Positions 1 through 40,796 of a stretch of DNA of 40,796 bases are shown piece by piece. The stretch's first letter is position 1. Every line of letters begins with the position of its first letter. A program made the translations under genes and the position numbers. The notes under the pieces were generated by a model. It was not told the origin of the DNA, did not search any database, and saw only the letters and a program-made list of their open reading frames with translations. Source of the DNA: Candidatus Erginobacter occultus. GTDB lineage: Bacteria; Auribacterota; Erginobacteria; Erginobacterales; Erginobacteraceae. The stretch is taken from contig JAVCCZ010000071.1 in assembly GCA_030765265.1 (NCBI GenBank), positions 1-40,796 on the forward strand, written 5' to 3'.

Positions 1-346
1 AGTTGGGGATGTTCCACATCGGGTTCCCGCCGGTTAATGGCGTGTCATTAGCCACGCCGAAACCGAAACGGGTGATTCCCCTGATCATCCACCTTCCGGC
101 AGTCGCCCCGGCAGTGGGCCGAAAGATTGCGATGTCGGATTTCCCGTCTTGGTCATAATCGGCCGGCACGGGGATATCGCCCGTCTGCCCGAAGGCGCAC
201 GAGGTTACCCCCTTGACCCGCCACTGTCCCGTGTTGGGACGGTAGATGCCGAAGTCACTCTGTCCGTCGCCGTCAAAATCGGCGGCGAGCAGTCCGGCGG
301 TCCCCGTCAGCAGGAAAACCGACGCCACCAAAACCAGCTTTTTCAT
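1..346 (-). CDS. Partial secreted FG-GAP/VCBS-like repeat protein (runs off the left edge)
   Basis: Reverse translation from ATG at 346: MKKLVLVASVFLLTGTAGLLAADFDGDGQSDFGIYRPNTGQWRVKGVTSCAFGQTGDIPVPADYDQDGKSDIAIFRP...; signal peptide followed by DxDGDG calcium-loop-like repeats. Absent from the ORF track because it is cut by the window edge. Confidence 0.8.
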   Translation of the reverse strand, partial: MKKLVLVASVFLLTGTAGLLAADFDGDGQSDFGIYRPNTGQWRVKGVTSCAFGQTGDIPVPADYDQDGKSDIAIFRPTAGATAGRWMIRGITRFGFGVANDTPLTGGNPMWNIPN

Positions 347-578
347 ACATCCCCTCCCTTGTTTGTTCTCCCGGAGGAAAACGTTTATGCCCGTGAACCC
401 GGGTACACGATAAGTTAAAGTTATCATTCCAATGCGAAAAGTCAAGAGACTTTGTAGATATTCTACTCAAATTTCAGGGGATCAATGTCAAGTAATATCT
501 GTGCCTGTTCCCGGCCGGGGCCGAAAAAGTGTTGTTAAGGTACTCGCGGGATCTCCGCCGCCGCTTATCTCCCCGAGA

Positions 579-1763
579 TCAGTCGTTGCACGCCGCCGTA
601 TGGGTGCAGTTAAACCAATCGATCCCGTTGCTGGCCGCGTAACTGGCCGAGACATAACTGCAGTTGGCAAAACCGTAATTCGTATTGCCGATGGATTCGG
701 AGGCGGCGATCTGGTGACAGTCGTCGACGCCGTTGACGGAGCCGGAGGCACTGCAGTTGGCCATCTGATTGCACCGGTAAAAGCCGCCGCTCCCCGTCCC
801 GCCCCCGTCCGCCAGGCAGTTGGCCAGGTTGTCGCAGGTGTGAAAGCCGATCCCCCCGCAACCCTGGGCGATGCAGTTGACGAAACCGCTGTTGCCGGGG
901 AAGCGGTAGAAGCCGTGGCCGGCGGCGGAAATCGCCTGGCAGTTGACGAAGCTTGCCTCATCCGCCCCGCCGCTTCCGGCAAACCCGTGTCCGGCGCTGT
1001 TCTGAACGTTGACATTGGAGAAACCGGTTTGGGCCGCCGCGGCGCCCACCTGGATCTGGCCGTCTCCCTCCCCTCCGTTCCAGATAGAGATATTTTCCAG
1101 AGTTACTCCCCCGGCGGTTTCCAGAAAAATATGGCAGTCAACGCCGAGCATAATCCGGGTATTCTCCCGGCCGGCGCCGCTGATTAATTTCACCCCGTTG
1201 ACGCGGATGTCGCTCTGAACCGCGTAATCGCCCCGGGGGATAAAGACGCTGCCGTAAACCGGGCTTTGCAGGCCGGCCTCCAGGTCGTCTCCGTCGCCGG
1301 ACTTAATCACGTAATCATAGAGTCTCTGTCCTACCCCGCCCTGGATCGGCAGATCGCCGGGCAGCCCGTAATAAATCCTGGTCATACCCCTCACCGCCCA
1401 GAGCCCCGTCGCCGCCCGATAGACGGCGATCTCGGCGCTGCCGCCTCCGCTGTAGTCACCGGGACGGGGAATGTCGCCGCTTCTGCCGAAATATACCCGG
1501 GTCAGACCCCGGACCGCCCAGAGTCCGGAGGAAGCCCGGAAGATCGCGGCCTCAATTCCATTGCCGCCGGAATAATAATCGGGCTGGGGCAGATCCCCGT
1601 CTCTTCCAAAGAAAAACCGGGTTACCCCGCGCACCGCCCAGAGCCCGCTGGCGGGACGGAAGACGGCGATATCTTCCCGGCCATCGCCGTCGAAGTCAGC
1701 GGCGCCGGCGAAGGCCGGCAGAAGAAACAGAACCGCCAGCCGGAATAAGGCGGACATCTTCAT
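579..1763 (-). CDS. Secreted protein: three GLWAVRG/FG-GAP-like repeats plus a Cys/Asn-rich right-handed beta-helix-like C-terminus
   Basis: ORF 579..1817; ATG at 1763 (MKMSALFRLAVLFLLPAFAGA) preferred because it gives a signal peptide and a GGAGAAG-type RBS. Repeats ...FDGDGREDIAVFRPASGLWAVRGVTRFFFG...; C-terminus has parallel beta-helix-like periodicity (NISIWNG, SNVNVQNS, FVNCQAIS, FVNCIAQG, LANCLADG...). Confidence 0.8.
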   Translation of the reverse strand: MKMSALFRLAVLFLLPAFAGAADFDGDGREDIAVFRPASGLWAVRGVTRFFFGRDGDLPQPDYYSGGNGIEAAIFRASSGLWAVRGLTRVYFGRSGDIPRPGDYSGGGSAEIAVYRAATGLWAVRGMTRIYYGLPGDLPIQGGVGQRLYDYVIKSGDGDDLEAGLQSPVYGSVFIPRGDYAVQSDIRVNGVKLISGAGRENTRIMLGVDCHIFLETAGGVTLENISIWNGGEGDGQIQVGAAAAQTGFSNVNVQNSAGHGFAGSGGADEASFVNCQAISAAGHGFYRFPGNSGFVNCIAQGCGGIGFHTCDNLANCLADGGGTGSGGFYRCNQMANCSASGSVNGVDDCHQIAASESIGNTNYGFANCSYVSASYAASNGIDWFNCTHTAACND

Positions 1764-1788
1764 CGCTTCTCCTCGGTTAATGTTCATA

Positions 1789-1846
1789 GTAGCACAGGCA
1801 TTCTTGCCTGTGGACAAGGGGCCACAGACAGGAATGTCTGTGCTAC
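1789..1846. repeat. REP-like compound palindrome (two 25-nt inverted arms, each itself a hairpin)
   Basis: GTAGCACAGGCATTCTTGCCTGTGG ... CCACAGACAGGAATGTCTGTGCTAC; a related copy lies at 20991-21015. Confidence 0.85.
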
Positions 1847-1893
1847 TTTCCCGCCCCTGGTTTGTTGGACGAAATTCAGGTTCTAACTGCTGT

Positions 1894-3297
1894 TCAGATG
1901 TGCAGGGCGCGGTTGAGGGCAGCGTCGGCGGCTTCTCCGACGGCCTCGGAGAGGGTGGGGTGGGAGTGGATGTTGGCGGCGATATCTTCCAGGGTCAGGC
2001 CGGCCCGCCGGGCCAGGGTCAGTTCGCCGAGGAGTTCGGTGACCTCGGGACCGGCCAGGGCGGCGCCGAGGATCTTCCCGGAATCTTTCTCGGCGACGAT
2101 CTTGACGAAACCCTCCCGTTCGCCCAGGCCGAGGGCCTTGCCGTTGGCCAGGAAGGGAAATTTCCCGACCGCGACTACAAATCCGGCCGCCCGGGCTCCC
2201 TCCTCGGTGAAACCGAACGAGGCGGCCTGGGGTTGAGTGTAGACGCAGCGGGGGATCATCCGGTAATCGAGCGGTTCCGGGTTTTCCCCGGCGGCGGCCT
2301 CGGCGGCGGCCACGCCCATCGCGGTGGCGGCGTGGGCGAGCATCAGCTTCCCGGTCACGTCGCCGGCGGCGAAGATCCCGGCAACGGAGGTCTCCATCTT
2401 CTCGTCGACCGCGATGAATCCGCCCTTCTCCGTTCTGGATACTCCCAGGTCTTCCAATCCCAACCCCTCCACGTTGGGTTGGAAACCGGCCGCCACCATC
2501 AGCCAGTCGGTTTCCAGGTTCCGCTCTCCCTTCGGCGCGGCGAGCCGGACCCTGACCCCGGAGGGGGTCTTCTCCGTTTGCTCCACCCGGCTGGCGGTAT
2601 GGAGGGAGATCCCGGATTTTTTCGCCGCCCGCTCAATAGCGGCCGAGACTTCCGGGTCCTCGGCGGGGAGGAGCCGGTCGAGGATCTCGACGATCGTCAC
2701 CTCGACCCCGTAACTTCTCCAGATGGCGGCGAACTCGACGCCGATCGGGCCGCCGCCGATAATGACCGCCCGCTTCGGGAGGGCGGGGGAGAGGATGGCC
2801 TCGGTATAGGTAATGATCTTCTCCCCGTCGGTCTCCAAACCGGGGAGGGCGCGGGGCCGTGCGCCGGTGGCGACGATGATCTTCTCCGTCTCCAGGATGG
2901 AGGTTTCTCCCCCGCCGGTTTCAATCCGGACCCGGCGGGGGGATTCCAGGTAAGCCCGGCCCCGGCAGCTGTCAACGCCGTTCTTCTTCAGCAGGAGGTT
3001 GACCCCCTTGACCAGCCGCTCCGAGACCTGGCGGCTGCGGCGGAAGGCAGCTCCGTAATCGAGGGTCAGGTTGTCGAATCCCAGTCCGAACTCCTTCGCC
3101 CGCCGGGAGACGATCCCGGCCAGCTCGGCGTTTCTCAGCAGCGCCTTGGTGGGGATACAGCCGACGTTGAGGCAGACCCCGCCCCAGTATTCTTTTTCGA
3201 TAATGGCCGTCTTCAAGCCGAGCCGGGAGGCCCGGATGGCCGCCGGATACCCGGCCGGCCCGGCCCCGATCACGATCAGGTCGTAGGATTGTTTCAT
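1894..3297 (-). CDS. lpdA: Dihydrolipoyl dehydrogenase (E3)
   Basis: YDLIVIGAGPAGYPAAIRASRLG FAD motif, GGVCLNVGCIPTKALL redox-active disulfide, C-terminal HSHPTLSEA motif. Confidence 0.95.
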   Translation of the reverse strand: MKQSYDLIVIGAGPAGYPAAIRASRLGLKTAIIEKEYWGGVCLNVGCIPTKALLRNAELAGIVSRRAKEFGLGFDNLTLDYGAAFRRSRQVSERLVKGVNLLLKKNGVDSCRGRAYLESPRRVRIETGGGETSILETEKIIVATGARPRALPGLETDGEKIITYTEAILSPALPKRAVIIGGGPIGVEFAAIWRSYGVEVTIVEILDRLLPAEDPEVSAAIERAAKKSGISLHTASRVEQTEKTPSGVRVRLAAPKGERNLETDWLMVAAGFQPNVEGLGLEDLGVSRTEKGGFIAVDEKMETSVAGIFAAGDVTGKLMLAHAATAMGVAAAEAAAGENPEPLDYRMIPRCVYTQPQAASFGFTEEGARAAGFVVAVGKFPFLANGKALGLGEREGFVKIVAEKDSGKILGAALAGPEVTELLGELTLARRAGLTLEDIAANIHSHPTLSEAVGEAADAALNRALHI

Positions 3298-4550
3298 AGC
3301 TCTTCCGGCTCCGTTCTTTCTGAAGGTTCTTCCCCGGCCTCCGCTTCCTCCCCTGGTCGCGCCAGGTCATCCGGGATCGCTTTTCTCACCTTGGCCCCGA
3401 GCCGGCGGAGTTCCTCCACCCGGCCGACCAGGTTGCCCCGTCCCTCGCCCAGCCGCTTGAGCGCCAGGTCGAACGACTCCGAGACCCCGGCCAGCCGTCT
3501 TTTCGCCTCGACCATCGTCTCCGCGATCCGGGCCACCTGGTCGTAGAGCCTCCCCGCCCGGTCGGCGATCTCGGCGGCGTTGCGGTTCTCGTTTTCCCGC
3601 CGCCAGATCTGGGAGATCAGCTTCAGGGTGATCATCAAGGTGGCCGGCCCGGTGATGACGACGTCGGTCCGGGCCAGGTCGTAAAAGAGGTTCTGGTCGG
3701 CCCCCACGGCCGCCCCGTAGGCCGGTTCCAGGGGGATGCACATCACCACGAAGTCCAGGGTCCGGTTGCCGAGCAGGGAGGTGTAATCCTTCTCCCGCAG
3801 TTCCTCGATATGGTTCCGGACCGACTTCAGGTGGTCGGCGAGATGGGCCTGGCGCTCCTCGGGGTCGGCGGCGGACCAGTACCGCTCGAAGGCGGTCAGC
3901 GAGACCTTGGAGTCGACGATCACGGCTTTCTCCCCGGGGAGGTAAACCAGGAAATCCGGTCGCTTCAGCCTGCCGTCGTCGTCCCGCAGCGCGGTCTGGG
4001 CGTCGTACTCCCGGCCCTTTTCCAGTCCCGAGGCCTCGAAGATCCGCTCGACGATCAGCTCTCCCCAGTCGCCCTGGGCCTTGGCGTCGCCCTTGATCGC
4101 CCGGGCCAGGCGGTTGGCCTCATCGCTGACCCGGTTGCTCAGTTCCGACAGCTGACGGACCTGCTCCACCAGCCGGGCCGAGCGCGCGGTGTCGTCGCGG
4201 TGGACCTCGTCGACCCGGTTGCGGAAGGAGGCGAGCTGTTCCTTGAAGGGCTGCAGCAGGTCGGCGAGCCGCTCCCGGTTCTGTTCGGTCAGAACCCGGC
4301 CCCGGTCCTCGAAGATCCGGTGGGCGAGGTTCTCGAACTCCTGCTTCAGGCGGACCTCGGCGTCCTGGAGGAGGGCGATCTTTTCCCCCGAGGCCGCTCT
4401 TTCGTTGTCGAGGACGGTTTCGAGGCGGACTTTCTCCACCCGGCTGTCTTCCAGTTCACCGGCTTTTTTTCTCAACCCGGCGGCCAGGGAGGCGGACAGG
4501 GCGATCGCGGCCAGAAGGGCGGCCGCTAAAATGATCAGGACGATCTCCAT
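3294..4550 (-). CDS. rmuC: DNA recombination protein RmuC
   Basis: N-terminal TM (MEIVLIILAAALLAAIALSASLAAG), coiled coil, then KGDAKAQGDWGELIVERIFEASGL...RPDFLVYLPGEKAVIVDSKVSLTAFERY typical of RmuC. Start at 4550 chosen within the longer ORF. Confidence 0.93.
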   Translation of the reverse strand: MEIVLIILAAALLAAIALSASLAAGLRKKAGELEDSRVEKVRLETVLDNERAASGEKIALLQDAEVRLKQEFENLAHRIFEDRGRVLTEQNRERLADLLQPFKEQLASFRNRVDEVHRDDTARSARLVEQVRQLSELSNRVSDEANRLARAIKGDAKAQGDWGELIVERIFEASGLEKGREYDAQTALRDDDGRLKRPDFLVYLPGEKAVIVDSKVSLTAFERYWSAADPEERQAHLADHLKSVRNHIEELREKDYTSLLGNRTLDFVVMCIPLEPAYGAAVGADQNLFYDLARTDVVITGPATLMITLKLISQIWRRENENRNAAEIADRAGRLYDQVARIAETMVEAKRRLAGVSESFDLALKRLGEGRGNLVGRVEELRRLGAKVRKAIPDDLARPGEEAEAGEEPSERTEPEEL

Positions 4551-4819
4551 TATTCCTCGGGGCCGGGGGGGTCCCGATGTTCCACCTTGACGGTCAGGTT
4601 CGGTTTCACCCCGGCCAGGGCGGGAAGGAGGTGATTCAGGACTTGCTCGGCGGTCATCCGGAAGGTCCGGTCGCGTGCCGACACCTTGAACCATCCGTTC
4701 TTGTCCCGGCAGTACTGCTCGGTGAAATTATCGGTCCCGATCCGGATCAGGTAGCTGTCATTGGTCAATTTCATATCTGCCAGCCCTCTCTGCCGCCCTG
4801 CGTCTCGACGCGCGGTCAT
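4550..4819 (-). CDS. Small hypothetical protein (89 aa, or 75 aa from the internal Met at 4774)
   Basis: MKLTNDSYLIRIGTDNFTEQYCRDKNGWFKVSARDRTFRMTAEQVLNHLLPALAGVKPNLTVKVEHRDPPGPEE; overlaps the lipA stop (ATGA) and the rmuC start (TAATG). Confidence 0.7.
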   Translation of the reverse strand: MTARRDAGRQRGLADMKLTNDSYLIRIGTDNFTEQYCRDKNGWFKVSARDRTFRMTAEQVLNHLLPALAGVKPNLTVKVEHRDPPGPEE

Positions 4820-5745
4820 TCAGCTTTGGTGAGATTAAATCTTTTCCGGTAATTTATCAAGTCCGCCCACTGTTCCCGGGCCCGGTGGGAGCTGCGGACG
4901 AAGACCCCGGACCGGACGCTGGGGAAACCCAGGGCCTGGGCCCGGCGACGGTACTGGGCGAATTTCTCTTCCGGGCGGGGACGGACCAGGGGAAGATGCC
5001 GGGCGGTGGGGGGGAGGTAGTGGCCGATGGTGAGCATCCGCGCCCCGGCGGTAAAGATATCGGACATCAATTCTTCGATCTCCTCCTCGGTCTCGCCGAG
5101 GCCGACCATAAATCCGGACTTGACCGGGATCTTTCCCGACCGGGCGGCCGAGGAGAGGACCTTCAGGCTGCGCCGGTAGTCGCTGTCTCTCCGGGCCTGG
5201 GGGTAGAGGCGGCGGACGGTCTCCAGGTTGTGGCCGATGACGTCGGGGCCGGCTTCCAAAACGGTATTCAGGGCGGCCGGGTTGCCTCCGAAGTCAGGGA
5301 CCAGGACCTCCACCCCGGATTCAGGCAGTTCTTCTTTGACCCGGCGGATAACGGCGGCCAGGTGGGCGGCCCCGCCGTCAACCAGGTCATCCCGGGTGAC
5401 CGAGGTGATGACCACGAAATTCAGCTTCAGTTCCCTTGCGGCCCGGGCGATCTTCTCCGGTTCCTCCGGGTCAAGGGGGAGGGGCCGGCCCCGGTTGACC
5501 CCGCAGAAGCGGCAGGACCGGGTGCAGATCTCCCCCATCGCCATAAAGGTCAGCTCCCCCGCCGTGAAGCACTCGGAGATGTTGGGGCAGAGGGCCTGTT
5601 CGCAGACCGTGGCCACGCCGAGGGAGCGGAGGCGTTGTTTCAATCGAAAGGTTTTCCCGCCGAGGCGGACTTTCTTCAAGAGATAGGGAGGGCAGCGCAT
5701 AATCGGGTGGGCGGAAATCGCTGTTATTTTCCAGTATCTTAGCAT
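4816..5745 (-). CDS. lipA: Lipoyl synthase (radical SAM)
   Basis: CEQALCPNISECFTAGELTFMAMGEICTRSCRFCGVNRGRP (both Fe-S cluster motifs), VITSVTRDDLVDGGAAH, SGFMVGLGETEEEI. Start at 5745 or 5700. Confidence 0.95.
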   Translation of the reverse strand: MLRYWKITAISAHPIMRCPPYLLKKVRLGGKTFRLKQRLRSLGVATVCEQALCPNISECFTAGELTFMAMGEICTRSCRFCGVNRGRPLPLDPEEPEKIARAARELKLNFVVITSVTRDDLVDGGAAHLAAVIRRVKEELPESGVEVLVPDFGGNPAALNTVLEAGPDVIGHNLETVRRLYPQARRDSDYRRSLKVLSSAARSGKIPVKSGFMVGLGETEEEIEELMSDIFTAGARMLTIGHYLPPTARHLPLVRPRPEEKFAQYRRRAQALGFPSVRSGVFVRSSHRAREQWADLINYRKRFNLTKAE

Positions 5746-5817
5746 AGTCTGAACGGCCGGATAAAGAAACAAATCCGAAGATCGGCATCCATTTGGGCCA
5801 GGAGATAGATCAGGGAG

Positions 5818-7857
5818 ATGGAAGAACCAACGAACAGGGAAGAGCCGGAACCGGCGGCGGGTTTTTTTGCCGAGGGGGGGGCGCTCTCGGGATCCCATCC
5901 CCGCTACGACCACCGTCCCCAGCAGGAGGCGATGGCGGCGGCGGTGGCGGAGGCGATCGAGGAGAAGGCCACCCTCCTGGTCGAGGCCGGGACCGGGGTG
6001 GGGAAGAGTTTGGCCTACCTCCACCCCTTCGTCGCGGCGGGGAGGGAGAACGGAAAGGTGGCGGTCTCCACCGGGACCAAGACCCTCCAGACCCAGCTGA
6101 TCGAAAACGATATTCCCTTTCTCGCCCGGGTCCTGAATATCCCGATCCGGGCTGAACTCTGCCTGGGAGCGGCCAACTACCTCTGCCTTTACCGGATGAA
6201 CCGGGCCTCCGAGCGGGGGACATTTTCCAGCCGGGCTGCGGCGAAACAGTTTCCCCGGATCGAGGAGTGGTCGCTGGAGACCCCGACCGGGGTCAGGCTT
6301 GATCTCGATTTTCTCCCCCGGCCCGATGTCTGGTCGGCGGTCTCGGTGGAGCACGACTTCTGCCTCAGGCAGATCTGCCCCTGCTTCGAGGAGTGTTTCT
6401 ACTTCCGGGCCCGGGCCCGGCGGGAGAAGGCCGATATCCTGGTGATGAACCACCACCTCTTCTTCGCCAATCTCGGCGCCGGAGGGGGGATCCTTCCCCA
6501 GTTCAAGGCGGTGGTCTTCGACGAGGCCCACCAGATCGAGGAGATCGCCACCGAGTTTATGGGTTACGAGGTCTCCAACTACCGTCTCCCCAACCTGCTT
6601 GGCTACCTCTACAGCCACCGCTCGAGTAAGGGCTTCCTCCCTTCCCGGATCGAGGACGAGGACTGCCTGGAGAAGTGGCGGGAACTGATCGAGAAACTGT
6701 CCGACCTCAACCGGGAGTTTTTCGCCTCGCTGGAGGAGAAGTGGCCCGACGCCTTCCGGACCGTCCGTCTTAAAGAGCCGGGTTTCGCCGAGGATATCCT
6801 CTCCGGGCCCCTGGCCGAGCTGGAGGAGCGGCTGGAGGAGATGGAGGCTACGATCACCGACGAGGAGGGCCAGACCGAACTCAAGACCTATCTCTCCCGG
6901 ACCCGGAAGATCCGGGAAGAGCTGTCGGCGATCGTGAATATGGAGGACCGGGAGTATGTTTACTGGTACAGCCGTTCCAACCCCGGACCCCGGATACGAC
7001 AGACCCTCCAGATGGCCCCGATCGAGGTCGGGGAGTACCTGAATAAATCCCTCTGGGAGAAGTTCGGGCCGATCGTCCTCACCTCGGCCACCCTCAGCGT
7101 GGGGGGGGAGTTCGGCTACCTGAAAAAGCGGTTGGGGATCGATGAGTGCCGGGAGTTGATCCTCACCTCCCCCTTCGACTATGCCGGCCGGGTGATGATC
7201 TACGCCGACGGCGGGATCCCCGATCCCGGCCGGGAGCGGGAAGAATACGAGGAGAGAGTGATCCAGGATACCGGCCGGCTGATCATCCTCTCCGGGGGCG
7301 GGGTCTTCGCCCTCTTCACCAGTTACCGGATGCTGGACAAGGCTTACCGGAGGCTCTCCGGCCCGCTGGCCGAGTACGGCTGCCTGAAGCAGGGGGAGAT
7401 GGAACGCTACCAGCTATTAGAGGAGTTTCGCTCCCGGCCGGGCTCGGTTCTCTTCGGGACGACCAGTTTCTGGCAGGGGGTGGATGTCCCGGGGGAGGCC
7501 TTGAAGTGCGTGATCATCACCAAGCTCCCCTTCGCCGTCCCCGACGACCCGGTGACCGAGGCCCGGATCGACTTCATTCGGGAGTCGGGAGGAGATCCCT
7601 TCCGGGAGTACCAGGTCCCCCGGGCGGCGATTATGCTCCGGCAGGGCTTCGGGCGGCTGATGCGCCACCGGGAGGACTATGGGATCGTGGCCATCCTCGA
7701 CCCCCGGTTGCGGACCCGCTCCTACGGGAAGACCTTCCTCGCCTCCCTCCCCCCCTGCCCGGTGACCGCGGAGATGGCCGACCTCGACCGGTTCCTGAAG
7801 CGGATTCGGGGAAGGGAAAATGGAGAGGGTGAGGAGTGCGGTCCCCAGGCCAGGTAA
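5818..7857 (+). CDS. dinG: ATP-dependent DNA helicase, DinG/XPD family
   Basis: RPQQEAMAAAVAEAIEEKATLLVEAGTGVGKSLAYL (Walker A), Fe-S cysteine set C..C..CPCFEEC, VVFDEAHQIEE, FGTTSFWQGVDVPGEALKCVIITKLPF, QGFGRLMRHREDYGIVAILDPR. Confidence 0.92.
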   Translation: MEEPTNREEPEPAAGFFAEGGALSGSHPRYDHRPQQEAMAAAVAEAIEEKATLLVEAGTGVGKSLAYLHPFVAAGRENGKVAVSTGTKTLQTQLIENDIPFLARVLNIPIRAELCLGAANYLCLYRMNRASERGTFSSRAAAKQFPRIEEWSLETPTGVRLDLDFLPRPDVWSAVSVEHDFCLRQICPCFEECFYFRARARREKADILVMNHHLFFANLGAGGGILPQFKAVVFDEAHQIEEIATEFMGYEVSNYRLPNLLGYLYSHRSSKGFLPSRIEDEDCLEKWRELIEKLSDLNREFFASLEEKWPDAFRTVRLKEPGFAEDILSGPLAELEERLEEMEATITDEEGQTELKTYLSRTRKIREELSAIVNMEDREYVYWYSRSNPGPRIRQTLQMAPIEVGEYLNKSLWEKFGPIVLTSATLSVGGEFGYLKKRLGIDECRELILTSPFDYAGRVMIYADGGIPDPGREREEYEERVIQDTGRLIILSGGGVFALFTSYRMLDKAYRRLSGPLAEYGCLKQGEMERYQLLEEFRSRPGSVLFGTTSFWQGVDVPGEALKCVIITKLPFAVPDDPVTEARIDFIRESGGDPFREYQVPRAAIMLRQGFGRLMRHREDYGIVAILDPRLRTRSYGKTFLASLPPCPVTAEMADLDRFLKRIRGRENGEGEECGPQAR

Positions 7858-7940
7858 AGAATTCCCGCTTGATTAACCAGCCGGCCGGAAATACTATCTG
7901 GCCGAGAGTTGATCGTTTTAACTAACAGGGAGGAAGGCTG

Positions 7941-9803
7941 ATGAAGAAAGCGGGAATCTGTTCGGTTGTATTCCTGGCGGTGTTAATTTGGGGGTGGAAT
8001 TCCCTTCAGGGAGGAGTGGGGGACTGGACCATTCAGACGGTGGATGATTATCAGGTCGGCGGGGGGCTGGGTCAATATTCCTCTCTGGCCCTGGACGGAT
8101 CCGGCAACCCCCGGATCAGTTACTACCGCGAGCAACTGGGCCGGCTCGGCTACGCTTCCTGGAACGCGGGGACCTGGACCCTGGAAAGTCTCGATACCGG
8201 GGAAGACGACATTGGAACATTTACCTCCCTGGCCCTCGATCAGTCCGGTTATCCCCGGATCAGTTTTCGGGCCCAGTCCCCGGGATATAATCTGCGCTAC
8301 TGCTCCTGGGACGGGAGCCAGTGGAACTTTCAGACCGTGTTCACCGCTAAATATTCCGGCGAGGGAAATTCGCTGGCCCTGGACACACTCGACCAGCCGC
8401 GCATCAGCTTCATCGTCAGTTCATCCTACGGTGCCTCGGGGAATCTGCGGTATGCCGTTTGGAACGGCGCCCAGTGGAATATCCAGACCGTGGACGCCGG
8501 AGGCGCCGTCAGCGGATACACATCCCTGGCCCTGGATAGCGCCGGCCACCCCCACATCAGTTACTTCCGCCAGGGCTCGCCCGACGCCCTGATCTACGCG
8601 TCCATCGGAGACGGGACGGCCTGGACACTGGAGACGGTGGACCAGGGATCCGCCGTGGGGATGTATTGCTCCCTGGCTCTCGACAGCGCCGGCCGGCCCC
8701 GGATCGGCTATTATCACGGGTCGCAGCCCTGCCTCAAGTACGCCGCTTTCGACGGGGCGGCCTGGTCGATCGAGACCGTGGACGCCGGGGGGGACGTGGG
8801 AAGGGGGGTCTCCCTCGCCCTGGACTCTTCCGGTTGCCCCCATCTGAGCTATCAGGATCACCTGGGCGAGTATTCCGGCAATCTCAAGTACGCCCGGCAA
8901 CGCGGCGGCAGCTGGATTATTCAGACCGCGGATGCCGGGGGGGACGCGGTATACAAGACCACGTCCCTGGCGCTCGACCCCGACGGCAACCCCCGGATCA
9001 GCTATGCCACGATCAATGAGCCGCAAAAACTGAAGCTGGCCGAGTACGACTTCCCTCCCCCCTCCGCGTCCTGGATTTACGACTATGAAGGCGACGGGAC
9101 CTCCGACATCGCGATCTTCCGGGCTGCCACCGGCCTCTGGGCGGTCCGGGGTCTGACCCGGGTCTACTTCGGGGGAACTTACGACCAGCCGGCGCCCGGG
9201 GACTACGACGGCGACGGAACGACCGAGATCGCCGTCTTCCGGGGTTCTTCCGGCCTCTGGGCGGTCCGGGGTCTGACCCGGGCCTACTTCGGCGGCATCT
9301 ATGACCTCCCCCAGGCCGGGGACTACACCGGCGACGGCACCTGGGAAGCGGCGGTCTTCCGTTCCCAATCCGGCCTCTGGGCAATCCGGGGGTTGACCCG
9401 CTGTTACTTCGGGGGGGCCTCCGACCTCCCGGCGGCCGGTTTCTATGGTGGGGATAATCTCAAGAAGATTGGGATTTTCCGGCCCGGTTCCGGCCTCTGG
9501 GCGGTCCGGGGGGTCACCCGGTTGTATTTCGGCGGCTCGTCCGACACCCCGCGCCCGGGGGACTATGACGGGGATGGGACCTTCGAGGCCGCCATCTTTC
9601 GTCCCGTCTCCGGTCTCTGGGCGGTGAGGGGGGTAACCAGGAGATACTTCGGGACGTCCACCGACTCCCCGGTGCCGGCCGACTACGACGGCGACGGGAC
9701 CGACGGGATCGGGATCTTCCGGTTCAACTCCGGCCTCTGGGCCGTGGCCGGCCTGACCCGGGTCTATTTCGGCGGAAATAACGACCTGCCGATTACCCGG
9801 TAA
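7941..9803 (+). CDS. Secreted double-repeat protein: about 7 'SLALDxxGxPxISY' repeats plus 6 'GLWAVRG..R.YFGG' repeats (beta-propeller-like)
   Basis: Signal peptide MKKAGICSVVFLAVLIWGWNSLQGG; seven roughly 45-50-aa N-terminal repeats and six roughly 40-aa C-terminal repeats (DYDGDGTTEIAVFRGSSGLWAVRGLTRAYFGGIYDLPQAG). Confidence 0.88.
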   Translation: MKKAGICSVVFLAVLIWGWNSLQGGVGDWTIQTVDDYQVGGGLGQYSSLALDGSGNPRISYYREQLGRLGYASWNAGTWTLESLDTGEDDIGTFTSLALDQSGYPRISFRAQSPGYNLRYCSWDGSQWNFQTVFTAKYSGEGNSLALDTLDQPRISFIVSSSYGASGNLRYAVWNGAQWNIQTVDAGGAVSGYTSLALDSAGHPHISYFRQGSPDALIYASIGDGTAWTLETVDQGSAVGMYCSLALDSAGRPRIGYYHGSQPCLKYAAFDGAAWSIETVDAGGDVGRGVSLALDSSGCPHLSYQDHLGEYSGNLKYARQRGGSWIIQTADAGGDAVYKTTSLALDPDGNPRISYATINEPQKLKLAEYDFPPPSASWIYDYEGDGTSDIAIFRAATGLWAVRGLTRVYFGGTYDQPAPGDYDGDGTTEIAVFRGSSGLWAVRGLTRAYFGGIYDLPQAGDYTGDGTWEAAVFRSQSGLWAIRGLTRCYFGGASDLPAAGFYGGDNLKKIGIFRPGSGLWAVRGVTRLYFGGSSDTPRPGDYDGDGTFEAAIFRPVSGLWAVRGVTRRYFGTSTDSPVPADYDGDGTDGIGIFRFNSGLWAVAGLTRVYFGGNNDLPITR

Positions 9804-9836
9804 CCGCGGCCACTCGAGAAAAGGCGTTATTAGTAA

Positions 9837-10778
9837 ATGATCCGGGGAAGAGAAATTCCGCGAGATTCGGACCGGGAAGGCTTCGGCCCCGGCGTTGATG
9901 CTTATGAGAAGGGCGCCCGCGCGGCCTGGGTCGGGATCGCCGGGAATATCTTCCTCTCCCTGATCAAGTTCCTGTCCGGCATTCTCGGCCATTCGGCGGC
10001 GATGGTGGCCGACGGGGTCCACAGCCTCTCCGATATCTTGAGCTCGGGGATCGTCCTGGCCGGGATGAAGATGGCCCGGAAGTCCCCCGACCATGAGCAT
10101 CCCTACGGCCACGGGAAGGCCGAGTCGGTGGCGGCCCAGGCCGTCTCCCTCTTCCTGATCTTTCTCGGGGGGATGATCTTCTACAACTCGGTCCGGGGCC
10201 TCTCCCGGCCCACCCCGCCGGCCCCGGCGAATTATGTCCTGGTCATCGCCGCGGTTTCGATCCTGGTCAAGGAAGGGCTCTTCCGGTACAAGATCCGGCT
10301 GGGGAAAAGGCTCGGCTCCAGTTCCCTGATCGCCGATGCTTGGCACCACCGCTCCGACGCCTTCTCCTCGATCGCGGTTCTGGTCGGGGTGGCCCTGGCC
10401 ATTCTCGGCGGACCCCGGTTTCATATCGCCGACCACCTGGCGGCGATGGCGGTGGCCGGGATCATCTGCTATACCGGAATCAAGCTGCTCCTGAAGACCA
10501 GTTCGGAGTTGTTGGACCGGGTGGTGGACGGCGAGGCGGCCGAAGAGATCGGGCGGCTGGCCGCGCAGACGGCCGGGGTGGAGAGGGTGGAGAAGCTGCT
10601 GGTCCGGAAGTCGGGGCTGGAGTTAATGATCGACATCCACATCGAGGTCGATCCTGCTCTCTCCGTGGTCGAGGGGCATCGGATCGCCGGGCGGGTGAAG
10701 GGGGAGTTGATGGGAAGGGTGCCGGCCCTGAAGAGCGTCCTGGTCCACGTCGAGCCCCACCGGCCGGCTCTGGAATAA
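9837..10778 (+). CDS. Cation diffusion facilitator (CDF) family transporter
   Basis: KFLSGILGHSAAMVADGVHSLSDILSSGIVLAG (HxxxD metal site), DHEHPYGHGKAES, LIADAWHHRSDAFSSIAVLVG, C-terminal VDIHIEVDP-like domain. Confidence 0.93.
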   Translation: MIRGREIPRDSDREGFGPGVDAYEKGARAAWVGIAGNIFLSLIKFLSGILGHSAAMVADGVHSLSDILSSGIVLAGMKMARKSPDHEHPYGHGKAESVAAQAVSLFLIFLGGMIFYNSVRGLSRPTPPAPANYVLVIAAVSILVKEGLFRYKIRLGKRLGSSSLIADAWHHRSDAFSSIAVLVGVALAILGGPRFHIADHLAAMAVAGIICYTGIKLLLKTSSELLDRVVDGEAAEEIGRLAAQTAGVERVEKLLVRKSGLELMIDIHIEVDPALSVVEGHRIAGRVKGELMGRVPALKSVLVHVEPHRPALE

Positions 10779-10784
10779 GAAAAC

Positions 10785-10861
10785 CCAATAACCAACAAGG
10801 AATAACCAATGAAGAAGGAAAGACGATACTTGGAAGTTGGATATTCCTTGTTGGTTATTGG
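10785..10861. repeat. Inverted repeat between convergent genes
   Basis: Arms CCAATAACCAACAAGGAATAACCAA (10785-10809) and TTGGATATTCCTTGTTGGTTATTGG (10837-10861), one mismatch over 25 nt. Confidence 0.9.
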
Positions 10862-10913
10862 ATATTGAAGAAAATTATTCCCATCCCACGGGTCTCCCCG
10901 GTCCCGGCGTCCC

Positions 10914-11843
10914 TCAACCGAGGGTCGAGAGCAGCCCTTCGATCGACTCCGGGGTCTCCACCGGGATGCAGGCCACGTCCCGGTTGGTCTTCTTCATCAG
11001 GCCGGTCAGGACCTTGCCCGGTCCGACTTCGACGAAGGTGTCGATCCCCTGTGCGATCATATACTCCACGGTCTCCGTCCAGCGGACCGGCCCGTTGACC
11101 TGGGCGATCAGGTTCTTCCGGATCTCCTCGGCCGAGGTCTCCGGGGCGGCAGTGACGTTGGCGATCACCTCTACGGCGGCGGCGTTGACCGCGGCCGCCT
11201 CCAGTTCCGGCCGGAACTGCCCGGCCACCGGGTCCATCAGGCTGGAGTGGAAGGGGGCGCTGACCGGGAGCATCATCGCCCGCTTGGCCCCTTTCGCGGT
11301 GGCCAGCTCGATGGCCTTTTCCAGCCCGGCTTTGTCTCCCGAGATCGCCGTCTGCGCGGGCGAGTTGTAGTTGGCCGCCTGGACGATCCCGGCCGCCGAG
11401 GCTTCCCGGCAGATCTCCTCCACTTCGGCCGGGGTCAGGCCGATGATGGCGGCCATCCCCCCGGAGACCGATTTGGTGGCGTCGTGCATCAGCTGCCCCC
11501 GGGTCCGGACCAGGCGGACAGCGTCGATAAAGCTCAGCGATCCGGCGGCGGCCAGGGCGCTGTATTCGCCCAGGCTGTGGCCGGCCACCATCTCCGGCTT
11601 GATCCCCTTCTCGGCCAGGAGCTGGAAGGCGATCAGGCTGACGGTGACAATCGCCGGCTGGGTGTTGTAGGTCAGGGTGAGTTCTTCGGCCGGCCCCTCG
11701 AAGCAAAGGGTGCTGAGCGGGAAACCGAGGGCTTCGTCGGCTTGGAAGAAGAGTTTCTCCCCGACCGGGGTTTGGGCGATCTCCCGGCCCATCCCCACGT
11801 ACTGCGAGGCCTGGCCCGGGAAGATTAAGGCGATTCTGGCCAT
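10914..11843 (-). CDS. fabD: Malonyl-CoA:ACP transacylase
   Basis: MARIALIFPGQASQYVGMGREI, VAGHSLGEYSALAAAGSL (GHSxG), APFHSSLM, VEVGPGKVLTGLMKK. Confidence 0.95.
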   Translation of the reverse strand: MARIALIFPGQASQYVGMGREIAQTPVGEKLFFQADEALGFPLSTLCFEGPAEELTLTYNTQPAIVTVSLIAFQLLAEKGIKPEMVAGHSLGEYSALAAAGSLSFIDAVRLVRTRGQLMHDATKSVSGGMAAIIGLTPAEVEEICREASAAGIVQAANYNSPAQTAISGDKAGLEKAIELATAKGAKRAMMLPVSAPFHSSLMDPVAGQFRPELEAAAVNAAAVEVIANVTAAPETSAEEIRKNLIAQVNGPVRWTETVEYMIAQGIDTFVEVGPGKVLTGLMKKTNRDVACIPVETPESIEGLLSTLG

Positions 11844-11906
11844 TACTTTCCTCCTTGTTGTTGCGCCCCGGCGCCGAAAATACGGCCGGGATAATTTTGA
11901 TTCCGG

Positions 11907-12644
11907 TTACTGCCGGTCGAGGATGACGAAAGCCCGCAGGGCGGTGCGGATGGCGTTTTCCGGGTCGACCGACTTGATGATCGGTTTGCCGGCCCAGGTC
12001 TGGCCGATGATGGTGGCCAACGCCCCCACCCGGACCTTGCGCAGCGAGCCGACCACGAAGAGGGCGGCTTCCTCCATTGAGGTGGAGATGACGTTGGCTC
12101 TCAGCCAGGTCTTCCAGAGATGCTGGTTAAACTCCTCCTGGGCGGCGTAGCCCTCGTGCTCGGAGTAGAAGGCGTCCTTGCAGTGGGTGATCCCCAGGTG
12201 GTTGGGGTAACCGAGTTCGCCCGCCGCCTGCTTGAGGGCGAAGAGGACCTCGGGGTCGGAGACGGCGGGGTAGGAGAGGGGGATGTACTGCCGGGTGGTC
12301 CCCTCTTCCCGGATCACCCCGGTGGCGATCGCCAGGTGGCCGACATCGACCTCCTCCTGGAGCGAGCCGGCGGTCCCGACCCGGATGAAAGTATCCGCCC
12401 CGATCGCGACCAGTTCCTCGAGGGCGATCGCCGCCGAGGGGCAGCCGATCCCGGTCGAGGTGACCGAGACCTTGATCCCCTCCACCGTGCCGGTGAAAGT
12501 CCTGAACTCCCGCTTGAAGGCGACCTCCCGGGGGTCGTCGAAGTAGGCCGAGATTTTCTCCGCCCGGGCGGGGTCGCCGGGAAGCAGGACGTAACGCCCC
12601 ACGTCGCCGGGGGCGAGATCGATGTGATATTGTTTTTCCGCCAT
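11907..12644 (-). CDS. udp: Uridine phosphorylase / nucleoside phosphorylase family
   Basis: YVLLPGDPARAEKISAYFD, STGIGCPSAAIALEELVAIGADTFIRVGTAGSLQ, STSMEEAALFVVGSLRKVRVGAL. Confidence 0.88.
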   Translation of the reverse strand: MAEKQYHIDLAPGDVGRYVLLPGDPARAEKISAYFDDPREVAFKREFRTFTGTVEGIKVSVTSTGIGCPSAAIALEELVAIGADTFIRVGTAGSLQEEVDVGHLAIATGVIREEGTTRQYIPLSYPAVSDPEVLFALKQAAGELGYPNHLGITHCKDAFYSEHEGYAAQEEFNQHLWKTWLRANVISTSMEEAALFVVGSLRKVRVGALATIIGQTWAGKPIIKSVDPENAIRTALRAFVILDRQ

Positions 12645-12723
12645 AATGTTCCTCCTGTTTATTTAGCCCGGCGTCGATTTGCCGGGAGACCGATAATAAC
12701 TGATTCGAGGATTAAATCAAGCT

Positions 12724-14493
12724 TCAGTCCGCCGGGATCAGTTCGAGGTTGCGGCGGAGTCCGGGTTGGCGGGGATCGATCTCCAGCGCCCGCTCCCAGT
12801 AATATCGGGCCTCATCCCATTCCCCGAGCCGGTAATGGCAGTAGCCGAGGCCGGAGAGGGCGGAAAACGACCGGGGGTGGAGGGCGAGGGCTTGCCGGAA
12901 AGAGTCGGCGGCGGCGGAGAAGTCACTCTGGGCGAGCAGGATTTCACCCCGGTTGAGGTAACCGTCGGGCTCGAAGGGCCGGGCGGCGATGAAGCCGTCG
13001 ATCTCCTCGAGGGCCCGGCCGATATCCCCGGTCCGGAGAAAGAGGGTGGAGAGATTGAGCCGGACCAGGGGATCGCCCGGGTTGAGGGCGGCCGAGCGCT
13101 GGAACTGGAGCAGCGACTCCTCGAATCTTCCCTCTTCTCCGTAGGCGACGCCGAGGGAGTTGTAGTAGAGCGGTTCGCGGGGAAAGATGGCGATCGCCCG
13201 CTGGAATTCCTCGATTGCCGCCGCGGTCCGGCCGAGCCGGAAATACTCGTTGCCCAAACCGTGGCGGGCCTTGGAACTGCCGGGGCTGACCTCGACCGCC
13301 CGCTTGAAGAGGGTATAATTATCCGCCCAGTCCCGGTTGCGGCTGACCGTTCCCGCCCCCAGGGCAATGAGGAAGACCAAGGCGGCCGGGATGACCACCT
13401 TCCGGCGGCCGACCGACAACTGCCCCAGGGTTTCGGCCGCCCAGACCGCGAAGCCCATAAGCGGCAGGTAGATAAACCGCTCGGCGCCGAGCCGGGCGGT
13501 CGGGACCAGGTTGAGGACCGGGAGCAGGGCGAGGAAGAAGAAGGCCAGGCCGAACTTCCCGATCGGGTTCTTCCCCCGGATCCCCGCCGCCAGGAGAAAG
13601 GCGGCGGTGAGCAAGGCGGGAAGAACCAGGTAACTGGACCAGATGACCGGGGAAAAGGGGTCGGGATATTCCACGGTGAGGCGGACGGGGAGAAAGGCCA
13701 GTCGTCCATAGAGTCCGAGGCTTTTCAGGGCGAGGACCAATCGGGCGAACGGGTCGCCGAACTCGGGGGCGGCGGGCAGTGTCCCGGCCTGGAAGAGGAA
13801 GAGCAGGCGGGCGGCTCCGTAAAGGGCGGCGATCAGGAAGAAGACCAGGATGGAAGGGCGGAGCAGTTCGGTCCACCGCCGCCTCTGGATTATCCGGAGA
13901 TAGGCGGCGATGACCACCGGCAGGGCGACCGCCATCTCCTTGGCGAGCAGGGCCAGGATGAAGAAGAGGAGCGAGAGGGCGTAGGACTTTGTATCCATCT
14001 TCCCCTTCCACCCGGTTTTAACGAAAGAGAGGAGCGAGAGGAAGCAAAAAATAGCGCAGAGGAGGTCCTCCCGGAAGGAGATGCCGTTCACCGCCTCGGT
14101 CTGGGCGGGATGAACGAGGAAGATTAAGGCGGTTAGGAAACCGAGTCCCGGGGCGGAGCAGATTTTCCGGGCCAAAGCATAGACGGCCAGGCCGGCCAGG
14201 AGGTGGAGGAGGAGGTTGGTCAGGTGGTAGCCCCGGGGGTCTTCCCGGAAGAGGGCCCAGTCGGAGAAGTAGGTCAGAGTGACCAGGGGGCGGAAAGAGT
14301 ACTCCTCGGAGCGGGCGTAATAATCCCGGGAGAAGAATTTCCCCAGGTTGCTCCAGTCCCGGATGAAGAAGTTTTCCTCCACCGTGACCAGGTCGTCATA
14401 GACGAAGCCGTTGTCCAGGGAGTTGAGGTAGACCCCGGTTCCGACCAGAAGGAGGAGCAGGATCGGGGCGAGATTTCGGGGCCTGATGCGCAT
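12724..14493 (-). CDS. TMTC-like multi-pass membrane protein (GT-C fold candidate) with C-terminal TPR repeats
   Basis: NSLDNGFVYDDLVTVEENFFI...FRPLVTLTYFSDWALFREDPRGYHLTNLLLHLLAGLAVY, multiple TM segments, then TPRs (ARHGLGNEYFRLGRTAAAIEEFQRAIAIFP...). Confidence 0.8.
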   Translation of the reverse strand: MRIRPRNLAPILLLLLVGTGVYLNSLDNGFVYDDLVTVEENFFIRDWSNLGKFFSRDYYARSEEYSFRPLVTLTYFSDWALFREDPRGYHLTNLLLHLLAGLAVYALARKICSAPGLGFLTALIFLVHPAQTEAVNGISFREDLLCAIFCFLSLLSFVKTGWKGKMDTKSYALSLLFFILALLAKEMAVALPVVIAAYLRIIQRRRWTELLRPSILVFFLIAALYGAARLLFLFQAGTLPAAPEFGDPFARLVLALKSLGLYGRLAFLPVRLTVEYPDPFSPVIWSSYLVLPALLTAAFLLAAGIRGKNPIGKFGLAFFFLALLPVLNLVPTARLGAERFIYLPLMGFAVWAAETLGQLSVGRRKVVIPAALVFLIALGAGTVSRNRDWADNYTLFKRAVEVSPGSSKARHGLGNEYFRLGRTAAAIEEFQRAIAIFPREPLYYNSLGVAYGEEGRFEESLLQFQRSAALNPGDPLVRLNLSTLFLRTGDIGRALEEIDGFIAARPFEPDGYLNRGEILLAQSDFSAAADSFRQALALHPRSFSALSGLGYCHYRLGEWDEARYYWERALEIDPRQPGLRRNLELIPAD

Positions 14494-14576
14494 AGATCAT
14501 AGGGCAAAGCGCATAGGAGCGTAGCGCATAGAGCCCGGGTCCTGACGCTATGCGCTATGCCCTATGCGCTATGCGA
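14488..14576. repeat. Dispersed-type 'CTATGCGCTATGC' inverted/tandem repeat
   Basis: GCGCATAGATCATAGGGCAAAGCGCATAGGAGCGTAGCGCATAGAG ... CGCTATGCGCTATGCCCTATGCGCTATGCG. Confidence 0.85.
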
Positions 14577-14577
14577 A

Positions 14578-15402
14578 CTACGGAGCCATCGCGATGATCC
14601 GGCAGCCGGAGGATTCCATCTCCACCGCCCGCCAGGGGAAGGCGCCGATCCAGCAGCGCTGGTTGCTCAGCCGATCGATATCGCCGCCCAGGCACTCGGC
14701 GTGGACGATCTTTTTCGGGAAGAGCTTGAGGTGCATCACCTGGTAGTAGTAGTCGGGGGGGAAAAGCTCGTCCCATTTCTTCCCGAATTCCTTCTCCAGC
14801 TTGGCCTCGGCCCGGGCAAAGTGATCGGGCTGCCATTTCCGGATGATGGTGTTCATCGGGTGGTCGGCGCTGCCGCAGTCGACTCCGATCCACTTGAACT
14901 TCATCTTCCGGCACCATTTGTCGAAGCCGGGTCCGGGTCCGGGATGCATCACCATATAGCGGACCTCGTCGGCGGTCTTGTGGGTCCAGTCGAAGCGGTG
15001 GTAGCCGGTGTTGATGATCAGGATATCGCCTTCGCGGATATCGGCTTTGCTCATCAGCAGCTCCGGGGAGTAGAGGCTGTAGTCGGAGACCTCTTTCGAG
15101 ATATCGACCACCACTCCGCTCCCGATCCATTCCTGGATCGGGACCGTCCCGATCGGCCGGCCGGCGCCGTAGAAATGGATCTCTCCGTCCATATGGGTCC
15201 CGATGTGGTTGCTGAGCTTGATCACCTGGCCGTTGGCCCCCGGTCCGCCGCCGTGGCAGCCCGCGATCCGTTTGAAATACTGGATCTGCAGCGGCATATA
15301 GCTCGGCCAGGGCGGGGTGTGGATGGAGAGGGGCATCGTCAGGTCGTAAACCTCAACCCCGTCCATAAAGTTCAAGAAATCTTCCATCTTCATCTTCTTC
15401 AT
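14578..15402 (-). CDS. Cyclase family protein (kynurenine formamidase-like hydrolase)
   Basis: EVYDLTMPLSIHTPPWPSY, LSNHIGTHMDGEIHFYGAGRPI (HxGTHxD metal motif), GDILIINTGYH, IGVDCGSADHP. Confidence 0.85.
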   Translation of the reverse strand: MKKMKMEDFLNFMDGVEVYDLTMPLSIHTPPWPSYMPLQIQYFKRIAGCHGGGPGANGQVIKLSNHIGTHMDGEIHFYGAGRPIGTVPIQEWIGSGVVVDISKEVSDYSLYSPELLMSKADIREGDILIINTGYHRFDWTHKTADEVRYMVMHPGPGPGFDKWCRKMKFKWIGVDCGSADHPMNTIIRKWQPDHFARAEAKLEKEFGKKWDELFPPDYYYQVMHLKLFPKKIVHAECLGGDIDRLSNQRCWIGAFPWRAVEMESSGCRIIAMAP

Positions 15403-15511
15403 TCTTCCCTCCTGGTTCTGGTCCGCTGATTACTGTCTTCTCTCCCCCGTCCCGGCCTCTTTTTGGAACCACGAATCCTCGCCAATCTTCGCGCACGTTG
15501 CGGGGGATTAA

Positions 15512-15547
15512 TCGCTATCGGGATCGCTATCGCTATCGGGATCGAAT
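15512..15547. repeat. Hexanucleotide repeat, six units of TCGCTA/TCGGGA type
   Basis: tcgcta tcggga tcgcta tcgcta tcggga tcgaat in the 15403-15694 spacer. Confidence 0.8.
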
Positions 15548-15694
15548 TCTTTGGTTCCTCCCCCCGCCTCGGCCCCTTTTATCCACTAATTCCACCAATT
15601 ACCACGAATTTAATATACCATTCCCTATTCCCCATCCCCCCCTCAATCTTCCCCGATATGCCGGGAGATGACAAGGTATTTAGCTCCCCCTCCC

Positions 15695-17068
15695 TCACTC
15701 CCCGGCCGGGGTGGGGGAGAGATGGATCCGGTCAAAGACGGTCTCCCAGAAATGTTCCTGCTTCCCGGTTGCTTCGGCCGGGGTCGGTCCCCCGACTCCT
15801 TCCAGTCGATCCAGTTCCTGGCGGGCGCTGAGGCCGGCTTCGCCTTCCGGGTCGAGGGCGATTGCCTGCTCCAGGACCTCGCGTCCCCGGTCGGGCTGAC
15901 GGATCCGGAGGTAGAGCCGGCCCAGGTCGAGAAGAATTTCCGGGTTCTCCGGGTCGATCTCCCCCGCCCGGGAGAGGGCGTTTTCCGCCTCCCGCCAGCG
16001 GTCCCGGGCCAGGAAGAGTTCGGCGGCCTGGCGGTAATAATCCGGGTTGTCGGGGTCGAGGTTGAGGGACCAGAGGATGGCGGTCCCGGCCTGTTCGTAT
16101 TCCCCGCGCTTCAGCCGGGCCCGGCTCAAAAGCGCGTAGGACGCCGGTTCCCGGGGGGCAAGTTCGATGGCTTTTTCCAACAATTTCACCGCTTCCCCGG
16201 TCTCCTCGAGCCGGAGAGCCACCTCGCCCAGCCGGATGTAGGCGGGGGCGAAATCGGGGGCGCGTTCGAGGATCGCCGCGTAGGCTTCGCGGGCTTCCGG
16301 GAAACGCCCGTTTTCGTAATGGACCGTTCCGGCCAGGACGTAGGCCGGGATCAGGTCCGGGTCGAGCCGGATGGCTTCCGCAAAGCTCTGCAGGGCCAGG
16401 TCGTTCTCGCCTCGATCCCGGCGGATCAGCCCCCGGTTGAGGTGGGCCTTGGGGTAATCGGGGCTGACTTCCAGGGCCCGGTCGAGTAATTCTTCCGCCC
16501 GGTCCGGCTCGCCGGCCTGGAAGCGGGCCATCGCCAGGTTATTCAGCGCTTCGGGAAAATCCGGGTCGAGTTCGACGGCATCGGCCAGGGCGGTGATCGC
16601 TTCCTGGTAGAGTCCGACCTTGCCCAGGGTCACCCCGAGTTCGTTGAGATAGTTGACGTTTCCGGGTTCGATCTGGACGGCCTTCCGCAGCGACCAGACC
16701 GCGTCTTCCAGCCGTCCCTCCCGGGTTTGGGCTCGGCCCAGGTCCTCCCAGGCCGCCGCCCGAAGGGGATCGAGCCGGACCGCGTTCTTCCCGCTCCGGA
16801 TCGCCTCGGCGGTCCGGCCGGTCAGCAGGTAAACCCGGGCCAGCCCGGCGGCGGCGTCGGCGGAGTCCGGATCGGATCGGAGGACCTCCCGGAAGAGGGA
16901 TTCGGCGCCGCCGACCCGCCCGGATTCCAGGTACTCCCCGGCCAGGCGGAGCTTGCCCTCCAGGACGGCTTTGCCCTCGGGGCTCTCCCTCCCCGGGTCC
17001 GGCCCGACCTCGGTGCCGCAGCTGGCCGCCAGGAGGAGAAGAACCGGGAACAGGATCCGATATTTCAT
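15695..17068 (-). CDS. TPR-repeat lipoprotein
   Basis: ATG at 17068: MKYRILFPVLLLLAASCGTEVG (lipobox LAASC), followed by at least ten TPR units. Confidence 0.85.
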   Translation of the reverse strand: MKYRILFPVLLLLAASCGTEVGPDPGRESPEGKAVLEGKLRLAGEYLESGRVGGAESLFREVLRSDPDSADAAAGLARVYLLTGRTAEAIRSGKNAVRLDPLRAAAWEDLGRAQTREGRLEDAVWSLRKAVQIEPGNVNYLNELGVTLGKVGLYQEAITALADAVELDPDFPEALNNLAMARFQAGEPDRAEELLDRALEVSPDYPKAHLNRGLIRRDRGENDLALQSFAEAIRLDPDLIPAYVLAGTVHYENGRFPEAREAYAAILERAPDFAPAYIRLGEVALRLEETGEAVKLLEKAIELAPREPASYALLSRARLKRGEYEQAGTAILWSLNLDPDNPDYYRQAAELFLARDRWREAENALSRAGEIDPENPEILLDLGRLYLRIRQPDRGREVLEQAIALDPEGEAGLSARQELDRLEGVGGPTPAEATGKQEHFWETVFDRIHLSPTPAGE

Positions 17069-17160
17069 AATTACCGTTGCCCTTATTAGACAATTCAAGT
17101 CATACCTGAATTGTATATTAAGGGGCTAGTGTCGCGTCTTGCAAATAACTTGAATAAGTA

Positions 17161-17243
17161 TGTCATTGCGAGGAGCAGAGCGACGAAGCAATCTATTCCC
17201 TGACAACGGATTGAGATTGCTTCGTTATCGCTCGCAAATGACA
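17161..17243. repeat. Dispersed-type palindrome TGTCATTGCGAGGAGC...GCAATCT / AGATTGC...AATGACA
   Basis: Left arm 17161-17194, right arm 17214-17243, near-complementary; related to the array at 31549-31700. Confidence 0.9.
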
Positions 17244-17274
17244 ATTTAATGGACGTTATTTTTGAAACACTACA

Positions 17275-18483
17275 CTAATCGCGGAGGGCATCGAGGTCGA
17301 CCTGGTTGCCGTGGCTGACTAGGTACTTGACCTCCCGGTGGTTGCGGAAGGCCTCGAGGACGGAGTCATCCTGGAGGACGACCAGGTTGGCGGACTTGCC
17401 GACTTCCAGCCCGAAATCCTCCACCCCCATCGCCCGGGCGGCGTCGACGGAGATCATATCGTAGAGGATCTCCATATCGGCGGCGGTGGTCATCCAGAGG
17501 AGATGGGAGTTGAGGAAGGCGACTTCGAGCATATTGTTCCGGCCGTAAGGATAGTAGGCGTCGGAGACGTCGTCCTGGCCCAGGCAGACCAGGGCGCCCT
17601 CCGCCAGCAGGTCCTTCACCCGAGCGTGGAGCGGGCCGGTGTGGGGATCGCTGACCACGCCCAGCCGGGCCCGCTTGAGCAGGGCGACCAGCTTCATAAA
17701 GTAGGGGTCGGGATAGAGGCACATCGCCCGGGCGTGGTGGGCCAGCACCCTCCCTTCCCAGCCTTTCTCCAGGGTCTTCAAGGCCAGCATCTCCAGGGTC
17801 CGCAGTCCCGGGTCGCCGGCGTCGTCGACCAGCATCGAGACGTTCCGGTCGAACTCCACGGCCAGGTCGACCATCTGGTCGATATGGGACTGCTCGTCGG
17901 CGTCGGTGAACTCGATCCAGGGGATCCCCCCGACCACGTCGGCCCCCATCTCCAGGGCCTCCCGCACCAGCCCGGCGGCCTCAGGTTCCCGGACCACCCC
18001 GTCCTGAGGAAAAGCGACGACCTGGAGGTCGACGATCCCCTTGAACTCTTCTTTGAGCTTGAGCAGCGCCTTGATCCCTTCCAGCTTCGCCTTGCTGTCG
18101 ACGTCGGCCAGGGCCCGGATGTGGGTGGTCCCGTTGAGGGCGGCCAGCTTGACCGCCTTTCTCGCGTTGGGGAGGATCCACTTCTCGTCGTAGTTCTCCT
18201 TGATTTTGGCCGCCGCCTCGATGGCGGTCATCGCCTTTCCCATCCCCCCCTCGTGGTAATCCTTGAGCGCGTCCTCGCTCATCATCTGCAGGGTGTAAAC
18301 CTTGCAGAGATGGAGGTGGGCGTTGAGGAACGACTCCGTGACCAGGCAGCCGCCGGCGTCGATCTCGGTGCCGGCCTCCCCCTCGATCCGCTCGGCGATC
18401 TTTTCGATCTTCCCGCCGGTGATGGCGATATCCCGGGTTCCTTCCGTCTTCCTAAGTTGAGCATTCTTGATCAGCAGATCCAT
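17275..18483 (-). CDS. Amidohydrolase superfamily protein, cytosine-deaminase (CodA)-like
   Basis: LNAHLHLCKVYTLQ, VLAHHARAMCLY, LVCLGQDDVSDAYYPYGRNNMLEVAFLNSHL resembles CodA GHDDVFDPWYPLGTANML. Confidence 0.82.
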   Translation of the reverse strand: MDLLIKNAQLRKTEGTRDIAITGGKIEKIAERIEGEAGTEIDAGGCLVTESFLNAHLHLCKVYTLQMMSEDALKDYHEGGMGKAMTAIEAAAKIKENYDEKWILPNARKAVKLAALNGTTHIRALADVDSKAKLEGIKALLKLKEEFKGIVDLQVVAFPQDGVVREPEAAGLVREALEMGADVVGGIPWIEFTDADEQSHIDQMVDLAVEFDRNVSMLVDDAGDPGLRTLEMLALKTLEKGWEGRVLAHHARAMCLYPDPYFMKLVALLKRARLGVVSDPHTGPLHARVKDLLAEGALVCLGQDDVSDAYYPYGRNNMLEVAFLNSHLLWMTTAADMEILYDMISVDAARAMGVEDFGLEVGKSANLVVLQDDSVLEAFRNHREVKYLVSHGNQVDLDALRD

Positions 18484-18651
18484 AATGGTTCCCTCCCTTA
18501 AGTTATGCTTCCCGGTTGACTCGCTGAAACAGCCCAGTATAAATTATTCCGGGAGAAAGTAAAGGCTTCCCGGGAATTTTTCCTGTCGCCGGCCCGGGGA
18601 TATGATATATTTTATCATTATCGGCAAAGCAATATTCAGGAGACACCCCTT

Positions 18652-19788
18652 ATGAACTGGATCCAAAGGTTTTCCCGCTCCCCGCTGCCCCTGGTTGCCC
18701 TGTCGTTTTTCTTGTCCGCCCCCCTGATTTTCGCGGCCGAGACGGAGATCACGCCCCTGGTTGTCAACTTCGTCGATGTCGGCCACGGCGACTGCATCTG
18801 GATCCAGACCCCCGACGACGGGATCAAAGGCAACGGGATCTATGAGGGCTACAACATCATCATCGACGGCGGTCCCAGTTCCCAGCGGATCCAGGATATT
18901 ATGCTCGATCTTGGGTTGAGATGGGGATCCGAGATCGAATGGATGATCAATACCCACGCCCATAACGATCATTACCGGGGACTGATCGGGATGCTGGAGA
19001 TGTACCGGGCGAAATGGATTATCGATCCCGGCTACCAATCTTCGAGCACATTTTTCGGGGCGTTCTGCTGGATCGCCCTGATCGAGCCTCACAGTATCTT
19101 TTACTTCCCCGCCATCGGGATCCCCGCCATTCCGGGGACGAAGTCGCTCGGCCAGAGCGTGCCCCTGAAGCTGGAATGGGGGGAGGAACTGGACGTGGAG
19201 ATCCTCTACAGCAACCCGGCGGTCTCCGACAGCACCGTCAACGACAGCTCGCTGGTGATCCGGATGGAATACGGCGATGTCAGCTTTCTCTTTACCGGCG
19301 ACCTCGAGGGGAAGACCCGTCCCGACTCCTACGGTTATCACGATCCCGACCATCCGATCGGGGCGGAGCGGTATCTTCTGGATAACTACGTCGGCGAGGA
19401 CGAGAATCGGCTCCGTTCCACCATCCTCAAGATCCCCCACCACGGCAGCGAAACTTCCAGCACCAACCCGTATATCGAGGCGGTGGCCCCGAAAGAAGGG
19501 ATCATAATGGCCGGCAACCGCCACGGGCTTCCCGACGCTTCCCTGATCAAGAGATACGAATCCCACGGGGTCAGGATCTGGCGGACCGACCGGCTGGACA
19601 GGGGAAAGTCGGGATCGGAGTGCCACGGCGACGATCACATCCGGGTCACCACCGACGGGAAGGAATACGAGATCCGTTACCTGAAACCCGATCCGGTGGA
19701 GTCCGCGGAGCAGGCCCGGATCCGGCGGGAAGCCGCCCGGAAGGAGAAAGCCGTCGCGCCGGAGCCCGGAGAAGGGGAAGAAGACTGA
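18652..19788 (+). CDS. Exported ComEC/Rec2-type metallo-beta-lactamase-fold hydrolase
   Basis: Signal peptide (LPLVALSFFLSAPLIFAAE), VNFVDVGHGDCIWIQTP, MINTHAHNDHYRGLIGML (HxHxDH), FLFTGDLEG, LKIPHHGSETSS. Confidence 0.87.
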   Translation: MNWIQRFSRSPLPLVALSFFLSAPLIFAAETEITPLVVNFVDVGHGDCIWIQTPDDGIKGNGIYEGYNIIIDGGPSSQRIQDIMLDLGLRWGSEIEWMINTHAHNDHYRGLIGMLEMYRAKWIIDPGYQSSSTFFGAFCWIALIEPHSIFYFPAIGIPAIPGTKSLGQSVPLKLEWGEELDVEILYSNPAVSDSTVNDSSLVIRMEYGDVSFLFTGDLEGKTRPDSYGYHDPDHPIGAERYLLDNYVGEDENRLRSTILKIPHHGSETSSTNPYIEAVAPKEGIIMAGNRHGLPDASLIKRYESHGVRIWRTDRLDRGKSGSECHGDDHIRVTTDGKEYEIRYLKPDPVESAEQARIRREAARKEKAVAPEPGEGEED

Positions 19789-19806
19789 CCCAATCCCTAT
19801 TCCCCA

Positions 19807-19825
19807 CCCTTCGACAAGCTCAGGG
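19807..19825. repeat. Short dispersed-type element CCCTTCGACAAGCTCAGGG between convergent genes
   Basis: Imperfect palindrome in the convergent spacer. Confidence 0.6.
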
Positions 19826-19841
19826 CAAGTTTCCCCATTCT

Positions 19842-20873
19842 CTAATCTTCACTCCGTTCGATCAGCGGGGTGGGGGAGAGGTCTTCCGGGAGGCCCAGTT
19901 CCTTGTAAATTCTTTTGAAGAGGGTCTCTTCGAGGCCGTTTCTCTCCTCGGTCGACATCCCGGCGAGTTCGACTTGGCCTCCGGCGATCATCTCGTGTCC
20001 CCCGGCGTTCCCCCGTTTACCGATCACCTTCCGTAAAAGTTTTCCCGCCCGGGCTCGGGGATGGGTGGTCCGAAGCGAGATATGGAGAGAATCCCGGTAA
20101 CGGCCGGTGACGAAGCACCAGGTGGCCCGCCGCAGCGAGACCAGGAAATCGGCCAACTGGGCGACGAAGCTCGGGTAGTAAACATCATCGAGCCGGGCCC
20201 CGATGAAGGTTTTGTAGGTGAAGGTCTGGCCCAGGGCCCGGTGGAGCTGCTGGAAATATTCCCGGTTCTGGGCCGGATGCTCGATCCGGGAGATCAGCCG
20301 GTGCCGGGCGAGAGGGAAGAGGAAGGTTGAGGCCTGGATGTCCCGGTCGGTGACATCCCTGCCCAGGTGCTGGGTTTCGGAGATCAGGGCGTAGTAAAGG
20401 GCGGTGGCCAGCAACGTGGGCGGGGCGATCCCAGCTTCCCGGAGGTACTCGATCAAAATGGTGGCGGTCGCCCCGCAATCGGGCTGAATGTCGGTGAAGG
20501 GGGCTTTGGTGGTCTTCAGCCGGGGATGGTGATCGATCACGATCAAAGGATCGACCTCCGGGGGGAGGCTGACGTTTCCCCCCCGCGGCTGGCAGTCAAC
20601 CAGGGCGACCGAGGAGTATTTTTTGAAGTGAGAGGATCGCAAACCCACCGCCTTGATCTTCAGCTGGCTCTTGAAGGTCCGGTTCTCCTCCCGGCCGAGA
20701 ATCCCCCCGTAGGCGACGGTGGATGCGATCCCGGACTTTTGCTCCAGGAGGTACTGGAGGGCCCAACCGCTGGCCAGGGAATCGGGGTCGGGATGGTTGT
20801 GAGGCAGGATCAGCAAGGAGGACTTTGGCTCGCAAACCTTGAGGAGTTCGTTAAGTTTATTGTTTTTGGCCAT
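19842..20873 (-). CDS. DHH-family phosphoesterase (NrnA/RecJ-like)
   Basis: LLILPHNHPDPDSLASGWALQYLL, VALVDCQPR, PLIVIDHHPRLK (DHH), and a C-terminal GGHEMIAGGQVEL DHHA1-like GGH motif. Confidence 0.88.
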   Translation of the reverse strand: MAKNNKLNELLKVCEPKSSLLILPHNHPDPDSLASGWALQYLLEQKSGIASTVAYGGILGREENRTFKSQLKIKAVGLRSSHFKKYSSVALVDCQPRGGNVSLPPEVDPLIVIDHHPRLKTTKAPFTDIQPDCGATATILIEYLREAGIAPPTLLATALYYALISETQHLGRDVTDRDIQASTFLFPLARHRLISRIEHPAQNREYFQQLHRALGQTFTYKTFIGARLDDVYYPSFVAQLADFLVSLRRATWCFVTGRYRDSLHISLRTTHPRARAGKLLRKVIGKRGNAGGHEMIAGGQVELAGMSTEERNGLEETLFKRIYKELGLPEDLSPTPLIERSED

Positions 20874-20990
20874 AATCGACGACGAGGATTAGGTTGTGGT
20901 TGGTTGCGGCCGGCTGGATTTCTGCTTAAGTTGATGATTCAGTATCGCATAAGGCCGGCCGATCGGACAAGGGGGCATTTCGGCCAAAGA

Positions 20991-21015
20991 GCACAGACAG
21001 GGATGTCCGTGCTAC
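20991..21015. repeat. REP-like half-element, related to 1789-1846; contains the polX stop codon
   Basis: GCACAGACAGGGATGTCCGTGCTAC. Confidence 0.8.
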
Positions 21016-22727
21016 CGGAGCGGGCGATTGAGGACGTCGAGGAGTTTTTTCAGGGGATAGGTATTGATCACGTCATCTTTCTCCAGCCAGGCCCGCCGGG
21101 CGGTAAAGACCCCGTATTCCATCAGCCCGAGCTGGAGGGAGGAGTGGGCGTCGGTATCGATGACCAGGCGGGCCCCCAGTTCCTTCGCCCTCCGGGCCAG
21201 GACGTCGTTCAAGTCGAGGCGGGCCGGGTGGGCGTTGATTTCCAGGGTCACGCCCTCCCCGACCGCGGCCTTCACTACCTCCTCGAAGTCGAAGGAGTAA
21301 GGTTCCCGCTGGAGAAGCAGCCGGCCGGTGGGATGGCCGAAGATATTGACCTGGGGGTTTTTCAGCCCCCGGACGATCCGCCGGGTCATCTCCTTCTCCG
21401 GGAGGTTGAAGTTGTAATGGATCGAGGCCACCACCACCTCGCACTCCCGGAGGATCTCGTCTTGGAGATCGAGAGTTCCGTCGGCCAGGATGTCGACCTC
21501 GACTCCCTTTAAGATCCGGATCCCCGGGCATTTTTTCCCGGCCTTATCGATCTCCTTGAGATGCTCGGCCAGTTCCTTCTCGTTGAGGCCGCCGGCCACC
21601 CGGACCGCCTGGGAATGGTCGGTGATCGCGATATAACGGTAGCCCCGCTTTTCCGCCGCCCGGGCCATCTCGAGGACGCTCTCCTTCCCGTCGGAAGCGG
21701 TCGAGTGCATCTGGAGGTCGCCCCGGATCGCTTCCGGTTCGATCAGCCGGGGGAGCCGATTTTGTTCCGCCGCCTCGATCTCGCCCCGGTTTTCCCGCAG
21801 TTCGGGCGGGATCCAGGGGAGGCCGAGCGCCCGGTAGCACTCCTCCTCGGTTTCCCCGGCGATCCTTTTCTCTCCCCGGAAAATCCCATATTCACTCACC
21901 TTCAAACCCCGCTCCCGACCCCGACGCCGCAGGGCGATGTTGTGAGCTTTCGACCCGGTAAAGTAGAGGAGGGCGGAGCCGAACTCTTCGCGGGCCATCA
22001 CCCTTAAGTCAACCTGGAGTCCGTTCTCCACCCGGACGGCGGACCGGGTCGAGCCTTGGGCCAGAACGGCGGTGGTCTCCGGTTGGCCGACGAACCGCTC
22101 CATCAGGCCGGGTCCATCCCGGGTGACGGCCAGGATATCGAGGTCGCCGACCGTCTCCCGGCGGCGGCGCAGGCTCCCGGCCGGGACGAGATCGTCGGCC
22201 GCCGGTTCCAGGTAAGCGGTGATCTCTTCGGCGGCGGCGAACCCGGTATCGAGCCGGAACCGGCCGGCCGTCTTCCGGTAACTCTCGATCGCCCGGACGA
22301 TCTTCTCTTCCGTCTTCTCCCCCATCCGGTCCAGCCCGCGGAGGCGCCCGGCCCGGGCCGCCCGGTCGAGGCTGTCGATCGAGTCGATCCCGGCCTCTTC
22401 GTAGAAGAGCTTGACCTTTTTCGGTCCGACCCCCTCCAGCCGGAGGAGTTCCGGGAGTCCGGGGGGCAGGGTTTTCTTCAGGTCATCGAGGAACTTCAGT
22501 CTCCCGGACTGGACGATCTCGGCGATCTTGGCCGCCAGGTCCTTCCCGATCCCCGGCAGGTCGGTCAGGTCTTTCCCCTCGCCCGCCGCCCCGGCCAGGT
22601 TCTCCGGAAGGTCTTCGATCGTCCGGGCGGCGGCCCGGTAGGACCGGATCCGGAAGGGGTTATCCCCCCGGATATCGAGGAGGTCGGCGATCCGGTTGAA
22701 GATATCGGCGATTTTCTGATTTTCCAT
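21012..22727 (-). CDS. polX: DNA polymerase/3'-5' exonuclease PolX (Pol X + PHP domain)
   Basis: MENQKIADIFNRIADLLDIRGDNPFRIRSYRAAARTI, GSLRRRRETVGDLDILAVTRDG (Pol X active site), GDLQMHSTASDGKESVLEMARAAEKRGYRYIAITDHS (PHP), HPTGRLL...INAHPARLDLND. Confidence 0.95.
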   Translation of the reverse strand: MENQKIADIFNRIADLLDIRGDNPFRIRSYRAAARTIEDLPENLAGAAGEGKDLTDLPGIGKDLAAKIAEIVQSGRLKFLDDLKKTLPPGLPELLRLEGVGPKKVKLFYEEAGIDSIDSLDRAARAGRLRGLDRMGEKTEEKIVRAIESYRKTAGRFRLDTGFAAAEEITAYLEPAADDLVPAGSLRRRRETVGDLDILAVTRDGPGLMERFVGQPETTAVLAQGSTRSAVRVENGLQVDLRVMAREEFGSALLYFTGSKAHNIALRRRGRERGLKVSEYGIFRGEKRIAGETEEECYRALGLPWIPPELRENRGEIEAAEQNRLPRLIEPEAIRGDLQMHSTASDGKESVLEMARAAEKRGYRYIAITDHSQAVRVAGGLNEKELAEHLKEIDKAGKKCPGIRILKGVEVDILADGTLDLQDEILRECEVVVASIHYNFNLPEKEMTRRIVRGLKNPQVNIFGHPTGRLLLQREPYSFDFEEVVKAAVGEGVTLEINAHPARLDLNDVLARRAKELGARLVIDTDAHSSLQLGLMEYGVFTARRAWLEKDDVINTYPLKKLLDVLNRPLR

Positions 22728-22902
22728 AGTTGCTCCGGCAGGTTGGAAGGAGAATATCATACGTTGATATATCGTGACAGAAGAGATAACATACTGAAAA
22801 GATCGATACCGAAACCGACCCCGATCCGGGCGCCCCGGCCGGGCATTTTTCGCGGTTGCTATCGGGGCCGGAATCGGAACCAGCTTAAATGAGGGACAGG
22901 GA

Positions 22903-23457
22903 ATGAGGACGTCAACCGTCCAACCCTCCCCCCGGCGGCGGCGAAATTTATTCGCCCGCCTGACCCGGAGAGAGTGGGCGATCCTCTCCGTGCTGGCGGC
23001 GGCCCTGCTCTGCGGGGCGGTCGGGGGGACGGTGGAGATTATCCGCGGGCAAAGAGAGGCGACCCGCGCCCCGGTCGCTCTCTACCGTGAACTGCGGCAA
23101 GCGTTGCCTGATCCGGAATTTGCCGCCCAACCGGTTAACGGCTCAGAAAGGACCACGGAACATCTCCGCCGGTTGGTCTATCTGACCCGGCCGCCTTTTT
23201 CCGGGGAAGCGGAAGTGGAGACGGCGGAGGACGGCTGGATCTTCTTTCCCCGGGATTACTATACCACAATCAATATCAACCGGGCCGGGTTCGACGAGCT
23301 GGTCTCGCTCCCCGGGATCGGCCCGGTTGCCGCCTGGCGGATAATCAATTACCGGCGGCGGTTCGTCGGGTTCAGCCGGATCAAGGCCCTGATGAGAGTC
23401 AAGGGGATCGGGGAGAAGACCCTGAAAAGTCTGGAAGGCGAGATCCGGTTGTATTGA
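22903..23457 (+). CDS. ComEA-like helix-hairpin-helix DNA-binding protein with N-terminal TM
   Basis: TTININRAGFDELVSLPGIGPVAAWRIINYRRRFVGFSRIKALMRVKGIGEKTLKSLEGEIRL. Confidence 0.87.
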   Translation: MRTSTVQPSPRRRRNLFARLTRREWAILSVLAAALLCGAVGGTVEIIRGQREATRAPVALYRELRQALPDPEFAAQPVNGSERTTEHLRRLVYLTRPPFSGEAEVETAEDGWIFFPRDYYTTININRAGFDELVSLPGIGPVAAWRIINYRRRFVGFSRIKALMRVKGIGEKTLKSLEGEIRLY

Positions 23458-23551
23458 GGAAATGGGGGATATGGACTCGGTAATGGAGACGGCGAACGGG
23501 GCCGTTTCGGCCCCGCCGCCGCCTGGTTGCCATCCGCGGTTGCCGGGAAGA

Positions 23552-24055
23552 TTATTCCACCGCCTCCGGTTCGACCGGCCAGCCTCTCCTGGCCGCTTCG
23601 CCCCGGGGACCGCCCCGCATTTTTCTCTTCATCCTCTCTCCCATCCGCTGCCGCCCGGTCTGCAGTTCATCCCATTGCTCGGCGGTCAGGATCTGTCGGA
23701 TGGCGATCATCCGGGCGGTATTTAACCGCGACCGTTCGGCGGCCAGCCCGGCCAGGACCTCGCCCAGCCGGTCCACTTCACCGGTCGAGAATTCTTCCGC
23801 GGACATCGCCGCCTGCAGTTCCTCCCGCCCAGCCTGCCAGCGTGCGGATAATTCCCGGTTTTGGGCTTGGAAATCCGCCCCGGTTGTTTCCAGTTTTTCC
23901 ACCTGCTCCGGGGTCAGGGCCAGTTTCTCCACCACCCGCTCGCTCCGCCAGAAGTCTCTTCCCTCTCTCCCGCGGGGAGAACCTTCTCTCGCGCCGGCGG
24001 TGTGGGCCAGGCCCATCACCAACGGCGCTGCCAGTAATCCGATCCATATTCTCAT
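23552..24055 (-). CDS. Spy/CpxP-like periplasmic (LTxxQ) protein
   Basis: Signal peptide MRIWIGLLAAPLVMGLAHTAGA; helical repeats with LALTPEQVEKLE and ILTAEQWDELQ motifs. Confidence 0.7.
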   Translation of the reverse strand: MRIWIGLLAAPLVMGLAHTAGAREGSPRGREGRDFWRSERVVEKLALTPEQVEKLETTGADFQAQNRELSARWQAGREELQAAMSAEEFSTGEVDRLGEVLAGLAAERSRLNTARMIAIRQILTAEQWDELQTGRQRMGERMKRKMRGGPRGEAARRGWPVEPEAVE

Positions 24056-24173
24056 CGTCGTACCTCCCTGATGAGGGTTGAGGGTTTTGGGCTTTAATCT
24101 CAACGCCCGCCGTGTTATCTATGAAACGGGAAAAGGAGAAAAAAGTTTAAAAATTTCTCCCGCCGGCCGGGGC

Positions 24174-24202
24174 TTGACAACCTTGTTCCGCTCGGATATA
24201 TC
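24174..24202 (+). promoter_or_regulatory. Sigma-70-type promoter upstream of grpE
   Basis: TTGACA (24174-24179), 17-nt spacer, TATATC (24197-24202); grpE ATG at 24250. Confidence 0.65.
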
Positions 24203-24249
24203 TATGGGCCGGAAAATCCCGATCACGGAATTCAGAAGAGGAAAACAAG

Positions 24250-24846
24250 ATGACCGAAGAGAAAAAGCCACATCACCGGAAAAAGTCCGAAAAAGAAGAG
24301 AAGCCGTCCCAACCCGGCCCGGTCCCGGAGACCGATTCGGAGCTGGTGGAGATTCCCCGCTCGGAGCTGGAAGAACTCCGCCTCCGCGCCGGCACCGACT
24401 CCGAGTACCGGGAGAAGATGCTCAGGACCCTGGCCGATATGGAGAATCTCCGCAAGCGTCTTGACCGGGAGCGGAAGGATTACATCACTTACGCCAACCA
24501 GGAGTTGCTGGGGGAGTTTATCCCGGTGCTGGATAACTTTCACCGGGCGCTGAACTCTATCCCCCGGACCGAATCCTCCGGCCCGCTTCTCGACGGAGTC
24601 GAGATGATCCGTCGCCAGCTGGAACAGGTCTTGCAGAAGCAGGGACTGGAAGAGGTTGAGGCGGAAGGTCAGCCCTTCAACCCCCATCTCCACGAGGCTG
24701 TCCAGGTCGAGGCCACCGACAGCTGTCCCGAGGATACCGTACTTGAAGTTATCCGGAAGGGTTATCTCTTCCGGGGCCGTCTGCTCCGGCCGGCCGAAGT
24801 CAAGGTTTCCCGTCCGCTTTCGGTAAATCCTGAGACCGATGAGTAA
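24250..24846 (+). CDS. grpE: Nucleotide exchange factor GrpE
   Basis: [45 protein letters not shown]...[36 protein letters not shown]. Confidence 0.95.
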
Positions 24847-25975
24847 GCGCGACTATTACCAGGTTCTCGGGATCGGGAGAACGGCCGACGCCGCCGAGAT
24901 CAAGAAGGCCTACCGGCGCCTGGCGGTCCAGTACCACCCGGACAAGAACCCGGACGATCCGGCGGCCGAGGGACGGTTCAAGGAGGTGGCCGAGGCCTTC
25001 GAAGTCCTGAGCGACCCCCGCAAGCGCGAGGTTTACGACACTTACGGCCACGAGGGTCTGAAGGGGAGGGGGTTCGGTTTCCACGACCCCGCCGACATCT
25101 TCCAGCAGTTTATGGGCGCGGCCTTCGGTGGGGGAGGAATCTTCGGGGATATCTTCGGCTTCGGCGGCGGCGGCCGGTCCCGTCCCGCGGCGGGTCCCAG
25201 TATCGAGTACGAGATGGAGATCAGCCTCGAGGAAGCCGCCGCTGGCGCCGAGAAGAAAATCAAGATCTTCCGCCGGGAGACCTGTCCCCGCTGCCAAGGC
25301 GAGGGGGCGGAACCGGGGAGCGAACGCGAGGTCTGCTCCCGCTGCCGCGGCGCGGGCCGGATCCGGCAGGCCCGGCGGACCCTGCTCGGGACCTTCGCCA
25401 CCGAGAGCGTCTGCCCCGACTGCCGGGGGGAAGGCCGGATCATCAAGGAACCTTGCCGGGACTGCCGGGGACAGGGGACGGTGGAGCGGGAACGGGAGGT
25501 CACCGTCCGGATCCCCGCCGGTGTGGGGGACGGCTCGATTCTGAGACAGCGGGGCGGCGGGGAGACCGCTCCCCGGGCGGCGGGCCCCGGCGACCTGATA
25601 ATCTACCTCCGCGTCCTCGAACATCCGATCTTCACCCGTTCGGGGGACGATATTTTCTGCCCGGCGACGGTCGGTTTCCCCCTGGCCGCCCTGGGCGGCG
25701 AGATCAAGGTCCCGACCCTGGAAGGGGAGACCACGTTGAAGATCCCGCCCGGGACCCAGAGCGGGGAGGTCTTCAAGCTCCGCGGGCTCGGCATCCCCCA
25801 TCTCCACGGCTCCGGCCGGGGCGACGAGCAGGTCACCGTTACCGTGGAGGTTCCTTCCCGCCTGAACAAGAAGCAGAAAGAGCTGCTGCGCCAGTTCGAG
25901 GAGACCTATTCCGACAAGAACCGCCCGCTGCATAAGAGTTTCCTCGAGAAGTTCCAGGAGTTTTTAGGGAAGTAG
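24839..25975 (+). CDS. dnaJ: Chaperone DnaJ
   Basis: [38 protein letters not shown] (HPD), G/F region, four CxxC zinc motifs (CPRC, CSRC, CPDC, CRDC). Confidence 0.97.
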
Positions 25976-25977
25976 CT

Positions 25978-26721
25978 ATGAAACGCTTCTTTCTCTCCCC
26001 CGGTTCGCTCCAGGGCCGCCGGATGGTCTTTACCGGCCCCGACGCCCGTTATATCTCCCGGAGCCTTCGCCTGAAGCGGGGCGCGGAGATTGTCGGTTTC
26101 GACGGCGCGGGGATGGAATATACCGGGACGATCGCCATCCTCTCTCCGCGCCGGGTCGAGGCCGTGATCAGCGAAACTTCGGTCTCGGAGGAATTACCCT
26201 CCGTCCGGATCGCGCTCGCCCAGTCGCTCCTCAAGGGCCGGGGGCTGGACGGCGTGCTGCGGCAGGCCACCGAACTGGGGATCTCGGAGTTCATCCCCCT
26301 GGCCACCCGCTACACGATCCCCCGGCTCTACCAGGAAGGCGAGAAGCGCCGCCAGCGCTGGGCCCGGATCGCCGCCGACGCCTCGCGGCAGTCCGGGCGG
26401 AAGATCAACCCGGTGGTTCATCCGGTCGAGCAGTGGAAAAACTTTCTCGCCCGGGCCCAAGAATACGATCTTTCCCTCCTCCCCTGGGAGAAGGAGGGGG
26501 AGAAGTCCTTGAAAGCGGTGACGGCCCGCTCGGCCGGGGGCGGCGTCCCGGCCCGGATTTTGGTCGCGATCGGGCCCGAGGGAGGGTTTACCGAGAGCGA
26601 GGCCGCCGAGGCGGTCGAGGCCGGATTCCTGGCGGTCAGCCTGGGCCCGCGAATCCTCCGGGCGGCCACCGCCGGCGTGGCCGCCGTCGCTTACCTCCAG
26701 CTGGCGCTCGGCGATCGGTAG
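25978..26721 (+). CDS. rsmE: 16S rRNA (uracil-1498-N3)-methyltransferase RsmE
   Basis: LAQSLLKGRGLDGVLRQATELGISEFIPLATR, RWARIAADASRQSGRKINP, VAIGPEGGFTESEAAEA, SLGPRILRAATAGVAAV. Confidence 0.95.
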   Translation: MKRFFLSPGSLQGRRMVFTGPDARYISRSLRLKRGAEIVGFDGAGMEYTGTIAILSPRRVEAVISETSVSEELPSVRIALAQSLLKGRGLDGVLRQATELGISEFIPLATRYTIPRLYQEGEKRRQRWARIAADASRQSGRKINPVVHPVEQWKNFLARAQEYDLSLLPWEKEGEKSLKAVTARSAGGGVPARILVAIGPEGGFTESEAAEAVEAGFLAVSLGPRILRAATAGVAAVAYLQLALGDR

Positions 26722-26746
26722 CCGCCGGCGGTTTTCTTCTTTCGCG

Positions 26747-28006
26747 ATGAAGACGTCCCCCACCACTTTTGCCATCCTCACCCTGGGCTGCAAGGTCAAC
26801 CAGTACGAAAGCCAGCTGCTGAGAGAGCGGATGTCGCGCTCCGGCTGTCGGGAGGACCGGGCCGACCCGGGATTGCTGATCATCAATACCTGCGCGGTGA
26901 CCGCCCGGGCGGAGGCCAAGGCGCGAAAGCTGATCCGGCGGAAGCTCGCCGAGTTTCCCCGTGCCGAAATCGTGATCGTCGGCTGCGGGCGGCGCTATTC
27001 CCGCCTCCTCGGCCGCGACCTGGAGAACCTCGTTCCTCCGCCCCGCCGGGGCCGGTTTCCCTTCTCCCCGGACGGGGAAGGTCTCCGGGCGACCACCTTC
27101 GCCGCCGGGCGCAGCCGTCCCCTGGTCAAGGTCCAGGACGGCTGTGACGCGTTCTGTGCCTACTGCGTGATCCCCCTGGTCCGGGGCCGCCCGTCCAGTC
27201 GGCCGGCCGCCGGGGTGCTCGCCGAGATAGCGGGCCTGGTAAAAGCCGGTTACCGGGAGATCGTCCTGACCGGGATCAACCTCGGTCTCTACCGCGACCG
27301 GGACCTCGACCTGGCCGGTCTGGTGGAGAGGGCCTGCCGCCTTCCGGGCGATTTTCGCCTCCGCCTGAGTTCGGTGGAACCGGAGGAGAAGACCGCCGCC
27401 CTGGGCCGGTTGATCGCTTCGGAGCGCCGTCTCTGCCCTCATCTCCATCTCCCTCTCCAGAGCGGCTCCGACCGGGTGCTGGAGCTGATGAACCGGGGCT
27501 ATACGATCGGGGGGTACCGCGAGCTGGCCGCCAGCCTGAGGAGCGATTGCCCCGATCTCGCCCTCTCCACCGACTGCCTGGTCGGTTTCCCCGGCGAGAG
27601 CGAGGCTGATTTTCAGCTGACCTGCCGGGCGGTGGAGGAACTGGGCTTCAGCCGGGTTCATATCTTTCCCTACAGTTCCCGTCCCCTGACCGAGGCTTCA
27701 CAAACGCCCGCTCCCCCCCGGGAAACGGTTAAGGCCCGGGCGGCGATTCTGGGAAAAGCCGCTCTCCGGGCGGCCGACCGCTACCGGGAGGGGTTCCGGG
27801 GCGAGACGGTTGAGGTGCTGGTCGAGTCCCTCTCCGGGGCAGGGGAGGGGAGCGGACTGGAGAGGCATTACCTCCGGACGGTCATCCGGGGCCCGGGGCT
27901 GAAACCGGGGGGGATTTTCCGGGGCCGGGTATCCGGGATTGAGCAGGGGGAACTTCGGGCCGAGCTGATCGGGAAACCGGTTCCTTCTCCCCCCGCCGCC
28001 GATTGA
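26747..28006 (+). CDS. mtaB: MtaB-type tRNA methylthiotransferase (radical SAM)
   Basis: TLGCKVNQYESQLLRERM, IINTCAVTARAEAKARKLIRR, VKVQDGCDAFCAYCVIPLVRGRPSSR, PLQSGSDRVLELMNRGY, GFPGESEADF. Confidence 0.93.
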   Translation: MKTSPTTFAILTLGCKVNQYESQLLRERMSRSGCREDRADPGLLIINTCAVTARAEAKARKLIRRKLAEFPRAEIVIVGCGRRYSRLLGRDLENLVPPPRRGRFPFSPDGEGLRATTFAAGRSRPLVKVQDGCDAFCAYCVIPLVRGRPSSRPAAGVLAEIAGLVKAGYREIVLTGINLGLYRDRDLDLAGLVERACRLPGDFRLRLSSVEPEEKTAALGRLIASERRLCPHLHLPLQSGSDRVLELMNRGYTIGGYRELAASLRSDCPDLALSTDCLVGFPGESEADFQLTCRAVEELGFSRVHIFPYSSRPLTEASQTPAPPRETVKARAAILGKAALRAADRYREGFRGETVEVLVESLSGAGEGSGLERHYLRTVIRGPGLKPGGIFRGRVSGIEQGELRAELIGKPVPSPPAAD

Positions 28007-28107
28007 CATTAATCCAGTTCTATGTTAATAAATAACAATTGCCGGCTGTCTATCCGCCGCGGGCGCGGCCGCCCGGGACGGCCGCCGGCCGGGCAAAGAT
28101 CATCGAT

Positions 28108-29879
28108 ATGGCTCCTCTCTTTTCTCCAGACCAGGTCGATCTCGTCAATTCGTCCAACGATATTGTCGAGGTCGTCTCCCAGTACCTGCCCCTGAAGCGC
28201 TCCGGCCGGAACTTCAAGGCCCTCTGTCCCTTCCATAGCGAGAAGACCCCATCCTTCACCGTCAGCCCGGATAAGCAGATCTTTCATTGTTTCGGCTGCG
28301 GGGCCGGGGGCGATGTCTTTTCCTTCGTGATGCGCAAGGAGAATATGACCTTCCCGGAGGCGGTCCGTTACCTGGCCCGGCGGGCCAATGTTCAGCTCCC
28401 CGAAGCCGACCCCCGGGCCGCTTCCCGAAGGGAGAAGCTCTTCGAACTGCACCGGCTGGCCGCCGATTATTTTCACTGGGGCCTGACCCGCTCCCGGGCC
28501 GGCGAGCGGGCCCGGGAGTATCTGAATCGGAGGGAGATCACGAAGGACTCGATCAAGACCTTCGAGATCGGCTACGCCCAGCCGGGTTGGGAGAGCTTGC
28601 TCAACCGGGCCCGGAAGAAGGGTTATCCCGAGGAGCTGCTGGTCGAGGCCGGGCTGGTGATCAAGCGGGAGAAGGGAGGAGGCTGTTACGACCGTTTCCG
28701 CGACCGGCTGATCGTCCCGGTCCGCGACGGCCGGGGGCGGACGATCGCCTTCGGCGGCCGGGTCCTCGACGACTCGCTCCCCAAGTACATCAATTCCCCG
28801 GAGACCCCGCTCTTCCGGAAGGGGGGGATTCTCTTCGGTATCGACCGGGCCCGGGTCCGGATCGGGGAAGCCGGGGAGGCGATCATCGGCGAGGGCTACT
28901 TCGACGTCATCCGGGCCCACCAGGAAGGGGTGGAGAATATGGTCTGTTCCCAGGGGACCGCCTTCACCGAGATCCAGGCCCAGGTCTTAAAGCGCTATAC
29001 CGACAAGGTGGTGGTCGCCTTCGACGCCGACCAGGCGGGGACGGCGGCCGCCCTCCGGGGACTGGCGGTATTTCTGGAGAAAAATTTCGAGGTTCGAATT
29101 ATTGTTCTTCCCCCCGGGGAAGACCCGGACAGCTTTATCCGGAAACACTCGGGTCCGGCTTTCGAGAAACTGGCCCAGGAGAGCCGACCCCTGCTCGACT
29201 TCAAGCTGGACTGGCTCTGTAAGCAGTATGACATTGCCGCCGATCGCGGACGGATGTCGGTGGCCCGCCAGATGCTGGAGAGTATCTCCCTGATCGAAAA
29301 CGCCGTTCTCCGGGAAACCTACCTGAGGAAACTGGCCGGGCGACTCGGGGTCTCTCCGGAAGCGGTCCAGGAAGAGTTTGGGAAGCGCAAACCGCCGGCC
29401 CCCCCGTCCCGGACACCGGCGGCCGTCCCGGAGGGAAAAATTGACAAATATCAGCTCCGCCTCTTGAAATACTTGATGGGAAATGATACCTTTTTCCGAA
29501 GAGTGGAAGAAGAACTGTACCCGGACGTTTTCTCCCCGCCGCTGCAACCGGTAGTTACCCTGATGCTCGAGTTGATCCGCCAGGGGCAGGTCCCGCTCTC
29601 GAAGACCCTGGTCGGGGCGCTTCGGGATCGCCGGGCGCAGGAGATGGTGTCGGGTTGGCTGCTGGATTCGGACGGGTCCGGTCCGGAGGTCGGCGAGGCG
29701 GTCCAGTTGATCATCAACCTGGCCCGGAAGCGGGTTCGTTCCGAACTGCTCCGGGCCCGCCGGGAACTGGCCGCGCGGGAAGGATTGGAAGAGGACAGAG
29801 CTTTGATCCTCCGCCGTTGCGCGGCCCTGCAGAAGGAATTACAGTCGTTACCCTCCCGGATCCGGGAGAAAGCCGGTTT

Positions 29880-29883
<4 letters not shown>
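28108..29883 (+). CDS. dnaG: DNA primase DnaG
   Basis: [34 protein letters not shown] zinc finger, [61 protein letters not shown] toprim. ATG at 28108 preferred over 28039. Confidence 0.96.
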
Positions 29884-31541
<1,658 letters not shown>

Positions 31542-31548
31542 TCCCCCG

Positions 31549-31700
31549 CAGTTTGTCATTGCGAGGAGCGGATCTAACCCCCGGCAGTTTGTCATTGCGA
31601 GGAGCGGATCTAACCCCCGGCAGTTTGTCATTGCGAGGAGCGGATCTAACCCCCGGCAGTTTGTCATTGCGAGGAGCGGAGCGACGAAGCAATCTCTATC
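31549..31700. repeat. 36-bp perfect tandem array (4 units, last diverging into a full palindrome half-arm)
   Basis: Units start at 31549, 31585, 31621, 31657: CAGTTTGTCATTGCGAGGAGCGGATCTAACCCCCGG; last unit continues GCGGAGCGACGAAGCAATCTC. Confidence 0.92.
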
Positions 31701-31762
31701 GCCCGGGCTGACAATATTGTTTTTCGTGAATAATCCGGGTTAGTGATTAGACGACCGAGTTT

Positions 31763-32002
31763 TTACAGGAGGTTGTTTCGATGAACTTTCCTGGTGATGC
31801 TCTGTCCTCCGGCTTCGGAATATTTGTCGAAGAAAAGCTTGTGGAGGGCTGTCCCGCCGCGGAAGATCAGGCTTTCGGAGAGCAGGGGGTCGTTGAATAT
31901 CTCCACCAACATCCGGCTGAGGATCAGGTCCTGCTCAACCATTGACCAGGTCCCCCAGGGGGCCCGGTCGTACCACTCCCTGACATACGATTCCGGGATC
32001 AT
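31763..32002 (-). pseudogene. Truncated AbiEii-type nucleotidyltransferase toxin (N-terminal fragment)
   Basis: MIPESYVREWYDRAPWGTWSMVEQDLILSRMLVEIFNDPLLSESLIFRGGTALHKLFFDKYSE resembles AbiEii N-termini; homology stops just where the catalytic 'YSEDIDL' would be. Confidence 0.7.
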
Positions 32003-32266
32003 CTCTCGATATCCGGTTGAATCTCCGTATTGACGACTATCTTCCAGCGCCGGTCCTTTTCTCCGTCATCGGCCAATCGGCTATCCAGGGGGCGCCATAA
32101 CAGCTTCTTTTTTTGCAGGGCCAGGTGCAGCAACCCGGTCTTCTCCCCCCAGTCGGCCCGATCAAGAAGCCACCCGACCCGCTGAAAGACCGGGAGCATA
32201 CCGCCCCCATCGACCAAGGCGGGCAGTTTCTCCTCTGAGATGGCCTCGCCGAGTTCGACCAGGACC
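31999..32266 (-). pseudogene. AbiEi-like antitoxin C-terminal fragment
   Basis: SEEKLPALVDGGGMLPVFQRVGWLLDRADWGEKTGLLHLALQKKKLLWRPLDSRLADDGEKDRRWKIVVNTEIQPDIER; ATGA overlap with the downstream toxin fragment. N-terminal half missing or replaced. Confidence 0.55.
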
Positions 32267-32368
32267 GTGGGAGGCGTAGGTGTGGCGGAGCATATGGACG
32301 GTGACGTTCTTCCTGATCCCGGACTTCCTGACAATTCTCTTGCCGCGGACAGAGAAATCCGTATAGTT
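32267..32368 (-). pseudogene. Tyrosine recombinase (integrase) fragment
   Basis: In one frame NYTDFSVRGKRIVRKSGIRKNVTVHMLRHTYASH, then a frameshift to LVELGEAI; matches the integrase box-II pattern 'GI.K.VT.H.LRHT.A.HL.E.G'. Confidence 0.6.
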
Positions 32369-32551
32369 AATGACGGACGTATTGTTTCCTGATAGTCAGA
32401 GCTGATTCTCCGGGCTCTCGATTGAATTGGAAAAGTTTCCGGAGGCATTGGCAGGGGCAGGGGGTGGCCGGGGTTAAAATTTGAATTGGAACATTCCATC
32501 GGGTGTGGAGCACAGCGTCTTCCCCGATGCCACCTTTTTTCGCAGAAAAAA

Positions 32552-32625
32552 GGGCCCGTAGCTCAGCTGGTTAGAGCACCGGACTCATAATCCGATGGTC
32601 GTAGGTTCGAGTCCTACCGGGCCCA
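32552..32625 (+). tRNA. tRNA with CAU anticodon (elongator Met or Ile2)
   Basis: GGGCCCG TA GCTC...GAGC A CCGGA CTCATAA TCCGA TGGTC GTAGG TTCGAGT CCTAC CGGGCCC A; perfect acceptor and T stems; CCA not encoded. Confidence 0.95.
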
Positions 32626-32780
32626 TAAAACAATGCTGATCAACGATTCGACGTTGTTTATCAATCGGCTTTAAGTTGGGAGAGACGAGGCAGGACGAGA
32701 ACCGGGTGAGCTTGGGCTGAGGGGAGCGAAGCAAGCTCTCCCGGGCCCGGCCGGCGGTCATCAAACATAGCGGTTACGAT

Positions 32781-33149
32781 ATGAAGATATTCTACTGGCT
32801 GATCGTAATAATGAATATCACACTGCTGCTCCTGCTCTGGCTCTATATCTACAACCTCTACCTTCAGGATCATATCCCGGTTTACGACTATCCCTCCCAG
32901 GTCTTTCAGTCCGACACGGCGATCCCGGTCATCGTCCTGGGGGTGATCCTCAATACCGCGGCCATCGTGCTGCTGGTCCGGGACAGTCGGCGGCGCCGGG
33001 GCGAAGAGGAATCCCGCCGCCGGAATTTTCCTCCCCCCGACCGGCTCCGGGATATCGCCGAGCAGGACGAGATCAAGGACCTGGAAGATCACCTGGAGCA
33101 GGTCGTGGAGAGGCTGGAAGAATTGCGGAAACACCACGGGCGGGGATGA
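32781..33149 (+). CDS. Small two-TM protein with charged/coiled-coil C-terminus, unknown function
   Basis: MKIFYWLIVIMNITLLLLLWLYIYNLYLQ ... AIPVIVLGVILNTAAIVLLV then RRRRGEEESRRR...EQDEIKDLEDHLEQVVERLEELRK. Confidence 0.7.
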   Translation: MKIFYWLIVIMNITLLLLLWLYIYNLYLQDHIPVYDYPSQVFQSDTAIPVIVLGVILNTAAIVLLVRDSRRRRGEEESRRRNFPPPDRLRDIAEQDEIKDLEDHLEQVVERLEELRKHHGRG

Positions 33150-33204
33150 CCGTCCCGGCCTCGTTACCCGGCTTTTACCGCCCGTTTCCGGCGGTCAGTT
33201 CTCC

Positions 33205-35223
33205 GTGAAAGCCAACCAGTTCAGACTGATTTTCTTTGCCCTGGGACTTCTTGGCGCCCTGCCGCTCCCGGCCGCCGAGGAGAATTCCCCGATTTTTCTC
33301 GATCCCTTCCAGCGGGAGCGGATGCCCTGGCTGGAGGCCGCCGAGGCCGGAAACCGCCTCTGGGAGGAAGGCGACGAAGCGGGAGCGGTCCGGGAATGGG
33401 AGAAGGCGGTGGCCGAGGGGTTTACCGACGGGATCGCCTTTTTTTACCTCGGCCGACATTATCTCCTCCGGGAGGATTGGCCGAAAGCCATCCGTTATCT
33501 CCGTTCGGCCCGACCCCGGCTGGAAGGTTCCGGCGCGGAGGAAGGGATGATCCTGGCTGCCCGCGAGATGCTGGCCCTGGCCTACCTGCGGGAAGGCGAA
33601 TACTTCGAGTCTTATCTCCATTATCTCCAGGCCCAGAGGCTGGCCCCCGATTCTCCCTCGATCCATCTCGGCCTGGCCCAGCTCTACCTGCTCCAGGGAA
33701 AGTTCGATCAGGCCGAGAGCTCGGCCCGGCGGGTCCTGGAGATCTCCCCGGAAATCGGTCAGGCCGGGCGGATCCTGGCCCGGGTCGCGGAAAAGCGGGG
33801 TGACTACCCGGCGGCGGCGGAATATTACCGGATCTTTCTCGCGGATGAGCCTCAAGACTTAAACGCCCGGCTGGCCCGGGGCCTGATCCTTGCCGTTCAC
33901 CTTGGCCGGGACCGGGAAGCCGAGCGGGAATTGGGTCTGGTAATTGAAGGCGACCCCGACCGGGACCAGGCCCACGCGGTTCTGGGCGAGATCCGCCTGA
34001 GGCGGGGCGAGATCGAGGCCGCCGAAAAATCGGCCGAGCGGGCATTGAAGATCAACCCGGAAAATTACCGAGCCCTTACCCTGTTAGGCCGCCTCCGGCT
34101 CCAGGCGGGCGACCCGGCGGAGGCCGAAACCCTCTTCCGGAAAGCGCTCCGGGTCGAGCCGGAAGGCGCCCTGGCGCTTTACGGGCTGGGGGTGGTTTAT
34201 TTCGAGAGCCGGGACTACGAAAAAGCGGAGGTCCATTTCCGCCGGGCCCTGGGGCGGGTGGAAACTTTTCCGGAAGCCGCTCTCAACCGGGGTCTGGCCC
34301 TGGAAGCCCTGGGCCGCCGGGAGGAAGCTCTCGAGGTGCTCGGTAAACTGGTCGGCGATTACCCGGATTTCGCTCCCGGCCAGCTCGGGTGGGGCCGGGT
34401 CTATTACTATTCCGGGGATATCGACCGGGCCCTCCCCCTTTTTCGCAACGCCCTCGCCCTCGACCCCTCGGCCTGGGAACCGTATTTTTTCATCGGCAAG
34501 TGCCTCTGGGAAGCCGGAGCGAAGGCGGAGTCCCGGGAATATTTTCGCGCCGCCCGCGCCCGGGGAGGTGAGGCTCCCGCTCTTTTGACCGATCTGGCCC
34601 GGGTTTACGAGAATTCGGGGGAGTTTGACCGGGCGGAAGCGGTTCTGGAACAAGCCTTGGCCGCCGACGCCGCCTATATGCCGGCGCTCTTTGGGCTTGG
34701 CCGCTTGAGAGCTCTGAGGAATCAGACCACCGAGGCCGAGCGGCTCTACCGGCAGGCCCTGGTCATCCGGCCCGGGGAAGCGGTCTGGGAGTATGCCGGC
34801 GAAGAGCGGGAATTTCTTCTCCGGCTGATCTCCGGGGTGGAAGATCACCTCTCCGGCGGGTTGGACTATCAGAGCCTGCTGGTCCTGATCCGGAATCTTT
34901 CCCGGGAGCGGGAGATCCTGACCGGGCTGATCCCGGACCTGCGGGAGAAGGTTGCCTCCCACCCTCTGCGGCCGGAATATTCCCATCTTCTGGGCCTGGC
35001 CTACGAGGAGAAGGGCGAGGCGGAGAACGCGGAGAGGTACTTCCGGGGGGCCCTGCGGATCGACCCCGATTTCACCGCCGCCCATCTCAGCCTCGGCCGG
35101 CTCTATACCCGTCTCGGTCGGACCGCCGAAGCCCGGCGGCATCTCTCCGCCGTGCTCCTGCTGGCCCCGGATTCGTCGGTGGACCCGGAAGTCCGCGAGT
35201 TGCTGAAAGACCTTCCCCAATGA
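33205..35223 (+). CDS. Secreted TPR-repeat protein (GTG start)
   Basis: Signal peptide KANQFRLIFFALGLLGALPLPAAEE, then at least 12 TPR units. Confidence 0.87.
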   Translation: MKANQFRLIFFALGLLGALPLPAAEENSPIFLDPFQRERMPWLEAAEAGNRLWEEGDEAGAVREWEKAVAEGFTDGIAFFYLGRHYLLREDWPKAIRYLRSARPRLEGSGAEEGMILAAREMLALAYLREGEYFESYLHYLQAQRLAPDSPSIHLGLAQLYLLQGKFDQAESSARRVLEISPEIGQAGRILARVAEKRGDYPAAAEYYRIFLADEPQDLNARLARGLILAVHLGRDREAERELGLVIEGDPDRDQAHAVLGEIRLRRGEIEAAEKSAERALKINPENYRALTLLGRLRLQAGDPAEAETLFRKALRVEPEGALALYGLGVVYFESRDYEKAEVHFRRALGRVETFPEAALNRGLALEALGRREEALEVLGKLVGDYPDFAPGQLGWGRVYYYSGDIDRALPLFRNALALDPSAWEPYFFIGKCLWEAGAKAESREYFRAARARGGEAPALLTDLARVYENSGEFDRAEAVLEQALAADAAYMPALFGLGRLRALRNQTTEAERLYRQALVIRPGEAVWEYAGEEREFLLRLISGVEDHLSGGLDYQSLLVLIRNLSREREILTGLIPDLREKVASHPLRPEYSHLLGLAYEEKGEAENAERYFRGALRIDPDFTAAHLSLGRLYTRLGRTAEARRHLSAVLLLAPDSSVDPEVRELLKDLPQ

Positions 35224-35407
35224 CCCTTCCGGCCCGCCAATTTTTACTTTGCGAAAAGGCCCCGGTCGGTTAAATTGGAAGAGGCTGGGCGGCCTGTTCC
35301 GGCCGGGGGTTCCTCGATCGAGCAATTCCCCTGCCTGTCAGGACCATCGTACCCGGCGGAGAACGAGCGACCTTAATCGGAATCCATAAACATAAAGGAG
35401 GAAGAAA

Positions 35408-36748
35408 ATGAGTTCTGATTTAATCATCGGCAACGGCCTGGTGGCCACTCTCGGCGAAGAAAACCGCCTGATCGAATCCGGCGCGGTCCTGATCCGTGAC
35501 GGCAAGATCGAAGCGGTGGGAAAGGAAGAGGAGATCAAATCCCTGTCCCCGGAAGCCGAGTACATCGACGCTGACGGCGGGTTGATTATGCCCGGCTTCA
35601 TCAACGCCCACCATCACCTTTACAGCACCTTCGCCAAGGGGCTCTCCCCCCACGACCCGCCGCCCTATTCATTCGTCGAGATCCTGGAGCGGATGTGGTG
35701 GCCGCTGGATAAGGCGTTGGGCAAGGAGGATATCTATTACAGCGGACTGGTCCCCCTGATTGATTGCGTCAAGAAAGGCGCCACCACCATCATCGATCAC
35801 CACGAGAGCCAGGGGTACCAGATGGGCAGCCTCGAGCAGCTGGCCCGGGCGGCGAGAGAGATCGGGATCCGCTCCTCCTTCTGCCTGGGGATCTCCGACC
35901 GCTACGGCAAGGGCGAAGAGGGGATCGAGGAGAATATCCGCTTCGTCAGGGAGGTCCAATCCTCCCCGGACAGCGAGCGGGAGATGGTGACCGGGATGTT
36001 CGGTCTCCACGCCGCCTTCACCGTCAACGACGATACCCTCGACCGCGCGGTCTCCGCCGCCTCCGAGCTGGGGGTCGGTTTCCATTTCCACGCCGCCGAA
36101 GCCGCCTCCGACCAGGAAGCCAACCTGGAGAAGTACGGGCTGCGGGTCCTCGAACGGCTCCAAAAGAAGGGGGCGATGGGACCGAAGAGCCTGGCCATCC
36201 ACTGCGTTCATATCAACGAGAAGGAGATGGAGATCCTCAAGGAGACCGGTACCGCCGCCGTCCATAACCCGGAATCGAATATGAACAACGCGGTCGGCGT
36301 GGCCCCGATCCTGAAGATGATGGCGCTGGGGATCGAGGTCGGTTTGGGTACAGACGCGATGACCTCGAATATGTGCAAGGAGGTCCAGCTGGCCAATATC
36401 CTCCAGCACCTGGCCGAGATGGATCCCCGGGTCGCCTTCTGCGAGTCCTGCCAGCTCCTGCTGGAGAACAACCCCCGGATCGCTTCCCGGCTCTTCGGGT
36501 TGGAGGTCGGGGTCCTGAAGCCGGGCGCCGCCGGGGACGTGATCGTGGTTGACTACGCCCCGCCGACCCCGATCAACGAGGCCAACTTCCTCGGACATTT
36601 CCTCTTCGGGGTCTGCGAGTCCCCGGTCGACACCACCGTGGTCAACGGGAAAGTCCTGCTGAGAAAGAAGGAGCTGGTCGGGATCGACGAGGAGAGGATC
36701 GCCGCCCGCTCCCGGGAACTGGCCGCGGAGTTTCTCAAACGGTTCTAA
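35408..36748 (+). CDS. ssnA: SsnA-like aminohydrolase (amidohydrolase superfamily)
   Basis: GLIMPGFINAHHHLYSTFAKGL, VTGMFGLHAAFTVNDDTLD, GVGFHFHAAEA, SLAIHCVHINEKEMEIL, VGLGTDAMTSNMCKE; all expected metal ligands present. Confidence 0.87.
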   Translation: MSSDLIIGNGLVATLGEENRLIESGAVLIRDGKIEAVGKEEEIKSLSPEAEYIDADGGLIMPGFINAHHHLYSTFAKGLSPHDPPPYSFVEILERMWWPLDKALGKEDIYYSGLVPLIDCVKKGATTIIDHHESQGYQMGSLEQLARAAREIGIRSSFCLGISDRYGKGEEGIEENIRFVREVQSSPDSEREMVTGMFGLHAAFTVNDDTLDRAVSAASELGVGFHFHAAEAASDQEANLEKYGLRVLERLQKKGAMGPKSLAIHCVHINEKEMEILKETGTAAVHNPESNMNNAVGVAPILKMMALGIEVGLGTDAMTSNMCKEVQLANILQHLAEMDPRVAFCESCQLLLENNPRIASRLFGLEVGVLKPGAAGDVIVVDYAPPTPINEANFLGHFLFGVCESPVDTTVVNGKVLLRKKELVGIDEERIAARSRELAAEFLKRF

Positions 36749-36776
36749 TAAGACGGGATTATCGTCCCCCGCGTTC

Positions 36777-36904
36777 AGCCCCCGCAGGGGGCGAAACCAC
36801 ACGAGCCACGGGCGTCAGCCCGTGGGCAGCAGGTCTGCAAATAGTTCTCTCAAGCCCCCGCAGGGGGCGACACCGGACTTCGCGCGGGCGTAAGCCCGCG
36901 GACC
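36777..36904. repeat. Two copies of a roughly 52-bp double-hairpin element
   Basis: AGCCCCCGCAGGGGGCGA...CCACGGGCGTCAGCCCGTGG (36777-36830) and AAGCCCCCGCAGGGGGCGA...CGCGGGCGTAAGCCCGCG (36852-36904). Confidence 0.88.
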
Positions 36905-36929
36905 ATAAATATCCGCTCGGAGGCTAACT

Positions 36930-38135
36930 ATGATCCCGCAGGAAATTATCCAATCACTGTCCGTCTCCACCCCGAGCAAGATCGTTCTCCTGGTCCTCGA
37001 CGGGCTGGGGGACATCTCCACGGGGGAGGGGACCCCCCTGGAAGTCGCCGACTCCCCCAATCTCGACCGCCTGGCCGCCGAGGGGATTCTCGGCCGGACC
37101 GACCCCATCTCCCCCGGGATCACCCCCGGGTCCGGCCCCGCCCATATCTCCCTCTTCGGCTATGACCCGATCCGTTATCAGATCGGCCGCGGGGTCCTGG
37201 AGGCCACCGGGATCAATATGTCCCTCACCCCCTCCGATGTCTGTACCCGGGGCAACTTCGCCTCGATGGACGAAAAGAACCTGATCACCGACCGGCGGGC
37301 GGGGCGGATCCCGACCGAGGAGAACCGGCGGCTGATCGATCTTTTGAGCAAGGAGATCAAGGAGATCGACGGGGTGGAGGTGATCCTGGAGACGGTCAAG
37401 GAGCACCGTTTCGTCGCGGTCTTCCGCGGCGAAGGGATTGACGGCCGTCTGGCCGAGACCGACCCCCAGGCCCTGGGGGTCAAGAGCCTCGACCCCGCCC
37501 CCCTCGACCCGGCGGCCGAGTTCACCTCCTCGGTGGTGCGAAAGTTCATCGACCGGGCCAACCGGGTTCTCGCCGGCGAGCGCCCGGCCAACACATTTTT
37601 GCTCCGGGGCTTTTCCAAGCTCCCGGATATCCCCTCCCTGGAGGACCTCTACCGCCTGAAGCCGGCCGCCATCGCCGCCTACCCGATGTACCGGGGGCTG
37701 GCCGCCCTGGTCGGGATGGAGATCTTAAAGACCGGCGACTCGATCGCCGACGAGTTCGCCACCCTGGAGGAGAACTGGTCCCTGTTCGACTTCTTCTTCG
37801 TCCATATCAAGAAGACCGACAGCTACGGCGAAGACGGGAACTTCCCCAAGAAGGTGGAGATCATCGAGGAGACCGACCGGCTGATCCCGAGGCTGCTCGC
37901 GCTTAAGCCCGACGTGATCGCCGTCACCGGCGACCACTCCACCCCCGCAGTTCTCAAAGGCCACAGCTGGCACCCCAACCCGCTCCTGATCCGCGCCGCC
38001 ACCGTTCGCCGCGACGCCTGTTCGAGCTTCTCGGAAGCCGAGTGCCAGCGGGGCGGCCTGGGCCGACTACCGGCCCTCGAAGTGATGCCCCTGCTGCTGG
38101 CCCACGCGCTGAAACTGGAAAAATTCGGTGCCTGA
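36930..38135 (+). CDS. apgM: Cofactor-independent phosphoglycerate mutase (archaeal-type ApgM)
   Basis: SKIVLLVLDGLGDISTGEGTPLEVADSPNLDRLAAEGILG, ITPGSGPAHISLFGYDP, RGNFASMDEK, FVHIKKTDSYGEDGNFPKKVEIIEETD, VTGDHSTPAVLKGHSWHPNPLLI. Confidence 0.94.
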   Translation: MIPQEIIQSLSVSTPSKIVLLVLDGLGDISTGEGTPLEVADSPNLDRLAAEGILGRTDPISPGITPGSGPAHISLFGYDPIRYQIGRGVLEATGINMSLTPSDVCTRGNFASMDEKNLITDRRAGRIPTEENRRLIDLLSKEIKEIDGVEVILETVKEHRFVAVFRGEGIDGRLAETDPQALGVKSLDPAPLDPAAEFTSSVVRKFIDRANRVLAGERPANTFLLRGFSKLPDIPSLEDLYRLKPAAIAAYPMYRGLAALVGMEILKTGDSIADEFATLEENWSLFDFFFVHIKKTDSYGEDGNFPKKVEIIEETDRLIPRLLALKPDVIAVTGDHSTPAVLKGHSWHPNPLLIRAATVRRDACSSFSEAECQRGGLGRLPALEVMPLLLAHALKLEKFGA

Positions 38136-38149
38136 GCAATCCTAAAAGA

Positions 38150-38312
38150 TTGAACCGCGAAGAACGCAGAGGACGCAAAGAGGTTTTTTTATGTTTCTAT
38201 CCGAAAGAAATTAAGATCCGGCATTACCATAAATATAGAAATGGCCTGATATTCCCTAATTGAAAATCTTAAATTTATCTCTGCGTCCTTTGCGTTCTCT
38301 GCGGTTCAAAAT
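38150..38312. repeat. MITE-like element: about 33-bp imperfect inverted repeats around an AT-rich core of about 95 bp
   Basis: TTGAACCGCGAAGAACGCAGAGGACGCAAAGAGG ... CTCTGCGTCCTTTGCGTTCTCTGCGGTTCAAAA. Confidence 0.85.
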
Positions 38313-38327
38313 TTTTGGTACTTGGTT

Positions 38328-39335
38328 ATGCGAGAGGCTCTGCTTTATGACAGGCTGGATGGGGAAGCGGTTTCCTGCCGCCTCTGCGCCCACCGCTGCC
38401 GGATCCCGGAGGGGAAGCGGGGCCTTTGCGGGGTCCGGGAGAATCGTGCCGGGACTCTCTATTCCCTGGTTTACGGGCAGGTGATCGCCCTCAACGCCGA
38501 CCCGATCGAGAAGAAGCCCCTCTTCCACTTCCTCCCCGGCACCCGGGCCCTCTCGGTAGCCACCGCCGGCTGCAATTTTACCTGCCGGCACTGCCAGAAC
38601 GCCGACATCTCCCAGTCCCCCCGGGAGAACGGAACCATCCCCGGCCGGGAAATCTCCCCCGCCGAGCTGGTCCGGGCGGCCCGCCGGGAGGGCTGCCGGA
38701 CGATCGCCTACACCTACACCGAGCCGACGATCTTCTTCGAGTACGCCCTCGATACCGCCCGCCGGGCCGCCGAGGAGGGGATCAAGAACGTCTTCGTCAC
38801 CAACGGCTATATGACCGGCGAAGCCCTGGAGATGATCGCCCCGGTTCTCGACGCGGCCAACGTGGACCTGAAATCCTTCCGCGACGAATTTTACCGCGAG
38901 GTCTGCGGCGCGAAACTGAAGCCGGTTCTGGAGACGATCAAGAAGATGCCGGAGCTGGGTATCTGGATCGAGGTCACCACCCTCCTCATCCCCGGCTACA
39001 ACGACTCGGAAGAGGAACTGGGAGAGATCGCCGGTTTCCTCTCCGGGATCGACTCCGGAATCCCCTGGCACGTCAGCGGCTTCTATCCCACCTACCGCCT
39101 GACCGACGCCCCGCCCACCCCGGCCGCCGCCCTGAGAAAGGCCCGCGAGATCGGAGAAGCGGCCGGGCTCCGCTACGTCTACACCGGCAACCTCCCGGGA
39201 GACGACGGCGAGAATACCTACTGCCACAGCTGCCGGAAGAAGATCGTCGAGCGGACCGGATACCGCCTGGGAGAAGTCAATATCCGGGACGGCACCTGCG
39301 CCTACTGCTCCACCCCCGCCGCCGGCGTCTGGTAG
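38328..39335 (+). CDS. amrS: AmmeMemoRadiSam system radical SAM enzyme
   Basis: CRLCAHRCRIPEGKRGLCGVRENRAGTLYSLVYG, VATAGCNFTCRHCQNADISQ, YTYTEPTIFFEY, NGYMTGEALEMIAP, C-terminal CHSCRKKIVERTGY. ATG at 38328 preferred to TTG at 38322. Confidence 0.93.
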   Translation: MREALLYDRLDGEAVSCRLCAHRCRIPEGKRGLCGVRENRAGTLYSLVYGQVIALNADPIEKKPLFHFLPGTRALSVATAGCNFTCRHCQNADISQSPRENGTIPGREISPAELVRAARREGCRTIAYTYTEPTIFFEYALDTARRAAEEGIKNVFVTNGYMTGEALEMIAPVLDAANVDLKSFRDEFYREVCGAKLKPVLETIKKMPELGIWIEVTTLLIPGYNDSEEELGEIAGFLSGIDSGIPWHVSGFYPTYRLTDAPPTPAAALRKAREIGEAAGLRYVYTGNLPGDDGENTYCHSCRKKIVERTGYRLGEVNIRDGTCAYCSTPAAGVW

Positions 39336-39341
39336 GGTGGG

Positions 39342-39389
39342 CAGCGGAATTTAACCGCTGGAATCTCTTGCTCTGGCTTCCCGCCAGAG
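39342..39389. terminator. Two adjacent hairpins downstream of amrS (possible terminator; no U-tract)
   Basis: CAGCGG-AATTTAA-CCGCTG (39342-39360) and CTCTGGC-TTCCC-GCCAGAG (39371-39389). Confidence 0.4.
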
Positions 39390-39852
39390 GGTGGCAGTTT
39401 CTCCTCCCGGCCGTTTTCCGCCTCAGGAGGGTTCCGATCGTCTGGAAAAAATTGAATTGTCCCCGGTGGGCTTGGCCAACCGGAGCATAAGTTTCATAGC
39501 CAAACCAATCCCTGAAACAATTGCCCCCGGCTGGCTTATCCGGCGCCCCCCGACTTGGAAAGTTGACGTGAAGCCCGGGGGATAGGCGGAATAGGTTGAC
39601 TCGATAGCTTTCTGGCCGTCCGCCAAGAACCGGGTCGGATTGTTTCTCCTCGGTCAACCAGAAGAATATTTCTTGTGGTTAGACGGGCCTGCTGCTAGCC
39701 TTCCTCCGTAAGGTATTCGCCTTGATACGCCTTGATCTTGGCTTCCGCCGGAGAAAAAGCGCTAGCCCAATATGATAGAAAAAATTCTATGTTTGTCAAT
39801 TTCAAGGCGAAAAATATTCAATATCATAGAACGAGTTCTGCTCAATAAATAG

Positions 39853-40633
39853 TTAGGCTTTCTATGCCATAATGCAAAGGTTATCAATGTAAAAAGGGAA
39901 ATGGAATGAAAGATAAATTAGTTGTCCCAGTTGAAAGAATAAGAAACATCATTTTTCTGATCCGGAGGCAAAAGATAATTTTAGATAGTGATCTCGCAGA
40001 ACTCTATGGTGTGGAAACGGGGGCGCTGAATCGCGCAGTTAAAAGAAATTCTGATCGCTTCCCAAAGGATTTTATGTTTCAGCTTACAGCACGAGAAGTT
40101 GAACGTTTGAGATGCCAAATTGGCATCTCAAAGAATGGGCGAGGAGGAAGACGCTATTCACCTTATGCTTTCACTGAACAGGGCGTAGCTATGCTTTCCA
40201 GCGTCATTAACAGCCGACGTGCCATAGAGGTAAATATTGAGATAATGCGGACTTTTGTCCAATTACGTAGATTTCTTTCAACTCAGGGTGAACTTAAGCG
40301 GAAGCTTGTTGAATTAGACGAACACCTGCGAGATCATGACCAAAAGATTCAAACTATTTTTGAAGCCATTAGACAACTTATGTCCCCTCTTCCTGAACCA
40401 CCTACAAGAAAAATCGGTTTTCATGTCCAGGAACGTCGAGCCGTTTACACGAAAAAGAAAGCGAAAAAGAAGTAGCTGTAAACTCAATCAGTAAGAATTA
40501 TAGATAAAAAGCCTAACAAACCGCTCAAGCAGACCGGAAGGGCGAATGCTACTGTCAAACATTTTTATTTCGCCGGTGTTTTTCCGGGTAGCATGGGTTT
40601 TTGGTCGGCCCCTTCCGGCAGCTTAGCTCTACG
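39853..40633 (+). mobile_element. Putative integron gene cassette carrying an ORF6N-domain gene
   Basis: Starts at G|TTAGGC (39852-39858), ends at the attC-like site whose R'' GCCTAAC is the exact reverse complement of GTTAGGC; lower GC than the flanking chromosome. Confidence 0.72.
39906..40475 (+). CDS. ORF6N domain-containing (KilA-N-like) DNA-binding protein
   Basis: VERIRNIIFLIRRQKIILDSDLAELYGVETGALNRAVKRNSDRFPKDFMFQLT...GGRRYSPYAFTEQGVAMLSSVINSRRAIEVNIEIMRTFVQLR. Confidence 0.92.
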   Translation: MKDKLVVPVERIRNIIFLIRRQKIILDSDLAELYGVETGALNRAVKRNSDRFPKDFMFQLTAREVERLRCQIGISKNGRGGRRYSPYAFTEQGVAMLSSVINSRRAIEVNIEIMRTFVQLRRFLSTQGELKRKLVELDEHLRDHDQKIQTIFEAIRQLMSPLPEPPTRKIGFHVQERRAVYTKKKAKKK

Positions 40634-40639
40634 TTCGCT
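40511..40639 (+). repeat. attC: attC-like integron recombination site (129 bp)
   Basis: R'' GCCTAAC, 5-nt spacer AAACC, L'' GCTCAAGC, stem CCGGAAGGG...CCCTTCCGG, L' GCTTAGC, 5-nt spacer TCTAC, R' GTTCGCT. L'' carries one extra (extrahelical) C relative to L'. Confidence 0.75.
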
Positions 40640-40741
40640 TGCGATCAAGAAACGTCCATTCGCTAAAAACACAAAATATATGTTGCATAATGCAGCGTTA
40701 TGTAGCATTGTGTCACAAGACTAGAAGATGGAGGTTTAATT

Positions 40742-40796
40742 ATGACTACCGCAGTAAGAATTTCTGATAAATTGGTAAGGGAAGCGAGGCTTGTCA
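40742..40796 (+). CDS. Partial CDS, ParD-like antitoxin N-terminus (cut by window end)
   Basis: GGAGG RBS at 40730-40734 then ATG: MTTAVRISDKLVREARLV..., resembling the start of ParD-like antitoxins. Confidence 0.45.
   Translation, partial: MTTAVRISDKLVREARLV

Follow-up and report, generated by a model that had tools for sequence, protein, structure and literature searches.

An attI-headed integron array without an adjoining integrase gene in Candidatus Erginobacter occultus, probably left by loss of intI

Background

Clusters of attC cassettes lacking an integrase gene nearby (CALINs) are thought to be degraded integrons (PMC9024848), and a functional integron integrase, IntI, can move their cassettes in trans (PMC12444791). 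Decay of intI, duplication of intI within a genome and arrays devoid of an integrase are all known (PMC2426708, PMC12444791, PMC9024848), as is the sequence of events in which such a duplication is followed by decay (PMC2426708, PMC12444791). Integrase-less arrays are usually counted through their attC sites alone and regarded as debris; outside class 1, attI is usually not sought (PMC9024848). In the sedentary integron of Xanthomonas, intI was lost and the array was kept, with a decayed intI and attI remaining at one ancestral locus (ilvD) and CALINs lying elsewhere. Class 1 and class 2 integrons have attI-type cassettes, in which attI is displaced from intI and sits inside arrays (PMC12901181), mostly as fragments of 14-18 nt downstream of an ORF.

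The array described here shares with CALINs the absence of intI next to its attC cassettes, but it is headed by a recognisable attI and retains the promoter of intI, whereas CALINs are defined on attC alone. It shares with the Xanthomonas integron the loss of intI from a retained array; in contrast to Xanthomonas, it is found at a locus other than that of the intact intI of its genome, and relatives hold intI-less, attI-headed arrays at several loci of one genome. Displacement of attI from intI is reminiscent of attI-type cassettes (compare the C35 contig of relative G003, below), although in this case an attI of ~99 bp lies upstream of the first cassette. The parts of the array are ordinary; an attI without an integrase, away from an intact intI and repeated across relatives, is less so. 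In the part of the literature that was covered, we found no account of a genome with several integrase-less arrays headed by attI, and no paper on duplicated attI or on ORF6N genes in integrons.

Methods

The window, i.e. the whole stretch of DNA analysed, comprises all 40796 bp of contig C234, which belongs to a draft genome (249 contigs, 87% complete; G000). It was compared with genome G001 of the same genus, with G002 and G003 (the latter 94% complete), and with G031, which represents another family of the phylum. An attC alignment and a covariance model were made from 23 sites from four genomes, and attI sites were searched for with a model (R1). Weak matches to the attI model were obtained in G096, G134 and G043; the first was dismissed, as the surrounding sequence shows no integron context, and the other two are treated as chance.

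Results and discussion

The site closing the first cassette (Table 1) is a genuine attC. It has the R''-L''-L'-R' boxes, the unpaired L'' base and the bottom-strand hairpin of an integron gene cassette, the bottom strand being the one that recombines. Folding of this strand, as the earlier note had proposed, gave the attC hairpin at -23.3 kcal/mol and a z score of -2.55, compared with -1.87 for the top strand. In the 23-sequence alignment (four genomes) the stem of 16 pairs is paired in 98.6% of cells, leaving one unpaired L'' base; the close similarity of the sites leaves little covariation. The window attC, itself a member of the covariance model, scores 146.7 bits, and the same model finds 1, 18 and 12 matches in G001, G002 and G003, respectively (1, 11 and 11 by plain DNA search). 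The search for more attC sites and for intI in the genome, also proposed in the earlier note, turned up attC paralogues at nine further places on five other contigs (DNA search; mostly 79-89% identical), as well as an intact intI on contig C75. A false attC is ruled out by these paralogues and by the structure; a search of 39300-40796 against Rfam gave no match.

The first cassette begins with a 10-nt complement of its own R'' region, GTTAGGCTTT, of which this is the sole plus-strand copy in the window, and the other complete cassettes read in the source genome obey the same rule. It was by this logic that the earlier note had drawn a cassette of 781 bp, from a shorter end-to-start match; its boundaries proved exact, as did every coordinate given for the cassette and its attC, and the contrast of an AT-rich cassette with GC-rich surroundings holds as well (41.9% GC, against 62.5% for the window). 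ORF6N domains are usually at home in phage regulators, and the gene had been called an unusual cargo. It is not a one-off cassette cargo here, because an ORF6N gene with 46% identity lies in an array of G003, with a short attC-like site of its own. The protein itself was assigned to no family in NCBIfam. The cassette had also been taken for a single one; a second cassette follows it directly, which rules out a lone cassette, and the suggestion of an array edge running off the window was borne out, the contig ending inside that next cassette.

Table 1. Features of the array and its left flank in the window
Feature	Position	Strand	Sequence or evidence
Radical-SAM gene (AmmeMemoRadiSam system type), left chromosomal flank	38322..39335	+	NCBIfam TIGR04337, 373 bits (cut-off 220)
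Putative strongly eroded intI 5' end	39577..39756	-	attI-anchored alignment
attI (assigned by homology)	39757..39854	+	87% identity to C75:1-99 (99 bp, gap-free)
Retained intI-type promoter, TTGACA-16-TATCAT	39772..39799	-	11/12 consensus matches
First gene cassette, 781 bp	39853..40633	+	10-nt complement, R'' region and cassette start
ORF6N-domain gene, 189 aa	39906..40475	+	Pfam PF10543, E 1.6e-34
attC of first cassette (R'' to R')	40511..40639	+	Paralogues in genome and relatives, conserved hairpin
attC R''	40511-40517		GCCTAAC, then spacer AAACC
attC L''	40523-40530		GCTCAAGC, one unpaired base
attC L'	40621-40627		GCTTAGC, then spacer TCTAC
attC R'	40633-40639		G|TTCGCT
Second cassette start, cut by contig end	40634..40796	+	~90% identical to C204 cassette (L014:780-1405)

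In the second cassette a ParD-like antitoxin reading frame begins at 40742, and its counterpart on contig C204 carries a complete ParD-like/ParE-like pair. The window's final 55 bp match C204:887-941 exactly, apparently as an assembly overlap. On C204 the array stops next to topA. In G003, topA and the radical-SAM gene, the latter with orthologues in four relatives, stand tail to tail, 37 bp apart with nothing between them, and G003 thus shows the empty version of the locus. As the two array ends adjoin genes that neighbour each other in G003, C234 and C204 most likely represent the two ends of one array, and in our reading a chromosomal integron array stretches from the radical-SAM gene to, most likely, topA, with its attI-proximal end in the window. 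In G001 the contigs bearing these two genes each break off shortly after the stop of the gene. The earlier note had named the lack of a covariance-model match, of attC sites elsewhere in the genome or its relatives, and of any change at the locus among relatives as what would overturn its reading; the model does match, many attC sites lie elsewhere and one relative has the locus empty.

A chimeric contig, in which the end of an integron was fused to unrelated chromosomal sequence, is conceivable in a draft assembly, where the contigs bearing arrays end at or near cassette repeats. We consider it very improbable. The window attI differs by 13% from the copy on C75, so that it is not a k-mer common to both; the topA contig carries the other array end, in agreement with the radical-SAM/topA neighbourhood of G003; and the same arrangement is seen in other genomes.

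Two further kinds of cassette-associated sequence were noticed. On G000:C98 (L018:763-1687) a partial attC runs into an IS66-type element (TnpB_IS66, Pfam E 7e-33). Repeated cassettes of ~200 bp without an ORF, with a different attC-like end (GTTGGCGCC...GGCGCCAACGGCGAGTTGAGC...GCTCAACTCGCCG), are present on C9 and C35 of G003 (L114, L115) and on C239 of the source genome (L015).

The ~99 bp preceding the first cassette are identified as attI by homology, since they correspond to the stretch adjoining intI on C75 (C75:1-99, immediately upstream of the one intact integron integrase detected in the source genome) and to the spacer between intI and the first cassette in G001, where the order is intI, attI, cassette, attC. 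This attI adjoins the first cassette, as in an integron platform, and scores 79.5 bits with model R1, of which it is a member. The ORF6N cassette sits at the attI crossover (G39852|T39853) and includes the two final bases of attI (TT). The earlier note had also considered insertion at a secondary G|TT site, and IntI-mediated insertion of cassettes at such attG-like sites away from attI is known (cited in PMC12901181 and PMC12444791). Here the insertion point falls within a homologue of the attI that accompanies the intact intI, and the 99 bp upstream are accounted for by that homologue, which leaves secondary-site insertion with hardly any probability.

Within attI the window retains an intI-type promoter, which also precedes intI on C75, yet in the window it faces no integrase gene. 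A palindromic motif, TAGAA-N4-TTCTA, overlaps this promoter at 39774-39790 and recurs ~51 bp away near the crossover, at 39826-39840; in G031 the two copies read AGCGATTTTGCT / AGCAAAATCGCT instead. It is possibly a binding site for a regulator or for IntI.

As the earlier note had observed, the window lacks an IntI. At this locus tblastn detected no IntI remnant, and a position-free nhmmer profile search without attI detected no intI remnant in the window. When alignment was anchored on attI, a weak colinear match to the 5' end of intI appeared at 39577-39756, equalled by 0/3000 random segments when the G001 gene was used and by 3/3000 with that of C75. This is only suggestive of an eroded 5' remnant of a lost intI. 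On C75, IntI is intact (start codon at C75:134; TIGR02249, 469.5 bits), with IntI 2a3v as its best PDB match (E 4e-91), and it is the only IntI over the cut-off in a genome whose completeness of 87% means that further intI could be missing. The intI-bearing contigs G000:C75 (L019:1) and G031:C6 (L194:1) both stop within 1-2 bases of the attI crossover, a pattern suggestive of several different first cassettes in the sampled population.

The locus therefore does not conform to an integron platform in which intI adjoins attI. As in a CALIN, no integrase lies near the attC, and this can be said even though the right side is off the contig, because the attI side, where an intI should lie, falls within the window. 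One attC is present in the window and three are on C204, the probable continuation (the two contigs are unjoined in the assembly). The label CALIN, offered as one option in the earlier note, thus fits the absence of intI beside the array, which is headed by an attI; the genome does have an IntI, on C75.

We suggest that an intI-attI platform at this locus lost its intI and kept attI and cassettes, which the IntI of C75 could probably use in trans; we put the probability of this reading at roughly 0.6. It is favoured because an intI promoter is kept without intI, because attI is homologous to an intI-linked stretch and agrees with the gene order of G001 while the locus is empty in G003, and because G031 shows several stages of intI loss beside attI. 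In that genome intI is intact on C6. A second intI (G031:C24:17049-17991; L216:9049-9991), with 91% DNA identity to the C6 copy, is frameshifted and still heads an array; the attI on C68 is accompanied by approximately the first 11 intI codons (anchored alignment, 0/2000); and the attI on C26 has no intI in the flank read. The sites on C26 and C68 share CAAAATCGCTGCTCAATCAAT with the intI-linked attI of G031 itself on C6, which implies that they were copied within the lineage or co-evolved with their IntI.

The other relatives carry attI-headed arrays away from any intI too. G002 has one attI on C397, a different contig from that of its intI. In G003, attI sites lie on C9, C35 (two) and C48, while no IntI reaches the family cut-off (in a genome 94% complete). 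The orphan attI sites on C9 and C35 show no intI trace by profile search, which speaks against platform loss. They would fit a scenario in which attI alone was copied to new loci, for example as attI-type cassettes that IntI inserted at secondary sites, the window locus never having had an integrase. The attI sites of G003 C9, G003 C35 and the window start at roughly one point, close to the 5' end of the intI promoter, with no clear intI remnants, and on G003:C35:18212-18261 (L115:8212-8261) an attI fragment within an array occupies the place expected of the fourth cassette's attC; attI-type cassettes are known to recombine in class 1 and 2 integrons (PMC12901181). In the window, by comparison, attI lies upstream of the first cassette, whose attC is normal. 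Against copying of attI alone stand the intI loss stages beside attI in G031, including the attI with ~11 intI codons, the suggestive intI remnant at the right distance in the window, and the retained intI promoter, which is more naturally a leftover. We therefore judge this scenario to be unlikely.

Divergence of the window attI bears on its age and present state. Its promoter half is 86.5% identical to that of C75, compared with only 77% between C75 and G001, which requires recent copying, homogenisation or constraint of the window attI. The same comparison does not fit a platform old enough for its intI to have eroded completely, unless attI has been homogenised or is constrained. The window attI aligns without gaps at 87%, whereas the adjoining putative intI remnant reaches about 50%, with gaps, which gives the impression that constraint still acts on attI. 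In relatives with more erosion, the ~47 bp of attI nearest the crossover outlast the promoter half, and we take this longer survival as a sign of constraint.

Loss of intI from a platform would also be the origin of the array if it were merely a relic, i.e. a dead array in which recombination has ceased and which persists through array-stabilising cassettes, including toxin-antitoxin ones; the two readings differ only in present activity. Decay of intI with fixed arrays is well documented, for instance in Xanthomonas (PMC12444791), and a ParD/ParE-type pair follows the first cassette. On the other hand, the genome has an intact IntI, and the full attC and attI architecture is kept, with a gap-free attI. 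A dead array accordingly appears somewhat unlikely to us.

For the platform-loss reading we propose the following course of events. A complete intI-attI platform would once have been present at the window locus, such platforms having spread to several loci of the genome. At most of these loci intI would have decayed or been deleted, leaving attI, the intI promoter and the cassettes behind. The IntI of C75 can probably still act in trans on the window attI and on the folded bottom strand of attC, which would render cassettes exchangeable at the window locus. The ORF6N cassette, adjoining attI, would then be the newest or the most readily replaced one.

Conclusions

The attI in the window belongs to a type that is conserved across one family and extends to a second family of the phylum. 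As a tentative further reading, for which we claim no great likelihood, the genome may harbour a dispersed integron, in which one integrase serves several scattered attI-headed arrays and orphan attI sites are selected as docking sites in trans. If that were true, a single induction of IntI would reshuffle many loci at once. Because attI can be recognised, one can test directly whether arrays lacking an integrase are dead or are served by an IntI elsewhere in the genome, and a set of homologous attI sites outside the class 1 model provides a basis for defining what attI requires.
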